A stretch of DNA of 64,000 bases, taken from positions 1 through 64,000 of the forward strand of contig ONPG01000009.1 in assembly GCA_900319645.1 (NCBI GenBank), written 5' to 3'. Both the position numbers and the translations under genes were made by a program. Source of the DNA: an uncultured Bacteroidales bacterium (GTDB lineage Bacteria; Bacteroidota; Bacteroidia; Bacteroidales; Paludibacteraceae). Shown here one piece after another: positions 1 through 64,000 of this stretch. Every line of letters begins with the position of its first letter. The first letter of the stretch is position 1. Under the pieces are notes generated by a model that did not search any database, was not told where the DNA came from, and was given only the letters and a program-made list of their open reading frames with translations.

Positions 1-1
1 T

Positions 2-91
2 GCTGTGAAGGCCGTTAAGGTGATCCGTGATGGTAAAGTAGTCATTCTCCGTGGTGAGAAGGCATTCAATATCCTTGGCTCTGAACTCTAA
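2..91 (+). CDS. C-terminal end of a protein entering from the left edge (probably secreted)
   Basis: Only the last 29 codons are inside the window, ending in FNILGSEL and a TAA whose last base is the A of the next gene's ATG (TAATG), so the two genes are likely co-transcribed. The tail, VIRDGKVVILRG followed by a short hydrophobic stretch, has the same layout as the last residues of the secreted proteins at 12371-13702 and 53435-54847. I infer a C-terminal sorting or anchoring tail of the type IX kind. The body of the protein is not visible, so its function cannot be named. Confidence 0.6.
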   Translation, partial: AVKAVKVIRDGKVVILRGEKAFNILGSEL

Positions 92-1146
92 TGAGAACCA
101 TCTCGTACACCGTACTTTGTACTCTCATGCTGCTTTGCTTTGCGGGCTGTGGAAAACAGCCTGCAGAGCAGGGTAGTGTGCCTGCCGGAAACAAGTATGC
201 CGAGGGCTTTCAGATCACTCAGACGGATACCGGAGTAGTGGTAGAGGTGTTTCAGCCTTACCAGCGTCTCTGTGTCCGTGAGCCTTTGCGACGCTTAGGA
301 ACGATGAGTACCGTGCAGGTCGGTTTTCTCTATGCGCTGGATGCGATGGACTGTCTGGTGGCGGTTTGCAATCCGGAGTTGATCTACACGCCTGTCAAGG
401 GCGATGAGATAGATCTTGGTGACTCTATGAAGCCTTCTGCGGAGCGTACGTTGCAGGCAGGTCTGGATGCGTTGTTGGCGGTGAACTACGGTCAGTATGA
501 TAACTTAGAGGCAACGCGTTTGGAGAAATTAGGCGTGTTCACTATTTATATCAACGAATGGCAAGAACACTCTCCTTTAGCGCGAGCAGAATGGATCCGC
601 GTGCTCGGAGCCCTTACCGGCAAACTGCACGAAGCCGATTCCATCTTCTCCTCCGTGGAGCAAAAATACCTGCTGTTATCTAAAAATCAGCATTCTCTCT
701 CCTCCCGTGAGGGAAAATCGCAAGGGATCAGTATCCTCTCGGGAAACAACTTCCGGGGTACGTGGTACGTTCCTTCCGGCAAGAATTATCTGGCGTACCT
801 CTTCAAGGATGCCGGAGCCGAATATCCTTTCTACGACGATGAGCGTGCTACGTCCATTCCCTTGACCATCGAGGAAACGATTCATTATTTCCACGATGCG
901 GATGTCTGGGTGGGAGCTGGAGGCAACAGTTTGGCAGAACTGGCAGAGATGGACGAAAAACACACTTGGTTCAAAGCCTATCAAACCAAGCGTGTCTATA
1001 ACTGGCGCAAGCAGCGCAAAGCGGGCGGAGCCAACAATTTCTGGGAGCGTGGAGTGGTTCATCCCGAGGAAATGCTGGAGGATGTAATCAATATCCTGAA
1101 CAACGCCCCGGATTCAGTACTCCATTTCGCAAACCATCTGTATTAA
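91..1146 (+). CDS. Periplasmic binding lipoprotein, BtuF/FecB-like (ABC transporter substrate-binding)
   Basis: This 351-residue protein has a hydrophobic signal ending in FAGC (Cys20), a plausible lipobox, so it is probably a lipoprotein facing the periplasm. The region from about residue 65 reads like the two-lobed metal-chelate binding fold (PF01497): an early LGTMSTVQVGFLYAL helix, DALLAVNYGQYDN, KLGVFTIYINEWQE, and later WVGAGGNSLAEL. Such proteins deliver corrinoids, haem or siderophores to an inner-membrane ABC importer. No permease or ATPase gene lies beside it here, so the ligand is unknown. Its start overlaps the preceding stop by one base. Its stop overlaps the stop of the convergent Cys-rich gene by four bases. 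Vitamin B12 is a guess based on family and neighbour only. Confidence 0.75.
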   Translation: MRTISYTVLCTLMLLCFAGCGKQPAEQGSVPAGNKYAEGFQITQTDTGVVVEVFQPYQRLCVREPLRRLGTMSTVQVGFLYALDAMDCLVAVCNPELIYTPVKGDEIDLGDSMKPSAERTLQAGLDALLAVNYGQYDNLEATRLEKLGVFTIYINEWQEHSPLARAEWIRVLGALTGKLHEADSIFSSVEQKYLLLSKNQHSLSSREGKSQGISILSGNNFRGTWYVPSGKNYLAYLFKDAGAEYPFYDDERATSIPLTIEETIHYFHDADVWVGAGGNSLAELAEMDEKHTWFKAYQTKRVYNWRKQRKAGGANNFWERGVVHPEEMLEDVINILNNAPDSVLHFANHLY

Positions 1147-1358
1147 TCTCCTGTTTCCTCTTGGGCGGAGAAGGTTAGGGAGATATTTTCTAAACATTCT
1201 CTGCAAAGACAATCCTTATAGTGCGCGCGCAGATAAGCGCGCGCATTTTCGTTTAACGTGATTCCCACGCATTGGCATAACGCATCGTGGGTACAAACAA
1301 ACGCTGCCCCGCAACGAGGGCAGCGTTTTGTTACTCCATTATTGGTAAACTCCTTCAT
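1143..1358 (-). CDS. Small cysteine-rich CWC-type protein
   Basis: The protein has 71 residues with eight cysteines (13, 16, 22, 28, 30, 50, 52, 55) in the order CPRC, C, CQC, CLCREC, a pattern resembling the cysteine-rich CWC family (PF14375). The pairs could bind zinc or another metal; the function of the family is not established. It lies tail-to-tail with the binding-protein gene, the stop codons overlapping. The start is the only reasonable one: the preceding amylase ends just 25 bp away on the far side, and no in-frame ATG lies upstream. Association with cobalamin or metal handling is inference from the neighbour. Confidence 0.7.
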   Translation of the reverse strand: MKEFTNNGVTKRCPRCGAAFVCTHDALCQCVGITLNENARAYLRAHYKDCLCRECLENISLTFSAQEETGD

Positions 1359-1383
1359 CTTTTTAGAGGGATGTTACTGTGAG

Positions 1384-3231
1384 TTATTTCGTCAGTTTGA
1401 CTACTAACGTGCTCACACCCGGAACCTCGATATCCGTGCGGCTAAGGTCAATCTTCTCTCCGGTAAGCGGGTTGATACCAACGGCATTGTATTTGCCCAG
1501 TATCTCGGCATAATGGGCAGTAGGTATCGTACGCGGCTCGTCTGCGGCATTGGCAAACACGAATACCGCTTCGCGGGCGTTATAGCGGAAGAAAGCGTAC
1601 GTGTTGTCACGGCTGAGGAAATGCATCGTGCGGCCTGTGTGAAGCACCGGCTCGTTCTTACGCCACTGGAAGAGTGCCGATTGGAAATTGAACATCTTCT
1701 GCATGGGCGGGGTCACTTGCTCACCCAGCGGAAGCGGCATTCGCAACAACGAGTGGGAGTTCGGATCTTCCGGAGCAGTCATTGCATACTCGTCGCCGTA
1801 AAGCACTTGCGGAATACCGCGCATAGTAGCCAGCAGTACATAAGCCAGTTGGACACGACGGGGATCTTTGTCCTTCACCACATCCGTGATACGAGCCATA
1901 TCGTGGTTGCCAAGGAAGGTAAACAGTTTGTTGACATCAGCATACATGTAATCCATCGCCACTGCATCATACACGCGTGTGAGACCGTTGCCCCAGCCGG
2001 AACCGTCGTTCTCCAATGCCTGACGAATCGATTCTTCTACCGGGAAATCCATTACGGTCGGCAGATTGCTGTCAAACCCGTCGTAGTTCTTGACACCTGA
2101 TTGCCAGTACGCGACCGCGGGAGCCGGACGTGTCCAGCACTCGCCCACGATATTGATATTCGGATACTCGGCACGGATAGCTCCCAGCCATTTGCTTCCC
2201 GGAATCTTCTCAATATACGGATAGGTGTCCACACGCAGACCGTCGAGGTCGGCATATTCAATCCACCAGATAGCCCATTGTTGGAAGTACTTGAGCAAAT
2301 CAGGGTTCTCCAGATTCATGTCCGGCATCGGGTGGTCAAACCATCCGCGGTTACTCAACAGACGGTCGTATTCCGAAGCGTTGATGTCGTAGTTCGCAGA
2401 GAACACATTATTGGTATTGGTAAACTCGGGGAATTGGTTGATCCAGTTGTAGTAAGGCAGATCTGCCATCCACCAGTGGGCTGCTCCGCAGTGATTGGGG
2501 ACCATATCCATAAGTATCTTCAAACCTTTCTCATGGGCGGTGGCTACCATCCGGGCGTACAACTCGTTGGATCCGTAGCGAGGATCTATATGGTAGTAGT
2601 CGGAGCAGGCATATCCGTGGTACGACCAAGCGGCTTCGTCGTCACAAAGGAGTGGGGTGGGCCAGATTGCCGTACAACCCAATTTGGAAATATGGTCGAA
2701 CGAATTGATAATACCTTGAATATCTCCGCCGAAACGACCATTCACATTGTTCTTGTCGCTTTTCTCACGGGTATCCTTGGTGGAGTTGTTGCTCTCGTCG
2801 CCATCCACAAAACGGTCGGACATAATCAGATAAACAACATCCGCGGTGGTGAAACTCTTACGCTCGCGACTACCGGCACGACGCTCGGCTATCACGTAGT
2901 CGTAAGTGGCTTTCTTGTTGCCCTTCTTCAGGGTGATACGGTACGTACCCGGTTGGTTCACCTGCATGTCCACAAACAGATAGTTGGGGCTCTCGGCGTT
3001 GTGCTGCCCGGTAGGAACAAGTCCCAGACACGCGCCGCGCATCACTTTGCCGTTCAGCACTTGCTGCACGCTCACTTGTGCATCGGACAGGTCTGTTCCG
3101 TGAAACATAAGCGTCAGCGGTGTGTGCATGTTCGTCCACCAGCAAAGCGGTTCTACTTGTTGGATCTTGGGAGCCGCTGTCAGCCATCCTGCTAACAGCA
3201 ACGCAAAGAAAAGGGAAAAAGTCTTTTTCAT
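1384..3231 (-). CDS. Neopullulanase/alpha-amylase of GH13, SusA-like
   Basis: The enzyme hydrolyses alpha-1,4 (and probably alpha-1,6) bonds of starch oligosaccharides in the periplasm. I chose the start at 3231, not the ATG 12 codons upstream, because MKKTFSLFFALLLAGWLTAA is a clean signal peptide. An N-terminal cyclomaltodextrinase-type sandwich (about residues 22-115) precedes the GH13 barrel. Visible GH13 motifs are MDMVPNH (region I), GLRVDTYPY (nucleophile Asp), NIVGECWT (acid/base Glu) and FLGNHDMAR (third Asp). A C-terminal beta domain follows from about 530. At 615 residues it is close to B. thetaiotaomicron SusA. Unlike there, no SusB, SusC or SusD gene is adjacent. Confidence 0.92.
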   Translation of the reverse strand: MKKTFSLFFALLLAGWLTAAPKIQQVEPLCWWTNMHTPLTLMFHGTDLSDAQVSVQQVLNGKVMRGACLGLVPTGQHNAESPNYLFVDMQVNQPGTYRITLKKGNKKATYDYVIAERRAGSRERKSFTTADVVYLIMSDRFVDGDESNNSTKDTREKSDKNNVNGRFGGDIQGIINSFDHISKLGCTAIWPTPLLCDDEAAWSYHGYACSDYYHIDPRYGSNELYARMVATAHEKGLKILMDMVPNHCGAAHWWMADLPYYNWINQFPEFTNTNNVFSANYDINASEYDRLLSNRGWFDHPMPDMNLENPDLLKYFQQWAIWWIEYADLDGLRVDTYPYIEKIPGSKWLGAIRAEYPNINIVGECWTRPAPAVAYWQSGVKNYDGFDSNLPTVMDFPVEESIRQALENDGSGWGNGLTRVYDAVAMDYMYADVNKLFTFLGNHDMARITDVVKDKDPRRVQLAYVLLATMRGIPQVLYGDEYAMTAPEDPNSHSLLRMPLPLGEQVTPPMQKMFNFQSALFQWRKNEPVLHTGRTMHFLSRDNTYAFFRYNAREAVFVFANAADEPRTIPTAHYAEILGKYNAVGINPLTGEKIDLSRTDIEVPGVSTLVVKLTK

Positions 3232-3264
3232 TGTATTAGTTGTTTTTGTTTGTATAAGTATCTT

Positions 3265-3298
3265 CAACTTTCAATTTTCAACTTTCAATTTTCAATTT
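3265..3298. repeat. Tandem word repeat, CAACTTTCAATTTT
   Basis: The spacer between the amylase start and the YihY stop consists of near-copies of CAACTTTCAATTTT in a row. The same word recurs at 15028-15052 (reverse orientation) and 56738-56757, beside unrelated genes. No promoter box was recognised inside it. Confidence 0.7.
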
Positions 3299-4615
3299 TT
3301 ATATCTCATTAACGAGTATCTGATCAAGCGTCTGGTGTTCTTGTTTCAGTTGCAAGTACCGCTCCCAGAAGCGCTGCATTTCCGGGGTGGGGGATTGCAA
3401 AAACTCCTCGTTGCCTTGTTTGTCAATACGCCCGATGACCATTCCAATACTGATCTTATGTGTGTCGAGTGCAGGTTGGAAAGTCTTGTCCTCTTTGCCC
3501 TCTACATATACTTCCCGTACGATACCTGTCTCTTCCAAACGTGATAGCAACTGGTTAACCAGACGGATGGGAAATTTGTCGCGAACGGCAAGCTCATGTG
3601 CCGTCAAAGGCTCTTCGTCTGCTTCAAAGCGGTGAATGATTACCGAAAGCAGGTAAAGCATAATGAAATCTTTGTAGCGTCGGGACATCCTGTTGAGGTC
3701 GTGTTCGTATTCAAACTGCTCGTTGTTTTGGATCGCATAGGACATCTCGGCGCCGATAAGAATCAGCAGGCTGGCATATTGGAGCATGGTCATCAGAATA
3801 GGGAGTGTGGCAAATGCGCCATACACGATGCTCGTACGACTAAGCATCGCTATCAAATATACGGACAGCATCTGCAACAGTTGGAACAGCGTACCCATCA
3901 GTACACCCGGTATCAATGCCGGCAGAAAATGCACCTTGGTATTCGGAATAGACCAATACATATAGGTGAACAACATCCAACAAATCAGAAATTGTATGAA
4001 TTGCACGCCGCTGGAGTTAACGTGTTCGTGTATAGAACTAAAGAAACTGTATCCCTCCAATGCCGATTGAATATACAGGTTGATGCCGGCGGAACAAACA
4101 ATCAGCACAGGAATCAGCACTACGATGGCAATATAGGAAGTTACCTGGCGGACTAAGGAGCGTGAGTTCTTCACATTCCAGATGTTGTTGAACGTGGATT
4201 CTACCGACTGGAAGAACGAATAAACCGCCCAAAGCAAGATCAGCAAACCGATACCGATAAACACGCCTCCCTGAGTCGTCTCCAGATAGCGTTGTACCAT
4301 CTCCATAATGGTGGGAACCAACCCGGTCTCACCTAAGAATGAACGGGAGAGTTGTTCCTCTATCACGCTCTCCACGCCGAAACCTTGTGCCACTGCCAAT
4401 ATCATCGCCAAAATAGGTACTATGGCGAAGATAAGCGAATAGGTGAGGGATTTGGCAGTGTCGTTGAGGTTCTTGTTGGAAAATCCGCGGATAACAATCA
4501 CGATTGTGCGGATTGTTGCGTATCCAAGACGTTGAAAGAAGTTGTCGAACTCCGTTGTAGTCCGACGCCACATCTCGTAGCGAATGAACTCGGTAATGTT
4601 ATTTAATCGACTCAT
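3299..4615 (-). CDS. YihY/UPF0761-family integral membrane protein with C-terminal winged-helix-like extension
   Basis: This 438-residue inner-membrane protein has the family's opening, AKSLTYSLIFAIVPILAMIL, then about six membrane segments up to residue ~310, including LLILLWAVYSFFQSVESTFN, WMLFTYMYWSIPN and GAFATLPILMTMLQYASLL. The family was once mislabelled ribonuclease BN; its role is unknown, possibly in envelope or transport processes. From about residue 330 a soluble tail (LTAHELAVRDKFPIRLVNQLLSRLEETGIV) has the helix-strand pattern of a winged helix, a common addition in Bacteroidetes. The start at 4615 gives a short amphipathic N-terminus. Its 5' end faces the 3' end of rnpB about 60 bp away, on the same strand, so read-through from the RNase P unit is possible. 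Confidence 0.85.
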   Translation of the reverse strand: MSRLNNITEFIRYEMWRRTTTEFDNFFQRLGYATIRTIVIVIRGFSNKNLNDTAKSLTYSLIFAIVPILAMILAVAQGFGVESVIEEQLSRSFLGETGLVPTIMEMVQRYLETTQGGVFIGIGLLILLWAVYSFFQSVESTFNNIWNVKNSRSLVRQVTSYIAIVVLIPVLIVCSAGINLYIQSALEGYSFFSSIHEHVNSSGVQFIQFLICWMLFTYMYWSIPNTKVHFLPALIPGVLMGTLFQLLQMLSVYLIAMLSRTSIVYGAFATLPILMTMLQYASLLILIGAEMSYAIQNNEQFEYEHDLNRMSRRYKDFIMLYLLSVIIHRFEADEEPLTAHELAVRDKFPIRLVNQLLSRLEETGIVREVYVEGKEDKTFQPALDTHKISIGMVIGRIDKQGNEEFLQSPTPEMQRFWERYLQLKQEHQTLDQILVNEI

Positions 4616-4674
4616 ATCGTGTCTTTCTCGGAATTCTTAGTCGAATCAATCGTGTCTGATAAACTAAACGTGAG

Positions 4675-5100
4675 TGATAGCGGGCCTATAAGCCGGGTTC
4701 TGTGCCAAAATTCGTACTCTGTTCAACGTACATCGTACATTTGTCCTTTGTACTTCCTTTGGTGTCTATCATTAATCTCGAGCAACGTGTTGCCACGTGC
4801 TTCTCTCGCTTCCTACCCTCCAACGCGTCTTTCGACTCGCGCGAGCAACGCTCAAGCGTCGGTTTACATGGAATTGCAGCCCGCAGTGTGCTCGTTTCAC
4901 CTCGTGTCCTTTGCCTTTACCCTTTTGGGGCTCAGCCGGACGCGAACTCGTCTCTGTAGCAGTGACCAAACATTTCTGCCTGACGGCCGTTAACCGCTGC
5001 GGTGCTCTGTGCTGCCCGGACTTTCCTCAACCGATGGGATTAAGCCGTGCAGCGAACTGCTGACTTTCTTCCTCTCGACAGTGATAGACCGGCCTGCTGT
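4675..5100 (-). ncRNA. rnpB: RNase P RNA (bacterial type A)
   Basis: On the minus strand the hallmark GAGGAAAGTCCGGGC (5' conserved region) lies at about 5020-5035. The 3' hallmark ACAGAACCCGGCTTATAGGC lies near 4685-4705. Together with GACGGCCGTTAACC and the AGA-rich core these identify the catalytic RNA that trims tRNA 5' leaders. The ends were set by helix P1: AGCAGGCC at the 5' end pairs with GGCCCGCT at the 3' end, with one mismatch. Length is about 425 nt; the exact ends are uncertain by about 10 nt. It sits 16 nt downstream of tRNA-Gly on the same strand and has no promoter of its own that I can see. Confidence 0.95.
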
Positions 5101-5115
5101 CTCTCTCGTTCCAAG

Positions 5116-5186
5116 AGCGGTGTACGGGAATCGAACCCGCCTCCTCGGCTTGGGAAGCCGATGCACTACCGATGTGCTAACACCGC
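5116..5186 (-). tRNA. tRNA-Gly (anticodon CCC)
   Basis: The minus-strand sequence folds as a complete cloverleaf of 71 nt. The acceptor is GCGGTGT/ACACCGC with discriminator U, the anticodon stem TCGGC/GCCGA holds loop TTCCCAA, and the T arm is GCGGG-TTCGATT-CCCGT. The anticodon CCC reads GGG glycine codons. CCA is not encoded. A strong promoter lies about 30 bp upstream, and rnpB follows 16 nt downstream, so the two RNAs probably share a precursor. Confidence 0.97.
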
Positions 5187-5215
5187 GACACGTCCTTGCA
5201 TTTCAAAATCGGGTA

Positions 5216-5247
5216 CAAAGGTACAACAAATTTTGCATATATGCAAA
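5216..5247 (-). promoter_or_regulatory. Promoter for tRNA-Gly/rnpB
   Basis: On the minus strand, TTTG (5247-5244) lies 20 nt from the -7 box TACCTTTG (5223-5216). The -33 element is inside a perfect palindrome TTTGCATATATGCAAA (5232-5247). Confidence 0.85.
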
Positions 5248-5273
5248 TTTATGGTCATTTTTTTTGCATATAT

Positions 5274-6566
5274 TTAATAAATCTCTACAATTTGTCGGGC
5301 TACACGCCGTGTTATCTGGTCTGAAGTGAGCGGAAGAACGGCTTCTGTTTGCAAACTTGTCACACGTTGGGTAGCACGGATAAGTACAGGTATCTCGGTT
5401 TTTTTGGAGCCAAGGATATGCGAATCGATATCCATGTTTTTCTCCAATGTATAGACTTGACCGTTGCGATGCTGGTAAATCGTGTTGTAGTCTATCTTTC
5501 CTCGCATTTTCTTCAGACGGAACTTCTCAATCCGCTTGTCGTCCATATTCAGCAGATTGAGCATCTGCAGTTGGTCGGCATTCAGTTTGTAGCCGAAAGG
5601 AATCGTGATCTTGACCTCTGCGTGTTCGGAGAAACGGCGTACGGAGAAGGTTTCCGAATCTACAATATAGTGACGCTTGTAGATGAGTTGGAAAAGTCCA
5701 AGGTAGCGGCTTATTTTCTGGGTGTGGGTGAGAACGGTCTCGCCTTCGGATTCGTTGCTGACCGACCAGTGACGAGTGTCGCCCATCGTTTGCTCGAAGT
5801 CGTAACGCATATTACCCATCCCAAAGAGTGCCTGGTGAACCACAACACCGCTGTCCACGGCGTTTACGGCTCTCCGTACGGCATGTGCGGCTCCTGAGTT
5901 GTTCTTGTCCATCCGCTCAATCATGTCCGACGCGAGAATAGAATCCGCTTGTGCGCGTTTCTCTGCGGAGAAGAACCGCTTGCAGAAACGTCCCTGAAAC
6001 TGAATGGAGTCGCGTCCCTCGCGTGCTTGTTCGGGCAGAACCACGATATTGGCAATCATCTGCTCCATGCCCCATGTGCTGCCTTCGGATTGCATTCGGA
6101 CATCGCTGACGACCTGGTATTGCGCCGGATGGTCAGGAAACTCTTCCTCCAGTTTGACATATACGGCGTGCAGCAGGGAAGCCATCTGCTTGCGTTTGTT
6201 CTTCTGCTTGGACGCTTTGGCTGCCACTACGGTCTCCTCCAGCGCAATAGGTTGCTCAATCAGGATGAAGGTGGAAAACTCCGGAGAGGAAGGATCATCA
6301 ACCGGATTGAAGTTTCGGGGCGTGAGACAGAGTTTCTCGTATCCAATAAAGGAAATGATGATTCGGCTGTCAGGATAGAGGAATGCCTCGAAAGAGAACA
6401 CTCCCTCGCTGTTGGTGGCGGTTCCAAATTCCGGTTGCGTCTCCGGATAAACGGTCGCGTATGGTATAGGAGAACCTTTCTGGTCCACCACGCGGCCTGT
6501 ATATACCTCGGCGTAAACTACCTTTACAAGGATGATGGCAATGAGTATGGCTGTTATTCGTTTCAT
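5274..6566 (-). CDS. Secreted protein with N-terminal CarboxypepD-reg-like domain
   Basis: This 430-residue protein begins with a signal peptide (MKRITAILIAIILVKVVYA). Residues 20-105 form a carboxypeptidase-regulatory-like beta-sandwich: YTGRVVDQKGSPIPYATV, TNSEGVFSFEA, IISFIGYEKL. This is the same domain found at the front of TonB-dependent receptors, but no receptor barrel follows. The remaining ~300 residues are not recognised. They contain long predicted beta segments and an early basic stretch KASKQKNKRKQ. It is the last gene of a three-gene unit: its ATG overlaps the stop of the barrel-protein gene by 4 bp. An envelope location is likely; no enzymatic motif is visible. Confidence 0.75.
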   Translation of the reverse strand: MKRITAILIAIILVKVVYAEVYTGRVVDQKGSPIPYATVYPETQPEFGTATNSEGVFSFEAFLYPDSRIIISFIGYEKLCLTPRNFNPVDDPSSPEFSTFILIEQPIALEETVVAAKASKQKNKRKQMASLLHAVYVKLEEEFPDHPAQYQVVSDVRMQSEGSTWGMEQMIANIVVLPEQAREGRDSIQFQGRFCKRFFSAEKRAQADSILASDMIERMDKNNSGAAHAVRRAVNAVDSGVVVHQALFGMGNMRYDFEQTMGDTRHWSVSNESEGETVLTHTQKISRYLGLFQLIYKRHYIVDSETFSVRRFSEHAEVKITIPFGYKLNADQLQMLNLLNMDDKRIEKFRLKKMRGKIDYNTIYQHRNGQVYTLEKNMDIDSHILGSKKTEIPVLIRATQRVTSLQTEAVLPLTSDQITRRVARQIVEIY

Positions 6567-7489
6567 TTATTAGGTTTTCGTTTGATTCGTTGCTTAGGGT
6601 GGTAAATCAGCCAAGTGACTCCCAAACCGACAAAAACGTAGTTCTTAGGCCCGTTGAAAGATGGCTCGTCGTTATACAGGTTAAAACCGGCAGAGGCATC
6701 CAGTTGCACACGCGGGTGAACGGCATAAGTCACTCCGAAATCCATGTTGAGATCGCAATGAGTGTATCGCTTGCCGGTGTTGAGACTTATCGCGTCCGGG
6801 TCGAAGGCATTGAAGCTCTCGAGGAACAATCCCCAACGGTTGTTGATCTCAAAATCCAGCGTGAGCGAGGCGAAGAGATCCGGAGTGGGAGCCCAGTCTA
6901 TCCAATACACGCCTAAGTTATAGCCGATGGAGAACCACTCGGTCACTTCGTTCTCAAAGAGCAAATCGATGGTTCCGGATATAGGCTGGTACTTAGCCAT
7001 AGACGGCGTGAGCGGCAATCCGAGTTCTACCATTATACTGGTTCGGGGTACGCCGCGTAGTTGTTTGTCTCCGGCGTGGTGGTCACATAACATCACCTTG
7101 GTTCCGAGCCACAACGGAGTGGGGGCGTATAGATGGTTGTCGGGCGACTCAGGGTCGCTATCCGGTTTGTCTCTTATCATAAGCGCTCCGGCGTACTCTA
7201 ATCGTATTTCCACCCGTTTGTGTACGCCGTAACGGAACACCGAATTGGGTAGCCCGATCATGTGTATTCCCGGGATATGGGTCACGTCAAAACCCAGTTC
7301 CCATTGCAAATGTCTCGGAGCGATAATCTCGGATCCGGTTCCGATACCCGGTTGGTCGGCTGAGAGCCAAATCTCGTTCCGGGTGGAGTCGTGGTGGTGT
7401 TCCGCGTCCAGAAATGTCCATTCCTCTTCAGCCTGCATTATTAGCGGCAACGCAAGCAGCAAAAGAAATATGCATGTCCGGGTGGTCAC
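6563..7489 (-). CDS. Outer-membrane beta-barrel protein of the phenol-degradation MetA-like (transporter) family
   Basis: A signal peptide (MTTRTCIFLLLLALPLIMQA) is followed by 288 residues of alternating hydrophobic strands and aromatic girdles typical of a small outer-membrane barrel: LQWELGFDVTHIPGIHMIGL, KRVEIRLEYAGALMI, WFSIGYNLGVYWID, DLNMDFGVTYAVHPRVQLD. The GTGSEI and VELGLPLT stretches resemble the MetA/transporter-like group (PF13557), whose substrates are mostly unknown. Its start overlaps the permease stop by 4 bp (ATGA), and its own stop overlaps the next start by 4 bp, so the three proteins are translationally coupled and may form an inner-to-outer membrane route. Confidence 0.7.
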   Translation of the reverse strand: MTTRTCIFLLLLALPLIMQAEEEWTFLDAEHHHDSTRNEIWLSADQPGIGTGSEIIAPRHLQWELGFDVTHIPGIHMIGLPNSVFRYGVHKRVEIRLEYAGALMIRDKPDSDPESPDNHLYAPTPLWLGTKVMLCDHHAGDKQLRGVPRTSIMVELGLPLTPSMAKYQPISGTIDLLFENEVTEWFSIGYNLGVYWIDWAPTPDLFASLTLDFEINNRWGLFLESFNAFDPDAISLNTGKRYTHCDLNMDFGVTYAVHPRVQLDASAGFNLYNDEPSFNGPKNYVFVGLGVTWLIYHPKQRIKRKPNK

Positions 7490-8547
7490 TCGTCGGTCTT
7501 GGGTTTGGGTTTGCGCAAACGTCCCTGGTAATTATCCTGATGAGCGCGGCTGGCCACTCCGCGGTTGGCTACGTAGCGGTCGTAGTAATAGAAAATGAGC
7601 GTGGTGAACGGCAGGGCAAGAATCATTCCGATGACGCCTAACAATGCGCCCCAGAAACTGAGTGCGAGCAGGATGATTGCAGGTGACAGTCCCATGGCGT
7701 TACCCATAATCTTCGGAGTGAGGATCATGTCCTGGATCGATTGTACGACAATAAACACAACCGCCAGTAACACAAGGCAAAGCCAGATAGGACGATCGGT
7801 TGTGAGGCCTTGCAGGATAGCCAGGAGAATTGTCGGCGGAATGCCGAGTGCCTGCATGTAAGGAATCAGATTGAGCAATCCAACCACAAAGCCCATAATA
7901 AGCCCCATCGGCAGGCCGATGATGCTGAATCCGATAGCGAACAATATTCCCACGCAGGTGGCTATCATCAGTTGTCCGCGGAAATAAGCGGACATATTCT
8001 CGTCCACTTTATCGGCTATGGCTAAGGCTTGCTGGCGGAACTTGCGCGGGACATAGTTACTCCATTTGTTGCGGATGTTCGGCAGGTCAATCATCAGAAA
8101 GATGAGGTACAAGAATCCGATGAATGCGGAGAGCAATCCGCCCAGCCAGCTGATTCCGCCGGAGATCCAGTTGAGCAGTTTGGGAACAAAGTCCTGAACC
8201 GATTGTGCGATGTCCTCGCGCTCCAGAAATTTCTGCACGCTCCAGTCGGCATTGACGTGTTTGAGTTTCTCTTGCGTCTCGGGCGAGAGATAGCGGTTGA
8301 GATTGAAATCGTCCGCGTGGCTGATAAACGCGTCTTTTGCCATTTTGGCTTGTGTCTTGGCTTCCGGGATTATTACGGCAAAGCCTGCAGCAAACACGCC
8401 GATGATAAGCAGTAAGGTTATAATAACCGATGCCGCGCGATTCCCCACGCGGCATTTGGTTTGTATAAACTCGACAATCGGGTCGAGGATGTACGCCAGC
8501 AGAAAACTGACGAAGAAAGGCAGTAATACGCCGTATAGTGCACTCAT
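7486..8547 (-). CDS. AI-2E family (PF01594) membrane permease
   Basis: The protein has 353 residues with the family architecture: paired N-terminal membrane helices (LLPFFVSFLLAYILDPIVEF and the VIITLLLIIGVFAAGFAVII segment), a cytoplasmic stretch of about 100 residues, then five or so helices. These include IPYMQALGIPPTILLAI and the family signature region around PKIMGNAMGLSPAIILLALS. Members include the AI-2 exporter and Na+/H+ antiporters, so 'AI-2E' does not fix the substrate. The first ATG is used, but the N-terminus looks slightly short for the family and the frame stays open upstream, so a non-ATG start a little earlier is possible. It is the first gene of the three-gene unit ending at 5274. 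Confidence 0.82.
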   Translation of the reverse strand: MSALYGVLLPFFVSFLLAYILDPIVEFIQTKCRVGNRAASVIITLLLIIGVFAAGFAVIIPEAKTQAKMAKDAFISHADDFNLNRYLSPETQEKLKHVNADWSVQKFLEREDIAQSVQDFVPKLLNWISGGISWLGGLLSAFIGFLYLIFLMIDLPNIRNKWSNYVPRKFRQQALAIADKVDENMSAYFRGQLMIATCVGILFAIGFSIIGLPMGLIMGFVVGLLNLIPYMQALGIPPTILLAILQGLTTDRPIWLCLVLLAVVFIVVQSIQDMILTPKIMGNAMGLSPAIILLALSFWGALLGVIGMILALPFTTLIFYYYDRYVANRGVASRAHQDNYQGRLRKPKPKTDE

Positions 8548-8566
8548 GTTGGTTGGTGTTTTGTTA

Positions 8567-8586
8567 ATCCGCCATGTATGGCGGAT
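8567..8586. repeat. 20-bp palindrome, copy 1 (ATCCGCCAtgtaTGGCGGAT)
   Basis: A perfect 9-bp inverted repeat around 2 bases lies between two minus-strand genes. Near-identical palindromes lie at 33474-33493 and 42574-42593. It may act as a terminator stem or a dispersed repeat. Confidence 0.8.
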
Positions 8587-8591
8587 ATAGA

Positions 8592-8840
8592 TTATTTCTT
8601 GCGTCCAAAGAGTGCTTTTCCGATGCGGAACACTACTGAGAAGGCATTGCGGTACTCGGTAATCTTGTTGCGCAAAGGCGTGATCATATTGTCGATAGTA
8701 TAAACCACGTTGTTGTACTGGCGTACGACGAAATCGACATATCCCATTAACTTGCCGCGTTGGATCTCCTCGCGACGCTCGATTCGCTGGATCTGGAACT
8801 CCAGTTCATCAATCGTTTTGATCTTGCTGTAATCAGTCAT
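8592..8840 (-). CDS. Small conserved coiled protein of the YtxH/holin-X-like operon
   Basis: This 82-residue protein has no signal peptide. The N-terminal half (IDELEFQIQRIERREEIQRG) should form an amphipathic helix, and the C-terminus is basic (FRIGKALFGRKK). I do not recognise a named family. It starts inside the last codons of the holin-X-like gene (8 bp overlap), and the YtxH gene lies upstream, a trio that reads as one membrane-associated unit. A peripheral membrane partner of the protein encoded before it is a reasonable inference. Confidence 0.65.
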   Translation of the reverse strand: MTDYSKIKTIDELEFQIQRIERREEIQRGKLMGYVDFVVRQYNNVVYTIDNMITPLRNKITEYRNAFSVVFRIGKALFGRKK

Positions 8841-9219
8841 CTTCGGCCTCCTTTCTCAATCGTTCTTCCTCTATCTTACGTCCTTCTTCCTCAAAGAAGA
8901 TGTTGCTAAGTAATCCTACGAACGGATTGATAAACAACTTTTTGCGATAGATGATAGCGAGTATCAGCAGAAGCAGATAGAGTCCTGCTACCACCAGTGC
9001 GGCTGCCCATGTGGACATACAGTTACCGAGCGCTACAATAAGGGCTACGGAGCATAGTGCTGTGATGCAGAATATCAGCAGAACCAAGGTCAGCACTAAC
9101 AGAAACAGACCGAGCACGCGGCTTATTCCGCCGATGATACGCAGTTTGCCCAGTAGTGTGCGTGTTTTGATATAAGCACGGGCGTCTGCCTGTACTTGGT
9201 TGAAAAATTCATTTTCCAT
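8833..9219 (-). CDS. Holin-X-like (phage holin family PF07332-type) inner-membrane protein
   Basis: This 128-residue protein has a basic helical start (QADARAYIKTRTLLGKLRII), two long adjacent membrane helices (LGLFLLVLTLVLLIFCITAL and WAAALVVAGLYLLLLILAIIY) and a charged C-terminal tail (EEEGRKIEEERLRKEAEDD). This is the layout of the small chromosomal proteins called putative holin-X in Bacteroidetes. Despite the name they are not phage genes; they occur beside YtxH proteins and are thought to be envelope or stress related. The tail overlaps the next gene by 8 bp. Confidence 0.7.
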   Translation of the reverse strand: MENEFFNQVQADARAYIKTRTLLGKLRIIGGISRVLGLFLLVLTLVLLIFCITALCSVALIVALGNCMSTWAAALVVAGLYLLLLILAIIYRKKLFINPFVGLLSNIFFEEEGRKIEEERLRKEAEDD

Positions 9220-9377
9220 AGGATGATAGTTTATGAGGGCGTGTCAAAACGAATGTGTACAAACCTGTTGTTTGCTTCAAAAGACCCAAAATGTTCCAAA
9301 AAGTCCTTACATCTCTTGAACACATCCGTCTTGGCACATCCTCTTTGAGCTTTACTCCTTTGGCTCTTCAGCCGGAT

Positions 9378-9638
9378 TTATGCTTTCGCTTCAACTGCTT
9401 CAGCAGCAGGAGCGGCCGCGGGTTTCTCTGCCTTGCTGAAATATTGCTCTTTAGCCTGGAGAGCATATTCCTCAGCTTTCTTGGCAGCCTCTTCGGCTTT
9501 GTTCTTGAGATCGCCGGCCAGGTCAGCCAGTTGTTTACGGGTTTCCTCGCCCGTCTGCGGAGCGAGCAACAATGCAGCAGCAGCTCCGATTACGATGCCG
9601 CCTGCGAGCAACAATGTGCCTTTTACCAAATCGTTCAT
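9378..9638 (-). CDS. YtxH-domain protein
   Basis: This 86-residue protein has one N-terminal membrane helix rich in Gly/Ala (GTLLLAGGIVIGAAAALLLAP) followed directly by QTGEETRKQLADLAGDLKNK, the standard YtxH signature. It ends in an Ala/Glu/Lys-rich tail (AEKPAAAPAAEAVEAKA). YtxH proteins are general-stress or envelope proteins of unknown mechanism. It is transcribed from the strong promoter at 9710-9741. A 158-bp spacer without a recognisable second promoter separates it from the holin-X-like gene, so all three genes may be one operon. Confidence 0.85.
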   Translation of the reverse strand: MNDLVKGTLLLAGGIVIGAAAALLLAPQTGEETRKQLADLAGDLKNKAEEAAKKAEEYALQAKEQYFSKAEKPAAAPAAEAVEAKA

Positions 9639-9709
9639 AATACTTGTGTTTTTAAGGTTGATAGAATTGAGTTAATTAAAAATACAGTTGGTTTTTTGTA
9701 TTTTGGGTG

Positions 9710-9741
9710 CAAAGTTACAACTTTTTTTGCATATATGCAAG
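9710..9741 (-). promoter_or_regulatory. Promoter for the ytxH unit
   Basis: Minus strand: CTTGC -33 element (9741-9737) lies 20 nt before TAACTTTG (9717-9710). The -33 element is half of palindrome TTGCATATATGCAA (9727-9740). Confidence 0.85.
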
Positions 9742-9933
9742 AGTAAGTGCATTTTTTTTGCAAAAAGAGAAGATTCAGAGCCGGAACGGAATCGGAAAAG
9801 AGTTTGGACTGAGCCGGGAGTATATCGCATCCTGTCGCCCCCTATAATATATTTATATATTATGCCGTTGATTTTGAAATTATCCATTTCTGATTCGGAA
9901 TTGTACTGTTTGTGTCCCCCATAATACTCCAAA

Positions 9934-9953
9934 CGCCACCCGTTCGGATGGCG
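9934..9953 (-). terminator. Hairpin after the lipoprotein gene at 10007
   Basis: On the minus strand CGCCATCC-gaac-GGGTGGCG forms an 8-bp stem with one wobble, followed by TTTGG. The T-run is short, so termination strength is uncertain. The rest of 9742-10006 shows no gene. Confidence 0.5.
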
Positions 9954-10006
9954 CTTGTGTAAAAAGAATAAGAGAGATTGTTTTTAGGAGATTAAAATGC
10001 CTTTGG

Positions 10007-10561
10007 TTATTTCCATTTGCCTTCGGTAAAATGACCGTTCTTGTCAAATGTGATGAGATAGTTTAGAAGATAGCCGCCTGTCTCTTGCTGAAGATACTCA
10101 AACCAATCCGCGATATCTTTTCCATCTACGATATCTTCCTCTTTACTGATTTGCTCAATGGAATAAGCTTGGCCTAATGGCAGATCGGAAAGAGGTGTGC
10201 ATTGACAATCATAACTTAAATTGACAGAAGACGGCATAGCGCTTAAATCCACACCTTCTTTGAACTCCACACCCACACGCATACCGAGTGTGCATGGCAT
10301 ATCAACAACGAATGTTTTTTCCCACTCTTCTTGCGCAAGTTGTTCACTTTTAATGTCACCCACGCTGTCGTAATACTCGATGTTTATGTCAAAGTATTTT
10401 AATAAATCAGAGCTTGCCTGAAACTTGTAGGGCATCTTAACTGACAGTTTTTTGTCTTCAGTAGGGTTTGTCGGCTGGTTGTTTTCTTTACATGAGTTCA
10501 TCAAACCCATCGTCATTATGCAGCAAAGGACGGCTGCAAGCGTCATAAAAGATTTTTTCAT
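10007..10561 (-). CDS. Hypothetical lipoprotein
   Basis: This 184-residue protein has a lipoprotein signal (MKKSFMTLAAVLCCIMTMG) and a likely lipobox LMNSC. The mature part begins with a flexible KENNQPTNPTEDKK linker, then a probable beta-rich domain with segments YFDINIEYYDS, MPCTLGMRVGVEFKEGVD and VNLSYDCQC. It ends in a strand pair, GYLLNYLITFDKNGHFTEG. No family is recognised. It is the first of four minus-strand accessory genes encoding small envelope proteins, all spaced by short non-overlapping gaps. Confidence 0.65.
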   Translation of the reverse strand: MKKSFMTLAAVLCCIMTMGLMNSCKENNQPTNPTEDKKLSVKMPYKFQASSDLLKYFDINIEYYDSVGDIKSEQLAQEEWEKTFVVDMPCTLGMRVGVEFKEGVDLSAMPSSVNLSYDCQCTPLSDLPLGQAYSIEQISKEEDIVDGKDIADWFEYLQQETGGYLLNYLITFDKNGHFTEGKWK

Positions 10562-10607
10562 AATGATTATTTTAATAGATTACAAAAGGAGTGATTAGAC
10601 ATACCCG

Positions 10608-11003
10608 TTATTCCGCTTTGGGGTATCTCCACTCACCAATAGTGATCATGGTTTTATTCTCGGAATAACGCTTGGCGGTAAATGCAAAACTCGTGTTTTT
10701 ACTCAAGCCGAGTGCGTCAAGCTCCGCATATGAGAAATTGGCTACTGCTTTGTTGAATGCCTCCTTGCACTTTTGGTCACACTCGGAATAACTTTGAACT
10801 TCAAAAGATTGTGCCCCGTAGAGGTTGGTCTTGCTTTTAATGTAATCTTCAACAGTACGCAGCTCAAAAATATCGCCATTATACTCCGTAATTGCAAAAT
10901 TATATAAAAGCTGTACACTAACAACTTTTTTTTCGCAAGAGGAGAGGACAAAAGCCAAAGCGGCGATGCAGCATAGTGCTGCCAGTTTGATTGTTCTTTT
11001 CAT
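10608..11003 (-). CDS. Hypothetical lipoprotein, possibly paralogous to the one at 11810
   Basis: This 131-residue protein has a lipoprotein signal ending VLSSC followed by EKK. The mature domain carries a helix pair around SECDQKCKEAFNKAV and closes with a strand NKTMITIGEWRYP. The order of features (SCEK, Tyr/Phe-rich strand, LR helix, Cys-containing KKA..AF helix, final strand) matches the lipoprotein at 11810-12268, suggesting an old duplication. No function is known. Confidence 0.65.
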   Translation of the reverse strand: MKRTIKLAALCCIAALAFVLSSCEKKVVSVQLLYNFAITEYNGDIFELRTVEDYIKSKTNLYGAQSFEVQSYSECDQKCKEAFNKAVANFSYAELDALGLSKNTSFAFTAKRYSENKTMITIGEWRYPKAE

Positions 11004-11016
11004 TGTAAAGAGTCTT

Positions 11017-11778
11017 TTATTGTGTTAATTGTAAAATGGAATCTATCCGTGCAGTATCCGCTTGCAGCGTATCCGGCAACGCGGCAATGCTGTCTTGTGG
11101 CGTTTTCGGCTCGTCTTCCTCTATTGGAAGACCGACTAATTGTTTGGATTCGTTCAGTTTTTCCCGCAATAACTTTGCTCCGTAACGGAAGAAAGCAGCG
11201 CAGAATGAAACAGAAAGCATATAGTCGTCCACCGTCGGCAATTGGATGAGGTGCTGGGAATATTCTGCTAACGTATGTGTGGTAATAGTTTTATCCATAG
11301 CGTTCTTTTCATACATTGCCTTGAAAAACGCATCTTCGTGCCGGGTATTCAGTTCAACGAGTTTCTCAATAATAGAGAAACTACGCCCCATATAATCTAT
11401 GAATTCCGGGGAAGATATATTTCTCCATGTTTCAATGTTGGATGAGAAGATACGTGCAGCTGTAAGGTCTATTGCTTTGATGTTTAAAAAAAACATATAT
11501 TGTCCCCATTCCTGTAAAGTGCTATCTGCTAAAACCGATAAGTCGTCTCTGTGTCGGATAATTATATTATTCAGCGAATCGGCACATTCCATATCTTTAG
11601 CAAGCAATTCGAAGGATTCTATGTTCTGCTCCAAGCCTTTGACCAGCATTTGGACTTGTTGTTTTTCGCTTTTGCGAGTCTCAATTCTGGTGGCCAAATA
11701 CGTTGTGCCGATAGTCAGTACGATACCAATGATTGTACCGATTGTACCGGCAAGCGTGTTTTCAATAAACGGTTTCAT
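11017..11778 (-). CDS. Hypothetical single-pass membrane protein
   Basis: This 253-residue protein has one N-terminal membrane helix (TLAGTIGTIIGIVLTIGTTYL), then a basic helical region (RIETRKSEKQQVQMLVKG) and a mostly helical soluble domain up to about residue 215. The tail is acidic and Pro-containing (EEDEPKTPQDSIAALPDTLQ). The pattern, a short N-terminus, a helix and a long helical bundle, recalls small membrane-anchored proteins found with lipoprotein genes, but no family is recognised. It lies between two possibly paralogous lipoproteins and is probably co-transcribed with them. Confidence 0.6.
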   Translation of the reverse strand: MKPFIENTLAGTIGTIIGIVLTIGTTYLATRIETRKSEKQQVQMLVKGLEQNIESFELLAKDMECADSLNNIIIRHRDDLSVLADSTLQEWGQYMFFLNIKAIDLTAARIFSSNIETWRNISSPEFIDYMGRSFSIIEKLVELNTRHEDAFFKAMYEKNAMDKTITTHTLAEYSQHLIQLPTVDDYMLSVSFCAAFFRYGAKLLREKLNESKQLVGLPIEEDEPKTPQDSIAALPDTLQADTARIDSILQLTQ

Positions 11779-11809
11779 ATCTCAATCGCTCGTTGCGGAA
11801 CGAGGTCCA

Positions 11810-12268
11810 TTACAGATCTTCTTCTACAAAGGTATAGGAGTCTATTTCTATCTCCTTGCTGCCGGAACCCAGATTGATGAGTTTTACCGTTACACCCTTC
11901 AAAGCTAAAGCTAGAGGTAAACCCAAAAAAGGATCCACCACTTGTGAACGGTCTTTGTCAATCTCTTTCACGCGTTTTTGGAAAGCAGTAGTGGCTTTTT
12001 TGTTGCAAGAACTTTCGGTGCCGAATGTCTGCCAAATGTGAGAGTGCGACTGTTGGAATCCTGCTTGTTCAAATCCTTTGTCAATACTGGATCTCAAGAT
12101 ATCCATGTTGTCATTGAAATTATCAAATTTGACATAATATGCCATCGTTTGTTCTGTTTTTTCGCACGAAGTCATGGTGGCGAGAGACAGAGATAGAACG
12201 GCAATAACAGCAAACATACTTACGATTGCTTTTTTGCCCATGAGGGACTTTCTGAATAGATTTTTCAT
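11810..12268 (-). CDS. Hypothetical lipoprotein
   Basis: This 152-residue protein has a long signal segment with lipobox MTSC, then EKTEQTMAYYVKFDNF. A second Met (MGKKAIVSMF, position 10) gives a more usual signal-peptide length and may be the true start, at 12241. The domain includes ESSCNKKATTAFQKRVKEID, comparable with SECDQKCKEAFNKAV of the lipoprotein at 10608, and ends in SKEIEIDSYTFVEEDL. Function is unknown. Confidence 0.62.
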   Translation of the reverse strand: MKNLFRKSLMGKKAIVSMFAVIAVLSLSLATMTSCEKTEQTMAYYVKFDNFNDNMDILRSSIDKGFEQAGFQQSHSHIWQTFGTESSCNKKATTAFQKRVKEIDKDRSQVVDPFLGLPLALALKGVTVKLINLGSGSKEIEIDSYTFVEEDL

Positions 12269-12370
12269 AATGATTTGTTTTTGAGTGTTAATAAATTTGT
12301 TTGTATTAAAATACTCTGATAGAGTTGAGTAAGCGTGAAATACGGGTGATGTTGATATTCTGAATAAAAG

Positions 12371-13702
12371 TTATTTTATAAGCAGACCTTGAGTAGTGTA
12401 TATTTTATCGTCTGTGAGAATATACACATTTCCGTTCTTGATCAGTTTCTGCGCTTTGTTGGCGGGATTGACCACCACGTCCGCCGGATGGTCGGTCGGG
12501 ACACTCGATTGATAAACAGCCTGAATGGTGATGGTGTTTCCCGGCTCGTCGAAGATTGCAGCCATAGGAAACCAGCCAAGGAAAGTAAAGCCTGTGATCT
12601 CAGGAGCCAAAGGCACTTTCATGCTGAGTTGCTGGCGCAATACCTCGCTATTATCTGTGCTATTAGCGAAAATGACTGTAACAGTCTTGCTCTCGCCAAA
12701 CTCATATAGTGCGGTAATGGATAGATCCTCTGTTACTCGGCTGAAATCTTTGTCCCAACCAATAAAGGTATATCCTGCACGCGAAGGATTAGCAGGTGCT
12801 ATTGCTGCCATATTCCAGTCCACGCTATCTGATTTCAGGATTGTTCCATCCCAGTCCTTGAAGATTACTTCATAGCGGTTGATTTTGTATTGCGCTGTAA
12901 CAACAAGATCTTCTGTTACATTGCTGAAATCTTTGTCCCAACCAATAAAGGTATATCCTGCACGTGCAGGTTGCGCAGGCGCAACTGCTGCTGCACCTCC
13001 GTCAATCTCCTGAGAAGAAAGGACATCTCCGTTCCAATCGAGGAATTTAACTATAAATCGGCTGCCGATTGCACGGATAGAAGCAAAATCTTTCCACCAA
13101 GGGGCATTTGCATAAGCATCGATGCTTTCGGCGGGGACATATAGTTTGCAAGTGGCTTTATCAACTCCTTTAATGTCTATTGAGGGTGGAGAAGGCGGAG
13201 TGGTTGCATAAATAGTCAAATGTTTAAGCGATGAAGGTAATGCGTTTATTCCAATACTGGTGACGCTTTTGCCAATAGTCAGGGATGTTAATGCAGAGCA
13301 GTCTGAGAAAGCCCCGTCTCTAATGCTGGTGACCCCATTACCAATTGTTACAGTTGTCAAACCTGTGCAAAGAGTGAAAGCATGTTCCCCAATGACGGTA
13401 ACACTATCGGGAATCGTCACAGAGGTTAAACCTTTGCACCCGTCGAAAGCTAAACGTCCAATGCTGGTTAGACCTTCCGGCAATGAGACAAACTTGATAT
13501 ATGATCTATAGTCATACCAAGGAGATTCTGTTAAAGGCGCATAGCTGCTCTTGGTCATATCGCCCCTTCCGGTAAGTGTAAGTATGCCATCATCAGTGTT
13601 TAATGACCAAGAGAGATCTTGGGTGCAAACACCATTGATGATAGCAGCATGGATGCTTGCACCGGCTATCAAAACAAGGAATAATGTAAAGATTTTTCTC
13701 AT
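12371..13702 (-). CDS. Secreted BspA-type leucine-rich repeat protein with two InlB-like B-repeats
   Basis: This 443-residue protein has a signal peptide (MRKIFTLFLVLIAGASIHA). Residues ~60-170 are LRR_5/BspA repeats, recognisable as L.SIG..AF.GC..LTSVTIP blocks (about four). Two Listeria-Bacteroides (B-)repeats follow, each with GYTFIGWDKDFS as its core, at ~210-330, and a third, shorter unit with GFTFLGWFP. The last residues (QKLIKNGNVYILTDDKIY then TTQGLLIK) resemble the tail at 2-91 and suggest surface sorting. Such proteins bind host or microbial surface molecules. The two B-repeats are also near-identical at DNA level (compare 12745-12790 with 12920-12965), implying recent duplication. 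Confidence 0.85.
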   Translation of the reverse strand: MRKIFTLFLVLIAGASIHAAIINGVCTQDLSWSLNTDDGILTLTGRGDMTKSSYAPLTESPWYDYRSYIKFVSLPEGLTSIGRLAFDGCKGLTSVTIPDSVTVIGEHAFTLCTGLTTVTIGNGVTSIRDGAFSDCSALTSLTIGKSVTSIGINALPSSLKHLTIYATTPPSPPSIDIKGVDKATCKLYVPAESIDAYANAPWWKDFASIRAIGSRFIVKFLDWNGDVLSSQEIDGGAAAVAPAQPARAGYTFIGWDKDFSNVTEDLVVTAQYKINRYEVIFKDWDGTILKSDSVDWNMAAIAPANPSRAGYTFIGWDKDFSRVTEDLSITALYEFGESKTVTVIFANSTDNSEVLRQQLSMKVPLAPEITGFTFLGWFPMAAIFDEPGNTITIQAVYQSSVPTDHPADVVVNPANKAQKLIKNGNVYILTDDKIYTTQGLLIK

Positions 13703-13745
13703 AATACTATTGATTTTTAAGTTGGTAAATAATACGCATACAAAA

Positions 13746-13924
13746 AGCGTAAGCTTTCGTTTGCTTGGATTTGATTGTTTGAGGTTCTGGACTACCTTAA
13801 TGTTTCAAATCTATGCACGGAAAACTCACGCAATTACGTGAGCGTGCATAAACCGTGCTTGAAACATTAATGATTAGTTGAAAGTGTCCAGTTTTCAAAC
13901 AATCAAGTTTTGGCTTATAACGCT
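13746..13924. repeat. Large imperfect palindrome (~180 bp)
   Basis: Nested perfect arms pair across the element: TTGATTGTTTGA (13771) with TCAAACAATCAA (13895); CTGGAC with GTCCAG; AATGTTTCAA with TTGAAACATT; TATGCACG with CGTGCATA; CTCACG with CGTGAG at the centre (~13835). The outermost arms are weaker. It lies upstream of the LRR gene and is followed by a separate hairpin GGCGCGA/TTCGCGCC (13932-13949). No ORF is present. It could be a MITE-like element or a large RNA hairpin. Confidence 0.85.
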
Positions 13925-13967
13925 ATGTTATGGCGCGACGCTTCGCGCCTATGGATACTCTGCCTGA

Positions 13968-14108
13968 TTATTTCTGCAGAGCAGGGTCGTCCGTCATCTG
14001 TTTGGCAAGGCGACGGACGTATTTGGCTACTTTTCTTAGTTGCTTTTCGTCCTCGGCTATAATGGCAAGGTTACGAAATAGTTCTGCTATAAAATGTGTA
14101 TCAACCAT
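13968..14108 (-). CDS. Small helical protein of 46 residues
   Basis: The start at 14108 (MVDTHFIAELFRNLAII) lies 27 bp downstream of a consensus promoter and 7 nt after GGAGG, a rare good Shine-Dalgarno for this genome. Longer versions of this frame run through the promoter and are rejected. The product should be one or two amphipathic helices with a basic middle (KQLRKVAKYVRRLAKQ). No family is recognised. Its own promoter makes it likely to be expressed. Confidence 0.6.
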   Translation of the reverse strand: MVDTHFIAELFRNLAIIAEDEKQLRKVAKYVRRLAKQMTDDPALQK

Positions 14109-14134
14109 AAGAGCCTCCTTTTCGATTTTTGGTG

Positions 14135-14166
14135 CAAAGGTACTACTTTTTTTGCATATATGCAAG
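14135..14166 (-). promoter_or_regulatory. Promoter for the 46-residue gene
   Basis: Minus strand: CTTGC element (14166-14162), 20 nt, TACCTTTG (14142-14135), with palindrome TTGCATATATGCAA at 14152-14165. Almost base-for-base the same as the promoter at 14807-14838. Confidence 0.85.
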
Positions 14167-14202
14167 AGTAAAAGCAATTTTTTCTGTATTTGTGTGCTTG
14201 CA

Positions 14203-14784
14203 TCAAACCGGATTGCGGTAATAATTGATAACCATAGTAGTTCGTTCGGGAGCCGGGAGTTGCAGTACGTGACGGTATTCATGCAGGAAAGAATGAACAT
14301 CCGGATTGAACTTGCTCTCGAGCACAATCTGTTCGCCGTTTTGCAGCCGCAGTATATCCGTGCTGGCTCCTTTAGCCATGACGCTTACCCATTTGACTAC
14401 GTCTGTGCCGGCAAAAGTGAATGTGCGTTTTGGATCCTTGTAGGTAAGCCGGTTGGTGGAAAAGTTATAAGAGAACTGCTTGTCGGCTATGATGTCGAAC
14501 ATTTCTTTGTTCATGCGAGGGAATTCAATGATAAAAATGGCTAAATATACGCAGATGAATAGCAAGAGCAGCACGAATAACAATATGATTGCGAATAAGA
14601 AGTATGCATCCTTCAGCTCTTCGTCTATGCCAACAGTAAAAGGAATCAGAATAATAAAAACCGTCACCCCAAAGAGTACAAGCAGGCACAACGGCAGAAT
14701 GACATAACCGGCTAACCAGTTGAATTTCTTTTGTGACGCCAATTGTTCGGCTGTCATTGTGCAAGTGAAAAGAATATCATTCAT
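14203..14784 (-). CDS. Two-helix membrane protein with YcxB-like C-terminal domain
   Basis: This 193-residue protein has two long adjacent membrane segments (LAGYVILPLCLLVLFGVTVF and FAIILLFVLLLLFICVYLAI). A C-terminal beta-rich domain (FSYNFSTNRLTYKDPKR, DVVKWVSVMAKGASTDILRL, IVLESKFNP) follows. This layout resembles YcxB-like/bPH proteins, in which the last domain is a pleckstrin-like fold facing the cytoplasm. The function is unknown. It has its own promoter at 14807. Confidence 0.65.
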   Translation of the reverse strand: MNDILFTCTMTAEQLASQKKFNWLAGYVILPLCLLVLFGVTVFIILIPFTVGIDEELKDAYFLFAIILLFVLLLLFICVYLAIFIIEFPRMNKEMFDIIADKQFSYNFSTNRLTYKDPKRTFTFAGTDVVKWVSVMAKGASTDILRLQNGEQIVLESKFNPDVHSFLHEYRHVLQLPAPERTTMVINYYRNPV

Positions 14785-14806
14785 TCAAGTAGCGTTTTTT
14801 CGGGTG

Positions 14807-14838
14807 CAAAGGTACTACTTTTTTTGCATATATGCAAG
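14807..14838 (-). promoter_or_regulatory. Promoter for the YcxB-like gene
   Basis: Minus strand: CTTGC (14838-14834), 20 nt, TACCTTTG (14814-14807); palindrome TTGCATATATGCAA at 14824-14837. Confidence 0.85.
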
Positions 14839-14938
14839 AGTTGGGGCACAAATTATGCAGATTATCCACAAAGAAAAAGAGGTGTTTGGGGTGGGATTGA
14901 TGGCGGTTGGTTATACTGAGGTGCGCCTGTTGTTTACC

Positions 14939-15052
14939 TAATCACCCAATAATAACCCAATAACCACCCAATAATAACCCAATAATCACCAAATAATATC
15001 GCAATAGATACAAAGGAAAGTGAAAGGAAGTTGAAAACTGAAAATTGAAAGG
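14939..15052. repeat. Two word-repeat tracts in the gyrA upstream spacer
   Basis: 14939-14998 is built from AATAACCCAATAA / CCACCCAATAA words, which put four or more GGG runs on the minus strand. 15016-15052 holds GAAAGTGAAAGG / TTGAAAACTGAAAA words. No gene is seen in 14850-15200. Confidence 0.75.
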
Positions 15053-15203
15053 ATGGAGGGTTGCGCGTGCGGTTATGTGCGCGAAAACAGAGAAATGGCG
15101 GAGAACGGCATTTAGAGACGATTTGAGAGGATGGGATGTTTCTGTCGGGAGGTGGTCGAAAAGGATGCAAAAATCAAAAATATGCAAGAAAAATGCGAAA
15201 TAA

Positions 15204-15235
15204 TTTGCGTATGTCAAAAAAAAGTAGTAATTTTG
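15204..15235 (+). promoter_or_regulatory. gyrA promoter
   Basis: TTTGCGTAT at 15204 and TAATTTTG at 15228-15235 with 20 nt between. The transcript would have a leader of about 230 nt. Confidence 0.85.
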
Positions 15236-15249
15236 TACGATTTTTTGGT

Positions 15250-15474
15250 TGGGGTTCACGAATTAACCAAAAAACGAAAATTATTCGTGAAGCGGATGTG
15301 GGAGATTGGTCAAAAATTATCAAAAATTAAAAAAAAATTAAGTCAACAATTAACGACAATTAAAGACAATTTTTAGGTTCACGAATTAAACGAATTAAAC
15401 GAAAAAAAACGGCGAATTGAGCGAATTAAACAAAAAAAACGGAGAATTAAACGAATTAAAATACAATATAAACA
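15250..15474 (+). repeat. gyrA leader filled with GAATTAAAC words
   Basis: The leader contains GGTTCACGAATTAA twice (about 15252 and 15374). Runs of GAATTAAACGAATTAAAC, AAAAAACGG and AACAATTAACGACAATTAA then lead right up to the ATG. G is nearly absent from the sense strand, so little secondary structure is expected. No Shine-Dalgarno is visible. Confidence 0.75.
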
Positions 15475-18099
15475 ATGAACGAAGACGAGAATTTGAATGA
15501 AGGTCTGAATGAGAATTTAGACGAAATCAAAAACGACCGCGTCATTCCTGTGAAGATAGACGAGGAAATGAAATCCTCGTATATCGACTACTCGATGAGC
15601 GTGATCGTCAGTCGTGCACTTCCCGATGTGCGCGACGGATTCAAACCCGTTCACAGACGCGTGCTTTTCGGAATGAACGAGCTGGGTAACACCAGCGACA
15701 AACCGACAAAGAAAAGCGCACGTATCGTGGGTGAGGTAATGGGTAAGTATCACCCGCACGGCGACAGTTCTATCTACGGAACACTGGTTCGTATGGCACA
15801 ACCCTGGGCAATGCGATATTGCCTGGTGGACGGTCAGGGTAACTTCGGTTCGGTGGATGGCGACGGTCCTGCGGCTATGCGTTATACGGAGGCACGTCTG
15901 TCGAAGATAGCCGAAGAGATGCTTCGCGACATCGACAAGGACACCGTAGATATGCAGCTGAACTTCGACGACAGTCTGCGTGAACCGGCTGTGCTGCCAT
16001 GTCGTTTCCCGAACCTGTTAGTGAACGGCGCGAGCGGTATTGCCGTGGGTATGGCGACGAACATGCCGACGCACAACTTAGGCGAAGTGATAGACGGATG
16101 TTGCGCGTACATTGATAATATCAAAGCGCGCATGCACGACGCGAGCGTGCAGGAGATCAACGTAGAGCAGTTGATGGAATATGTGAAAGCTCCGGATTTC
16201 CCGACAGGCGGTACGATTTACGGTTATCAGGGCGTGAGAGATGCTTTTGAGACCGGACGCGGACGAATCATCATCCGCTCGAACGCCGACATCGAGACCG
16301 ATGACAACGGACGTGAGCGAATCGTGATTACCGAGTTGCCGTACGGCGTAGTGAAGCGCGAACTTGTGCAGAACATCGCCGAGCTGGTGAACGAGAAGAA
16401 GATAGAAGGTATCTCAGATATCGCCGACTACTCGAAACGCGATATCCGTATCGTAGTAGAGGTTAAGCGTGACGCAAACGCACAGGTTGTGCTGAACAAA
16501 CTGTACAAGTTCACGGCACTCCAGTCGAGTTTTGCAGTTAACAACATCGCGCTGGTGAAAGGCCGTCCGATGCTGCTGAACCTGAAGCAGCTGATTGGCA
16601 ATTTCATCGAGCACCGGATGGACGTGGTGACACGCCGTACACGCTATGAACTGAAGAAAGCCGAGGAGCGTGCGCATATATTGGAAGGATTGATCATCGC
16701 CGTGGACAACATCGACGAGGTGGTTCGTATCATCCGCGCAAGCCGCACTCCGGCAGATGCCCAGACCAACCTGGAGCAACGATTCAACCTGGATAACCTG
16801 CAGTCGAAAGCGATCGTGGATATGCGTCTGAGCGCGTTGACAGGTCTGCGTATCGACGAGTTGAAGAACGAATACGCCGAGTTGGAGAAGTTGATCGCAC
16901 ATTTGAATGAACTGCTTGCCAATGAGGAGATGCGTTACGACGTCATCCGTACGGAACTGGAGGAGATCAAAGAGAAATACGGCGACGAGCGCCGCACGAA
17001 GATCGTGAAGATGGCTACCGAGTTCAACCCGGAGGATATGTATGCCGACGACGATATGGTAATCACCATCTCGCACCTGGGTTACATCAAACGTACTCCG
17101 CTGGCTGATTTCCGTCAGCAGAGCCGCGGCGGTATCGGATCGAAAGCCGGAAGTGCCCGTGACCAGGATTTCATAGAATACGTACACCAGGCAAGCATGC
17201 ACTCGACGATGATGTTCTTCACGGAAATGGGTCGTTTGTACTGGCAGAAAGTATATGAACTGCCGGAAGGTAACAAGCAATCCAAAGGCCGTGCTATCCA
17301 GAACATGATCAACCTGCAGAAGGGCGACAAAGTGCGTACCTGCATCAATGTCAAGGGCTTGAACGATCCGGAGTACGTACAGAACCACTACCTCATTTTC
17401 GTAACCAAGAACGGATTGATGAAGAAGACCACGCTGGAGGATTACAGCCGTCCGCGTGCAAACGGTATCATCGCATTGGGTCTGCGCGAAGGCGACGAGC
17501 TGATCGGCGTAGAACTGACAGACGGTCAGAGCGAGATGATGGTGGCTTCGTACAACGGCAAAGTGGTACGTTTCAACGAGGCAGGCGTTCGTCCGATGGG
17601 TCGTGGCGCAAGCGGCGTGAAAGCGATTACTTTGGAAAATGACGGCCAGGATCGCGTAATTGGCATGGTTTGTGTAGAGAAAGGAACAGAGAAGACCATT
17701 CTCGTCATTTCGGAGAAGGGCTTCGGTAAGCGTACGCCGGTTGACGACGAGGATGGCAATCCGATCTATCGCGTGACCAACCGTGGCGGCAAGGGCGTGA
17801 AGACCATCGAGATAACCGACAAGACAGGAAATCTCGTGGGCATAGAAGCCGTAACCGATGCAGATGATCTGATGCTGATGACCAAGAGCGGAACAGCAAT
17901 CCGCATGGATATCTCTACCATCCGCGTGGCAGGTCGTGCTACACAAGGCGTCAAACTGATCGAACTCCAGAAACGCAACGACAGCCTCATGAGCGGCTGC
18001 ATCGTGCCGAAAGAGGAGGAAGAGCAAGTTGCAAGTGACGAAGTACCAAGTGACGACGTACAAACAGAAGAAACAAATAACAATGAAAACCAAGAATAA
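15475..18099 (+). CDS. gyrA: DNA gyrase subunit A
   Basis: The 874-residue protein is the DNA-cleaving subunit of gyrase, which introduces negative supercoils. The breakage-reunion domain opens with SYIDYSMSVIVSRALPDVRD. The catalytic tyrosine is Tyr137 in AAMRYTEARL. The quinolone-determining region reads HPHGDSSIYGTLVRMAQP: Ser98 matches E. coli Ser83, but Gly102 stands at the Asp87 position. The C-terminal pinwheel carries a GyrA-box-like QQSRGGIG (about 548-555), supporting gyrase rather than topoisomerase IV. The last ~28 residues are acidic and encoded partly by a tandem 15-mer. The next gene starts 2 bp after the stop. Confidence 0.95.
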   Translation: MNEDENLNEGLNENLDEIKNDRVIPVKIDEEMKSSYIDYSMSVIVSRALPDVRDGFKPVHRRVLFGMNELGNTSDKPTKKSARIVGEVMGKYHPHGDSSIYGTLVRMAQPWAMRYCLVDGQGNFGSVDGDGPAAMRYTEARLSKIAEEMLRDIDKDTVDMQLNFDDSLREPAVLPCRFPNLLVNGASGIAVGMATNMPTHNLGEVIDGCCAYIDNIKARMHDASVQEINVEQLMEYVKAPDFPTGGTIYGYQGVRDAFETGRGRIIIRSNADIETDDNGRERIVITELPYGVVKRELVQNIAELVNEKKIEGISDIADYSKRDIRIVVEVKRDANAQVVLNKLYKFTALQSSFAVNNIALVKGRPMLLNLKQLIGNFIEHRMDVVTRRTRYELKKAEERAHILEGLIIAVDNIDEVVRIIRASRTPADAQTNLEQRFNLDNLQSKAIVDMRLSALTGLRIDELKNEYAELEKLIAHLNELLANEEMRYDVIRTELEEIKEKYGDERRTKIVKMATEFNPEDMYADDDMVITISHLGYIKRTPLADFRQQSRGGIGSKAGSARDQDFIEYVHQASMHSTMMFFTEMGRLYWQKVYELPEGNKQSKGRAIQNMINLQKGDKVRTCINVKGLNDPEYVQNHYLIFVTKNGLMKKTTLEDYSRPRANGIIALGLREGDELIGVELTDGQSEMMVASYNGKVVRFNEAGVRPMGRGASGVKAITLENDGQDRVIGMVCVEKGTEKTILVISEKGFGKRTPVDDEDGNPIYRVTNRGGKGVKTIEITDKTGNLVGIEAVTDADDLMLMTKSGTAIRMDISTIRVAGRATQGVKLIELQKRNDSLMSGCIVPKEEEEQVASDEVPSDDVQTEETNNNENQE
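18032..18061 (+). repeat. Tandem 15-mer inside the gyrA 3' end
   Basis: Two copies of CAAGTGACGA[A/C]GTAC are head-to-tail, one mismatch. In the gyrA frame each copy is five codons, giving ASDEV-PSDDV in the acidic tail. Confidence 0.85.
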
Positions 18100-18100
18100 C

Positions 18101-19345
18101 ATGAGAAAATCATTCATTTTGGCAGCTTTGGTACTCATGAGCGCCGGCTGCTTCGCACAGAAAGCCAACCTGAAAAAGGCTAAAAACTACGCCATGCAGG
18201 AGACTCCGGATTTCGCCGCTGCCCGTGCTGCAATCGCCGAGGCTATGGAGAACGAGGAGACCAAGAACATGGCTGAGACCTATTACATCGCCGGCTTGAT
18301 CGGTTATCAGGAAGTGACGACCGAGAACTACAACCAGATGATGGGCAAAGGTTCCGACCAAGCTAAAGCCGGCCGCGCCGTAGAGGAGAGCTATGGTTAC
18401 TGGCTGAAAGCCGACGAGATCGCTATGATCCCGACACTCGACAAAAAAGGCCGTGAGGTGGTTGACCAGAAAACGCGTAACAACATCGTGAAGAAAATGA
18501 CTGAGTATTACAAAAACCAGGAACTGGTGAAGTACGGTATTTATCTGAACGAACAACGCGATTTCGTGGGTGCATACAGCGCATTCAAGAAACACATCGA
18601 CATCCCCGAACTGGCGATGATGCAGAACGAGAAACAGCAGAAAGAGATGCCGCGTGACACCACGTACGAGCAGTACAAATACTACGCTGCTATCTTTGCC
18701 GTTCAGGCAGAGATGCACGAGGAAGCTATCGATCTGCTGGAGCAAATGAAAAACGGCGAGTATGAGGCTATCTCGGTAAACCAGTTCCTCTATCAGGAAT
18801 ATGTTGCCGTAAAAGACACGGCGAAATTCGTGGAGACGCTTCAGAACGCTATCGCTCGCTTCCCGCAAGAGCCGTGGTTCCTGCAGAACCTGATCAACTA
18901 CTACATCTTCTCCGGTCAGGAGCAGACGGCTATCGACTACCTGGCTCAAGCTATCGAGCGTGAACCGAATGTAGCTCAATATCACCTGATTAAGGGTAAT
19001 CTGGATGAGAACCAAGGTCACTACGAGGACGCTCTGAAGGATTTTGACAACGCATTGGCTATCGACGGCACCCTGGCAGACGCTATGGCAGGCAAAGGCC
19101 GTGTATGGTACAACCAGGCTGTCAAACTGAACGAGGCTGCCGCTATGATAACCGACAACAAGGAGTACAAAAAAGCGCTGGACGAGATGAACGAAGTGTT
19201 CCGCAAATCGCTTCCGTATTTCGAGAAAGCACACGAAATGGCTCCCGAGGAGCGTAGCTACATGCAGACGCTGAAAGGTCTGTACTACCGCTTCGGAATG
19301 GACGACAAGTACAACAAAATCAGCGAGGAACTGAACAACCTCTAA
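18101..19345 (+). CDS. Secreted tetratricopeptide-repeat protein
   Basis: I start at 18101, two bases after the gyrA stop, because MRKSFILAALVLMSAGCFAQ is a clean export signal. The longer frame runs back into gyrA. Cleavage could be after CFA (signal peptidase I) or before the Cys. The mature ~395 residues are helical with TPR-like units, best seen at YAAIFAVQAEMHEEAIDLLE, YYIFSGQEQTAIDYLAQAIE, YHLIKGNLDENQGHYEDALK and a last one near 380. TPR proteins serve as scaffolds. A periplasmic adaptor role is inferred; the partner is unknown. It sits in a run gyrA-TPR-ruvX with 2 bp and -1 bp spacing, implying an operon. Confidence 0.85.
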   Translation: MRKSFILAALVLMSAGCFAQKANLKKAKNYAMQETPDFAAARAAIAEAMENEETKNMAETYYIAGLIGYQEVTTENYNQMMGKGSDQAKAGRAVEESYGYWLKADEIAMIPTLDKKGREVVDQKTRNNIVKKMTEYYKNQELVKYGIYLNEQRDFVGAYSAFKKHIDIPELAMMQNEKQQKEMPRDTTYEQYKYYAAIFAVQAEMHEEAIDLLEQMKNGEYEAISVNQFLYQEYVAVKDTAKFVETLQNAIARFPQEPWFLQNLINYYIFSGQEQTAIDYLAQAIEREPNVAQYHLIKGNLDENQGHYEDALKDFDNALAIDGTLADAMAGKGRVWYNQAVKLNEAAAMITDNKEYKKALDEMNEVFRKSLPYFEKAHEMAPEERSYMQTLKGLYYRFGMDDKYNKISEELNNL

Positions 19346-19758
19346 TGGGCAGAATACTCGCCATAGACTACGGTCGCAAGCGTACAGGATTAGCCGTTAC
19401 GGACATACTCCGCATAACGGCTAATCCGTTGCTTACCGTAGAAACCAAAGATCTGCTGAACTGGCTGGCGGATTACCTGCGGAAAGAACAAGTGGACGAG
19501 GTGGTAATCGGTCATCCCACACAGATGAACGGCGAAGAATCGGAAAGCATGAACTATATACGGCCGTTCATGGGAAATTTCAAGAAACAGTTTCCGAATA
19601 TACCTATAACTATGTATGACGAGCGTTTTACTTCGGTACTCGCTCACCAAGCCATGATAGCCGGCGGCATGAAAAAGAAAGACCGGCAAAACAAAGCCGT
19701 AGTGGACAAAATAGCGGCTTGCATCATATTGGAAGGCTATTTGGAGAGCCTTCGTTAG
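19345..19758 (+). CDS. ruvX: RuvX/YqgF RNase H-fold nuclease
   Basis: The 137-residue protein is a close match in length and motifs to YqgF: ILAIDYGRKRTGLAVTD (first catalytic Asp8), EVVIGHPTQMNGEES, ITMYDERFTSVLA (conserved DERFTS) and KAVVDKIAACIILEGYL (final Asp). The family processes 16S rRNA 5' ends and has been proposed as a Holliday-junction resolvase. The ATG overlaps the TPR stop (TAATG), so it is translationally coupled. Confidence 0.93.
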   Translation: MGRILAIDYGRKRTGLAVTDILRITANPLLTVETKDLLNWLADYLRKEQVDEVVIGHPTQMNGEESESMNYIRPFMGNFKKQFPNIPITMYDERFTSVLAHQAMIAGGMKKKDRQNKAVVDKIAACIILEGYLESLR

Positions 19759-19761
19759 TAT

Positions 19762-19807
19762 GTCGCTTTGCGACGTTAAATAGTTAAGACGGTCGAACAA
19801 GTTCGAC
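19762..19807. repeat. Two small hairpins each followed by GTTAAAyAGTT
   Basis: GTCGC-ttt-GCGAC (19762-19774) and GTCGAAC-aa-GTTCGAC (19792-19807) are each followed by GTTAAAtAGTT or GTTAAAcAGTT. This is another example of a duplicated spacer word, here with palindromes. Confidence 0.65.
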
Positions 19808-19823
19808 GTTAAACAGTTTGAAT

Positions 19824-20372
19824 ATGATACTACCAATATATTTATACGGTCAGCCGGTGTTGAGAAAACCGACTGAAACAATAGAAAACACGCCGGAACT
19901 GAAACAGTTCATAGCGGATATGTATGAGACTTTGACGCAGGCGGAAGGCTGTGGTCTGGCAGCTCCTCAAGTGGGCAAGCCGTGGCGGCTGTTTGTCGTG
20001 GACGGCAGCGAACTGGCGGAAGATTACCCGGAGTGCAAGGATTTCAAGCGGGCGTTTATCAACCCCGAGTTGCTGGAGACAAGCGAGGAGACGTGCAGCT
20101 ATAGCGAAGGATGTCTTTCGTTGCCGGGTATCAGCGAGAACGTCGTGCGTCCGAAAACTATCCGTTTGCGCTATCTGGACGAGGATTTCAACGAGCATGA
20201 GGAGGAGTTTACCGGCTTCTGCGCGCGTATCGTGCAACATGAGTACGACCATCTGGAGGCACATGTGTTTACCGACCGTATTTCGCCGATTCGCAAGACT
20301 TTCGTCCGCAACAAACTGGCGGCTATCGCTAAAGGCAAAGTAGGCGCACGATATAAGTACAAACGCCAATAG
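19824..20372 (+). CDS. def: Peptide deformylase
   Basis: The enzyme removes the formyl group from nascent N-formyl-Met proteins. All three motifs are intact: GCGLAAPQVG (42-51), EGCLSLP (95-101, metal-binding Cys97) and QHEYDH (138-143, metal-binding His139 and His143 with catalytic Glu140). At 182 residues it has the usual length. I prefer the second ATG (MILPIYLYGQPVLR), which matches the family N-terminus; the ATG two codons earlier (19818) is possible. Confidence 0.95.
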   Translation: MILPIYLYGQPVLRKPTETIENTPELKQFIADMYETLTQAEGCGLAAPQVGKPWRLFVVDGSELAEDYPECKDFKRAFINPELLETSEETCSYSEGCLSLPGISENVVRPKTIRLRYLDEDFNEHEEEFTGFCARIVQHEYDHLEAHVFTDRISPIRKTFVRNKLAAIAKGKVGARYKYKRQ

Positions 20373-20443
20373 ACCGGGTAAGAGTAGGAGTCAAGTCGGG
20401 CTAAACGTATAGCCTTGCAATACCTTTGCAATATCCTTAGTAT

Positions 20444-21013
20444 ATGGATTTACTGTCTATCATATTATTTGCGATCGGTCTGGCTATGGACTGTTTTGCA
20501 GTCAGCATAGCACAAGGTCTTTCTTCTAATCCAAACGACCATCATCATCGTCCCAAGGCGGTGTTGATGGCCTTTCTCTTTGGTGTTTTCCAGGGCGGTA
20601 TGCCGCTGATTGGTTATTATGCGGGCAATCAGTTTGAGGCGTTCTTCAACCGGTATGCGCCGTGGATAGCGCTGGCGTTGCTGGCTTTTATCGGCGGCAA
20701 GATGGTGTGGGAATCTACGCACGAAAAGGAGGAAGAGAAGCGAGTAGCCGATTGGTCGCTGACGAATCTGTTGGTGTTGGCGGTAGCAACGTCTATTGAT
20801 GCGCTGGCGACGGGAGTGATCTTTATCCCTTATCCCGAGAAGCTATGGCTGGCAGTGGGTGTGATTGGTCTGGTTAGTATGCTGTTCTCGATAGTCGGTT
20901 ACCTGATTGGTGTGTTTTTGGGTGAGCGCTTCCGATGGAATGTCACGCTGGCGGGAGGCATCATTTTGATAGCTATAGGATTGAAAATCTGGATAGAAGG
21001 AGTATGTTTATAA
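20444..21013 (+). CDS. mntP: Manganese efflux pump MntP
   Basis: This 189-residue protein has six membrane helices and family hallmarks: IGLAMDCFAVSIAQGL with the conserved Asp in helix 1, LLAFIGGKMVWES, and ATSIDALATGVIF with its Asp in helix 4. MntP exports excess Mn2+. The 71-bp spacer upstream contains TACCTTTGCAA (20421) but no TTTG at the right distance. It is too short for a yybP-ykoY manganese riboswitch. The next gene starts inside its last codons. Confidence 0.92.
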   Translation: MDLLSIILFAIGLAMDCFAVSIAQGLSSNPNDHHHRPKAVLMAFLFGVFQGGMPLIGYYAGNQFEAFFNRYAPWIALALLAFIGGKMVWESTHEKEEEKRVADWSLTNLLVLAVATSIDALATGVIFIPYPEKLWLAVGVIGLVSMLFSIVGYLIGVFLGERFRWNVTLAGGIILIAIGLKIWIEGVCL

Positions 21014-21582
21014 TCGGCGATACATTAGTCAGCCTGGATGTGCTGGAGAAAGAGTTCTGCTGCGACTTGGACAAGTGTCGCGGTTGTTGCTGCATCGAAG
21101 GAGATGCCGGATGTCCCGTAACGGATGAGGAACTGAAACGGATAGAGCAACTCTTGCCGGAACTATTGCCGCAGATGACACCCGAAGCACGTGAGGTGGT
21201 GGCGCAACAAGGTCTCAGTTATCTGGATCCATCCGGAGAAAGGGTCCTGTCTATCGTCAACGGCAAGGATTGTGTCTTTGCCCGCACAGATCACAACGGA
21301 TGGTGTTATTGCCTGATAGAGAAAATGAGTAAAGATACTCATTTCAAGAAGCCTATATCCTGCCATTTGTATCCCGTGCGGCTGACGCAGGTTGGCGACA
21401 GAGTGGGCGTCGAATACCACCGGTGGGACATCTGTCATTGTGCCCGTATGCTGGGCAAAAAGAAACATATTCCGCTCTATCAATTCCTCAAAGAACCGCT
21501 CATACGGCATTTCGGAGAAGAATGGTACAACGAACTGGAATTAACGGCAAAAGAATGGAAAAAACAATGCGAGCAGAAATAA
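21004..21582 (+). CDS. DUF3109 family cysteine-rich protein
   Basis: This 192-residue protein starts at 21004 (MFIIGDTLVSLDVLEKEFCC), overlapping mntP by 10 bp; the longer frame is rejected because it lies inside mntP. The cysteine pattern CC-DLDKCRGCCC-IEGDAGCPV near the N-terminus, GKDCVFA, WCYCLIEK, PISCHLYP and WDICHCA matches DUF3109 (PF11307), related to the YkgJ-type putative Fe-S/zinc proteins. The function is unknown; a cluster-binding role is inferred from the conserved cysteines. The cinA start lies inside its 3' end. Confidence 0.85.
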   Translation: MFIIGDTLVSLDVLEKEFCCDLDKCRGCCCIEGDAGCPVTDEELKRIEQLLPELLPQMTPEAREVVAQQGLSYLDPSGERVLSIVNGKDCVFARTDHNGWCYCLIEKMSKDTHFKKPISCHLYPVRLTQVGDRVGVEYHRWDICHCARMLGKKKHIPLYQFLKEPLIRHFGEEWYNELELTAKEWKKQCEQK

Positions 21583-22817
21583 TTACTATAGGCGATGAAC
21601 TGCTGATAGGCCAAGTGGTGGACACCAACTCGGCATGGATGGCGGAAAGGCTTAACGAGATAGGGATCGAGCTCTACCAGATTACTTCCGTACACGATGA
21701 GCGCGAACATATAGTGGCTGCGCTGGACGAAGCTTTCAGCCGTGTGGATATTGTACTGACAACAGGCGGATTAGGTCCTACCAAAGATGATATTACCAAA
21801 CATGTGCTTTGCGAGTATTTCGGGACACACCTTATAGAAGATACGCGCGTACGCGAGCATATTATGCAACTGTATAGCAGCCGTCCCGATGTGCTGAACC
21901 GTCTTACCGCCACACAATGGTTAGTACCTGAGTGTGCGGAAATCTTAGACAATAGAGTGGGTAGTGCACCGTTAATGGTTTTCCACCACGGTCAGCAAAT
22001 CCTGGCATCTATGCCCGGAGTGCCGTACGAAATGAAGATTGCGATGGACGAACAGATAATTCCTTATCTTGAGAGATATAGAATTAACTCTAACTCCAAA
22101 TCAAGTATTTTTCACAAAACCCTTCAAGTAAACGGAATAGCCGAATCCTCTTTGGCTATCCTTTTGGAGGAATACGAGAATACCAAACCCGAATATATCC
22201 ATTTGGCTTACCTGCCGAAAGACGGTATCATTCGTCTGCGGTTGTCCTCATATGGCGAGGCGACAGAGACGGAAATGCATCAATGGTTCGACCGTCTCAA
22301 AGTGCTTGTGGCAGACTACCTGATTGCCGAAACAGACGAGCCTTTGGAGGTTATAGTAGGAAAGCTGCTCAAAGCGAAAGGGGCTACGATTGCTACAGCG
22401 GAGAGTTGTACCGGCGGCAAACTGGCTTCTCTTCTAAACAGACATTCCGGCAGTTCGTCTTTCTATTTTGGCTCTATCATCAGCTATGACAATAGTGTGA
22501 AAGAGCACTTGTTGGGAGTGTCTGAAGAAATGATACAAACCCGCGGCGTAGTAAGCGAAGAGGTGGTTATTCAAATGGCAAATGCTGTTCGCGCACAAAT
22601 CCGCACGGATTATGCCATCGCGACAAGCGGTATAGCAGGTCCAACAGGAGGATCGGAAGAGAAACCTGTCGGGACTGTTTGGATAGCTTGGGCTACGCCG
22701 GAAGGCACCTCTGCCGAGTGTTTCCATTTAGGCAAACTGCGCGAGCAGATCACAGACCGTGCGTGCGCGAAAGCACTCGTCCGGCTCATTCAGATACTCC
22801 GATCCTCAATCCAATAA
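21567..22817 (+). CDS. cinA: CinA: competence/damage-inducible protein, NMN deamidase type
   Basis: This 416-residue, two-domain protein starts at 21567 with MRAEIITIGDELLIGQVVDT, the invariant beginning of the molybdopterin-binding-like (COG1058) domain. TTGGLGPTKDDITK follows. The C-terminal PncC domain carries ATAESCTGGKLASLL, SYDNSVKEHLLGV and ATSGIAGPTGGSEEKPVGTV, which form the nucleotide amidase site that recycles NMN. An ATG four codons upstream (21555) is the alternative start. It overlaps DUF3109 by 16 bp and is followed after 6 bp by the transporter-OmpA fusion. Confidence 0.93.
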   Translation: MRAEIITIGDELLIGQVVDTNSAWMAERLNEIGIELYQITSVHDEREHIVAALDEAFSRVDIVLTTGGLGPTKDDITKHVLCEYFGTHLIEDTRVREHIMQLYSSRPDVLNRLTATQWLVPECAEILDNRVGSAPLMVFHHGQQILASMPGVPYEMKIAMDEQIIPYLERYRINSNSKSSIFHKTLQVNGIAESSLAILLEEYENTKPEYIHLAYLPKDGIIRLRLSSYGEATETEMHQWFDRLKVLVADYLIAETDEPLEVIVGKLLKAKGATIATAESCTGGKLASLLNRHSGSSSFYFGSIISYDNSVKEHLLGVSEEMIQTRGVVSEEVVIQMANAVRAQIRTDYAIATSGIAGPTGGSEEKPVGTVWIAWATPEGTSAECFHLGKLREQITDRACAKALVRLIQILRSSIQ

Positions 22818-22823
22818 TTCATA

Positions 22824-25679
22824 ATGAACGGTTTAGAACAATTCCTCTTTACGCCGTCTATCACCCAGTCGCTTCTTTGGTTGACGATAGTAATGACGGT
22901 CGGCTTATGGCTGAGCGAGAAAGCTAAGATCAAGCATTTCTCGCTTGGTGTCACGTGGGTTTTGTTTGTGGGTATTGCCCTGGCGTCCTTCGGCGTGCGC
23001 ATAGACCATCATATTGCCCAGTTTGCCAAGGATTTTGGTCTGATTCTTTTTGTCTATTCCATTGGATTGCAGGTCGGTCCTTCTTTCTCGCCTTTCAAAC
23101 GCGGCGGATTGCAACTGAATATGCTTGCAGCAGCAGTTGTTTTGCTGGCCTGCGTGTGTGCAATCGTGCTGCACTATACCACCGGTATTGATATGTCCAC
23201 TATGGCGGGTATCATGTCAGGTGCTACCACTTCGACGCCTTCTCTGGCATCTGCGCAGCAGGCTTATCAGGACATTACAGGAACCGTCAATCCCGATATT
23301 GCTACCGGCTATGCCGTGGCTTATCCGTTGAGCATAGTGGGAGTGATACTGGCTATCGAACTGATCCGCCGCTGTTTCCGTGTGCAGTTGCCCGAAGAGG
23401 AAAAACACTTGCGTGAGGCTGCTTCGGAGACGAATGAAGAGCCTGTTTGCGTGGATATTACGCTCAATAATCCCCAGTTGGATGTCATGACGCTGGACGA
23501 ACTGCAACGGATCTGTCCTGTCAAAGAGATGGTGGTCAGTCGCGTCATTCGTCCCGATGGTTCGGACGAATTGATTAACGAACAGACCACTTTCCGCAAC
23601 GGCGATACTATCCGTATTCTGACGGATAAACAACATATTGATTCCTTGCGTTTGCTGGGTAAGATGAAGGATTACGACCTGAAAGTGCAACGCGAGAAAT
23701 CCGACCATCTTATCTCGCGCCGTATAGCTGTCACCAAACCGGAGTGCAACGGCAAGCGAATCCGTTCGTTCAATCTCCGCCAGCAATACCACGCTACTAT
23801 CACACGCGTCAGCCGTGCGGGTATCGATCTGCTGGCTACGCCGGATATGGTTCTTCAGTTGGGCGACCGGCTGATGGTGGTGGGCGACAAGAACGATGTG
23901 AGCCGTGTGGCGGACACGTTTGGCAACGAGCTGAAACGTCTGGATGCGCCTCATCTGCTGCCTGTCTTTTTTGGCATGGTGTTGGGTATCTGTGTCGGTT
24001 TGCTGCCTATTCCGCTACCCGGAATGGGGCAGACTTTCAAACTGGGTCTTGTGGGCGGTTCGCTTATCGTAGCAATCCTGATCGGCCATTACGGACCCTA
24101 TTATAATATGGTCACGTTCTCCACCACATCCGCCAATATGATGCTACGCCAAATCGGTTTGACGCTTTTCCTTGCCGCCTTGGGCTTGAGTGTGGGCGAG
24201 AATTTCGTCCCGACGCTTATGGCGGGCGGATACCTGTGGATAGGCTATGGCTTTTTGATTACAATAGTTCCGCTGCTTATAGTGGGTGTGTTCGCTTATA
24301 AGTGGCTGAATATGAACTATTTCAACGTGGTCGGCATGTTGATCGGTTCGATGACCTCTGCGATGGCGTTGCCTTATGCGCAATCGCTCTCAAGCGAGAA
24401 TAACCAAGCTTCTGTTTGCTATGCAACAGTCTATCCGTTTACTACTTTCCTTCGTGTGATGGCGGCGCAATTGCTGGTTCTTGTCTTTTGCAGTTTCACC
24501 ACGCCGGATACCATTTCTCCGCAAGCCCTTCCGCAAGAAGTCAACACGCTAACGGGCGACGAGTACGGACCTGTTCTCTCAATAGACGACCGAACGCTCT
24601 ATTTTGTGGGTTTGGATCGGGAGGATGGTACGCCGAGTGAGGATATCTATGTCTCGCGCAAGGATCCGAAAACGGGCAAATGGGGTAGACCACGCCGCAT
24701 AGCAGAGCTGAGCAATCCTTACCGCAACGAGGCGCCAACGGCACTTTCGGGCGACGGAAAAACCATGCTCCTTTTTGTGGAAGGGCGCATGTGTTTCTCG
24801 ATCTTTCGGACTTCTATGTGGAGCGAACCGCGTCCGCTGCCTAAGTATCTGCAACTGGGCAACTGGCAGGCGGACGCTATGATAACTGCTGATGGCAAGG
24901 CTCTTCTTTTTGCTTCTAACTATCCGGCGGAAGGTGAGGATAAACCAAGCCTCAATATCTTTGTTTCCGAATGGGATGACCAAGGTCGTTGGGGTGAACC
25001 GTATTCGATAGGTCAGGCTATCAATACCACGGGCATGGAGCGTTCGCCTTTCCTCCATCCTGACTTGCACACGCTCTATTTCTCTTCCGATCGTCCGGGC
25101 ACAATGGGCGATTTGGATGTGTGGGTCAGCCGTCGTCTGAGCGACACGTGTTGGAACTGCTGGTCCGAACCTGTGAATCTGGGACCGCAAATCAATACAC
25201 CTGGGCGTGATTGCTGGTATAAGATTTCCACGGATGGCACACAGGCTTATTATGCCCAGAAAAGTGGCGAGAAATTCGACATCTATACCATCGAATTGCC
25301 GGAAGACAAACGTCCTGAGACAATCACGGTACTTGCTGCCGGCACTCCGATTGCTATCCAAAATCTGCTTTTTGAAACCAATAAGGCAGTCATTCTGCCC
25401 GAATCATTACCCGAACTCAAACGTATTGCGGATTATATCCGAGTCTATGGCTACAAAGTCAGCTTGGCGGGACATACGGATAATATCGGTCAGCCGGAAG
25501 CGAACCAGATTCTCTCTCAGGAACGTGCAGAAGCTGTGCGGCAGCAACTGATTGCTTTTGGTTGTGAGCCGGACGCTATTCAGGCTGTCGGATTTGGCGA
25601 TACTCGGCCCGTGGCAGATAACAATTCCAAGGAAGGACGACAACTCAACCGACGCGTCGAAATTACCTTGCTTCCGTAG
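22824..25679 (+). CDS. Fusion: AspT/YidE-type transporter + periplasmic PD40-like propeller + OmpA peptidoglycan-binding domain
   Basis: This 951-residue single ORF has three parts. Residues 1-556 are a complete AAE/YidE-type permease: two half-repeats of about five helices, each with the family's glycine-rich motif (IMSGATTSTPSLASAQQAY; GMLIGSMTSAMALPYAQ), separated by two RCK/TrkA-C-like domains (~205-370). Residues ~577-826 read as WD40-like/PD40 blades: YGPVLSIDDRTLYFVG, DLHTLYFSSDRPGTMGDLD, DGTQAYYAQ. Residues 835-951 are an OmpA domain with LAGHTDNIGQPEANQILSQ, the following ERAEAV, and NRRVEI. The last permease helix ends at the junction (~24490) and would deliver the tail to the periplasm in place of a signal peptide. 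No stop or frame change interrupts it. Confidence 0.85.
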   Translation: MNGLEQFLFTPSITQSLLWLTIVMTVGLWLSEKAKIKHFSLGVTWVLFVGIALASFGVRIDHHIAQFAKDFGLILFVYSIGLQVGPSFSPFKRGGLQLNMLAAAVVLLACVCAIVLHYTTGIDMSTMAGIMSGATTSTPSLASAQQAYQDITGTVNPDIATGYAVAYPLSIVGVILAIELIRRCFRVQLPEEEKHLREAASETNEEPVCVDITLNNPQLDVMTLDELQRICPVKEMVVSRVIRPDGSDELINEQTTFRNGDTIRILTDKQHIDSLRLLGKMKDYDLKVQREKSDHLISRRIAVTKPECNGKRIRSFNLRQQYHATITRVSRAGIDLLATPDMVLQLGDRLMVVGDKNDVSRVADTFGNELKRLDAPHLLPVFFGMVLGICVGLLPIPLPGMGQTFKLGLVGGSLIVAILIGHYGPYYNMVTFSTTSANMMLRQIGLTLFLAALGLSVGENFVPTLMAGGYLWIGYGFLITIVPLLIVGVFAYKWLNMNYFNVVGMLIGSMTSAMALPYAQSLSSENNQASVCYATVYPFTTFLRVMAAQLLVLVFCSFTTPDTISPQALPQEVNTLTGDEYGPVLSIDDRTLYFVGLDREDGTPSEDIYVSRKDPKTGKWGRPRRIAELSNPYRNEAPTALSGDGKTMLLFVEGRMCFSIFRTSMWSEPRPLPKYLQLGNWQADAMITADGKALLFASNYPAEGEDKPSLNIFVSEWDDQGRWGEPYSIGQAINTTGMERSPFLHPDLHTLYFSSDRPGTMGDLDVWVSRRLSDTCWNCWSEPVNLGPQINTPGRDCWYKISTDGTQAYYAQKSGEKFDIYTIELPEDKRPETITVLAAGTPIAIQNLLFETNKAVILPESLPELKRIADYIRVYGYKVSLAGHTDNIGQPEANQILSQERAEAVRQQLIAFGCEPDAIQAVGFGDTRPVADNNSKEGRQLNRRVEITLLP

Positions 25680-25703
25680 CCTGCACACTCGTTTAATAGC
25701 TAC

Positions 25704-25747
25704 TTTTCGGGCTTACTGCTGTAATTTTCTAAATTTCCGCCCGAAAA
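25704..25747 (+). terminator. Inverted repeat after the fusion gene
   Basis: TTTTCGGGC (25704-25712) pairs perfectly with GCCCGAAAA (25739-25747) around a 26-nt loop. It may end the transcript. Its right arm touches the -33 element of the next promoter. Confidence 0.5.
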
Positions 25748-25779
25748 TTTGCTCACATCATATTTTTTTTGTAACTTTG
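25748..25779 (+). promoter_or_regulatory. V-type ATPase operon promoter
   Basis: TTTGC at 25748 and TAACTTTG at 25772-25779, 20 nt apart. The first gene starts about 65 nt downstream. Confidence 0.8.
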
Positions 25780-25846
25780 TAGCCGATTTGGATTTTACCC
25801 CGAATCGACACCTTGATTTGCTAATAATTAAAACACTTAAGATATT

Positions 25847-26431
25847 ATGAATTTATCTGAATTAACCGACAAACTGTACGCCGAGGGCGTAGAGAAGGGT
25901 AACGCCGAAGCGCAGCAGATTGTAGAGAAAGCCAATGCTCAAGCAGCTGAAATCCTTGCGCAGGCAGAGAAAAAAGCGGCAGCTCTCATGGCTGAAGCCG
26001 AGACCAAAGCGGCTGAACTGGACAAAAAGACACGCGCGGAATTGAAGCTCTATGCGGAGCAAAGTGTCAACGCTGTCAAAACCGAAATCACCAACCTTCT
26101 TTCCGACAAGATTGCTTCCGACAGCGTCAAAGCCGCAACTGCCGACCCGAAGTTCATGCAATCCGTGATTGCCAAACTCGCCGAGCAGATGGCGAAAGAC
26201 GGCGAAGTTGTTATCGAAGCCAAAGATGCCGAAGCCTTACGTAAGTATTTCCTGGCTAACGCAAAGGCAATCCTAAACAATTCAGCACATATTTCCGAGG
26301 TAAAAGGCATCAAAACCGACTTCACCATCCAGCCTGCTAAGGGAGGCTACAAACTCGCCTTCGGAGACGCCGAGTTTATCGCATACTTCAAGGAAATGCT
26401 TCGTCCGCAACTCGTTGAGGAACTATTTTAA
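25847..26431 (+). CDS. ntpE: V-type ATPase subunit E (peripheral stalk)
   Basis: This 194-residue protein begins MNLSELTDKLYAEGVEKGNA and has a long Ala/Glu/Lys-rich helix (QQIVEKANAQAAEILAQAEK to about residue 75). That helix pairs with subunit G or its equivalent as the peripheral stalk. A globular C-terminal domain (VVIEAKDAEALRKYFL, LRPQLVEELF) binds the catalytic head. It is the first gene of the operon, as in other Bacteroidetes. Confidence 0.9.
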   Translation: MNLSELTDKLYAEGVEKGNAEAQQIVEKANAQAAEILAQAEKKAAALMAEAETKAAELDKKTRAELKLYAEQSVNAVKTEITNLLSDKIASDSVKAATADPKFMQSVIAKLAEQMAKDGEVVIEAKDAEALRKYFLANAKAILNNSAHISEVKGIKTDFTIQPAKGGYKLAFGDAEFIAYFKEMLRPQLVEELF

Positions 26432-26563
26432 TTGACGATTAGACGATTGACGAGGTACGATTGATTGAAGATTTATAAAAATGACGATTGTCAACAGCAA
26501 AATCGTAAATAAAATTCAATCGTAAATAAATAGTAAATCGTAAATTTGTAAATCGTAAATAAC
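26432..26563 (+). repeat. Word-repeat spacer between subunit E and the DUF2764 gene
   Basis: A 132-bp spacer of GACGATTGACGA words then AATCGTAAATAAA words. It is unusually long for an operon and contains no ORF or promoter box. Confidence 0.8.
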
Positions 26564-27172
26564 ATGACTTACGAATATTTACTTGCCGGACTTCCGGAAC
26601 TCAAAGCAGGTTCCGATGCACCTGTCTCTCTCGAAAAACTCGATGAGTTGTTCGACGAGCAGTTGCGTGCGTCTGACCGGGCTTTGTTGGACTTGTTGCG
26701 TGCGCCTATGAACGAAGAGACGCTCGCTCAGGGACTCAAGGCCAAGAACCGCTTTGTCCGGGAATGGTTCGGTTTTAATCAGGACATGAACAACGTGCTC
26801 GTAGCGCAAATATGCCGCAAGCATGGCTTCGACGTCAAGACGCAGATCGTTGGCGAGGGTGAAGTGGCGGAGCAACTTCGCACGCACACGTCTCAAAAGG
26901 ACTTCGGACTCAACGAACTGCCGGGCGATTATCAATCTATTCTCGCACTTGCGCAGATCGAAGACCTTATGCAGCGTGAGAAAGCCCAGGATGCTATCCG
27001 TTTCGAATGGCTCCAAGACCGCACGGAGTTCGATTTCTTCTCGCCGGAGATGGTCTTTGCGTACTATCTCGAAGCGCAAATGCTCCATCGCTGGTCTATC
27101 CTGACCATCGAGGAAGGCGAACGTATCTTCCGAGACATGGTGAAGGACATGAAAAAAGGTGTAAAACTTTAA
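26564..27172 (+). CDS. DUF2764 protein of the V-type ATPase operon (probable subunit C/d counterpart)
   Basis: This 202-residue helical protein begins MTYEYLLAGLPELKAGSDAP, the typical opening of DUF2764 proteins, which always stand between subunits E and A in Bacteroidetes V-ATPase operons. No separate subunit C/d gene is present, so it is likely the central-stalk socket linking the rotor to the membrane ring. That is inference from position and helical character. Segments LRAPMNEETLAQGLKAKNRF and WSILTIEEGERIFRDMVKDM fit helical repeats. An AT-rich word spacer follows. Confidence 0.82.
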   Translation: MTYEYLLAGLPELKAGSDAPVSLEKLDELFDEQLRASDRALLDLLRAPMNEETLAQGLKAKNRFVREWFGFNQDMNNVLVAQICRKHGFDVKTQIVGEGEVAEQLRTHTSQKDFGLNELPGDYQSILALAQIEDLMQREKAQDAIRFEWLQDRTEFDFFSPEMVFAYYLEAQMLHRWSILTIEEGERIFRDMVKDMKKGVKL

Positions 27173-27286
27173 TCGTGCCCTTTAGGGCTAAGAAAAAAGG
27201 AGTAAAACTTGACGCGTAATTTGGTCAAATGATTAAATGGCCAAATAAATGACTAAATTGTAAATGATAAAATCGTAAATAACTTT
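27173..27286 (+). repeat. Word-repeat spacer before subunit A
   Basis: It contains AAGAAAAAAGGAGTAAAACTT echoing the 3' end of the preceding gene (AAAAAAGGTGTAAAACTTTAA), then ATGATTAAATGGCCAAATAAATGAC and AAATCGTAAATAAC words. The echo suggests a local duplication of the gene's last ~20 bp. Confidence 0.75.
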
Positions 27287-29044
27287 ATGACTACTGGAAA
27301 AGTTAAAGGAATTATTGCCAACCTGGTGACCGTCGCAGTTGACGGTCCGGTTGCGCAAAACGAAATTTGCTACATCTACGTCGGCGAGACCAAACTGATG
27401 GCGGAGGTCATCAAGGTCATTGGAGCTAACGTATATGCGCAGGTGTTCGAGTCCACGCGTGGCCTTAAGGTGGGCAACAAAGTGGAGTTCACGGGACACA
27501 TGCTTGAGGTGACGCTTGGTCCGGGTCTGCTCAGCCGTAACTATGACGGTCTGCAGAACGACCTCGACAAACTCACGGGAGTGTTCCTCAAACGTGGTGA
27601 GTACAACTTCCCCCTCGACCAAGAGAAGAAATGGTCCTTCACCCCTATCGCCAAGATTGGCGATAAGGTAGAAGCCGCTGCTTGGCTGGGCGAAGTGGAC
27701 GAAAACCACCAGCCGCACAAGATCATGGTACCTTTCGTTTTCGAAGGAACCTATACCGTCAAAGCCGTCAAGGCAGCCGGCGAATACACCATCAATGAGG
27801 TGATCGCCGTGCTGACAGATGCAGAAGGACAAGACCACGCAGTAACCATGGTTCAGAAATGGCCGGTGAAGAAAGCGATCCTCGCATATCGCGAGAAACC
27901 GCGTCCCTTCAAACTGCTCGAAACAGGTGTGCGTACCATCGATACCGCTAACCCGCTTTGCGAGGGAGGAACAGGCTTCATTCCTGGTCCGTTCGGTACC
28001 GGTAAGACCGTCCTCCAGCACGCTATCTCCAAACAAGCGGAAGCGGACATCGTGATTATCGCAGCCTGCGGTGAGCGTGCCAACGAGGTCGTAGAGACCT
28101 TCACCGAGTTCCCTGAACTCGATGACCCGCACACCGGACGCAAACTGATGGAGCGTACTATCATCATCGCCAACACGTCTAACATGCCGGTTGCATCCCG
28201 TGAGGCGTCTGTTTATACTTCCATGACCATCGCTGAGTATTATCGTTCGATGGGGCTGCGTGTCCTCCTTATGGCGGACTCCACTTCCCGTTGGGCACAA
28301 GCGCTCCGTGAGATGTCTAACCGTCTGGAGGAGCTTCCTGGACAGGATGCCTTCCCAATGGACCTCTCTGCAATCATCGGTGCTTTCTACGCACGCGCAG
28401 GATACGTGTACCTTAATAATGGAGCTACCGGTTCTGTTACCTTCCTCGGTACCGTTTCGCCGGCCGGTGGTAACCTCAAAGAGCCGGTTACCGAAGGTAC
28501 GAAGAAAGTGGCACGTTGCTTCTATGCCCTTGAGCAGGCTCGTGCTGACCGCAAACGTTACCCGGCTGTCAACCCCATTGACTCGTACTCCAAATATGTG
28601 GAATACCCTGAGTTTGAGGAGTATATCTCCGGCTTGATTGACAAAGAGTGGCTGCCGATGGTCAACGACATGAAGACCTATCTGCAACGTGGTAAAGAGA
28701 TTCAGGAGCAGATCAACATCCTCGGTGACGACGGTGTGCCTGTGGATTACCACGAGGCGTTCTGGAAATCCGAAGTGATTGACTTCGTCATCCTCCAGCA
28801 GGATGCCTTCGATAAGATCGACGCCGTTTGTCCGCTCGAGCGCCAGCAGTATATGCTTCACCTCGTTATGGACATCTGCAAACACGACTACGATTTCGAT
28901 AACTTCCTCGATGTCATCGATTACTTCAAGCGCGTCATCAACCTCTGCAAACAGATGAACTACTGTGAGTTCCACTCCGCCGAGTTTGAGGACTACCGCA
29001 AGAAACTCGATGCTCTCCTGGCTGAAAAGCAGATCGCTGCGTAA
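27287..29044 (+). CDS. ntpA: V-type ATPase catalytic subunit A
   Basis: This 585-residue subunit hydrolyses ATP in the V1 head. The Walker A motif GPFGTGKT (about 234-241) has Thr where most family members have Ser. GERANEVVETFTEFPEL, the Walker B region VLLMADSTSRWAQALREMS and the arm region RYPAVNPIDSYSKY are intact. The non-homologous insertion typical of A subunits lies at ~110-190 and is comparatively short. The start at 27287 (MTTGKVKGIIANLVTVAVDG) fits the family. Confidence 0.95.
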   Translation: MTTGKVKGIIANLVTVAVDGPVAQNEICYIYVGETKLMAEVIKVIGANVYAQVFESTRGLKVGNKVEFTGHMLEVTLGPGLLSRNYDGLQNDLDKLTGVFLKRGEYNFPLDQEKKWSFTPIAKIGDKVEAAAWLGEVDENHQPHKIMVPFVFEGTYTVKAVKAAGEYTINEVIAVLTDAEGQDHAVTMVQKWPVKKAILAYREKPRPFKLLETGVRTIDTANPLCEGGTGFIPGPFGTGKTVLQHAISKQAEADIVIIAACGERANEVVETFTEFPELDDPHTGRKLMERTIIIANTSNMPVASREASVYTSMTIAEYYRSMGLRVLLMADSTSRWAQALREMSNRLEELPGQDAFPMDLSAIIGAFYARAGYVYLNNGATGSVTFLGTVSPAGGNLKEPVTEGTKKVARCFYALEQARADRKRYPAVNPIDSYSKYVEYPEFEEYISGLIDKEWLPMVNDMKTYLQRGKEIQEQINILGDDGVPVDYHEAFWKSEVIDFVILQQDAFDKIDAVCPLERQQYMLHLVMDICKHDYDFDNFLDVIDYFKRVINLCKQMNYCEFHSAEFEDYRKKLDALLAEKQIAA

Positions 29045-29106
29045 ATCGTAAATAATTACAATTGTAAATAAATCGTACATCGTAAATCGTTAAATCGTAA
29101 ATTATT
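29045..29106 (+). repeat. Word-repeat spacer between subunits A and B
   Basis: 62 bp made almost only of AAATCGTAAAT(A) words with variants GTACATCGTAAATCGTTAAATC. Same word family as the two preceding spacers. Confidence 0.8.
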
Positions 29107-30427
29107 ATGGCTAAAGCATTTCAAAAGATATATACGCAGATTACTGCTATTACCAAAGCGACCTGTTCGCTTAAGGCAGAAGGTGTCGGTAACGATGAAC
29201 TTGCAACTGTCAACGGCAAACTTGCGCAGGTAGTAAAAATCATCGGTGATGAGGTGACGCTCCAGGTGTTCCAGGGTACCGAAGGTATTCCAACCAACGC
29301 CGAAGTGGTTTTCCTCGGCAAAGCGCCGACCCTCAAAGTGTCCGACCAACTCGCAGGACGTTTCTTCAATGCGTACGGTGACCCGATCGATGGCGGACCT
29401 GCTATCGAAGGCAAAGAGATTGAAATTGGTGGTCCTTCCGTGAACCCCGTTCGTCGTAAACAACCGTCAGAGCTTATCGCAACCGGTATCGCTGGTATCG
29501 ACCTGAACAACACCCTCGTTTCCGGACAGAAGATACCGTTCTTCGCCGACCCCGATCAGCCGTACAACCAGGTGATGGCTAACGTGGCTCTCCGTGCAGA
29601 GGCAGACAAGATCATCCTCGGCGGTATGGGTCTGACCAACGATGTATTTCAAGAACGTCTTCTCCAACGCCGGCGTGCTTGACCACATCGTTTCGTTCGT
29701 CAATACGACCGAGAATCCGCCTGTGGAGCGACTCCTGATCCCGGATATGGCACTTACTGCCGCAGAGTATTTCGCGGTAGAGAAACACGAGAAAGTGCTC
29801 GTCCTCCTCACCGATATGACGCTCTACGCCGATGCACTGGCAATCGTCTCCAACCGTATGGATCAGATTCCTTCCAAGGACTCCATGCCGGGTTCGCTCT
29901 ATTCCGACCTCGCTAAGATCTACGAGAAAGCGGTTCAGTTCCCGGAGACCATCGGTGGCGGTTCTATCACCATCATCGCCGTAACAACCCTTTCCGGTGG
30001 TGACATCACTCACGCTATTCCGGATAACACCGGTTACATCACAGAGGGTCAGCTCTATCTCCGCCGTGACTCCGAAATCGGTAAAGTCATCGTCGATCCG
30101 TTCCGTTCGCTCTCGCGTCTGAAACAGTTGGTGGCCGGCAAAAAGACCCGCGAAGACCATCCGCAGGTGATGAATGCTGCTGTTCGCCTTTATGCCGACG
30201 CCGCAAACGCCAAAACCAAGAAAGAGAACGGTTTCGACCTTACCGACTACGACAACCGCTGTCTTGATTTTGCACGCGACTACAGCCGCGAGATCCTCGC
30301 TATCGACGTGAATATCAACACCGTCCAGATGCTCGACATCGCATGGCAACTCTTCGGTAAATACTTCAAACCCGAAGAGGTCAACATCAAAGCCGCCCTC
30401 GTGGAGAAATATTGGCCGGCTAAATGA
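29107..30427 (+). pseudogene. ntpB: V-type ATPase subunit B, frameshifted near 29645
   Basis: Two overlapping frames together make one B subunit. The first (29107-29682) encodes MAKAFQKIYTQITAIT to IILGGMGLTND and then runs out of family sequence. The second (29642-30427) resumes at YFKNVFSNAGVLDHIVSFVN and continues to the normal end NIKAALVEKYWPAK. The break lies in AACGATGTATTTCAAG, where B subunits usually have GLTND-M-Y-x-YFKN. Loss of 8 bases would explain both the missing residues and the frame change. Both halves are otherwise free of damage, so this may be a very recent mutation, a sequencing or assembly error, or reinitiation at the ATG at 29642. Subunit B forms the non-catalytic nucleotide site. 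Confidence 0.85.
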
Positions 30428-30461
30428 GAAAATATAAAAATGAGAAAATGAGGAAATAGCC

Positions 30462-31088
30462 ATGGCTATAACTTACCAGTTTAATAAGACGTCACTGCAG
30501 ACTTTGGAGAAAGATCTGAAGATGCGGCAACGGACTTTGCCCACTTTGCAAAGCAAAGAGACAGCTCTTCGTCTCGAAGTGAAGAAGGCAAAGAAAGAAC
30601 TCGATGACTTGAATCAAGAAGTCGAGCGCCGTATCAAAGATTACGACCAGATGATTGCACTTTGGGGCGAATTTGACACTTCGCTCATCCACGTGGACGA
30701 CGTGCGCATGTCTATTAAAAAGATCGCAGGCGTGCGCGTACCCGTGTTGGATGAAGTCGTCTATTCGACCAAAGAGTTCTCACTCTTCTCGTCTCCCAAA
30801 TGGTTTGCAGATGGTTTTGAGCAACTCAAAGCCATCGCCGATGTCGGTATCCGCCAGGAATTCATTCAGCGCAAAGTGGAACTGCTCGAGTATGCGCGTA
30901 AGAAAACAACGCAGAAAGTGAACCTCTTTGAGAAAGTGCAGATCCCTGGTTATCAGGATGCTATACGTAAAATCAAACGATTTATGGAAGACGAAGAGAA
31001 CCTCTCCAAGTCCAGCCAGAAGATCGTTAAGTCCAAACGCGAAGCCGAAGCGCGCGCCGCGGAAGAACAGAAAGGAGGTAACGCATGA
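30462..31088 (+). CDS. ntpD: V-type ATPase subunit D (central rotor)
   Basis: This 208-residue protein begins MAITYQFNKTSLQTLEKDLK and is dominated by N- and C-terminal antiparallel helices (LPTLQSKETALRLEVKKAKK; ARKKTTQKVNLFEKVQIPGY, the conserved C-terminal helix). These form the rotating shaft inside the A3B3 head. Its stop overlaps the start of subunit I by 4 bp. No subunit F gene is visible in the operon. Confidence 0.9.
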   Translation: MAITYQFNKTSLQTLEKDLKMRQRTLPTLQSKETALRLEVKKAKKELDDLNQEVERRIKDYDQMIALWGEFDTSLIHVDDVRMSIKKIAGVRVPVLDEVVYSTKEFSLFSSPKWFADGFEQLKAIADVGIRQEFIQRKVELLEYARKKTTQKVNLFEKVQIPGYQDAIRKIKRFMEDEENLSKSSQKIVKSKREAEARAAEEQKGGNA

Positions 31089-32867
31089 TTACGCAAATGA
31101 AGAAATACACCTTCTTGGTGTTCCATCGTGATTACGAACCGTTCCTGACGCAACTCCGCGACCTCGGTGTAGTACATATCACCCAGAAAGCCGCAGGTCT
31201 CATCGAAGATGATGAGCAACTCCAGGCAGCCCTCCAACATGAGGATGAGCTGCGTCGTTTGCTCAAACAAGGTGCGCCGGATCAACTCCTCGCAGAACGT
31301 GCTAACATCGAACAAAGCATCACCGATGCGCAAACAGCCGCACAACAAGCTGCCGTTTGGGGCGAGTTCGATCCTGCGCGTATCCAACAACTCAAAGAAG
31401 CCGGCTACACGCTTCGTTTTTTCGCTTGCAGCACTTCTGCCTTCCAGGAAGAGTGGGGTATAAAAGTCTCCGAGAAAGAGGGAAAGACCTATTTCATAAA
31501 CATCGATAACTCGTCTAAAGACCTCGATAACTCGATATCTCGAAATATCGATATCTCGGATCTTCTCGACAAAGCGACCGAAATTCCGCAGCCCGAGAAA
31601 TCCGCTGCGCAGTACCTGCAGGAAGTAGAGCGTCTCAAAACGCAACTTGCCGATGCCAATGCCCGCATTGAGGCATGGCAGTTAGCCAACATCGACAAAC
31701 TGCAAGCCGAACTCAAAGAAGCTCGTCAAAGTATTGATTGGCAGCGTGTTACGCTCTCTACCGACAAATTAGTTGAAGGTTCGCTCTGTCTCTTTGAGGG
31801 CTTCTGTCCGATTGACAAAGAGTCCGAACTGAACGCTATGCTCGCTGCCTCGCAAGTCTATTACGAGGAGACCGACCCGGAGAAAGAAGACGCTACGCCG
31901 ATCAAACTGCGTAACAACGCGTTCACCAAACTCTTCGAACCTCTCACGGGTATGTACGGCTGGCCGGACTACCACGAGTTTGACCCGACGCCGATTCTCG
32001 GTCCGTTCTTCCTCTTGTTCTTCGCCATCTGTATGGGTGATTGCGGATACGGATTACTACTGATCCTCATCGGCGCACTCATCGCAAAGGGCAAACTGAA
32101 GATAGAGATGTTCGACGGCTTAGGTCCGATCATCACCGTCCTCGGTGTCGGAACAGCTGTAGTGGGTTTCTTCTTGGGAACATTCTTCGGTATCGATCTC
32201 TACAACGCTTCGTGGGTGCCAGACGCACTCAAATCCGTTATGATCAAAGGAAACGTCATGGGCTATGACATCCAGATGGTGATGGCGCTATGTATTGGTG
32301 TCTTCCATATCTGCCTGGCAATGACCATCAAAGCGATCTCTTATACCCTTCGCGATGGATTCAGAGCTACTGTCTCTACGTGGGGATGGCTGCTGCTCAT
32401 CGTTGGTACGATTGCTACACTCATCGTCACCATGACTTTCTCCTTGCCGGCAGAAGTGACCAAATGGACGCTCATTGCCATCGGTTCCATCTCCGCTTTG
32501 GGTATCTATATCTTCAATACGCCGGGACGTAATCCGTTGATTAACATCGGAGCCGGATTGTGGGATACATACAACATGGCGACCGGAATCTTGGGCGACA
32601 CCTTGTCCTATATCCGTCTCTATGCCCTTGGTTTGGCAGGCGGAATGCTCGGTGGCGCGTTCAATAACTTAGCCGGAATGGTCTTGGGAGACAACCCGAC
32701 ATGGCAGTGGTTGCCGTTTGTGCTGATTATCATCATCGGTCACGCGCTCAACCTGGCGATGTCTGCCCTCGGTGCCTTTGTTCACCCGCTGCGTCTCTCG
32801 TTCGTTGAGTACTTCAAGAACTCCGGATACCAAGGTTCCGGAAAACTCTATCAACCCTTTAAGAAAT

Positions 32868-32869
<2 letters not shown>
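31085..32869 (+). CDS. ntpI: V-type ATPase subunit I/a (membrane stator)
   Basis: This 594-residue subunit carries ions between the two half-channels and the ring. The cytoplasmic N-terminal half (to ~290) is coiled coil and alpha/beta lobes. The C-terminal half has seven or so membrane helices starting at PILGPFFLLFFAICMGDCGY. The motif LSYIRLYALGLAGGMLGGAF carries the essential Arg, and HALNLAMSALGAFVHPLRL is the family end signature. Residues ~139-160 (NSSKDLDNSISRNIDISD region) are encoded by a tandem word, TCGATAACTCGA / TCGATATCTCGA, that also fills the spacer after this gene, and look like an insertion in a tolerant loop. Confidence 0.92.
31501..31561 (+). repeat. Tandem TCGATAACTCGA/TCGATATCTCGA words inside subunit I coding sequence
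   Basis: About five near-copies in 61 bp, kept in frame. The same words occur at 32868-32908 in the non-coding spacer. Confidence 0.9.
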
Positions 32870-33358
<489 letters not shown>

Positions 33359-33424
33359 TAAAGTACCAATACTTGATACGAAACATGTGCTCGTATCGGC
33401 TTTCCCGCTAATCGGGATTGCAAA

Positions 33425-33470
33425 AAAATGAGGGTGTGTCAATTATTTTGGCGCACCCTCATTTTCTTTT
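33425..33470 (+). terminator. Rho-independent terminator of the V-ATPase operon
   Basis: AAAATGAGGGTGTG pairs with CGCACCCTCATTTT around a 13-nt loop, followed by CTTTTTG. Two smaller hairpins precede it (GATACGA/TCGTATC and TCCCG/CGGGA, 33376-33418). Confidence 0.88.
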
Positions 33471-33473
33471 TGT

Positions 33474-33493
33474 ATCCGCCATGCTTGGCGGAT
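33474..33493. repeat. 20-bp palindrome, copy 2 (ATCCGCCAtgctTGGCGGAT)
   Basis: Same element as 8567-8586 and 42574-42593, here directly after a terminator. Confidence 0.8.
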
Positions 33494-33591
33494 TGGAAAT
33501 GCCGTGTATATTTTCCTTCGGTTCTACGATAACTCAATTTGCCTTTTTTTCAGTAAAAAAGTCGAAAATTATCATAAAAATCGCCATCCTT

Positions 33592-33623
33592 CTTGCGTAT
33601 ATCGTAAAAAAGTAGTATCTTTG
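33592..33623 (+). promoter_or_regulatory. Promoter of the structured RNA locus
   Basis: CTTGCGTAT at 33592 and TATCTTTG at 33616-33623, 20 nt apart. Predicted start about 33630. No ORF begins downstream within 500 bp. Confidence 0.85.
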
Positions 33624-33629
33624 CACTCG

Positions 33630-33858
33630 CAAAGGTTCGTATTGACCAAGTTTGGTCAATCAAACCAAGCAAAGACATATTAAAAGTACATCGTTTGCTT
33701 TTTGTTCGACACGGCTCTGAAACCTAGGAAACTTCAAATCGTGTAAATACCAAGAACAAAACGAGCAAACGTCCCTGCGTTGCACGGGCGTTTCTTGTTG
33801 GTATTTACTGGTTTTCCTAGGACCACAGAGCATGAACAAGAATCGTTCGTGCTTTTTT
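33630..33858 (+). ncRNA. Structured non-coding RNA candidate, 6S-like long hairpin
   Basis: The transcript would begin with hairpin ATTGACCA-AGTT-TGGTCAAT (33641-33660). A long interrupted hairpin follows. Its helices, outside in, are TTGTTC/GAACAA (33702/33834), GCTCTG/CAGAGC (33714/33826), CCTAGGAAA/TTTCCTAGG (33723/33813), GTAAATACCAA/TTGGTATTTAC (33743/33798) and AAACGTCCC/GGGCGTTT (33767/33786). An asymmetric internal loop lies at 33732-33742. It ends in a T-run at 33853. A strong promoter, no ORF and a rod with a central bulge are the features of 6S RNA; Bacteroidales have such RNAs of about 200 nt. The identification as 6S is tentative; the structured-RNA call is firmer. Confidence 0.6.
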
Positions 33859-34120
33859 GTGCATGTACGCTTGCTCGAAAAACACTGCAAATGTACTACA
33901 AATTATGCACATATACAAACATAAACGCAATTTGGATCAACAAGGAACAAATTGCGGGGTCCCCAGAGTAAACCGAAGCCGATAGGCTGTTTGCTATGGG
34001 GAGAGCGGAGGCAAGAGTTGCTTCTACGATTTAGCAGAGCGGTATCGTCTTTTGCAATCTCTTTGCCGAACGCGAGAAAAAAGGACCAAAAAGAACCATG
34101 AATATATCGCAAAAAAGTAG
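33859..34120. other. Intergenic stretch between the RNA candidate and the accessory cassette
   Basis: No gene seen. It holds small palindromes (GGGGTCCCC at about 33957; CAATTTG/CAAATTG at 33930-33955) and no recognisable RNA gene. Confidence 0.5.
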
Positions 34121-34128
34121 TAATTTTG
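34121..34128 (+). promoter_or_regulatory. -7 box (TAATTTTG) before the 34201 cassette
   Basis: ATATATCGCAAAAAAGTAG precedes TAATTTTGCACAC, like the other promoters, but TTTG is missing at -33 (CATG instead), so it may be weak or activator-dependent. Confidence 0.6.
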
Positions 34129-34200
34129 CACACAGAATAAAATATACACTAAAAATTCAATAGATTTTTCTATTTATGCATACATAATACAAAAATTACC

Positions 34201-34656
34201 ATGAGTAAAGATTTAGACATAGAGGATTTATTATTGATGAAATCAAGACGCGATAGAGCTCTTTATCATCAAAAACTACTTAGAGAATTTCTCTCTACTA
34301 ACATTCCTGATGTTTATTGCATTTGGACAGAAGAAGATTGGCAAAAGACTATATCTAAACATGCAGAAATATTGTTATACATTGATGCACGTAGTCTGCA
34401 TTCAGCAGAACAAATAGTTCGTTTGTCGGCAGATAATCCGATGCAGAAGTTCGTGATAGACCATATATCAGAATTAGAGGAAGAACAATATCCCATTGCT
34501 CAATTATTTTACCACATAATGGATCAACAAGAATATGAATATAATGGAGTTTCTATTGATTTTAGTAGATATTCAATCCTTATGATCCAGCACGATGTAG
34601 AAAATGAATATGACAATTTCTACGAATATGGACGTAAGAAATCTGTTCGATTGTAA
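34201..34656 (+). CDS. Hypothetical protein, first gene of an accessory cassette
   Basis: This 151-residue acidic, mostly helical protein has no signal peptide or membrane segment. It opens MSKDLDIEDLLLMKSRRDRA and ends in a Tyr/Asp-rich stretch (DVENEYDNFYEYGRKKSV). No family is recognised. The coding sequence is visibly richer in A and T than the V-ATPase genes, suggesting acquisition by transfer. It has its own probable promoter and is followed after 47 bp by the repeat-containing gene. Confidence 0.6.
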   Translation: MSKDLDIEDLLLMKSRRDRALYHQKLLREFLSTNIPDVYCIWTEEDWQKTISKHAEILLYIDARSLHSAEQIVRLSADNPMQKFVIDHISELEEEQYPIAQLFYHIMDQQEYEYNGVSIDFSRYSILMIQHDVENEYDNFYEYGRKKSVRL

Positions 34657-34703
34657 ATAATTAAAATAATCACCTTATATTAACCCTTAAAAACAGTTTT
34701 ATT

Positions 34704-35792
34704 ATGGCTGCAAAATCAGTTATTGCAGGAGAGTACATTCTCCAAATTGCAGAGAACGGGCACGTTGATGTAGTACGCGTCTTTCGTAATGCGATGAAAA
34801 CAATGAAAGACATCGCTGCTAGTAAAAATTTCCCTGTAGAAGAGAAGTGGAATACGCAAGATCTTGGTCGTCATCTCGTAAAAGAGTTTGGCGATGGTAA
34901 AACCGCCAAGTTTGACGATGTGACAATCAACAAGATGCCGGACGGCAAAATTGAAATCTATCAAGAGTGCAAAAATACCATGGAAGCACTTCGTACAATC
35001 TCTGCACAAATCGGATTTACATTAGACGAGAAGTGGAACACGCAAACATCAGGAGCAAAACTTGCTGCTTATTTGATGGAGCATAAAGAAGAAGCTGATA
35101 AATTACTGCAAACACCTAATTCAAAAAAGCGGGAAGCAGCATCTTCTGATGCCAATGAGAAAAAGAGCATAGGCAAAACAAAAAAGTACACTATTGAAAT
35201 AGCAGTTCGAGGAAAGGGGGTTCAACTTCTTGAATTGGATGAAGATGAAAAGGATCAGTTGTTAGAAGAGTCTCTTGATGATGTATATATGGACTGGATA
35301 GAGGAAAAAGACTATGAATTCTATATGGAGAAAATATTCCTTATGCCAGAGTGCGATCGATTCCGTTTAACTATCAAGGATGAGGATGGAAACATCGTAT
35401 TTGAGACTACTGACCCCAAAACACTAAATGATTACACAATGGACAAAGATGACAATCCGCAAGTTGAAGGATGGGAGTTTGTCGGAGTAGCGGATGGTAT
35501 CTATCTTACGCGAATTCAAACACTTAAGGGATGCTACTTTACTGGTGAATTCGAATTGGAAGATACGTTCGATGTAAACAAGTTATATGTCCTTCAATCG
35601 GATGAAATCAATGACGAGTTAATGGGTAATTATGTCTATTCTCTCAATGCTATCTACTATCAGCGTGGAGAAGGATTTGACACCGAACGCGATCAGATAG
35701 AACTCGAAGATGAGAGTTTTGCTGAGGAACAATACTACGATACCTATCTGATGGAAGTATCCGATGGAGACTACTGGCATAACCTCCAATAA
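34704..35792 (+). CDS. Hypothetical protein with a duplicated N-terminal KWNTQ domain
   Basis: This 362-residue protein begins with two ~40-residue copies of one unit: residues 22-62 (VFRNAMKTMKDIAAS, EEKWNTQDLGRHL) and 83-124 (YQECKNTMEALRTIS, DEKWNTQTSGAKL). Each is strand-helix-loop-EKWNTQ-helix and looks like a small DNA- or protein-binding module. A charged linker (~130-165) follows. The rest is acidic and beta-rich (YTIEIAVRGKGVQLLELDED, FRLTIKDEDGNIVFETTD). No known family is recognised. It is probably cytoplasmic and co-transcribed with the genes either side. Confidence 0.6.
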   Translation: MAAKSVIAGEYILQIAENGHVDVVRVFRNAMKTMKDIAASKNFPVEEKWNTQDLGRHLVKEFGDGKTAKFDDVTINKMPDGKIEIYQECKNTMEALRTISAQIGFTLDEKWNTQTSGAKLAAYLMEHKEEADKLLQTPNSKKREAASSDANEKKSIGKTKKYTIEIAVRGKGVQLLELDEDEKDQLLEESLDDVYMDWIEEKDYEFYMEKIFLMPECDRFRLTIKDEDGNIVFETTDPKTLNDYTMDKDDNPQVEGWEFVGVADGIYLTRIQTLKGCYFTGEFELEDTFDVNKLYVLQSDEINDELMGNYVYSLNAIYYQRGEGFDTERDQIELEDESFAEEQYYDTYLMEVSDGDYWHNLQ

Positions 35793-35898
35793 GAGGATTA
35801 AAAAAATAGCAATGATTTGTTAGTCCTAAATAAAAAAAAAGGAACAATAATGTTTTTTATTTAAAACCTTGCCGTGTATAGGTCAACGGATTACAACT

Positions 35899-36072
35899 AT
35901 GGCTGCTTATAAAGTAACAACAAAGAAAACTCCTTCTCAACCTGCTGGCTTGACAAAAGTATTTGTACAATCAAGCACCCCAAGTCTTACGCAATTACGT
36001 GAATGGTTGTTAAAAGAATACGGAGTAAAAAGTGGAGCTGGAACGGTGGATTTCATTATTGAAAGAGCGTAA
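35899..36072 (+). CDS. Small hypothetical protein of 57 residues
   Basis: I prefer the ATG at 35899 (MAAYKVTTKKTPSQPAGLTK); the longer frame from 35869 adds ten unlikely residues. The C-terminal half (LTQLREWLLKEYGVKSGAGT) should be a helix. It is small, basic and soluble, between the duplicated-domain gene and a strong hairpin, so it is probably the last gene of the cassette transcript. No family is recognised. Confidence 0.5.
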   Translation: MAAYKVTTKKTPSQPAGLTKVFVQSSTPSLTQLREWLLKEYGVKSGAGTVDFIIERA

Positions 36073-36116
36073 ATGCCTTAAAATTGAAGATTGTTAAAAC
36101 TTTAAGACAATTCAAG

Positions 36117-36146
36117 GCAGCGGAGTTTGACCGCTCCGCTGCTTTC
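36117..36146 (+). terminator. Terminator hairpin, copy A
   Basis: GCAGCGGAG pairs with CTCCGCTGC around TTTGACCG, followed by TTTC. It is a covarying relative of the hairpin at 36965. Confidence 0.75.
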
Positions 36147-36176
36147 TATGTTCATATTTTAAAATAACTATTCCTT

Positions 36177-36932
36177 ATGAATCTTGAAAAAATATTTCGC
36201 GATTTTTGTGATTTACTTCAAAAACGAACTTGCGTAACATCGGAAGATACTATTCGATACTATTGGTTTGCCGCGATGCTGCAGAATGATGCAGATTACG
36301 ATTTGAATAATTATTCATTAGAATATCCTTACTTTTTGAATGAAGATATCTTTAGCAAAGACCAGAAAGGGAATATAGCAAAGAAGGAATTGGATTTCCT
36401 ATATAATAATGGAGAAGAATGTTATTGTATAGAGATAAAATTTCACCGCAATCCAGATCCGGTTTCCACTTATGCTCATCCAGATGCTGCAGGTAGCCTA
36501 TTTAACGATCTGATTCGGTTATCTGTTTTTCAACCTGGAAAGGCATACGAACGTTCATCTGAAAATGTGATGATTCTTCCTAAAGAAACTCGCAGATTTT
36601 TGTTGTATGTTACAGATGACGAGATGAATCAATATTTTACAGATAATAGTAGATCTCAGCAATGTTTCTTAGATGGATATCGTCAGCCACTTAGAGACTT
36701 TTACAAACTTAAAGAAGGAGATATCTGGACACCTTCATTTAAAGAACCGATACCCGAAACATTTAAAATAAGTGCGCTCTTTTCAATGGCAAATTGTCTC
36801 AAATTGTCAAATATGCCTAAAGTACAGCTTGTTTGCTGTAGTGATAATCTAAATGTGGATAGTAATTCTATTAAAGGGCAGTCAAAAGAAAACAGACATT
36901 GTTATGTTCGTCTGTACGAAGTTGCTGTGTAA
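36177..36932 (+). CDS. PD-(D/E)XK nuclease-like hypothetical protein
   Basis: This 251-residue cytoplasmic protein has a pattern fitting the PD-(D/E)XK fold: a helix with Glu24 (TSEDTIRYYWFAAML), Asp73 in KKELDFLYNN, then the strand CYCIEIKFH with Glu86 and Lys88. A helix follows with SLFNDLIRLSVF, as seen in many restriction-like nucleases. The C-terminal half is not recognised. Such proteins occur as restriction enzymes, repair nucleases and components of defence islands. Catalysis is inferred from motif spacing only. It is flanked by a matched pair of hairpins and has the low GC of its neighbours. Confidence 0.6.
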   Translation: MNLEKIFRDFCDLLQKRTCVTSEDTIRYYWFAAMLQNDADYDLNNYSLEYPYFLNEDIFSKDQKGNIAKKELDFLYNNGEECYCIEIKFHRNPDPVSTYAHPDAAGSLFNDLIRLSVFQPGKAYERSSENVMILPKETRRFLLYVTDDEMNQYFTDNSRSQQCFLDGYRQPLRDFYKLKEGDIWTPSFKEPIPETFKISALFSMANCLKLSNMPKVQLVCCSDNLNVDSNSIKGQSKENRHCYVRLYEVAV

Positions 36933-36964
36933 ATTTGAATCACATAAAGTAAGAAATAAACAGG

Positions 36965-36990
36965 GCAGGGGAGCTTGACCTCTCCCCTGC
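36965..36990 (+). terminator. Terminator-like hairpin, copy B
   Basis: GCAGGGGAG pairs with CTCCCCTGC around CTTGACCT. Compared with copy A, one C-G pair has become G-C. No T-run follows (TCAC). Confidence 0.65.
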
Positions 36991-37043
36991 TCACAAATCC
37001 GCCCAACACGGGCAAATGATCTTTGAAGTATTGTAGAGAAAAG

Positions 37044-37448
37044 TTATTCTTCTCCAAGAATTTGCAGCATTTGTGCCGGAGTTACCACCCGCGGATCAAT
37101 CGGAAAATGCTTTAAGTTGCCGGTGACAAGGAATGAGTCTTCTTTTGAAAGTGTTACTTCATAGAAAACACGGTCACTTTCATCAATGAACAATGTATCA
37201 ACTGACACACGCTCAACTGCGATACCTTTTTTGCGGATATGGTTGAATAATGTATTTCGCTCATTTTCTGTAATGTGGAAGTGCTCGCGCGAAAGAACTT
37301 CTTGGTATTCTGCCATTATTTCACTATTGTATAGAGGTGTAATTTTCCCAGTAACAATGAACTCGACCACTTTTGTCGTGGCAGAATCTGGTTTGCGCGT
37401 GAAAAGAGCAGACACAAGAACATTAGTGTCAATTACAACATAAATCAT
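37044..37448 (-). CDS. PIN-domain toxin (type II toxin-antitoxin)
   Basis: This 134-residue PIN-family ribonuclease has the four acidic positions Asp7 (VVIDTNVLVSALF), Glu43 (YNSEIMAEY), Asp92 (ESDRVFYE) and Asp104 (SKEDSFLVTGN), which hold the metal ions. It fits the 'putative toxin-antitoxin system toxin component, PIN family' group. It lies 2 bp after the RelB-like gene on the same strand. It is likely to cleave RNA when freed from the antitoxin; the target is unknown. Confidence 0.88.
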   Translation of the reverse strand: MIYVVIDTNVLVSALFTRKPDSATTKVVEFIVTGKITPLYNSEIMAEYQEVLSREHFHITENERNTLFNHIRKKGIAVERVSVDTLFIDESDRVFYEVTLSKEDSFLVTGNLKHFPIDPRVVTPAQMLQILGEE

Positions 37449-37450
37449 AA

Positions 37451-37774
37451 TTATGCAGTTTCAAGTTGTTCTTGTTTTTCACGTTCCATGCGTTCGCGAC
37501 GTTCCTGACGAGCTTTCCGGATTTCTTCATCAATTTCTTCCATCGTTAAATCAGGTCTATTACTGCGATCATTAGTATATAACATATCCAATAAAGCCTG
37601 ACTTGTCGGATCCATTTTTGCGCTAATCTCAAAAGGAATAGAGCGCGTACGAACAACGGCATTGATAAACACATTTACTGCCGCATTTACACTCATACCG
37701 AATTGCTCGCAGAGGGCATCAAATTGCCTCTTAATGTTATTGTCCACACGGACGGTCATTGCTGTTTGTGCCAT
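37451..37774 (-). CDS. RelB/DinJ-type antitoxin
   Basis: This 107-residue protein has a ribbon-helix-helix start, MTVRVDNNIKRQFDALCEQF, then GMSVNAAVNVFINAVVRTRS, as in RelB/DinJ antitoxins. A long charged helix (IDEEIRKARQERRERMEREK) should wrap the toxin. Pairing a RelB-type antitoxin with a PIN toxin is a recurring hybrid arrangement. The dimer normally represses its own promoter at 37829-37860. Confidence 0.88.
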   Translation of the reverse strand: MAQTAMTVRVDNNIKRQFDALCEQFGMSVNAAVNVFINAVVRTRSIPFEISAKMDPTSQALLDMLYTNDRSNRPDLTMEEIDEEIRKARQERRERMEREKQEQLETA

Positions 37775-37828
37775 AATTATTCCTCCTATTTGATGATAAT
37801 TGATTTCAATATGATTTCATTTCGGCTG

Positions 37829-37860
37829 CAAAAGTAATACAAATATTTGAAATATGCAAG
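37829..37860 (-). promoter_or_regulatory. Promoter of the toxin-antitoxin pair
   Basis: Minus strand: CTTGCATATTTC (from 37860), 20 nt, TACTTTTG (37836-37829). Confidence 0.8.
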
Positions 37861-38315
37861 TTTTTAGACAGAAAAATGCAAAAAATCTCTCTTTTTTCTC
37901 TACATACGCATATCTGTGCGTTCGTTTTACTCATATTATTTTTTTTTTCACTGGCATAAACGGCATAAGTGGCATAAAATTGATAAATAGTAAAAATTTG
38001 CACAGTCAGTTTTGTCAGTTTTGTCAGTTTCCTTATTTGTTCAATCTGTCTTGTGAACTGATCAATGAACCTCCAAACTGACAATACTGACAATACTGAC
38101 ATATCATTTTTTTGCATTGCATTTTCTCCCTCCAAAGTGCAATAGTGAAATAGTGCAATGCATTTTTTTTCGAACGCACTGTTCAAAAATTCAGCCTTAG
38201 TTGTTCTTGTATATTCTTAATGATTATTAGTCATTTATGAGGGTATTACCTGCTTATTCCTTGCCTGTTCCCCACCTATACCGATTCCATTTTTTCAAAA
38301 AGGACTAAAAAGGAC
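37861..38315. other. Intergenic region with TGTCAGTTT and ACTGACAAT words
   Basis: No gene supported. 37997-38030 has GTCAGTTTTGTCAGTTTTGTC and 38078-38104 has its reverse-complement-like ACTGACAATACTGACAATAC. A second pair, GGCATAAACGGCATAAGTGG, lies at 37955-37976. Confidence 0.65.
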
Positions 38316-38347
38316 TTTGCGTATGTCGGCAAAAAGCAGTACTTTTG
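38316..38347 (+). promoter_or_regulatory. Promoter of the 38413 lipoprotein
   Basis: TTTGCGTAT at 38316, TACTTTTG at 38340-38347, 20 nt apart. Confidence 0.85.
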
Positions 38348-38412
38348 CACCGTCAAACGGAGAATGCCCAAAATCCACAAAAGAGTAGGCACAATAAACA
38401 ATCAAATTTATC

Positions 38413-39039
38413 ATGAAAAAAATCTTGTTATTAATCGCATGTGTATCTATCTTATGCGCATGTGGCGGATCTTCTCCAAAGCCAACGGAGGAATCAAAAT
38501 CATTGCCGGCTTCCAGCCTGATCATAAAAGGCAAGCATGCAAAATTATTCAAACTGGCAGGTGACACGTACAACGTGAACCTTGTAAAAGTCAATGATTC
38601 TTGGCAGGTTCGTGTTAAAATGACTATTGCTACCAACACGCCTTTCGAGAAAATCAAAAATAGCAGTTGTTTTGAGCGCGAATTGAAAGGTCCTTACGGC
38701 AAATTACTGAATAGCAGCGATGTCGAATTGGAATCATTGGAAATGAATGGTAGTGATTGGGAAACACTGCTCCAAGAGGATGAAGAATCGGAATTGGCTA
38801 TCGGCTGCAATACATGGACATACAAGCACATGGAGTACGAAAGAGCCAAAGAGATATTCGACAATACAGTTGCTGTGGAAATCTCCGGATTGGAATTAAA
38901 ACCTCTGAAAAAGGAGAGTCTCAAATCCGCCACCCAATCCATAATGGAAGATCAAGACATCCAAGATTTGAAAGATGCAGCAGAAACAGCCGGAAAACTG
39001 CTTGAAGCAGAAAAAGACCTGTTGAATGCTTTATTTTAA
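38413..39039 (+). CDS. Hypothetical lipoprotein
   Basis: This 208-residue protein has a lipoprotein signal (MKKILLLIACVSILCAC) and cleavage before Cys17 of LCACGGSS. A Ser/Pro-rich linker follows, then a beta-rich domain (YNVNLVKVNDSWQVRVKMTI, AVEISGLELKPLKKE) and a C-terminal charged helix (DLKDAAETAGKLLEAEKD). No family is recognised. Own promoter. The next gene follows after 31 bp. Confidence 0.68.
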   Translation: MKKILLLIACVSILCACGGSSPKPTEESKSLPASSLIIKGKHAKLFKLAGDTYNVNLVKVNDSWQVRVKMTIATNTPFEKIKNSSCFERELKGPYGKLLNSSDVELESLEMNGSDWETLLQEDEESELAIGCNTWTYKHMEYERAKEIFDNTVAVEISGLELKPLKKESLKSATQSIMEDQDIQDLKDAAETAGKLLEAEKDLLNALF

Positions 39040-39070
39040 TTAACTATATTAACTCTAAATTTTCTGTATT

Positions 39071-39592
39071 ATGTTAACAATTTTATGGTGGGCTTTAGTT
39101 GCCCTGTGTTTATGTTTCGGTTTCCTGGGATGTTTCATCAACAAAGTTCCCGGACCGATTGCTGTGGTAATTGCAACACTCCTTGCTATTCTGTGCCTCG
39201 ACATTCCTATTGAGTGGAGCACATTTGGTATCATCACTGCGTTGGCAATTGCCAGCATGATTGTTTCCAAACTGCTTGTCAAACTGGTAAAAAAACTCCA
39301 AGAGTATTCCAAACGTGCCACATGGGGAACGACCATCGGTTCTATTATCGGTCTGCTTTTGGTTTATGGTGCTACTTCCTCTGATTCCAAGGCGCTTCTT
39401 ATTACCATGCTGATTGTCGGCTTTGTTGTATTGCCTTTCGTTTTGGCTTTCTTGCTGGAACTGACGAACAAACAAGGTGCCCTCATGGCTTTGAAGTGTG
39501 CCACATCGGCCACATGCGCCTATTTGTCCGATACGCTCTTGAAACTGGCGGTATTCGTGTATGCTATTTATGTTATTTTTCAAATAGGATAA
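39071..39592 (+). CDS. DUF456-like inner-membrane protein
   Basis: This 173-residue protein has about five membrane helices, including LWWALVALCLCFGFLGCFIN, KVPGPIAVVIATLLAILCLD and TTIGSIIGLLLVYG. The PGP loop between helices 1 and 2, the WGTTIGSIIGLLL segment and the length resemble DUF456 (PF04306), a glycine-zipper membrane family of unknown function. It is followed directly by a strong terminator, so it ends the unit begun at 38316. Confidence 0.75.
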   Translation: MLTILWWALVALCLCFGFLGCFINKVPGPIAVVIATLLAILCLDIPIEWSTFGIITALAIASMIVSKLLVKLVKKLQEYSKRATWGTTIGSIIGLLLVYGATSSDSKALLITMLIVGFVVLPFVLAFLLELTNKQGALMALKCATSATCAYLSDTLLKLAVFVYAIYVIFQIG

Positions 39593-39613
39593 AACTTTTA
39601 TTGGGGCTCTGAA

Positions 39614-39651
39614 ACAGGGCGGGCGGAAACTCCGTCTGCCTTGTTTTTTTT
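39614..39651 (+). terminator. Rho-independent terminator
   Basis: A 14-bp stem ACAGGGCGGGCGGA / TCCGTCTGCCTTGT (with G-U pairs) and AAC loop, followed by seven T. Confidence 0.92.
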
Positions 39652-39658
39652 ATAATTA

Positions 39659-39690
39659 TTTGCATATATCAAAAAAATATCGTATCTTTG
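39659..39690 (+). promoter_or_regulatory. Promoter of the PH/HTH/kinase operon
   Basis: TTTGCATATATC at 39659 and TATCTTTG at 39683-39690, 20 nt apart. The first ATG is only 23 bp after the -7 box. Confidence 0.88.
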
Positions 39691-39712
39691 CACCAAAAAT
39701 ACAAATACCACT

Positions 39713-39988
39713 ATGACATATACATTTGTAGCAAGCCGGATCTCCGGCAATGGGAATGCCATTTTTCCGGACAAACTGATCATCGATGACGACAAAGTGA
39801 CCTATTACAAAGGCAAAATCATCGGCTATGATCAATCGGTTATCATGCGTGAACGCATCGGTTCTGTCAATATTTCCATGCACTTGCTCTTTGGCAACAT
39901 TGTCATTGAAAGCAAAGGCAGCCAAACCATTCATGCAGAAGGATTCACACGCTCCGATGCCAAACGGATTTTGGAATTATTGTCATAA
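39713..39988 (+). CDS. Small PH-like domain protein, first gene of the kinase operon
   Basis: This 91-residue soluble protein reads as a small beta-barrel capped by a final helix: TYTFVASRISGNGNAIFPDK, LIIDDDKVTYYKGKIIGYDQ, VNISMHLLFGNIVIESKGSQ, then FTRSDAKRILELLS. This strand pattern with a C-terminal helix is that of bacterial PH-like domains. No membrane segment. Its stop codon is followed at once by the next ATG (zero spacing), so the two products are probably made in fixed ratio. Confidence 0.65.
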   Translation: MTYTFVASRISGNGNAIFPDKLIIDDDKVTYYKGKIIGYDQSVIMRERIGSVNISMHLLFGNIVIESKGSQTIHAEGFTRSDAKRILELLS

Positions 39989-40570
39989 ATGAATAAATAC
40001 TCTCCGGAAATAGCGACATTGCGGATGGATATTGAGCGCGAGGTGAAGCGCAAGATCCGTACGCCGTACGACTTCGAGTTCCTCGCTGGCGTCATCTGGG
40101 AGCGGCTGCACGAGAACCTCTCGCCCACGACACTCAAGCGCCTCTGGGGCTATATCGATGGAGCCGACACCACGCGCCGCACGACCCTTTGCCTGCTTGC
40201 GCAGTTCCTCGGCTTTGCCGACTGGGAAGCGTACGAAGCCTCTCTGACTACGCGCACGGACATTGAGAGTGCCGCTTTTGAGGGCGAAGGTATCCATATT
40301 GACGACCTGCAAAAAGGCGACAGGGTAGAGGTGACGTGGCTGCCAAACCGCCGGTGTGTCTTCCGTTATGAAGGCGAAGCACATTTCCTTGTCCTCGAAT
40401 CCGAGAACGCCAAAATCCATGTTGGCGACACCTTCGACACCGCCTGTTTCCTCGTTGGCAAACCGATGTACCTGGATAAGTTACAAAGGGATGAAGAACC
40501 AAGTACGAAAGAAGGCGTTTCGTATGTCGCAGGCTCAAAAAACGGTCTGAATTCCGTCAGGAAACTGTAA
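39989..40570 (+). CDS. Two-domain protein: HTH-like N-terminus and beta-rich C-terminus; partner of a membrane kinase
   Basis: This 193-residue protein has an N-terminal half resembling the helix-turn-helix module common in Bacteroidetes hypothetical proteins: LSPTTLKRLWGYI followed by RRTTLCLLAQFLGFADWEAY. The C-terminal half (~90-165) is a strand-rich domain: DDLQKGDRVEVTWLPNRRC, HFLVLESENAKIHVGDTFDT, FLVGKPMYLD. No known function. It lies one base before the kinase start and after the PH-like gene without a gap, so it is probably the kinase's substrate or DNA-binding output; that is inference. Its C-terminal half is duplicated at 42158-42499. Confidence 0.65.
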   Translation: MNKYSPEIATLRMDIEREVKRKIRTPYDFEFLAGVIWERLHENLSPTTLKRLWGYIDGADTTRRTTLCLLAQFLGFADWEAYEASLTTRTDIESAAFEGEGIHIDDLQKGDRVEVTWLPNRRCVFRYEGEAHFLVLESENAKIHVGDTFDTACFLVGKPMYLDKLQRDEEPSTKEGVSYVAGSKNGLNSVRKL

Positions 40571-40571
40571 T

Positions 40572-41747
40572 ATGGAAAGCTCGTCTAACTTCATAGTGCC
40601 GGATGATTTCTCGTCAGAATGGCGTAATATCGTTCTTGTGCAGAGCCATTCGCGCACGATTATCTATACTGCTACGAGGTATGGCAGGCGCTTTGTGCTC
40701 AAAGCTCTTGCGCCCGAAGTTGCCTCTCTGACGGAAAACCGGTTACAACAAGAACAGGAGTTCCAACTCGGCATCCGGCTTGTCCATCCAAACATCGCCG
40801 CCACCTATTCATTGGAAGAAATAGACGGAGTAGGGCGCTGTATCGTGCAGGAATGGATTGACGGAATAACGCTCGGCGAGTGGCTACGCACCAAACCGTC
40901 CAAAGCCGTACGGAAACGGGTGTTCTCACAACTCTTGGATGCCCTCGAATACATCCATAGCCTGCAACTCGTCCACCATGATCTCAAGCCGGATAATATC
41001 CTTATCACCCGGAATGGCGCGAACGTCAAACTGATCGATTTCGGTCTGTCGGCGACGGACGCTACTATCACACCCGTTCCGAACGACCCGCGCAAAGACA
41101 TTGAGGCCCTGCAACGCCTCTTCCCGGACATCTGTCCCAAAGGACATTTTGCCAACATATCCGCCTTGCGCAAAGTCCTCAACCGCCGTAACAGACTCAT
41201 GTTCCTCTTGCCCGTACTCCTGTCCGCTCTTCTGTTGGCAGCGGCTGCCGCGCTTCTCTATATTTCCTGGCAAGAACGCCAGTCCGAGCAGCTGCGTATT
41301 GATGAACTGAACGCGCAAATAGCCGCTTATGAAGAACGTGAACGTGCGCAACAGGAAATGCAGCAGCGTATTGATGAGATGAGTGCACAGATAGAGGCTT
41401 ATGAAGAACAAGAACGTGAACAATTAAAGGAGAAAAAACGGTATGAAGCTATGTGTGCACAAGTGGACTTTTATATCGCACAAGAGCGTGAGCAATTATT
41501 AGAGATAGTTAATCGCCGCCAGTCCTATGAAGAAGAAATACTGGCTCACGAAAAGGATGCGTATGATAATGATCGCGTTACGGATTCTTTTGAAAAGAAG
41601 CGGGATTCGCTACTCAATTTGTACGACGAATCAGATCCGCTTCGGGAGCAGTTCTGGCAGAGGTGGGAACGTTTAGAAAAAGTTATGTATAAAGAAGTTT
41701 CTCATTATGCATGGCATCGTCCTCGTTTGAAAAAAAATCAAAAATGA
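40572..41747 (+). CDS. Membrane-anchored compact Ser/Thr protein kinase
   Basis: This 391-residue protein is a Hanks-type kinase at residues ~18-205, followed by one membrane helix (~210-233) and a long periplasmic coiled coil (~234-320, two LNAQIAAYEERER / MSAQIEAYEEQER units) and tail. Key residues: Lys44 (RFVLKAL), HHDLKPDN (135-142) with Asp137 and Asn142, and DFG at 156-158. It departs from the norm in having no glycine-rich loop and HHD in place of HRD. The activation loop is so short that KDIEALQRLFP (subdomain IX) begins only ~17 residues after DFG, and there is no APE motif. Catalysis is likely but not certain. Confidence 0.85.
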   Translation: MESSSNFIVPDDFSSEWRNIVLVQSHSRTIIYTATRYGRRFVLKALAPEVASLTENRLQQEQEFQLGIRLVHPNIAATYSLEEIDGVGRCIVQEWIDGITLGEWLRTKPSKAVRKRVFSQLLDALEYIHSLQLVHHDLKPDNILITRNGANVKLIDFGLSATDATITPVPNDPRKDIEALQRLFPDICPKGHFANISALRKVLNRRNRLMFLLPVLLSALLLAAAAALLYISWQERQSEQLRIDELNAQIAAYEERERAQQEMQQRIDEMSAQIEAYEEQEREQLKEKKRYEAMCAQVDFYIAQEREQLLEIVNRRQSYEEEILAHEKDAYDNDRVTDSFEKKRDSLLNLYDESDPLREQFWQRWERLEKVMYKEVSHYAWHRPRLKKNQK

Positions 41748-42157
41748 TAAAATAAATCATCTACCCTGACGAAAAACCGTTTCTTCGTGCAAAAATAAAC
41801 TAAAAAGGAGGTGAATCAGCTGACAGCAAGTTTACCCCTAAAGGTATGTTCGCCTCATAGCAACGTATATGGGGCACAGAACGAAATGTACATCCTTGAT
41901 TTTGGAAAAGAGCTGTAAAATGAGGGAGTTACTGGAATGCGATTAAAAAAACGAATTGTGCATTTGCTTGGCATTAGGTTTACATTCGGTTTACATTTTG
42001 AGGGGTTGGTGCCCCTTTTATTGTGCATAAACTTTACATTTGCTTGGTATTGACTTGGCATCGGTTGGCAGGCGCGTTCATAAGATGGTCAAAAGCGCCG
42101 CCGATAAACGCCGCTCAGGACGGTCATCAGACGCGCCCGTGCAAACCTATTAAAAGC
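41748..42157. other. Intergenic region after the kinase
   Basis: Contains AGGAGG then a 35-codon GTG frame (41811-41918), probably not a gene. It also holds a terminator GAGGGG-ttggtg-CCCCTTTTATT (~42000-42022) and GCTTGGCATT/TTTACATT words (41965-42065). 42060-42150 is suddenly GC-rich, possibly the eroded 5' part of the duplicated gene. Confidence 0.5.
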
Positions 42158-42499
42158 ACGCGCACGGACATTGAGAGTGACGCTTTTGAGGGCGAAGGCA
42201 TCCATATAGACGACCTGCAAAAAGGCGACAGGGTAGAGGTGACGTGGCTGCCTAACCGCCGGTGTGTCTTCCGTTATGAAGGCGAAGCGCATTTCCTTGT
42301 CCTCGAATCCGAAAACGCCAAACTCCATGTCGGCGACTCATTCGACACCGCCTGTTTTCTCATCGGTCAACCGATGTATCTGGATAATATACAACGAGAC
42401 GTAGCATCAACCACACAGGATGGTTTTTCTTACGTCGCCGGCTCAAAGCATGGTCTGCACACCGTCCGCAAATTGTCTTTAATTGTTGATAATTGTTGA
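42158..42499 (+). pseudogene. Truncated second copy of the 39989 gene (C-terminal domain only)
   Basis: From ACGCGCACGGACATTGAGAG onward this copy closely matches 40250-40560 in DNA and protein (RTDIES.AFEGEGIHIDDLQ through YVAGSKHGLHTVRKL). The HTH-like half is missing and the DNA before 42158 does not match. The frame is open from an ATG at 42023, so a short protein could be made, but the front part reads as noise. The end differs: the stop is replaced by SLIVDNC. No kinase gene follows. This looks like a recent partial duplication left after deletion. Confidence 0.8.
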
Positions 42500-42573
42500 C
42501 TTAAAAAATTTGTGTCCTTTGTGCCCCATCAAAATCCGTTTCGTCCATTTTGCCGGATACCATCCGGCCATCT

Positions 42574-42593
42574 ATCCGCCAAGTTTGGCGGAT
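42574..42593 (+). repeat. 20-bp palindrome, copy 3 (ATCCGCCAagttTGGCGGAT) with T-run
   Basis: Followed by TTTTCCTTTTTC, so this copy can act as a terminator. A smaller hairpin GCCGGAT-acc-ATCCGGC precedes it (42552-42568). Confidence 0.8.
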
Positions 42594-42626
42594 TTTTCCT
42601 TTTTCTCACTTTCTCCGTTCAAAACA

Positions 42627-42658
42627 TTTGCATATTCCAAAATTTTTTTGTACCTTTG
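42627..42658 (+). promoter_or_regulatory. Promoter of the 42665 leader RNA
   Basis: TTTGCATATTCC at 42627 and TACCTTTG at 42651-42658, 20 nt apart. Confidence 0.88.
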
Positions 42659-42664
42659 CACCCG

Positions 42665-42786
42665 CAAATCCCTGCATCGACCAATTTTGGTCGATTCTCA
42701 CATTTCATCGACCAATTTTGGTCGATTATCACGCCAAATAGGGTAGAGCACCCATTCACCTCCTCGGACGCAAACCGAGTTTTTTT
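42665..42786 (+). ncRNA. Short leader RNA/attenuator candidate with two identical hairpins and an early terminator
   Basis: The first ~40 nt match the start of the RNA at 33630 (TTTGCAC-CGCAAA, then GACCAA-TTTGGTC). ATCGACCAATTTTGGTCGAT occurs twice (42676-42695, 42707-42726). At 42763-42786 CTCGG-acgcaaa-CCGAG is followed by seven T, an intrinsic terminator well before the next ORF. So either a ~120-nt small RNA or a leader that controls read-through into 42966 is made. Confidence 0.55.
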
Positions 42787-42807
42787 CGACACTTTTAGCC
42801 TCTAAAA

Positions 42808-42845
42808 GGGGGTGATAAGGGGGTGATTACGGGGTGATAAGGGGG
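42808..42845 (+). other. G-quadruplex motif
   Basis: Four G-runs (5, 5, 4 and 5) are separated by TGATAA, TGATTAC and TGATAA on the sense strand, between the leader terminator and the 42966 gene. Confidence 0.75.
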
Positions 42846-42965
42846 AGATTAGGAGGATATTCAGCCGAGAGCAACGGGAGGATGAACCAAGCAAAGAAAG
42901 CTTATCTGACATTCTGTCAGAACGACAGAAATATAAATAAATTACTGCAAAAAACATGCCGAAAT

Positions 42966-43463
42966 ATGTCTAAAATCAAGTTTTACGCTCCTGTTCATGA
43001 AATGAACGGAGAGTTTGAAAAAGGAAGCGGAATCATCATGCGAAAGAAAAAATTCCGCGCACCCAACGGAGCTGTTCTCAAAGAAGGCGTCCAGGAGTCC
43101 TACAAGATCGTCAACCCGCGCGATTTTACCAAGAATCCGCAGAAAGACAGAGAGTTAGCCAATACGCTGATCTTCGCCGAAACCAAACATCGGTCCTCTG
43201 AAATCATCCGTTCCGAGAGATATTCTGACGAAGAAATGGCGGCGATGACGCCCGAAGAACGCGCTCGTGTTCTGGAACTCAGGCAACAACTTGAGCAGTT
43301 CCGAAACCGTTTCTACGCACAGTTCAAAAATCCGGATCCCGAAGCGCCGTTCGAGAAATCGTTACGCCCGGGAGCTTCCAAACTCAAACGCAAGCAATAC
43401 GCCAAACTCGACAATTTCATTCAGGCGATCATTCGTCAGCAACTGACAAACGCCCAACCATAA
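42966..43463 (+). CDS. Conserved Bacteroidetes hypothetical protein
   Basis: This 165-residue protein starts at 42966 (MSKIKFYAPVHEMNGEFEKG), which matches the usual N-terminus of a family I recognise as widespread but uncharacterised in Bacteroidales (YAPVHEM, FRAPNGAVLKEGVQESY, NPRDFTKNPQKDRELA, YAKLDNFIQAIIRQQL). The longer frame from 42834 runs through the G-rich motif and is rejected. It is basic, soluble and without catalytic motifs; a nucleic-acid-associated or structural role is possible. It is followed by a hairpin (43471-43518) and the lon promoter. Confidence 0.72.
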   Translation: MSKIKFYAPVHEMNGEFEKGSGIIMRKKKFRAPNGAVLKEGVQESYKIVNPRDFTKNPQKDRELANTLIFAETKHRSSEIIRSERYSDEEMAAMTPEERARVLELRQQLEQFRNRFYAQFKNPDPEAPFEKSLRPGASKLKRKQYAKLDNFIQAIIRQQLTNAQP

Positions 43464-43530
43464 ACGTGTATGGAATGGCGGTCTGCCAAACTGGCAGAAA
43501 AAACGCTCATTCCATCTGCCAAATCCCTCA

Positions 43531-43564
43531 TTTGTAGAACATTCGTTTTTTGGTATTATTTTTG
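43531..43564 (+). promoter_or_regulatory. Probable lon promoter
   Basis: TTTG at 43531 and TATTTTTG at 43557-43564, 22 nt apart, looser than the other promoters. The leader is about 80 nt. No heat-shock-specific element was recognised. Confidence 0.55.
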
Positions 43565-43652
43565 TAACTACCAATAAAAAATCAAATAACGAAATGAACC
43601 TAATCGTGGTTATGTAAAATAGCATATTGCAATAACTCCTATTTATAATATA

Positions 43653-46031
43653 ATGGCAAAGAAAATCGAAGATATAGAAGAAGTGAAGCAATACGAGGTA
43701 TTGCCTATCCGTAACACCGTGCTCTTTCCAGGAGTCTTGATGCCGGTGGCTGTCTCGCGCAAGTCAAGTCTCAAACTGGTCAAGGCGGCGCACCGTGCTA
43801 AAAATCAGATTGTCGTCCTTACTCAGCGCGACAGTTCGGTCTCAGATCCGGAACCATCCGACCTCTATTCGCTCGGAACGCTTGCGCGGGTTCTGCAGAT
43901 TGTGCCGGTTCCCGAACTCGGATCCGGAGAACATGTCATGGCCATTTTGGAAGGCGTCAAACGTATTCAAGCTACTGATTTCCAAATTGATGATGACGGC
44001 AAGATATATGCCGAAGTGCAATCGCTGGAAGAAGAAATGCCGCTCAAAAACGACAAGCAGTTTACTGCTACCCACGATTCCATCCGCGAACTCATCCAGC
44101 GTATCCTCAACCACCGCGAGAACCCGCCGGTTGACTTGCAGATGACCCTGCGGTCGATCAATAACGGACCTACCCTAATCAACTATATTTGTGCTACTTA
44201 CGACAATCTTTCGATGGAGAAAAAGATCGACTTGCTCTTCATCGACTCTTTGGCGGAAAGAGCTACGGCCCTCTTGGCGATCCTCGAGAAGGACAACGAA
44301 ATGCTGAATATCAAAGCCGATATACGCAAGCGTACGCATGAGGCGATGGACAAACAGCAACGTGAGTATTTCCTCCAGCAGGAAATCGAAACCATCAAAC
44401 AGGATCTGGGAGACACGGGAGCAGAGACCATCAAAGAACTGCGTGAGCGTGCGGAGAAAAAACTATGGCCCGAATCGGTAGAGAAAGTCTTTGAGAAAGA
44501 GTTGCTCAAACTGGAGCGGATGACGACCCATTCGCCCGACTACTCCACCCAACTGACCTATCTCGAGACCATGCTTGAACTGCCTTGGAACATCTATTCC
44601 GAGGATAATTTCGACATGCAGCACGCCCAGGAAATCCTGAACCGCGACCACTATGGATTGGATAAAGTGAAGTCCCGTATTGTCGAATACCTGGCGGTAC
44701 AGCGCCAACTCAGCCTTCGCAGCGAAAAAGACAAAAAAGAACACCCCGTCAAGTCGCCTATTCTCTGTCTCTACGGACCTCCGGGCGTCGGCAAAACGAG
44801 TCTCGGAAAGAGCGTGGCGGAAGCGCTGGGACGCAAGTACGCCCGTGTCTCGCTTGGAGGATTGCACGATGAAGCAGAGATACGAGGCCACCGCCGTACA
44901 TACATTGGAGCACTGCCCGGACGCATCATCGACAGTATTAAGAAATGCGGAACCTCCAACCCGGTCTTCGTCCTCGACGAGATAGACAAAATCGGAGCGG
45001 ACTACAAGGGCGATCCTACTTCTGCCCTTCTCGAAGTGCTTGACCCTGAGCAGAATAGCACTTTCCACGACAATTTCCTGGATGTGGATTACGACTTGAG
45101 TCGTGTGCTCTTTATCGCTACGGCGAACACGCTGGACACGATCCCGAGACCGCTGCTCGACCGAATGGAGCTCATCGAAATGACCGGTTATCTGCAGGAA
45201 GAGAAAGAGGAAATTGCCAAACGTCACTTGATTCCCAAAGAACTGGCGAACCACGGACTCAAGCCCTCGCAACTCAAACTGAAGAAGGAAATCCTCGCGC
45301 ATATTATTGATGATTACACGCGCGAGTCCGGAGTGCGTTCGCTGGAGCGACAGATTGCTACCATATGCCGCAAGATTGATACCAAACTGGCTCTCGGCGA
45401 GGAATACAACGTATCCGTGACGCTCGATGACCTGCGCTCTTATCTCGGACAAGCACGTTTCAGCCGCGACAGTTGGGAAACCAACAAATACGTCGGAGTC
45501 GTCACCGGCTTGGCTTGGACTCAAGTGGGAGGCGAGATCCTCTTTATCGAGACCAGCCTCAGTCAAAGCAAATCGCCTTCCCTGACCTTGACCGGTAATC
45601 TTGGCGATGTGATGAAGGAATCAGCTACGCTTGCTTTAGGCTACGTCAAGGCGCACGCCAAGCAGTTCGGCATCAAACCAGACGTCTTTGAGAAAACCGC
45701 CGTACATATTCACGTGCCGGAAGGAGCTATTCCTAAAGATGGTCCGAGTGCAGGTATCACCATGACTACAGCCTTGGTGAGTGCGTTCACAGGAAGGCTT
45801 GTCAAACCGCGTATCGCTATGACCGGTGAGATGACACTCCGTGGAAAAGTGTTGCCGATAGGCGGAGTAAAAGAAAAACTGCTTGCCGCCAAACGGGCTG
45901 GAATAACGGATATAATCCTATGCGAAGACAACCGCAAGGACGTAGTGGAAATTCCTGAGATCTACCTCAAAGGTCTGCAATTCCACTTCGTGCACGACAT
46001 CAGCGAAGTAATCAAAGAAGCGCTCCAATAA
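43653..46031 (+). CDS. lon: Lon protease (endopeptidase La)
   Basis: This 792-residue ATP-dependent protease degrades misfolded and regulatory proteins in the cytoplasm. The LAN substrate-binding domain begins YEVLPIRNTVLFPGVLMPVA. The AAA+ module has Walker A GPPGVGKTS (~374) and Walker B VFVLDEIDKIG. The proteolytic dyad is Ser699 in PKDGPSAG and Lys742 in GGVKEKL, 43 residues apart as in E. coli. The stop codon lies in the loop of a perfect 12-bp hairpin. Confidence 0.97.
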   Translation: MAKKIEDIEEVKQYEVLPIRNTVLFPGVLMPVAVSRKSSLKLVKAAHRAKNQIVVLTQRDSSVSDPEPSDLYSLGTLARVLQIVPVPELGSGEHVMAILEGVKRIQATDFQIDDDGKIYAEVQSLEEEMPLKNDKQFTATHDSIRELIQRILNHRENPPVDLQMTLRSINNGPTLINYICATYDNLSMEKKIDLLFIDSLAERATALLAILEKDNEMLNIKADIRKRTHEAMDKQQREYFLQQEIETIKQDLGDTGAETIKELRERAEKKLWPESVEKVFEKELLKLERMTTHSPDYSTQLTYLETMLELPWNIYSEDNFDMQHAQEILNRDHYGLDKVKSRIVEYLAVQRQLSLRSEKDKKEHPVKSPILCLYGPPGVGKTSLGKSVAEALGRKYARVSLGGLHDEAEIRGHRRTYIGALPGRIIDSIKKCGTSNPVFVLDEIDKIGADYKGDPTSALLEVLDPEQNSTFHDNFLDVDYDLSRVLFIATANTLDTIPRPLLDRMELIEMTGYLQEEKEEIAKRHLIPKELANHGLKPSQLKLKKEILAHIIDDYTRESGVRSLERQIATICRKIDTKLALGEEYNVSVTLDDLRSYLGQARFSRDSWETNKYVGVVTGLAWTQVGGEILFIETSLSQSKSPSLTLTGNLGDVMKESATLALGYVKAHAKQFGIKPDVFEKTAVHIHVPEGAIPKDGPSAGITMTTALVSAFTGRLVKPRIAMTGEMTLRGKVLPIGGVKEKLLAAKRAGITDIILCEDNRKDVVEIPEIYLKGLQFHFVHDISEVIKEALQ

Positions 46032-46043
46032 GAGCGCTTCTTT
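46014..46043 (+). terminator. lon terminator overlapping the stop codon
   Basis: AAAGAAGCGCTC-caataa-GAGCGCTTCTTT; the TAA (46029-46031) is the end of the loop. The 3' T-run is short (TTT). Confidence 0.8.
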
Positions 46044-46054
46044 GATATTCCTTT

Positions 46055-46135
46055 GTCCATCATCCATTGTCCATCGTCCATTGTCTTTTGTCCATCGTCC
46101 TTTGTCCATTGCCCATCGTCCATCGTCCATCGTCA
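46055..46135. repeat. Tandem TCCATCGTCC/TCCATTGTCC words
   Basis: About ten 7-10-bp words in a row (TCCATCATCC, ATTGTCC, ATCGTCC, TTTGTCC) end in the TGA stop of the convergent XRE gene. Not CRISPR: no constant spacers. Confidence 0.85.
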
Positions 46136-46531
46136 CTTTATCCCTTTAAAATATTCTTCAAACGTATTATCCGAATAATAGACAACTATCTTTGTAATCT
46201 GCTTGGAAGGAGCTGCAACTGTTTGCGGCTCCTCTTTGCGTTGCATGGATGCTAAGCGGGCCGCTTTCGCGTCAGGAGGAAGCTGGTCAAACAACTGCGG
46301 ATCTTCGCCAGGAACCGTGCGCCACATCTCACCACGACCGGCAATCAGCCATTCCGGGCTGAGAGTCGGATATTTCTCTAAAATTCGTTGCATAACGTCC
46401 AAACTTGGTTTGTTACGGCCTGCCATAATGTTACTGATTGTGCCGGGCTGAATACGTATCTGCTCAGCAAACTGCCTTGCTGACAGATTGAGCGTCTGGA
46501 TCAACACTTCTATACGTTCACGTTCATTCAT
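46133..46531 (-). CDS. XRE-family transcriptional regulator
   Basis: This 132-residue protein has a clear helix-turn-helix in residues 1-65 (IEVLIQTLNLSARQFAEQIR, PGTISNIMAGRNKPSLDVMQ, RILEKYPTLSPEWLIAGRGE). This is the Bacteroidetes phage-repressor-like type that ends with SPEWLLxGxGEM. The rest is a flexible Pro/Ala linker and a short C-terminal element (QITKIVVYYSDNTFEEYFKG). DNA targets are unknown. The stop codon overlaps the word array after lon, suggesting the array could extend or erode the C-terminus. Confidence 0.88.
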   Translation of the reverse strand: MNERERIEVLIQTLNLSARQFAEQIRIQPGTISNIMAGRNKPSLDVMQRILEKYPTLSPEWLIAGRGEMWRTVPGEDPQLFDQLPPDAKAARLASMQRKEEPQTVAAPSKQITKIVVYYSDNTFEEYFKGIK

Positions 46532-46602
46532 AGATTCACAAAAAATTAATCGTACACCTTATTCTCATTTGCCGCAAAATATGCGTTTTTCAAATGACGG
46601 TG

Positions 46603-46634
46603 CAAAGTTACAAAAAAATATCGAAATACACAAA
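46603..46634 (-). promoter_or_regulatory. Promoter of the XRE gene
   Basis: Minus strand: TTTGTGTATTTC (from 46634), 20 nt, TAACTTTG (46610-46603). Confidence 0.8.
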
Positions 46635-46639
46635 TCTAT

Positions 46640-47216
46640 ACACAATAATTTTGTGAATTTATTTTCACATATGTATAAATCACGCATTTCACAATGCTGA
46701 AATCTATTTGGTGAACACACGAAACACTTTCTATACGCCTCACCAAACAGTCTTCTAAGTCACATTTCCACCAGAGATGCTCCATGTTATGTTCTTACCC
46801 AACTCTCACAAAGCAACACTACATCAGATAAATATTGCAAACACTTGGGTTTTAGCCAATTAAACAAATATTTACAAATGTATCATGGCTATTCCGGCTA
46901 TTTGAGCCAAAAGTGTGGAACAATACTATAATTGCACTTTAAGTAATTTTATTAACTATTGAAATATAGCAAGTTATATTATTTACTATTAAAATTGAAT
47001 AATGGCTAATAGAGTATAACAGCCTTGAATACCTCTTCCCTACTCTTTCTGTGGAGTTAGAGCCCATAGTTCACAGGATCAGCAAAAGAAGGTCAAAATA
47101 GTTGTGAAAAGCAACCATTTTTATGGGCAGATTATTTCATTTGTGAATGTCAGAAATGACGCTAAATTTTTGCAAAACAGTGTTCACATTTATTGCTCAG
47201 AATTATGAAAAATTTA
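46640..47216. other. AT-rich gap without genes
   Basis: About 580 bp with no convincing ORF, RNA or repeat. It could be decayed sequence; nothing in it resembles an attachment site or insertion sequence. Confidence 0.5.
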
Positions 47217-47248
47217 TTTGCAAATGTAAATTATTTGTAGTACTTTTG
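47217..47248 (+). promoter_or_regulatory. Promoter of the 47280 small gene
   Basis: TTTGCAAATG at 47217 and TACTTTTG at 47241-47248, 20 nt apart. Confidence 0.82.
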
Positions 47249-47279
47249 CACAACTTTTCGGAAGAACAACAAACAGTCG

Positions 47280-47429
47280 ATGACACAGCAACAATGGTAC
47301 ATATGGAAGAATCGCGCAGAACGTTTTGTTTTGCGGATATTCACAGAAGATACAAAAAATACCGGTCCTACGGATGAGGACAGGTATTATTTACACTCCC
47401 ATTGTGGTACCTTTACACGGTTGCATTGA
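47280..47429 (+). CDS. 49-residue protein or small RNA with own promoter and terminator
   Basis: The ATG lies 32 bp after the -7 box, preceded by GGAAGA. The frame encodes a 49-residue, aromatic, charged peptide (start MTQQQWYIWKNRAERF, end HCGTFTRLH). The stop is at the foot of a terminator hairpin. The unit is tight: predicted transcript 47255-47456. No family is recognised. Whether the peptide or the RNA is functional cannot be told; an ATG frame covering nearly the whole transcript favours the peptide. Confidence 0.5.
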   Translation: MTQQQWYIWKNRAERFVLRIFTEDTKNTGPTDEDRYYLHSHCGTFTRLH

Positions 47430-47456
47430 TGTCCTTGCCTTCTTGGCAGGACATTT
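47428..47456. terminator. Terminator after the small gene
   Basis: GATGTCCTTGCC pairs with GGCAGGACATT, followed by TTCATTT on the plus strand. It may also serve the convergent HAD gene. Confidence 0.7.
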
Positions 47457-47460
47457 TCAT

Positions 47461-48201
47461 TTATAATATCTGGAGAAGTTCGCCTATCGAGCGGATTTCA
47501 TAATCGGCTTCGCCGCTTGGCTGTGATTCGTCTGGACGGCGGTTGAAGAAACATGTGCCCCAGCCTGCTGCTTTTGCGCCAAGAATATCAGTCGTCATAC
47601 TGTCGCCTACCATCAGAGACTCATGTGGCAGAACCGGTTCTGAATGGTTTGCACAACTCCTATCTGTATTGGTTTGGTTCACAGCATCCAAAGCGTGGAT
47701 GAAAAAACGAATATCTGGCTTGTCATAACCGATATCCATGGATATAAATGTCGCCTCGAAATAGGACAAGATCCCTGCTCTTTCCAGTCTGCGGCGTTGC
47801 AGATGACCGAAACTGTTGCTGGCAGCAAAAAGCCGGTAACCTTTGTTCCGCAAAGCCTCAAGCGTCTCCTTACTGCCCTCTACCAGCGTGTGGGTCTCGC
47901 CCCAAGCAGCACGAAAAGCGTGCTTGAAAGCCTCGGTACGTTCTTGCAACTCCGCCTCTGTCAGGCCGGCTGCGGTCAGTTCGTTCATGCGGCTGACAAA
48001 CTCCTGTGGATATAGATCCATCACTTCGGCGATGGTGTGCAAACCGTGTTTGGCTTCCGAGAAAAGCCGACCGCTGATGGCAAAGAACACGTCGAAAAGC
48101 TCCGGATGTTCCGGCATAGCCGCTTCATACGCCTCGCGACAGCAAGGTACGTAATCGAGCAATGTGTCGTCAATATCTATGAAAATAGCTTTGTATTTCA
48201 C
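47461..48201 (-). CDS. HAD phosphatase, YjjG-like nucleotidase
   Basis: This 246-residue HAD-superfamily hydrolase has motif I FIDIDDTLLDY (Asp9, Asp11), motif II FAASNS, Lys in YDKPDIRFF, and motif IV MVGDSMTTDILGAKAAGWGT. The helical cap inserted after motif I and the overall length fit the YjjG/TIGR02254 group that dephosphorylates non-canonical pyrimidine nucleotides. The substrate cannot be proven from sequence. The GWGTCFFNRRPDE segment is typical of the group. Confidence 0.88.
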   Translation of the reverse strand: MKYKAIFIDIDDTLLDYVPCCREAYEAAMPEHPELFDVFFAISGRLFSEAKHGLHTIAEVMDLYPQEFVSRMNELTAAGLTEAELQERTEAFKHAFRAAWGETHTLVEGSKETLEALRNKGYRLFAASNSFGHLQRRRLERAGILSYFEATFISMDIGYDKPDIRFFIHALDAVNQTNTDRSCANHSEPVLPHESLMVGDSMTTDILGAKAAGWGTCFFNRRPDESQPSGEADYEIRSIGELLQIL

Positions 48202-48202
48202 G

Positions 48203-48262
48203 TGTCCTGTCAGTTTAGCAATTTAACGGCTAACAATTTAACAGCTTAACAATTTAACAATT
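48203..48262. repeat. AATTTAAC word repeat
   Basis: CAATTTAACGGCTAA, CAATTTAACAGCTTAA and CAATTTAA-C words in a row between the HAD gene and the tRNA terminator. Confidence 0.8.
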
Positions 48263-48271
48263 TAACAAAAA

Positions 48272-48288
48272 AGAGCCTGAAAGGCTCT
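48272..48288 (-). terminator. tRNA-Pro terminator
   Basis: Minus strand: AGAGCCT-ttc-AGGCTCT followed by TTTTTG; 7-bp stem. Confidence 0.85.
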
Positions 48289-48295
48289 CATTTTG

Positions 48296-48370
48296 TCGGG
48301 TAGGCGAGATTCGAACTCACGACCTCCTGCTCCCAAAGCAGGCATTCTAACCGGGCTGAACTACTACCCG
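48296..48370 (-). tRNA. tRNA-Pro (anticodon UGG)
   Basis: Complete 75-nt cloverleaf on the minus strand: acceptor CGGGTAG/CTACCCG, discriminator A, anticodon stem CCTGC/GCAGG with loop TTTGGGA, T arm GTGAG-TTCGAAT-CTCGC. CCA is not encoded. Promoter about 75 bp upstream; terminator immediately downstream. Confidence 0.97.
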
Positions 48371-48444
48371 ATTCCGGTTCTCAATCGCTCCGCTTTTTGG
48401 GTGTCCTAAAGGACTAAAAGCCTCTGATTTGCCGAAATCGGGTG

Positions 48445-48476
48445 CAAAATTACTGCTTTTTTTTGACATATGCAAA
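48445..48476 (-). promoter_or_regulatory. tRNA-Pro promoter
   Basis: Minus strand: TTTGCATATGTC (from 48476), 20 nt, TAATTTTG (48452-48445). Confidence 0.85.
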
Positions 48477-48512
48477 TTTTCTGCTATTTTTTACGAAAAA
48501 AATCTCAAAACT

Positions 48513-48544
48513 CTTGCATATTCCATTTATTTTTACTAATTTTG
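48513..48544 (+). promoter_or_regulatory. Promoter of the AsmA-like gene
   Basis: CTTGCATATTCC at 48513 and TAATTTTG at 48537-48544, 20 nt apart. Confidence 0.85.
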
Positions 48545-48593
48545 CATGCAAAATAAAAACAACTTACTCTTTTTAACCTTAAATGAACCTTTT

Positions 48594-50264
48594 ATGCGTA
48601 AAGGAACTAAAATAGCATTATGGATTGTCTTAACCCTTGTTGTCGTGTTGGCAGCAGCTGTTTTGACCGCTGATATATGGGCTTCACGCGTGGCAAACAA
48701 AGCCATACAAAAAGCCATTAATAATGACACTACCACCACGACTATCATGAGCATCGGGGATGTGCATGTACTTCTCTTGAGCGGGTGCGTGGGGCTCGAA
48801 GATATCTATCTCACTACCGACACGGCTGTAGCCGTGCTGAACGAGGGAAAACTGCAAGCCGTCAACCCCCAAAACAAGAAACCGGGAATGGCGGTATATG
48901 TGCCCTATCTGTCCGTTAATTTCGTGGACTACATTCGTTTCGCCCGCAGAAAGGAATTGAATATTCACGACATTGCTATCGATGACCCGCAACTGATGGT
49001 ACTTCTCGATGAGAAGTATCCTGAGAAATGTCTGCCGGAAATCAAAAAGACCGACACTACTACGTTGGACGTAAACGAATTCTTGAAAAAAGTGGCTTTG
49101 TCGTCTTTCTATCTCAATCGCGCTTCATGCGAACTGCGTAGCGTGCGTACCAAAATGCACGCTAAAGTAGATAGTATATCTCTGAGCGTAAATGGCCTGA
49201 GTTTTAATCTCTTGGACACCACTTTCGCTTACAACGATTCGGTCTATAAACTTTCTATGCAGCATGCCTATTTCCGTTTGGCAGACGGCTCGGCTGAGGT
49301 GGATACACGTGGATTAGAAACCGAAGACGCCGGTGCACTCAAACTGGGTAAAACACGTTTCCGCAACCTCATTGACAGCAAGAAAATGGCGGAGCGTGAG
49401 AAAGATTATATTACTTGGGTGGATCTGACGGTCAACCGCGTGCAGACTTCGGCTTTCAACCCCATTCGCAAGGCTCTGGCGCAAGACTGGACACTCGATT
49501 CTGTATATGCGGACGTTCAAAAACTGCATGTCATCCGCGACCAGCATATCAGTCCCAACCGCAAATTCCCGGTTCCGCAAGAAATCCTCATGAAGATTCC
49601 TGCCAAGTTTGATATCAAGAATGTGGCGGCTGATGTCAATGCGGTGAATATCAATTTCACACTGGATGCGGTTAACTACGGAAAAATGAATCTGAATGGC
49701 CTCAAGGCGAAACTCAAACATGTATCCAACAAAACCAATATTGCTTGGACAAGCAGCGTACGTGGTACGCTTGGCGGAGAAAGCCGTTTGGACGCTACCT
49801 TTGTGATGCACATGAACAAAAACGCTAATTTTGAAACCAGCATAACGGGAACAAACGTGGAATTGGGAGCGCTGAACGATTTCCTGCGTCCTATTGTCGG
49901 ACTTACCTGCGAGAGCCATGTGGACACGCTGCAGACGCATTATTCAGGAGATGCCAAAATGGCTCAGGGTGATTTTCTGATGATGTATCACGGCTTGGAC
50001 GTTCAGTTCCACAAAGATCAGGACATCGCTGTCAAAGAGATTAAAAACTTCGGCGGTCTGATCCAGGGCTTTGCCAACAACTTGGTTCCCAAGAGCAATC
50101 CGACGGTTGTAGATGCCTACCCGCGCAAGTATGCCGTGGAGTGGAAACACGACGAATACAAACCTTACCCACTCTTTGTGGTCGGGCCGGTGATCATCGG
50201 TGTCGTTGAAACGATGCTACCGGGCTTGTATGTCCACAAGCAGATAAAGTATAACAAAAAGTAA
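48594..50264 (+). CDS. AsmA/DUF748-like envelope protein
   Basis: This 556-residue protein starts at 48594 (MRKGTKIALWIVLTLVVVLA), because the earlier ATG at 48546 would fall on the transcription start. One N-terminal membrane helix is followed by a long periplasmic region made of beta segments with AsmA-like character: IGDVHVLLLSGCVGLEDIYL, FVDYIRFARRKELNIHDIAI, NVAADVNAVNINFTLDAVNY, LGGESRLDATFVMHMN. AsmA-type proteins bridge inner and outer membranes and move lipids. Assignment rests on architecture, not on a specific motif. Confidence 0.65.
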   Translation: MRKGTKIALWIVLTLVVVLAAAVLTADIWASRVANKAIQKAINNDTTTTTIMSIGDVHVLLLSGCVGLEDIYLTTDTAVAVLNEGKLQAVNPQNKKPGMAVYVPYLSVNFVDYIRFARRKELNIHDIAIDDPQLMVLLDEKYPEKCLPEIKKTDTTTLDVNEFLKKVALSSFYLNRASCELRSVRTKMHAKVDSISLSVNGLSFNLLDTTFAYNDSVYKLSMQHAYFRLADGSAEVDTRGLETEDAGALKLGKTRFRNLIDSKKMAEREKDYITWVDLTVNRVQTSAFNPIRKALAQDWTLDSVYADVQKLHVIRDQHISPNRKFPVPQEILMKIPAKFDIKNVAADVNAVNINFTLDAVNYGKMNLNGLKAKLKHVSNKTNIAWTSSVRGTLGGESRLDATFVMHMNKNANFETSITGTNVELGALNDFLRPIVGLTCESHVDTLQTHYSGDAKMAQGDFLMMYHGLDVQFHKDQDIAVKEIKNFGGLIQGFANNLVPKSNPTVVDAYPRKYAVEWKHDEYKPYPLFVVGPVIIGVVETMLPGLYVHKQIKYNKK

Positions 50265-50288
50265 GGAGTGTTTTTCTGGGGAAACGCC

Positions 50289-50678
50289 CTACTCTTCTTC
50301 CTCGTAATAACCATGCTCGATGCCGAATTGCAGTTCGGCATCTTGTATTAGTTGGACCTGCACGGCGCTTATCGCACGACCTTCTTCGCGGCAAGCATTG
50401 AGCACATAGTTGAGTTGCTCTGTTTCGTCCACGTCTCCGTCCAGATACTCCATCTCGCCGCTCTCCGGATCCTCACGTAAGAGTCCCTGCTCCTCCAGAT
50501 AGTCGTCCATCATATCCAGTACAAACAGCACATCATCCTGTGTGAGCGTATAGCCCGAAGGATGTTCTTCTGTTGCTGCACTTGTCTTGTCTACTTCCGG
50601 GATGGTTTTGAGTATAAACTCCACTAATTCCCGCTCTTCTTGCTCCATCAACGCGAGCTCAATCGTATTATTTTCCAT
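50289..50678 (-). CDS. Acidic conserved hypothetical protein
   Basis: This 129-residue soluble protein is very acidic, with a helical start (NTIELALMEQEERELVEFIL), TLTQDDVLFVLDMMDDYLEE, and a C-terminal acidic run (HGYYEEEE). The pattern is common in Bacteroidales, where the gene often stands beside lipid or cell-envelope genes; no function is known. It is transcribed divergently from cdsA out of a fully shared promoter region. Confidence 0.68.
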   Translation of the reverse strand: MENNTIELALMEQEERELVEFILKTIPEVDKTSAATEEHPSGYTLTQDDVLFVLDMMDDYLEEQGLLREDPESGEMEYLDGDVDETEQLNYVLNACREEGRAISAVQVQLIQDAELQFGIEHGYYEEEE

Positions 50679-50693
50679 AAAAATGAGAAATTA

Positions 50694-50729
50694 TTTGCAA
50701 AGGTACAATTTTTTTTGTAATTTTGCAAA
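50694..50729. promoter_or_regulatory. Superimposed divergent promoters (50678 gene and cdsA)
   Basis: Plus: TTTG 50694-50697, 20 nt, TAATTTTG 50718-50725. Minus: TTTG (50729-50726), 20 nt, TACCTTTG (50705-50698). The -33 box of each abuts the -7 box of the other, forming a near-palindrome of 36 bp. Confidence 0.88.
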
Positions 50730-50743
50730 AAATTTTGAAAAAA

Positions 50744-51601
50744 ATGAGTGAATTTTGGAAAAGAACGCTCAGTGGCACCGTATATGTCGGTGTTGTAGTG
50801 GGCAGTATTTTGCTTCATCCGGCTTTTTTCGGAGCTGTGTTTGCAATCATTAGTTTGCTGGCGGTTCGCGAGTTTCACCTGTTAATGAAATCTTCGCTTC
50901 CAAGCCGTGTCTTGGCGGAAATAGCGGCAGTTCTGCTTTTCCTTACCGCTTGGATGCCCGTGGGGTTATCGGAGACGTGCTATGGATTTCTGATGATTGT
51001 GTGCTTTGCCGCCTATTGTCTGGCGGTTATGTCCGGATTGCTTGCTGAATTATGGATGAAGGCCGAAGATCCTGTGCGCAACTGGGGAAACATACTGCAA
51101 TCGCAGATCATGATAGCTCTTCCGATTGCGCTGATGTCCGTGCTGATGTTTTTTGACAAATACCTGTTGCTGGCAGTGTTCGTGCTGATCTGGGTAAATG
51201 ACAGCGGAGCTTATTGCGTGGGCAGTATGACCGCCAAACGTGCAGGTGGCAATCATAAGATGTTTCCTCGCGTGAGCCCGAAGAAAAGTTGGGAAGGACT
51301 GTTGGGTGGAATGGCTCTGGCGGTTGGCGCAAGCGCTTTGCTGGCATACTTCGGCTGGTTCGATTGGTTGGAGAAATTCTCGTCGCTGAATGTCTATCTG
51401 ACTGCCGCTCTGTTCGCAATCGTCGTAGCTGTGTTCGGCACGCTGGGCGATTTAATGGAGAGCCTTTTGAAACGTACTATTGGCGTAAAAGACAGTGGCA
51501 AATTCATGCCGGGACACGGAGGTGTATTAGATCGCTTTGACAGCATTCTGCTGGCTATTCCCACGGCTTTGTTGTTGGTAATCATCGTTTCCCAATGTTG
51601 A
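50744..51601 (+). CDS. cdsA: Phosphatidate cytidylyltransferase
   Basis: This 285-residue enzyme makes CDP-diacylglycerol from phosphatidate and CTP in the inner membrane. Start at 50744 (MSEFWKRTLSGTVYVGVVVG), since the ATG at 50723 lies within the promoter. About seven membrane helices. The signature from ESLLKRTIGVKDSGKF through MPGHGGVLDRFDS (~239-267) holds the metal-binding Asp residues, and VNDSGAYCVGSMTAKR is also typical. It overlaps the acyltransferase gene by 7 bp. Confidence 0.95.
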   Translation: MSEFWKRTLSGTVYVGVVVGSILLHPAFFGAVFAIISLLAVREFHLLMKSSLPSRVLAEIAAVLLFLTAWMPVGLSETCYGFLMIVCFAAYCLAVMSGLLAELWMKAEDPVRNWGNILQSQIMIALPIALMSVLMFFDKYLLLAVFVLIWVNDSGAYCVGSMTAKRAGGNHKMFPRVSPKKSWEGLLGGMALAVGASALLAYFGWFDWLEKFSSLNVYLTAALFAIVVAVFGTLGDLMESLLKRTIGVKDSGKFMPGHGGVLDRFDSILLAIPTALLLVIIVSQC

Positions 51602-52455
51602 AATCCTTTGTTTCCATAGTATCGCGCTGGCCGTTGAGCGTGCATTATTGGTTTGCCGATTGGCTGATTTTTCCGGTGATGTACCATATCGTCCGGTATA
51701 GGCGTAAACTGGTGGATCAGAATCTTCGTAACTCTTTCCCTGAGAAGACAGATCAGGAGCGGCAACAGATAGCCAAAGATTTCTACCACCAGTTCTGCGA
51801 CACGATTGTTGAGACCATCTACGGTTACCATTGTTCGGACGAAGAAATGCGCGAACGTGTGGTGTTTGTGGGAATGGATGAAGTGAACCGCCTGATAGAT
51901 GCAGCCGGAGGAGGAATATTTATGCTTGCTCACTTCGGTAATTGGGAATGGATGGCAAGTATTCAGCAATGGGTCTCGCCCGGCGTAACCGAGTTGAATG
52001 TATATCGAAAACTTAAGAATGGCAGCATGGACGAATTAATGCTGTCTATTCGCAGCAAACGCGGTGGATCTTGTGTAGAAAAACAACGAATCTTACGAGA
52101 GATGGTCAGATATCGAAGTGAGAAACATCCTATTACCGTCGGACTGCTGAGCGACCAGAAACCCCGGCCGGAAGTGACACGTACGTGGGTGGAGTTTCTA
52201 CACCAGGAGACAGGATTCCTGGACGGAGGAGAAGTGCTCGGAAAGAAATTCGGATACCCGGTTTTCTATCTGTATATAACACGCAAGAAACGCGGTTATT
52301 ACTGCGTGCAGATGCGAACGATTGCCGCAGATCCGAAAAATACGGCTGAAAGTGAGATAACCCGGGCTTATGCCAAGCTCCTGGAGGAGAATATACAGGA
52401 ACAGCCGGCTATGTGGCTTTGGACACATAACCGTTTTCTATGGAAAAGGATGTGA
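51595..52455 (+). CDS. Lysophospholipid/lipid A acyltransferase, LpxL/HtrB-like
   Basis: This 286-residue protein has an N-terminal membrane-associated helix and the catalytic HX4E motif His113-FGNW-Glu118 (LAHFGNWEWM). Later motifs are GLLSDQKPR, EFLHQETGFLDGGEVLGKK and MWLWTHNRFLWKR. This is the layout of late acyltransferases that add secondary acyl chains to lipid A. Position next to cdsA supports lipid biosynthesis. Overlap with cdsA indicates coupling. Confidence 0.88.
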   Translation: MLKSFVSIVSRWPLSVHYWFADWLIFPVMYHIVRYRRKLVDQNLRNSFPEKTDQERQQIAKDFYHQFCDTIVETIYGYHCSDEEMRERVVFVGMDEVNRLIDAAGGGIFMLAHFGNWEWMASIQQWVSPGVTELNVYRKLKNGSMDELMLSIRSKRGGSCVEKQRILREMVRYRSEKHPITVGLLSDQKPRPEVTRTWVEFLHQETGFLDGGEVLGKKFGYPVFYLYITRKKRGYYCVQMRTIAADPKNTAESEITRAYAKLLEENIQEQPAMWLWTHNRFLWKRM

Positions 52456-52483
52456 TATTTGTCTTTGAAGATCAGAGATTTAT

Positions 52484-53383
52484 ATGAAATGTAGTGTCAT
52501 CATATTAAACTGGAATGGCGCATCCATGTTGCGTCAATACCTGCCATCCGTAGTAGCACATACTACCCTTCCCGATTGCGAGGTTGTGGTGGCGGACAAC
52601 GGAAGTACGGACAACAGTCTGGAGGTCCTGAGCAAGGAGTTTCCGAGTGTGCGGGTGATCGCCTTGGATAAGAACTATGGTTTTGCGGAAGGCTATAACC
52701 GGGCAATAGACGAACGGATAAAAGCCGGCGATGTGCCGGAATATGTCGTATTACTCAATTCGGATGTGGAGGTTACCGAAGGCTGGTTGAAGCCCTTGAC
52801 CGCTTATCTGGATGCCCATCCGGATGTGGCGGCTGTGCAACCTAAGATCCGTAGCTGGCGTAATCGGAACATGTTTGAACATGCCGGAGCAGCAGGTGGT
52901 TTTCTGAACCCATTGGGTTATCCCTATTGCCGGGGAAGGATTTTATGGAAAGTAGAAGAAGACAAAGGGCAATATGATACCATCGTAGATGTCGATTGGA
53001 CCTCGGGCGCGTGCATGTGCGTACGCACGAACGTATATAAGGAGTGCGGAGGTTTGGATGCGGCGTTCTTTGCTCATATGGAGGAGATTGACTTGTGCTG
53101 GCGGATGCGCAACAAAGGATGGCGGCTGGTTTGTCTGCCCGAGAGTGTCGTTTATCACTTGGGAGGCGGTTCTCTCAACTACGAGAGTCCGCGAAAGACT
53201 TATCTCAACCATAGAAACAACCTTTTGATGATCTACAAAAACAAACAACACCCTTACGGAGTGCTGTTTGTGAGATTCTTTCTCGATTATGCCGCGGCGG
53301 CTTTCTATCTGCTGCAAGGTCGTTGGGGAGCCTGCAAGGCTGTATTCGAAGCCCGGAGAGATTACCGCCGGATGAGAGGATAA
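52484..53383 (+). CDS. Family 2 glycosyltransferase
   Basis: This 299-residue GT-A enzyme: VIILNWNGASMLRQYLPSVV at the N-terminus, VVVADNGSTDNSLEVLSKEF (nucleotide-binding Asp), YVVLLNSDVEVTEGWLKPL (metal-binding acidic pair), DWTSGACMCVRTNVYKECGG and HMEEIDLCWRMRNKGWRLVC (acceptor site with the ED dyad). A C-terminal hydrophobic segment (FVRFFLDYAAAAFYLLQ) suggests membrane association. It resembles rhamnosyltransferase-like GT2 proteins acting on envelope polysaccharide; the sugar is unknown. Confidence 0.9.
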   Translation: MKCSVIILNWNGASMLRQYLPSVVAHTTLPDCEVVVADNGSTDNSLEVLSKEFPSVRVIALDKNYGFAEGYNRAIDERIKAGDVPEYVVLLNSDVEVTEGWLKPLTAYLDAHPDVAAVQPKIRSWRNRNMFEHAGAAGGFLNPLGYPYCRGRILWKVEEDKGQYDTIVDVDWTSGACMCVRTNVYKECGGLDAAFFAHMEEIDLCWRMRNKGWRLVCLPESVVYHLGGGSLNYESPRKTYLNHRNNLLMIYKNKQHPYGVLFVRFFLDYAAAAFYLLQGRWGACKAVFEARRDYRRMRG

Positions 53384-53400
53384 TCCATCCTCCTTCCCTT

Positions 53401-53420
53401 CCCTCCCCTTTAAGGGAGGG
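53401..53420. terminator. Convergent hairpin
   Basis: CCCTCCC-ctttaa-GGGAGGG between the glycosyltransferase and the minus-strand secreted-protein gene; usable from both sides. Confidence 0.7.
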
Positions 53421-53434
53421 AGAGGAAAAACAGG

Positions 53435-54847
53435 TTATTGCAACAGATATTTGTGACCATTCTGGATGACGAAGCCGTGGTAGCCTTTGCCTACCGGACG
53501 GCCAAGGATGTCAAACATAGGAGCGTTTCGGTCTATCGCCGGAACGTTTTCTATTGATTCCTCTTCGCCTCCGCCATAATATTCCTCGTCGGTATAGAAC
53601 GGCAGTTCGCCTGTGAAAGTGAAGTTATACGTGTTCTTGTTTTCACAAGTCATATAGCCGGCGATCGTATAGATGTTGCCTTCCTTGGTAATGGCTACTT
53701 GGCCTTCTACGTTATAGGTGTAATCGGTATCGCCTTCTCCGAACTGATAGAAAGAGTATTCACCCAATTCGTGCACACCTTCTAACGAACCAAGTTCAGC
53801 CGTATAAAGATCCAAACCGATATACGGTATTTCCGTTGTGTCGGCATAGAGATAAACCGTGTAATTGTAGTTTCCTACTTCCGAATATTCCGACTCGAAT
53901 ACCGCGTCTGCGGCATTGAAATCCAAGAACACAACTTCACCTGTTCCGCTCTGACCTCCTTCTATCGAGTCGGTCGGGCTGGCTTCAAAATAGACTCTTA
54001 CCTCGTAGCAACGGAGTTGCTTGACACAGGAGATGGTCACAGATGTTGCATCCACATCCGTCAAAACCAATACCGGGTCAGCCGTTACTTCTTCGGCGGA
54101 AGCATCTACAAAACTGAGAGTTCCTTTGTCGGCAGTAGCATCAAAATCTTTCTTTACATAACCGTTGATAACAATACCTTTGATGGCTTTGGTGGCCTCA
54201 AAAGTCAGGTCGAAGCCTGCATTGCAGCCAAAATAAGTATCGGTAATGGCACCTTTGGTACAAGATACCTGGATATTATTCTTGATAAAAGAATACGTCA
54301 TGTTATTGCCTGTCGTTTCGCCTTCCGCATTCACAATAGTCGGTTCTGCATATACATATTCCGGGTCAAGCGTCGGAGGCGTTACGGTTCCTGTGGTGTC
54401 CGGCGGGAGAATGTCCGTCGTGTCTCCGTTGACCACGAGTTGCTTGATCAGACGCTGGCCGGAAGCGCCGAGCGTAAAGACTACAGACGAAGCGTTTCCA
54501 GTCCAGGAATCGGTCTTAAGGTCCTCAGCGGAAGTGGATTCGCCGCCAGAAACCAGATTGCCTTCAGAAACAGCAAGACTTGCATACGCTTTCGTACCTT
54601 GTTTGGCAAAAACAATCTGAATAGCGGTCAGGTTTGCGCCCGAAACAGTAATGGTGTTGTTGGCATACATGCGCATTCCGTTCTCATAGTACGCAGGAGG
54701 ATTGTTTCCAGTGCCTTTGTCGAGTGCCACGGAAATACCGTCTGCCGATTGCGAAACTGCATCTGCGCTGTCAAACACAAAAGTGGTTGCCGCCATAGCC
54801 GAAAGAGACAAGCTGATGGCAGCGAAGAAAAGGGAGATTTTTTTCAT
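53435..54847 (-). CDS. Secreted multi-domain protein with C-terminal sorting-type tail
   Basis: This 470-residue protein has a signal peptide (MKKISLFFAAISLSLSAMAA), then repeated beta-sandwich-like segments (FVFDSADAVSQSADGISVAL, AIQIVFAKQGTKAYASLAVS), a Pro/Thr linker (DILPPDTTGTVTPPTLDPEY) and further beta domains. One of these (EVVFLDFNAADAVFESEYSE, YTIAGYMTCENKNTYNFTFT) recalls lipid- or calycin-like strands seen in Bacteroidetes surface proteins. The tail MFDILGRPVGKGYHGFVIQN then GHKYLLQ matches type IX secretion C-terminal signals (GxxGFVIQNGxKYLL). The function is unknown. Confidence 0.72.
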   Translation of the reverse strand: MKKISLFFAAISLSLSAMAATTFVFDSADAVSQSADGISVALDKGTGNNPPAYYENGMRMYANNTITVSGANLTAIQIVFAKQGTKAYASLAVSEGNLVSGGESTSAEDLKTDSWTGNASSVVFTLGASGQRLIKQLVVNGDTTDILPPDTTGTVTPPTLDPEYVYAEPTIVNAEGETTGNNMTYSFIKNNIQVSCTKGAITDTYFGCNAGFDLTFEATKAIKGIVINGYVKKDFDATADKGTLSFVDASAEEVTADPVLVLTDVDATSVTISCVKQLRCYEVRVYFEASPTDSIEGGQSGTGEVVFLDFNAADAVFESEYSEVGNYNYTVYLYADTTEIPYIGLDLYTAELGSLEGVHELGEYSFYQFGEGDTDYTYNVEGQVAITKEGNIYTIAGYMTCENKNTYNFTFTGELPFYTDEEYYGGGEEESIENVPAIDRNAPMFDILGRPVGKGYHGFVIQNGHKYLLQ

Positions 54848-54874
54848 TTGAATGTGGTTGTTTAATATTGTTTT

Positions 54875-56734
54875 TTAGAAGCCGAAGCTAAGTCCGCAGG
54901 TGAACGTTAGGTTCTTTCCCTGGAAATAGAGCGGCGTGAATTTGTTGAGATAATAGGATTCGAGTTCTGCTCCCGACAGATTCTTGGAGGTCCCGTCCGC
55001 ATTCCAGCCTCGGTCTTCTCCTGCCACACGGGTGGATGTCGGAGCTGTCGCCTGGGCGTTATTATAGCAGATGTCAACATGTGCATAGCAGTTGTTGAAC
55101 ACCTCATATACTGCGCGGAACTTAATCTCGTCATTATTCCAAATCGCTTCATTAAAAGGCTTTTGCGCAATAATGTTGCTTATCTCCCGGCGCACGTATT
55201 TGTACGAATTATATTTGGTATCGCGCGTGTAATCGAGCGTAAGACGCAACGAGCGTGTGGGACGATAAGCCAACTGGACAAAGATGGATTGCGCGTTATC
55301 GCCCATATAATGTCCCATGTTATACGAATTGGAGGTATAGGCAAGGACAGAAATGGAATGGGTGTAAGAGGCTATGTATGAGCGCATAAACTCTCCGCGG
55401 AGACTTAATCCTTTAACCGGCCATCCGCTCCAGTTGAAGCCAACCAGATAAGAAACCGGGTTCTTCTCCGGGTTGGATTTTTTCAGACGAGCAAATTTGA
55501 ACTCGTCCAGAAAGAAAGAACCGTAGAGCCGCAAATGATCCGTCGGACGGATGGTGAGCGTAGCAAACGCCTGCGAGTTCTGGTTCTCGGAATAGACGCC
55601 TTTGGTCAGCAGGTGGTCAAGCGACTTGAAGAAAGCAATCGGAATCAAATAGGCCGCCTGAATATTCCGCTCCGCATATACAATCGAGTTTCCGAAGGAG
55701 AACTGGATGTATTTAATCGGCATGAAGGTGAACATGTTCGCCGCCATGAACTTGCTACGCGGGCGATAGTTGATTTTGGCTTCCCCTTCACGATAGGTTT
55801 CTTCCACATAGTAGTTCGTGGAATCGAGTACGTTGCTTACGAGCCAGGCGTGGAAATAATCGAACTGGAACCACTTGCAGGGCGTCAGTTGGAGTGTGAT
55901 CATCGGCACAGCCGGATTGTGAGCGGAGAGGATGTTGGACGCATGTTGGGCGTCTCCCCATTGGATGCGCTCACGTTGTACGCCTATACTGCCCCACCAC
56001 GTGTAGAGCGAGATGCCGCCTCGCGAGTCGGAGAAATCTCCGCCGTAGTTGGCTTCTTTGTATTGCACGCCGGGCAGATTGTTGAGGTAGCCGCCTTTTG
56101 TGATTTTAGCGCCGTCTATCTGCGAAGCGGAAGTCGGGAAATAGGACTTGTTGAGATAGCCGGTTCCTTTCCAGGAGTTGTCGCGAATAGATCCCCAGAT
56201 AGACAAGTGCTTGGCTATATCCATCTGAATCTCAGCTCCATACCAACGATGGGTGATCATTCCTTTTCGGTTGGCATAGATGTCCATTCCCAGAATAGGA
56301 CGCACACGCATTTTGAAGATTTTGTTCTTGGTGAGGATGTGCAAAGACGGATCCGCCAGCGAGAGATTAGACACAGGCGTGATCCATTGGGTCACGTGTT
56401 TATGCCCGTAGCTGTAATAGACGGGAATCGTGTCCTGCTCCAAGGCATAGTCCTGCATGTAGAACTGTAAATCCGCTTTTTGCCTGCGCGAGAGAAGCGA
56501 ATCTTTGCTCTGCGCTTCCGCCAGCCGTGCGGCTATATAGTCGCGGGTATAAGGACGGATGGCACTATTGGTTTGAATAATGCCATCCGTAGTCAGTTCC
56601 TCTAAGAAATCATAGATCTCCGTATATTCCAATGCCTGCGGAATGCGCTGGGCATAGGAAAATGAAACGTAAAAACTGAAAACTGAAAGGATAAAGAATC
56701 CCAACCATTTTTTATATATGTTAGCACTTTTCAT
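54875..56734 (-). CDS. Wzi-like capsule assembly outer-membrane protein
   Basis: This 619-residue protein has a signal peptide (FFILSVFSFYVSFSYA). An N-terminal plug-like helical part (YTEIYDFLEELTTDGIIQTN, TRDYIAARLAEAQSKDS) is followed by a beta-barrel of many strands and the terminal Phe of an outer-membrane protein (FTCGLSFGF). The EIYDFLEEL start and the ERIQWGDAQHASNILSAHNP motif fit the Caps_assemb_Wzi family (PF14052), which ties capsule to the cell surface. No capsule polymerisation genes are in the window. Confidence 0.82.
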   Translation of the reverse strand: MKSANIYKKWLGFFILSVFSFYVSFSYAQRIPQALEYTEIYDFLEELTTDGIIQTNSAIRPYTRDYIAARLAEAQSKDSLLSRRQKADLQFYMQDYALEQDTIPVYYSYGHKHVTQWITPVSNLSLADPSLHILTKNKIFKMRVRPILGMDIYANRKGMITHRWYGAEIQMDIAKHLSIWGSIRDNSWKGTGYLNKSYFPTSASQIDGAKITKGGYLNNLPGVQYKEANYGGDFSDSRGGISLYTWWGSIGVQRERIQWGDAQHASNILSAHNPAVPMITLQLTPCKWFQFDYFHAWLVSNVLDSTNYYVEETYREGEAKINYRPRSKFMAANMFTFMPIKYIQFSFGNSIVYAERNIQAAYLIPIAFFKSLDHLLTKGVYSENQNSQAFATLTIRPTDHLRLYGSFFLDEFKFARLKKSNPEKNPVSYLVGFNWSGWPVKGLSLRGEFMRSYIASYTHSISVLAYTSNSYNMGHYMGDNAQSIFVQLAYRPTRSLRLTLDYTRDTKYNSYKYVRREISNIIAQKPFNEAIWNNDEIKFRAVYEVFNNCYAHVDICYNNAQATAPTSTRVAGEDRGWNADGTSKNLSGAELESYYLNKFTPLYFQGKNLTFTCGLSFGF

Positions 56735-56766
56735 CGTGTAAAGTTTTCAATTTTCAACGTTTTTTT

Positions 56767-57363
56767 TTACTTTTTCGCGCAACGTGCGTTGAGCGCTTCG
56801 ATTACCTCGTTGGTAATGTCATAAGCGTCAGCTGCCTGCAGAATATTGTCCTTGCCGGTGTTGGCAAAGATGATCTGATAGCGGCCGTCGGCATTAAACT
56901 CAGCCAGGAAATTGTTCAGGGTGTCAGCCAACTGGAGATTGAGGTCCTGGTTCTGTTGCAGGATTTCGTTGGTCAGTTTGGCTTCCAATTCCTGGAGTTC
57001 CTGCTGCTTGCGAATAAGTTTGTTTTGCTCTGCCTCTGCGCGTTCGCGGCTCAGAAATGCGTTATTCTCCACTTTGCGCTGGAAATCAGCAGCCTCGCGT
57101 TGAAGGGTGTTTGCCTTTGTGTTGAGTTTGAGACGGGCGTCCTCCTGCTTGGTCATCAGTTTGTCGTTAGCCTCGATAGCGAACGTGTAGTTGAGCAGCA
57201 CGGAGTCGAGATTGAGGTACGCAACCGGCATTTGTTCGCCAGCAGCGATAGCTTGTGCCACCTCGGCTTGGCGGGACGCTGGTTTCTGAGTAAAAAAGAG
57301 TACGAAAAGGGCTACTACAGCCGCACAAAGTACGCAATTAATTGCGATTTGAATCTTGTTCAT
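56767..57363 (-). CDS. OmpH/Skp-family periplasmic chaperone
   Basis: This 198-residue protein has an N-terminal membrane helix or signal (INCVLCAAVVALFVLFFTQK), a short beta part starting MPVAYLNLDSVLLNY, and two long antiparallel coiled helices (KLNTKANTLQREAADFQRKV, LIRKQQELQELEAKLTNEIL). It returns to YQIIFANTGKDNILQAADAY. This is the Skp trimer tentacle layout; such proteins keep outer-membrane proteins soluble in the periplasm. Its neighbour is the Wzi-like barrel, a possible client. Confidence 0.88.
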   Translation of the reverse strand: MNKIQIAINCVLCAAVVALFVLFFTQKPASRQAEVAQAIAAGEQMPVAYLNLDSVLLNYTFAIEANDKLMTKQEDARLKLNTKANTLQREAADFQRKVENNAFLSRERAEAEQNKLIRKQQELQELEAKLTNEILQQNQDLNLQLADTLNNFLAEFNADGRYQIIFANTGKDNILQAADAYDITNEVIEALNARCAKK

Positions 57364-57411
57364 AAAAACAATTACAATTTAAAATATTTACAATTCAGTT
57401 ATTTGTTTCTT

Positions 57412-57621
57412 TTATAGGTCTTTGACCTGAATAGCCTGTTTTTTTGCACGCCGGGCTTCTCGGTCCAGCGAGGTGGCACAATGGATTTTATTCTCCCTCA
57501 TCCGCTGATTTTCGTGGATGTGCTGGGAGCGGAAAGTGTGGTCCTTGCGGAGAATAACTCCCACGGCAAGAAGCACAACTGCGAGCGCTACAAGCGCTAT
57601 GACAATCAATAATTGCTGCAT
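57412..57621 (-). CDS. Small single-pass membrane protein
   Basis: This 69-residue protein has one N-terminal membrane helix (LLIVIALVALAVVLLAVGVIL) and a basic cytoplasmic tail (SLDREARRAKKQAIQVKDL) with CATSLDREARR. Small proteins of this shape are widespread and conserved in Bacteroidales, of unknown role. It has its own promoter upstream and precedes the Skp-like gene by 48 bp. Confidence 0.68.
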   Translation of the reverse strand: MQQLLIVIALVALAVVLLAVGVILRKDHTFRSQHIHENQRMRENKIHCATSLDREARRAKKQAIQVKDL

Positions 57622-57640
57622 AATACCTCAAATTACGCTA

Positions 57641-57672
57641 CAAAATTACACTTTTTTTTTCAAACTACCAAG
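57641..57672 (-). promoter_or_regulatory. Promoter of the 57621 gene
   Basis: Minus strand: CTTG (57672-57669), 20 nt, TAATTTTG (57648-57641). Confidence 0.65.
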
Positions 57673-57740
57673 CGTTTACATACAAAGTATGTCATTTTTG
57701 GGACAGAATGACACTTTTTTAATATAAATATGCGTGCGCG

Positions 57741-57772
57741 CTTGCATATATGAAAAAAAAGTTGTAACTTTG
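57741..57772 (+). promoter_or_regulatory. Bactofilin promoter
   Basis: CTTGCATATATG at 57741 and TAACTTTG at 57765-57772, 20 nt apart. Confidence 0.88.
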
Positions 57773-57823
57773 CGCGAAATTTTGCATAGTAGTGCATGAA
57801 AGTAGCATATATTAATCAAAAAA

Positions 57824-58201
57824 ATGATATTTAAAATGGGAAATGAAAAGCAAAGCGGAACCGTTTTTAACGCGTTGACCGCAGGAAGCAAGATTGTAGG
57901 AACCATTACAGCCAACAGCGATTACCGTATTGACGGAATGGTGGAAGGCGATTTGAATTGTACAGGTAAAGTAGTTATAGGCGAAGCCGGAAAAGTGAAA
58001 GGAACCGTGGTGTGCCAGAATGCCGAGATTTTGGGAATGATGGATGGCAAAATCACCTGCCAGCAGCAGCTTTCTCTCCGTTCGAGCGGAAAGATTCAAG
58101 GCGATGTGCAGACCAAGACCCTTATCGTAGAACCCGGAGCTTTATTCAACGGCACATGCTCCATGGGCGGAAACGCTACCCAAATGCCGGAAAAGAAGTA
58201 A
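57824..58201 (+). CDS. Bactofilin (polymer-forming cytoskeletal protein)
   Basis: This 125-residue protein is a right-handed beta-helix bactofilin: TVFNALTAGSKIVGTITANS, YRIDGMVEGDLNCTGKVVIG, GKVKGTVVCQNAEILGMMDG, GKIQGDVQTKTLIVEPGALF. Gly-hydrophobic turns recur every 15-20 residues. Bactofilins self-assemble without nucleotide and organise cell shape or envelope proteins. The start may be the first ATG (MIFKMGNEK) or the one at 57836; both lie after the promoter. Confidence 0.92.
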   Translation: MIFKMGNEKQSGTVFNALTAGSKIVGTITANSDYRIDGMVEGDLNCTGKVVIGEAGKVKGTVVCQNAEILGMMDGKITCQQQLSLRSSGKIQGDVQTKTLIVEPGALFNGTCSMGGNATQMPEKK

Positions 58202-58297
58202 CAGGTTCTCGTTAGCCTCTCGTTAACGTCCCGTCCATGTTATGTTGTTAACCAACCAAACTCAACCAATAAAAACACAAAGCAAACAAACACAACT

Positions 58298-59584
58298 ATG
58301 CGTATCAAACCATTTCGCGGCATTCGTCCGCCCAAAGAGCTGGTAGAACAAGTGAGCAGCCGTCCGTACGACGTGCTCAATTCCGAAGAAGCACGTGCCG
58401 AAGCGGCAGGTAACGAGAAATCGCTATACCACATCATCAAACCCGAGATCAATTTCGAGCCGGGAACCGATGAGCACGACGAGCGGGTTTATGGAGCTGC
58501 AGTCGAGCAGTTCGCCAAATTCCGCCAGAAAGGCTGGCTGGTTCAGGACGAAAAGGAGAAATACTATGTCTATGCGCAAACGATATTGGAGCAAGGCGAA
58601 AGTCCGTTAGGCGGAAAGACGCAGTATGGTTTGGTGGTCGGAGCGTGGGTGGATGACTATCTGGAAGGACGGATCAAGAAGCACGAGTTGACGCGCAAAG
58701 ACAAAGAGGAAGACCGGATGAAGCATGTGCGCGTGCTGAACGCCAACATGGAGCCGGTATTCTTTGCCTATCCGCACAGAGACGATTTGGACCAAATCGT
58801 GGCGGAGGTGACAAAAAACGAGCCGGAATATGATTTCGTGGCAGCTCCCGAAGGATTCAGACACACGTTCTGGGTGATAAACGACGAAGCGATTATCGAA
58901 CGTATCACAAAGATTTTCAGCGAGATTCCTTCCATGTATATTGCAGACGGTCACCACAGAAGTGCTGCCGCGGCAGGAGTCGGCAAGGAACTGAAAGTCA
59001 AAAACAGCCAATTGGGAATCAAAGATCCCGAGTCGGACTATTTCCTGGCTGTTTGCTTCCCGGACAACCAGCTGAATATCATCGACTACAACCGCGTGGT
59101 CAAAGATCTGAACGGGCTGAGCGAACAAGAGTTTCTGCAAGCGCTTGAGAAAGACTTTGATGTCACACCGTACGAAGTGCCTGCCACGGATTATGAGGCT
59201 GTCAAACCCAAATGTTTGCACAACTTCAGCCTGTATCTTGGCGGCAAATGGTATTCGCTCACAGCCAAACCCGGGCGATATGATGACAACGATCCGATAG
59301 GAGTGCTGGATGTAACTATCTCGAGTTGCCTAATCCTTGACAATATATTAGGTATAAAGGACCTGAGACGCGACAAACGAATCGATTTCGTGGGCGGCAT
59401 CCGCGGCCTTGGCGAATTGAAAAGACGCGTGGACAGCGGAGAGATGAAGATGGCACTTGCACTCTACCCCGTGACCATGAAACAGATCATCGACATAGCA
59501 GACAGCGGAAACATTATGCCTCCGAAAACAACATGGTTCGAGCCGAAACTGCGAAGCGGATTAGTGGTTCACAGTCTGGAGTAA
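58298..59584 (+). CDS. DUF1015 family protein
   Basis: This 428-residue protein has the DUF1015 hallmarks: MRIKPFRGIRPPKELVEQVS, RPYDVLNSEEARAEAAGNEK, SLYHIIKPEINFE, the central IADGHHRSAAAAGVGKELK, and FVGGIRGLGELKRRV near the end. The function is not settled; the family occurs beside serine biosynthesis genes in many Bacteroidetes, and the IADGHHR motif resembles a nuclease or phosphate-binding site. It is soluble. Confidence 0.9.
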   Translation: MRIKPFRGIRPPKELVEQVSSRPYDVLNSEEARAEAAGNEKSLYHIIKPEINFEPGTDEHDERVYGAAVEQFAKFRQKGWLVQDEKEKYYVYAQTILEQGESPLGGKTQYGLVVGAWVDDYLEGRIKKHELTRKDKEEDRMKHVRVLNANMEPVFFAYPHRDDLDQIVAEVTKNEPEYDFVAAPEGFRHTFWVINDEAIIERITKIFSEIPSMYIADGHHRSAAAAGVGKELKVKNSQLGIKDPESDYFLAVCFPDNQLNIIDYNRVVKDLNGLSEQEFLQALEKDFDVTPYEVPATDYEAVKPKCLHNFSLYLGGKWYSLTAKPGRYDDNDPIGVLDVTISSCLILDNILGIKDLRRDKRIDFVGGIRGLGELKRRVDSGEMKMALALYPVTMKQIIDIADSGNIMPPKTTWFEPKLRSGLVVHSLE

Positions 59585-59629
59585 GAAGCGGAACAGTATT
59601 AGTCTGTTAAAGAAGAAAGAATAATCAGA

Positions 59630-61690
59630 GTGAGAAAATTTAGAATATTAAACATCAGTTTGTTAGCGGCATTCGTATTGCTGCCGGGTTGTAGCATACA
59701 ACAACGAGTCAAACGTGCCGACAAGAAATACGCGATAGGCGAGTATTTCTCGGCTGCTGACATCTACAAACAATGTTACAGCCGCCTTTCCACCCAGAAA
59801 GACCGGGCTTTGAAAGGTCATGTGGCTTTCCGTCAAGGCGAGTGCTACCGCGTGTTGAACAACACACGTGCCGTTAACGCGTACAATAGTGCCATCCGTT
59901 GCAAATACCAGTTGCAGGATTCTACGGTCTATCTGAGGCTCGCACAAGTGCTGCAATTCCAAGGCAAATACAAAGATGCAGCCAAGAACTATGAACTGTA
60001 TTTGGAGGCGCATCCGAATGACTATTCCGCACGCGCAGGCTTGTATGCGTGCAACAAAGTGAATGAGTGGAAAGCCGAACCAAGCCGTTACAAAGTAGCA
60101 GAAGCCAAGGAGTTCAATCAGAAACGTTATAGTGCTTTCGCTCCGATGTTTATTGGCAAACAAGGCGATGCACTCATGTTCACCAGCAACCGTCAGGAAC
60201 GGCAGAGAGGCAGCAAGAAACTCAAACGAGCCAGCAACGTAACGGGTCAGCAGATGTTCCAACTCTACCAGACGCGCAAAAATGCCGCCGGAGAATGGGA
60301 AGAGATCGAACTGGCGGAAGGTTTGTACGGCGATCAGGAGAACGAGCAGCAGAACGATTCCGCAGGCAAGCAAGCCGGAAATGCAGAGATAGGCGTTTGC
60401 TCCTTTACGCAAGACGGCAAAACCATGTATTTCACTTATTCCAAGCCGATTAACGGTCAGGATTTGGGCGCTAAGATCTACAAAAGCGAGCGTGCGAGCG
60501 GCGAATGGGGCGAAGCACAGGAAGTCAAACTGTTTGCCGACAGTTCGATTACAGTCGGACATCCGGCTCTGAGTCCGGACGGAGAGAAACTGTATTTCGT
60601 AAGTGACGCAGCCGGCGGTTACGGAGGAAAAGACATCTGGATGGCGGAACTGGACGGCGACGAATGGGTCAACCCGCAACCGCTCGGACCAAGCATCAAT
60701 ACCAAAGAAAACGAGATGTACCCGTATGTGCATGCCGACGGAAGTTTGTATTTCTCCAGTAACGGTCATCCGGGTTACGGCGGTTTGGATATCTTCAAAG
60801 CCGTGCAGGACACCACGATAAAAGACAGCGTAGTATGGCTGCTCTACAACATGGCTACCCCACTCAACTCCAACGGAGACGATTTCGGAATCACGTTCGA
60901 CGGCGAGAGCCAAAACGGCTTTTTCTCCTCGAACCGCAACGAGAAGAAAGCTTATGACAAAATCTACAGTTTCATCCTTCCCGAGATGGAGTTTCTCGCC
61001 GAAGGTACGATTACGGACAACCAGGGCGAAGCGATAGCCGAAGCACGCCTGCGTATCGTGGGTAGCGATGGAACCAACAGCAAGATGAATGCCCGCCGCG
61101 ACGGAACCTACAAAATCAAACTGAAGAAAGATGTCAAATATGTCATGTTGGCAAGTGCACGCGGCTATCTGAACGCCAAAGAACAATGGAACACCATGGA
61201 CCTGAAAGACAGCAAGACCTATAAAATGGATTTTGTGCTCAACCCGATAAGCCGTCCTGTGCAAATGGACAATATATTCTATGAATCAGGTCGTTGGGAG
61301 TTGTCGCAAGCATCCGAAAGCGGATTGCAGAGTCTGGTAAAACTGCTGAATGACAATCCGAATATCACAATCGAGCTGTCTGCCCACACGGATATGGTGG
61401 GTAACGACAAGTTCAACCAGGAGTTGTCGCAAAAACGTGCTCAGGCTTGCTGCGATTATCTCATCAAACACGGTATTGAGAAAGAAAGGCTGACGCCTGT
61501 CGGCTACGGCGAGCAGAAACCGGTTGTGGCGGACAAAGCTATTCACCAGAAATACAGTTTCATTCCTCAGGAACAAGTGCTCGACGAAGCGTTTGTATCT
61601 TCTCTGCCTGCCGACAAACAGGAGATTTGCAACCAGATTAACCGACGGACGGAGTTCAAAGTGGTGAAGACAACATACAAGTTGTATTGA
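59630..61690 (+). CDS. PorE-like lipoprotein: TPR, propeller, CarboxypepD-reg and OmpA domains
   Basis: This 686-residue protein uses a GTG start at 59630. Lipobox LLPGC (Cys21). A TPR region (~25-150: YAIGEYFSAADIYKQCYSRL, LAQVLQFQGKYKDAAKNYEL) is followed by PD40/WD40-like blades (~170-440: GGYGGKDIWMAELDGDEW, GHPGYGGLDIFKAV). A regulatory-like beta domain (AEGTITDNQGEAIAEARLRI) precedes a C-terminal OmpA domain (TIELSAHTDMVGNDKFNQEL, INRRTEFKV). The order is that of PorE, the type IX secretion component that anchors the machine to peptidoglycan. Its propeller-OmpA half parallels the tail of the fusion protein at 22824. Confidence 0.88.
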   Translation: MRKFRILNISLLAAFVLLPGCSIQQRVKRADKKYAIGEYFSAADIYKQCYSRLSTQKDRALKGHVAFRQGECYRVLNNTRAVNAYNSAIRCKYQLQDSTVYLRLAQVLQFQGKYKDAAKNYELYLEAHPNDYSARAGLYACNKVNEWKAEPSRYKVAEAKEFNQKRYSAFAPMFIGKQGDALMFTSNRQERQRGSKKLKRASNVTGQQMFQLYQTRKNAAGEWEEIELAEGLYGDQENEQQNDSAGKQAGNAEIGVCSFTQDGKTMYFTYSKPINGQDLGAKIYKSERASGEWGEAQEVKLFADSSITVGHPALSPDGEKLYFVSDAAGGYGGKDIWMAELDGDEWVNPQPLGPSINTKENEMYPYVHADGSLYFSSNGHPGYGGLDIFKAVQDTTIKDSVVWLLYNMATPLNSNGDDFGITFDGESQNGFFSSNRNEKKAYDKIYSFILPEMEFLAEGTITDNQGEAIAEARLRIVGSDGTNSKMNARRDGTYKIKLKKDVKYVMLASARGYLNAKEQWNTMDLKDSKTYKMDFVLNPISRPVQMDNIFYESGRWELSQASESGLQSLVKLLNDNPNITIELSAHTDMVGNDKFNQELSQKRAQACCDYLIKHGIEKERLTPVGYGEQKPVVADKAIHQKYSFIPQEQVLDEAFVSSLPADKQEICNQINRRTEFKVVKTTYKLY

Positions 61691-61744
61691 CGATTTGACG
61701 AGTGACAAGGTACGATTGATGAACGATTGATATTATTGACAATT

Positions 61745-62539
61745 ATGAAGCAATATTTGGATTTATGCAGACGTGTGCTGGCAGAAGGCGCAGAGAAACA
61801 CGACCGTACAGGAACCGGCACTATCTCTGTGTTCGGACATCAGATGCGTTTTAACATGGCTGACGGTTTTCCGTTGTTGACCACCAAGAAACTGCATCTG
61901 AAGTCTATCATCTATGAGTTGCTGTGGTTTTTGCAAGGCGACACGAATGTGAAGTATTTGCAGGAACACGGCGTGCGGATTTGGAATGAATGGGCGGACG
62001 AGAACGGCGAATTAGGACCTGTGTATGGTCATCAGTGGCGTTCGTGGCCGGATTATAACGGCGGCACTATCGACCAGATCAGCAATGTGTTGGAGCAAAT
62101 CAAGCACAACCCGGACAGCCGTCGCATGATTGTGAGTGCATGGAATGTGGCGGAAGTAGAGAAAATGGCACTACCGCCATGTCATAGCCTGTTCCAATTC
62201 TATGTGGCAGACGGCAAACTGTCGCTTCAGCTATACCAGCGGAGTGCGGATATTTTCTTGGGTGTGCCGTTCAACATAGCGAGTTATGCGTTGTTGCTGC
62301 AGATGATGGCGCAAGTCACGGGGCTGCAAGCCGGAGAGTTCATACACACACTCGGCGACGCTCATATCTATTTGAACCATCTGGAGCAAGTCCGTTTGCA
62401 ACTGACACGCGAGCCAAGACCGCTGCCGAAAATGGTCATCAATCCGGAGGTAAAAGATTTGTTCGGATTCCAATATGAGGATTTTAGTTTGGAAGGCTAT
62501 GACCCGCATCCGCATATAGCAGGCGTGGTGTCCGTTTGA
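61745..62539 (+). CDS. thyA: Thymidylate synthase
   Basis: This 264-residue enzyme methylates dUMP to dTMP using methylene-tetrahydrofolate. The start at 61745 ([20 protein letters not shown]) matches the family and leaves out six residues of the longer frame. [18 protein letters not shown], the nucleophile Cys146 in [13 protein letters not shown] (same number as E. coli) and [20 protein letters not shown] are intact. folA follows after 27 bp, the usual folate pair. Confidence 0.97.
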
Positions 62540-62566
62540 CAGACGATTGAAATATATGGAAGCTTT

Positions 62567-63058
62567 ATGATAAGTATTATAGTAGCGATAGCAGAAAATT
62601 ACGCGATCGGCAAGAAAGGCGATTTGTTGTGTCACTTGCCGGCAGATTTGAAACATTTCAAGGAGATTACAAGCGGAAAGACCGTTCTCATGGGCGAGCG
62701 GACATTCTTCTCTCTTCCCAAACATCCGCTTCCTAATCGCAGGAACATTGTGCTGACAGACGTAGCAGGCAAGACGTTTGAAGGAGCAGAAGCGGTTTAC
62801 TCGTTAGAGGAACTATGTGCAAAAGTGGCTAACAAAGAAGAAGCCTTTGTAATCGGCGGCGGAATGGTGTACAGACAGATGATGCCGCTGGCTGACAAAC
62901 TGTATATCACCCATATTCATCATAGTTGGGAAGACGCAGACACGTTCTTTCCTGAAATAGACAAGCAGATATGGGAGCAGACAAGCGCAGAAGATCACGA
63001 GGCGGACGAGAAAAATCCGTACGGATTTACGTTTGCGGAATACCGCAAGAGAAATTAA
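62567..63058 (+). CDS. folA: Dihydrofolate reductase
   Basis: This 163-residue enzyme regenerates tetrahydrofolate after the ThyA reaction. MISIIVAIAENYAIGKKGDL, LPADLKHFKEITSGKTVLMG (with the catalytic acidic Asp) and EEAFVIGGGMVYRQMMPLAD (NADPH-binding glycines) are the family motifs. Co-transcribed with thyA. Confidence 0.95.
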   Translation: MISIIVAIAENYAIGKKGDLLCHLPADLKHFKEITSGKTVLMGERTFFSLPKHPLPNRRNIVLTDVAGKTFEGAEAVYSLEELCAKVANKEEAFVIGGGMVYRQMMPLADKLYITHIHHSWEDADTFFPEIDKQIWEQTSAEDHEADEKNPYGFTFAEYRKRN

Positions 63059-63080
63059 GAATAATAAATGAGATTGAAAA

Positions 63081-64000
63081 TTGGAGAATAATTATTCAAA
63101 GATAATAAGCGGAGCAGTCGGTATCGGCGAACGCCAAGTGGCTGCTACGATAACATTGTTGGACGAAGGTGCGACAATACCGTTTATTGCGCGATACAGA
63201 AAAGAGAAAACAGGCAGTTTGGACGAAGTGCAGATTGCTGATATTCAGGCGTATTACGGTAAACTGCAAGAACTAAGCAAACGCAAAGAGACCATCTATG
63301 CGAGGTTGGACGAGTTGCAAATCACGGATCCCGAATTGCGAAAGCGCATAGAAAATTGCTGGGATGCCACGGAGCTGGAGGATATATACCTGCCCTACAA
63401 GCCGCACAAGAAAACAAGAGCTGACATAGCCATCGAGAAAGGTTTGCTTCCGCTGGCAGAAGAGATCTTGAAACAGCGTCCAATGCGTTTGCCCGGCAAC
63501 GAAGAGGATTTGCAAGGTGCACGGGATATTATCGCCCAGCGGATAGCCGAAGACGAGCGCAGCCGAAACGCTATGCGCCGTGAGTTCACTTATTCGGCTG
63601 TGCTGACCTCCAAAGCCGTTAAAACGAAAGCAGAAGAACCGGAAGCGCAAAACTACAAAATCTACTTTGATTTCAAGAGTCCGCTTAAATACGTGAAGAG
63701 CCATCAGTTGTTAGCGATACGCAGAGCGGAAGCAGAAGGATTCCTGCGTGTGGATATCTCGCCGGACACGGAAAAAGCCTTGGACAAATTGGCACGTATT
63801 TGGCTGAAAGCCAATAACGACACCGCTTATCAGGTGGAGTTAGCGATGGAGGACAGTTACAAGCGCTTGCTCAAACCCAGTATTGAGACCGAGTTTGCCG
63901 CTATGTCGAAAGAGAAGGCCGACCAAGAAGCTATTCGGGTGTTTGCAGACAATTTGCGGCAGTTGCTGTTAGGTGCTCCGCTGGGTCAGAAACGTGTGCT
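63081..64000 (+). CDS. tex: Tex-family S1 RNA-binding transcription accessory protein (runs off the right edge)
   Basis: No ATG opens this frame: an in-frame TGA lies at 63075 and the first usable start is TTG at 63081 (MENNYSKIISGAVGIGERQV). The frame stays open for the remaining ~306 codons and reads as Tex: ATIPFIARYRKEKTGSLDE, LEDIYLPYKPHKKTRADIA, FDFKSPLKYVKSHQLLAIRR. The YqgF and S1 domains lie beyond the window. Tex binds nucleic acids and affects transcription and toxin expression. The TTG start is inferred from family alignment. Confidence 0.88.
   Translation, partial: MENNYSKIISGAVGIGERQVAATITLLDEGATIPFIARYRKEKTGSLDEVQIADIQAYYGKLQELSKRKETIYARLDELQITDPELRKRIENCWDATELEDIYLPYKPHKKTRADIAIEKGLLPLAEEILKQRPMRLPGNEEDLQGARDIIAQRIAEDERSRNAMRREFTYSAVLTSKAVKTKAEEPEAQNYKIYFDFKSPLKYVKSHQLLAIRRAEAEGFLRVDISPDTEKALDKLARIWLKANNDTAYQVELAMEDSYKRLLKPSIETEFAAMSKEKADQEAIRVFADNLRQLLLGAPLGQKRV

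Follow-up and report, generated by a model that had tools for sequence, protein, structure and literature searches.

Within the window (the whole 64,000-nucleotide stretch of uncultured Bacteroidales DNA analysed here), positions 22824-25679 form a single intact open reading frame of 951 codons that runs from an ATG at 22824 to a TAG at 25677-25679 with no internal stop. The 951-residue product combines in one chain an AspT/YidE-family transporter, a PorE-like propeller of five blades, and an OmpA domain (Table 1). The transporter half is laid out as two repeats around a cytoplasmic pair of TrkA_C (RCK) domains, with 10 transmembrane (TM) helices and two re-entrant hairpins. The linker that follows begins at the position occupied by the stop codon in most transporter-only relatives.

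Table 1. Positions in the window of the fused gene's parts and of its upstream neighbour.
Feature	Positions	Strand	Basis
cinA, directly upstream, 6-base gap to the fused gene	21567-22817	+	Conserved neighbour at the locus
Transporter half, residues 1-557, AspT/YidE family	22824-24494	+	Pfam, NCBIfam, AlphaFold model, Foldseek
Cytoplasmic TrkA_C-type domains, about residues 189-366	23388-23921	+	Two Pfam TrkA_C stretches; secondary structure of the model
Last TM helix, residues 528-557, in-to-out, positioned so that it could export the C-terminal half	24405-24494	+	Model, helix order, charge distribution
Linker, residues 558-575, FT-x-x-D...LP	24495-24548	+	Sequence comparison; pLDDT <50 at 559-563
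Five-bladed PD40 beta-propeller, about residues 576-838, PorE/CHU_0125-like	24549-25337	+	Pfam PD40; five three-strand groups modelled; TolB among fold matches
OmpA-like peptidoglycan-binding domain (predicted), about residues 839-951	25338-25676	+	Pfam OmpA; matches to solved OmpA domains
Predicted diaminopimelate-contact residues Asp886, Asn894, Arg901	25479-25526	+	Spacing as PorE Asp576, Asn584, Arg591

Pfam profiles detected on the whole protein were Asp-Al_Ex twice (E 6e-73), TrkA_C twice, PD40, and OmpA (residues 849-943, E 3e-20). Asp-Al_Ex (PF06826), whose two repeats flank the TrkA_C domains, scored 244.6 bits (cut-off 27) and OmpA (PF00691) 72.7 bits (cut-off 27.2), while the NCBIfam model for YidE-type transporters (PRK03818) covered residues 12-557 at 585.3 bits (cut-off 449). 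Together with the 951 codons uninterrupted by a stop, these profiles bear out the preliminary description of this DNA, which had read one frame joining transporter, propeller, and OmpA domain. Its further claim that the transporter half is complete holds as well, given the span of PRK03818 and the AspT fold, and its likening of the second half to a PorE-like lipoprotein of the window was upheld for the propeller, which is PorE-like. The propeller-OmpA half nonetheless missed the family cut-offs of both PorE (127.1 of 600 bits) and CHU_0125 (138.8 of 620 bits). The cut-off of TIGR03802, the equivalog of the AspT aspartate:alanine antiporter, was likewise missed (188.7 bits versus 546.95), and membership in the family therefore does not give the substrate. 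The genome from which the window derives (84% complete) encodes one fused gene and, on another contig, one separate transporter that is 51% identical to it.

Recurrence of the fusion and its locus

A fusion of transporter and propeller was identified in 45 of 178 genomes of the genus, 40 of which, counting the genome of the window, encode it in a single, complete frame (76-100% identity). The remaining five comprise three fusions without OmpA (G137, G184, and G100), one broken inside the transporter part near its N-terminus (G154), and one cut by a contig end (G109). The junction motif FCSFT is kept in 39 of the 40 full-length fusions. When the junction was used as a query against 358 genomes of the family (178 of the genus), with a match counted as crossing the junction if it started at query residue 3 or before, the same 45 genomes were fused among the matches listed, and none was fused among the matches listed for the 180 genomes of other genera. 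The corresponding query of the order (393 genomes, 3 of the genus) recovered a junction-crossing match in the window's own genome only, and no fusion in the 390 genomes of other genera, again among the matches listed. The nine non-fused matches that extended furthest towards the transporter side of the query (G008, G183, G999, G1045, G258, G212, G305, G315, and G039) had no transporter match and are PD40 proteins of other layouts.

Asp-Al_Ex (PF06826) exceeded its cut-off in 48 of 395 genomes of a phylum-wide sample, including that of the window, and the other open frames bearing it were at most 628 residues long with one exception. That exception, a frame of 859 residues in G853, was rejected as a second fusion, since its excess is an upstream open extension and the transporter ends without a fused domain.

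In a separate collection of named contigs, which overlaps partly in species with the genus genomes, 38 close loci were found (68-76% identity), 28 of them fused and the other 10 carrying only the propeller; among the fused loci, L140 is broken inside the transporter and L150 is without OmpA. The host animals named for these loci are goat, sheep, roe deer, red deer, dairy cattle, yak, and pig, and many of the records are designated 'RUG', which we take to mean rumen metagenome-assembled genomes. The loci carry the labels Paludibacteraceae, Bacteroidales or, once, Bacteroidia, from which we take the genus to be one of Paludibacteraceae.

Could the gene nevertheless stem from contig chimerism, or be a decaying pseudogene that is read through? 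The broken copy in G154 would fit such an origin, to which we assign next to no probability. A full-length copy in the same frame is present in 40 of the 178 genus genomes, from many assemblies and several hosts, which excludes chance or misassembly; the recurrence of the fusion in the second collection and the purifying selection on both halves (dN/dS far below 1, see below) likewise rule out an artefact. The fusion of transporter, propeller, and OmpA is thus confirmed as genuine. It represents a new architecture of known domains that is restricted to the genus as far as sampled; relatives do not always keep the parts as separate genes.

Of the 45 fused loci of the genus, 43 have cinA as their immediate upstream neighbour, the exceptions being G170 and G083 where other genes occupy this position; cinA is also upstream in all 38 loci of the contig collection. 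The outgroups G014, G088, and G176 likewise have a transporter-only gene after cinA, and no cinA was present in the stretch fetched for three other transporter-only loci (G161, G178, and G064). In G151 and G160, cinA itself has no stop and continues in frame into a remnant of the last helix and the propeller, and the open frames span 820 and 705 codons, respectively.

Within the same transporter clade, the gene of transporter-only relatives closes with FC(S/A/G) and a stop in nine of ten loci examined, and the fused frame reads past this stop point, from FCS into FTTPDTISPQ. Because the fused frame continues from the shared endpoint, the junction placed at residues 556-580 in the preliminary description is correct.

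Predicted topology and wall-contact residues

The AlphaFold model, built from 79 aligned sequences, has a mean pLDDT of 79 and a pTM of 0.50, a value at which the placement of the domains relative to one another is not fixed by the model. We read it as 10 TM and two re-entrant helices, taking the run 435-494 as two helices, together with the cytoplasmic domain, five three-strand groups, and an OmpA fold. Six short stretches, including residues 559-563 of the linker, fall below a pLDDT of 50. The best five Foldseek matches were AspT structures, among them 8xw5, 8y1x, 9oqy, and 9vdc (E 2e-18 to 3e-17, TMt 0.59-0.64), followed by OmpA domains, with TolB of the TolB-Pal complex (2w8b_B) at rank 9. 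Chains of PomB and MotB were among the solved structures matched by the OmpA domain.

Members of the AspT family are described as having 10 TM helices with two re-entrant helices (PMC8396727; PMC9527358) and an N-terminus outside (PMC8396727). With 10 helices and the N-terminus outside, the C-terminus would be periplasmic. We infer such an orientation for the fused protein from the helix count of the model, the topology of the family, and the net negative charge of the C-terminal stretch. Lysine or arginine is present in four of the five loops assigned to the cytoplasm; the positive-inside signal is imperfect, since the periplasmic TM6-TM7 loop averages one such residue and the cytoplasmic TM7-TM8 loop is uncharged. 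A C-terminus on the periplasmic rather than the cytoplasmic side agrees with the preliminary description, as does the position of the last helix in the model and in the helix order, where it is placed as an export signal for what follows.

The side chains of PorE that hold diaminopimelate are Asp576, Asn584, and Arg591 (PMC7192894). Their predicted counterparts by correspondence with PorE, Asp886, Asn894, and Arg901, are invariant in all 40 full-length fusions, and the same trio is present in 12 of 12 propeller-only relatives bearing OmpA (11 identified by script and G051 by eye). An OmpA domain with intact peptidoglycan-contact residues, as predicted from the sequence, is therefore supported.

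We consider it probable that the protein is an inner-membrane secondary transporter (antiporter) of the AspT/YidE family whose periplasmic end has been extended as a MotB-like wall anchor, a reading that takes its topology from the family and the model and in which the uncut chain, the wall binding, and the anchoring role are inferred. The last helix would leave the membrane on the periplasmic side and carry the propeller out with no separate signal peptide. By analogy with MotB and PomB, the OmpA domain may hold the complex to the meso-diaminopimelate of the wall, and the propeller, lying between pore and wall, would serve as a spacer or a docking platform.

Origin, uncoupling and selection

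When the transporter tree was rooted with five rows from other families, all fused genes fell within one clade of 50 rows (support 99), comprising 42 fusions with OmpA, 3 fusions without OmpA, and 5 transporter-only genes, and the nearest outgroups are transporter-only. All trees were built by a 'quick' method; many of their inner branches are weak and the branches that carry the losses are uncertain. The five species nested in the clade with the transporter alone are G093, G188, G144, G080, and G161, of which G093 is a close relative (91% identity). In thirteen further relatives cinA is followed by a propeller but no transporter, with OmpA in 12 of them and without it in one (G160). Three of these 13 (G163, G151, and G160) retain, ahead of the propeller, the junction motif preceded by the final part of the last helix and are therefore derived from fused genes. 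The other propeller-only genes start at ATG, TTG or GTG followed by a short hydrophobic segment, as read by eye. In the propeller tree, no single branch separates the 12 propeller-only rows with OmpA from the other rows (p 8e-6).

A single origin of the fusion, in an ancestor shared by part of the genus, is most likely, because the fused genes form one clade, the outgroups are transporter-only genes behind cinA, and the FC(S/A/G) endpoint is shared. A transporter ending in FCS would have run into a PD40-OmpA gene, and several lineages would have dropped one half afterwards, such that fusion came first and loss later. Several independent fusions from a propeller-only ancestral state were considered and are disfavoured by the near-identical junctions, the transporter-only outgroups at the cinA locus, the dispersal of the propeller-only rows in a propeller tree that is unrooted, and the remnants in three of 13 propeller-only genes. 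The existence of relatives with the transporter alone, the propeller alone, or no OmpA indicates that the tether is dispensable, and these uncoupled relatives argue against a strict mutual dependence of the halves.

Divergence of the two halves is unequal in single sister pairs, which points to recombination replacing one half. For the pair G133 and G135, synonymous differences (pS) are 0.13 in one half versus 0.69 in the other (one-clade test, p 0.005), and the transporter of the window's gene groups with transporter-only relatives while its propeller groups with G128 and G065 (p 0.026); the groups for both tests were picked after the trees or distances had been seen and these p values are indicative only. 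The three OmpA-less fusions form one clade in the propeller tree (support 98), and one clade was not rejected for them on the transporter (p 0.60); we therefore make no claim of module transfer from them.

Selection was evaluated on 14 hand-picked pairs of fused genes, in several of which synonymous sites are near saturation. The dN/dS ratio was 0.016-0.046 for the transporter (13 computable pairs), 0.034-0.121 for the propeller (11 pairs), 0-0.132 for OmpA (9 pairs), and 0-0.28 for the linker (13 pairs), which has the highest ceiling of the four regions. The transporter half and the propeller-OmpA half are under purifying selection, and their low ratios indicate that both are kept as proteins in the fused species.

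The main rival to a wall-anchored transporter is that the chain is a polyprotein, cut by signal peptidase behind the last helix to yield an ordinary transporter and an independent wall-bound propeller, with the fusion only lending an export signal. The occurrence of each half without the other, the propeller-only genes that retain just the helix end and junction, the dN/dS ceiling of the linker, and the partly differing histories of the halves (indicative, as above) are all in keeping with such a cut. However, inspection by eye revealed neither a clear A-x-A site behind FCSFT nor a canonical lipobox, the latter leading us to reject a lipoprotein at the junction cysteine, and the near invariance of F-C-S-F-T exceeds what a cleavage site would obviously need. 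We regard processing of this kind as possible, if unlikely. Still less probable, in our estimation, is the production of two products, in which an extra internal start in the last helix (e.g., Met546 in LRVMAAQLLVLVFCSF) would yield a free propeller-OmpA protein beside the fusion. The N-terminus of such a protein would resemble those of the propeller-only relatives described above; yet the internal methionine sits in a motif common to transporter-only relatives (VMAGQLL...), and its conservation is therefore not specific to the fusion.

Comparison with known transport and wall-anchoring systems

If the chain of the proposed wall-anchored transporter stays intact, solute transport and the cell wall are joined in one polypeptide. 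The genus itself constitutes a natural experiment, with the fusion, the transporter alone, the propeller alone, and an anchor-less fusion present in close relatives and mostly at the same locus. A bolder view, which we hold to be speculative and on balance unlikely, is that of a new envelope machine, in which a transporter covalently tied to the wall through its own propeller and OmpA domain would be positioned or gated by wall attachment or wall fragments, and the locus would be a modular slot in which the module is swapped, lost, and re-fused, even onto CinA.

The position of the propeller between transporter and wall anchor could also suit a sensor, in which transport is gated by wall tension or by the binding of a periplasmic ligand or a wall fragment to the propeller; in PorE, the propeller has been described as likely to serve in docking between proteins (PMC7192894). 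We consider gating of this kind very improbable, as close transporter-only relatives such as G093 keep the gene without a propeller and a ligand site in the propeller is hypothetical.

Relative to the AspT/YidE-YbjL exchangers (AAEx, TC 2.A.81), the fused protein shares the Asp-Al_Ex repeats, the TrkA_C pair, the helix arrangement, and the fold of 8y1x and 9vdc, and differs in the roughly 390 residues, predicted to be periplasmic, that follow the last helix. PorE is a TPR-propeller-CRD-OmpA lipoprotein of Bacteroidota (PMC7192894). The fused protein resembles PorE and CHU_0125 in its five-bladed PD40 propeller and in an OmpA domain bearing the same trio of predicted wall-contact residues. Unlike PorE, it has no lipoprotein signal, no TPR, and no CRD; the propeller directly follows the transporter and OmpA directly follows the propeller. 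Its predicted anchor is in the inner membrane, whereas that of PorE is in the outer membrane.

The preliminary description knew of no permease with this layout, and we found no secondary transporter with an OmpA wall anchor, nor any permease of the same layout, described in the open-licence literature searched. Wall-anchoring OmpA domains occur on stators, secretion systems, and lipoproteins; to our knowledge, no secondary transporter carries one. TolB-Pal offers a similar pairing of a periplasmic propeller with an OmpA-type wall-binding domain, but on two separate proteins, of which Pal is an outer-membrane lipoprotein, and with no covalent link to a transporter. MotB and PomB belong to ion-moving stator complexes of the inner membrane that a C-terminal OmpA-like domain fastens to peptidoglycan; MotB, the partner of MotA, has only one TM helix. 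In the fused protein, by contrast, it is the 10-TM secondary transporter that bears the predicted anchor, and a propeller lies between the two.

Variants of the fused gene

Three fused genes, at loci L075 (G137), L076 (G184), and L078 (G100), stop directly behind the propeller and lack the OmpA domain, and their C-terminal tails are alike (...PEDKRP...S(M/L)(L/F)(D/N)...). As judged from these sequences, they are a natural variant without the anchor. In the fused gene of G154 (L077), the transporter part has a frame break and lacks a stretch, both within its first helices, and the propeller-OmpA part is intact. In G170 (L207) and G083 (L208), other open frames rather than cinA lie upstream of the fused gene and the same phosphoesterase-like gene lies downstream; by its gene order, the locus is rearranged in both genomes.

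Probable exchange of one half, and a second fusion of the propeller

Comparison of L048/L049 with L051, sister fused genes (G133, G186, G135), revealed similar transporters and strongly divergent propeller-OmpA halves. Because the halves diverge unequally, with divergence climbing from approximately residue 480, one half was probably exchanged by recombination.

The stop codon is absent from cinA at L093 (G151) and L197 (G160), and the frame continues into a remnant of the transporter's last helix and the propeller, with OmpA in the former and without it in the latter. These predicted frames represent a second, derived fusion, in which a cytoplasmic CinA enzyme would be joined to a periplasmic propeller.

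Related propeller proteins

Coordinates of the loci and related gene discussed here
Feature	Source	Positions	Signal and domains
Broken fused gene, L077	G154:C50	8500-15300	
Locus without cinA, L207	G170:C50	1-7451	
Locus without cinA, L208	G083:C38	12500-22000	
cinA-propeller frame, L093	G151:C2	89000-98300	
cinA-propeller frame, L197	G160:C10	29800-38800	
PorE-like lipoprotein	window	59630-61690	signal with LLPGC, PD40, OmpA

The PorE-like lipoprotein shares 28-33% identity with parts of the fusion's C-terminal half. Open frames of ~487-510 aa with PD40 matches, found in genus members G098 (L102), G071, G102, G075, G060, and G120, share 48-50% identity with the fused propeller. L102, the one read individually among these, has an ordinary signal peptide at its start and OmpA at its end, and a PD40-OmpA gene of this type is a candidate for the origin of the fused module.
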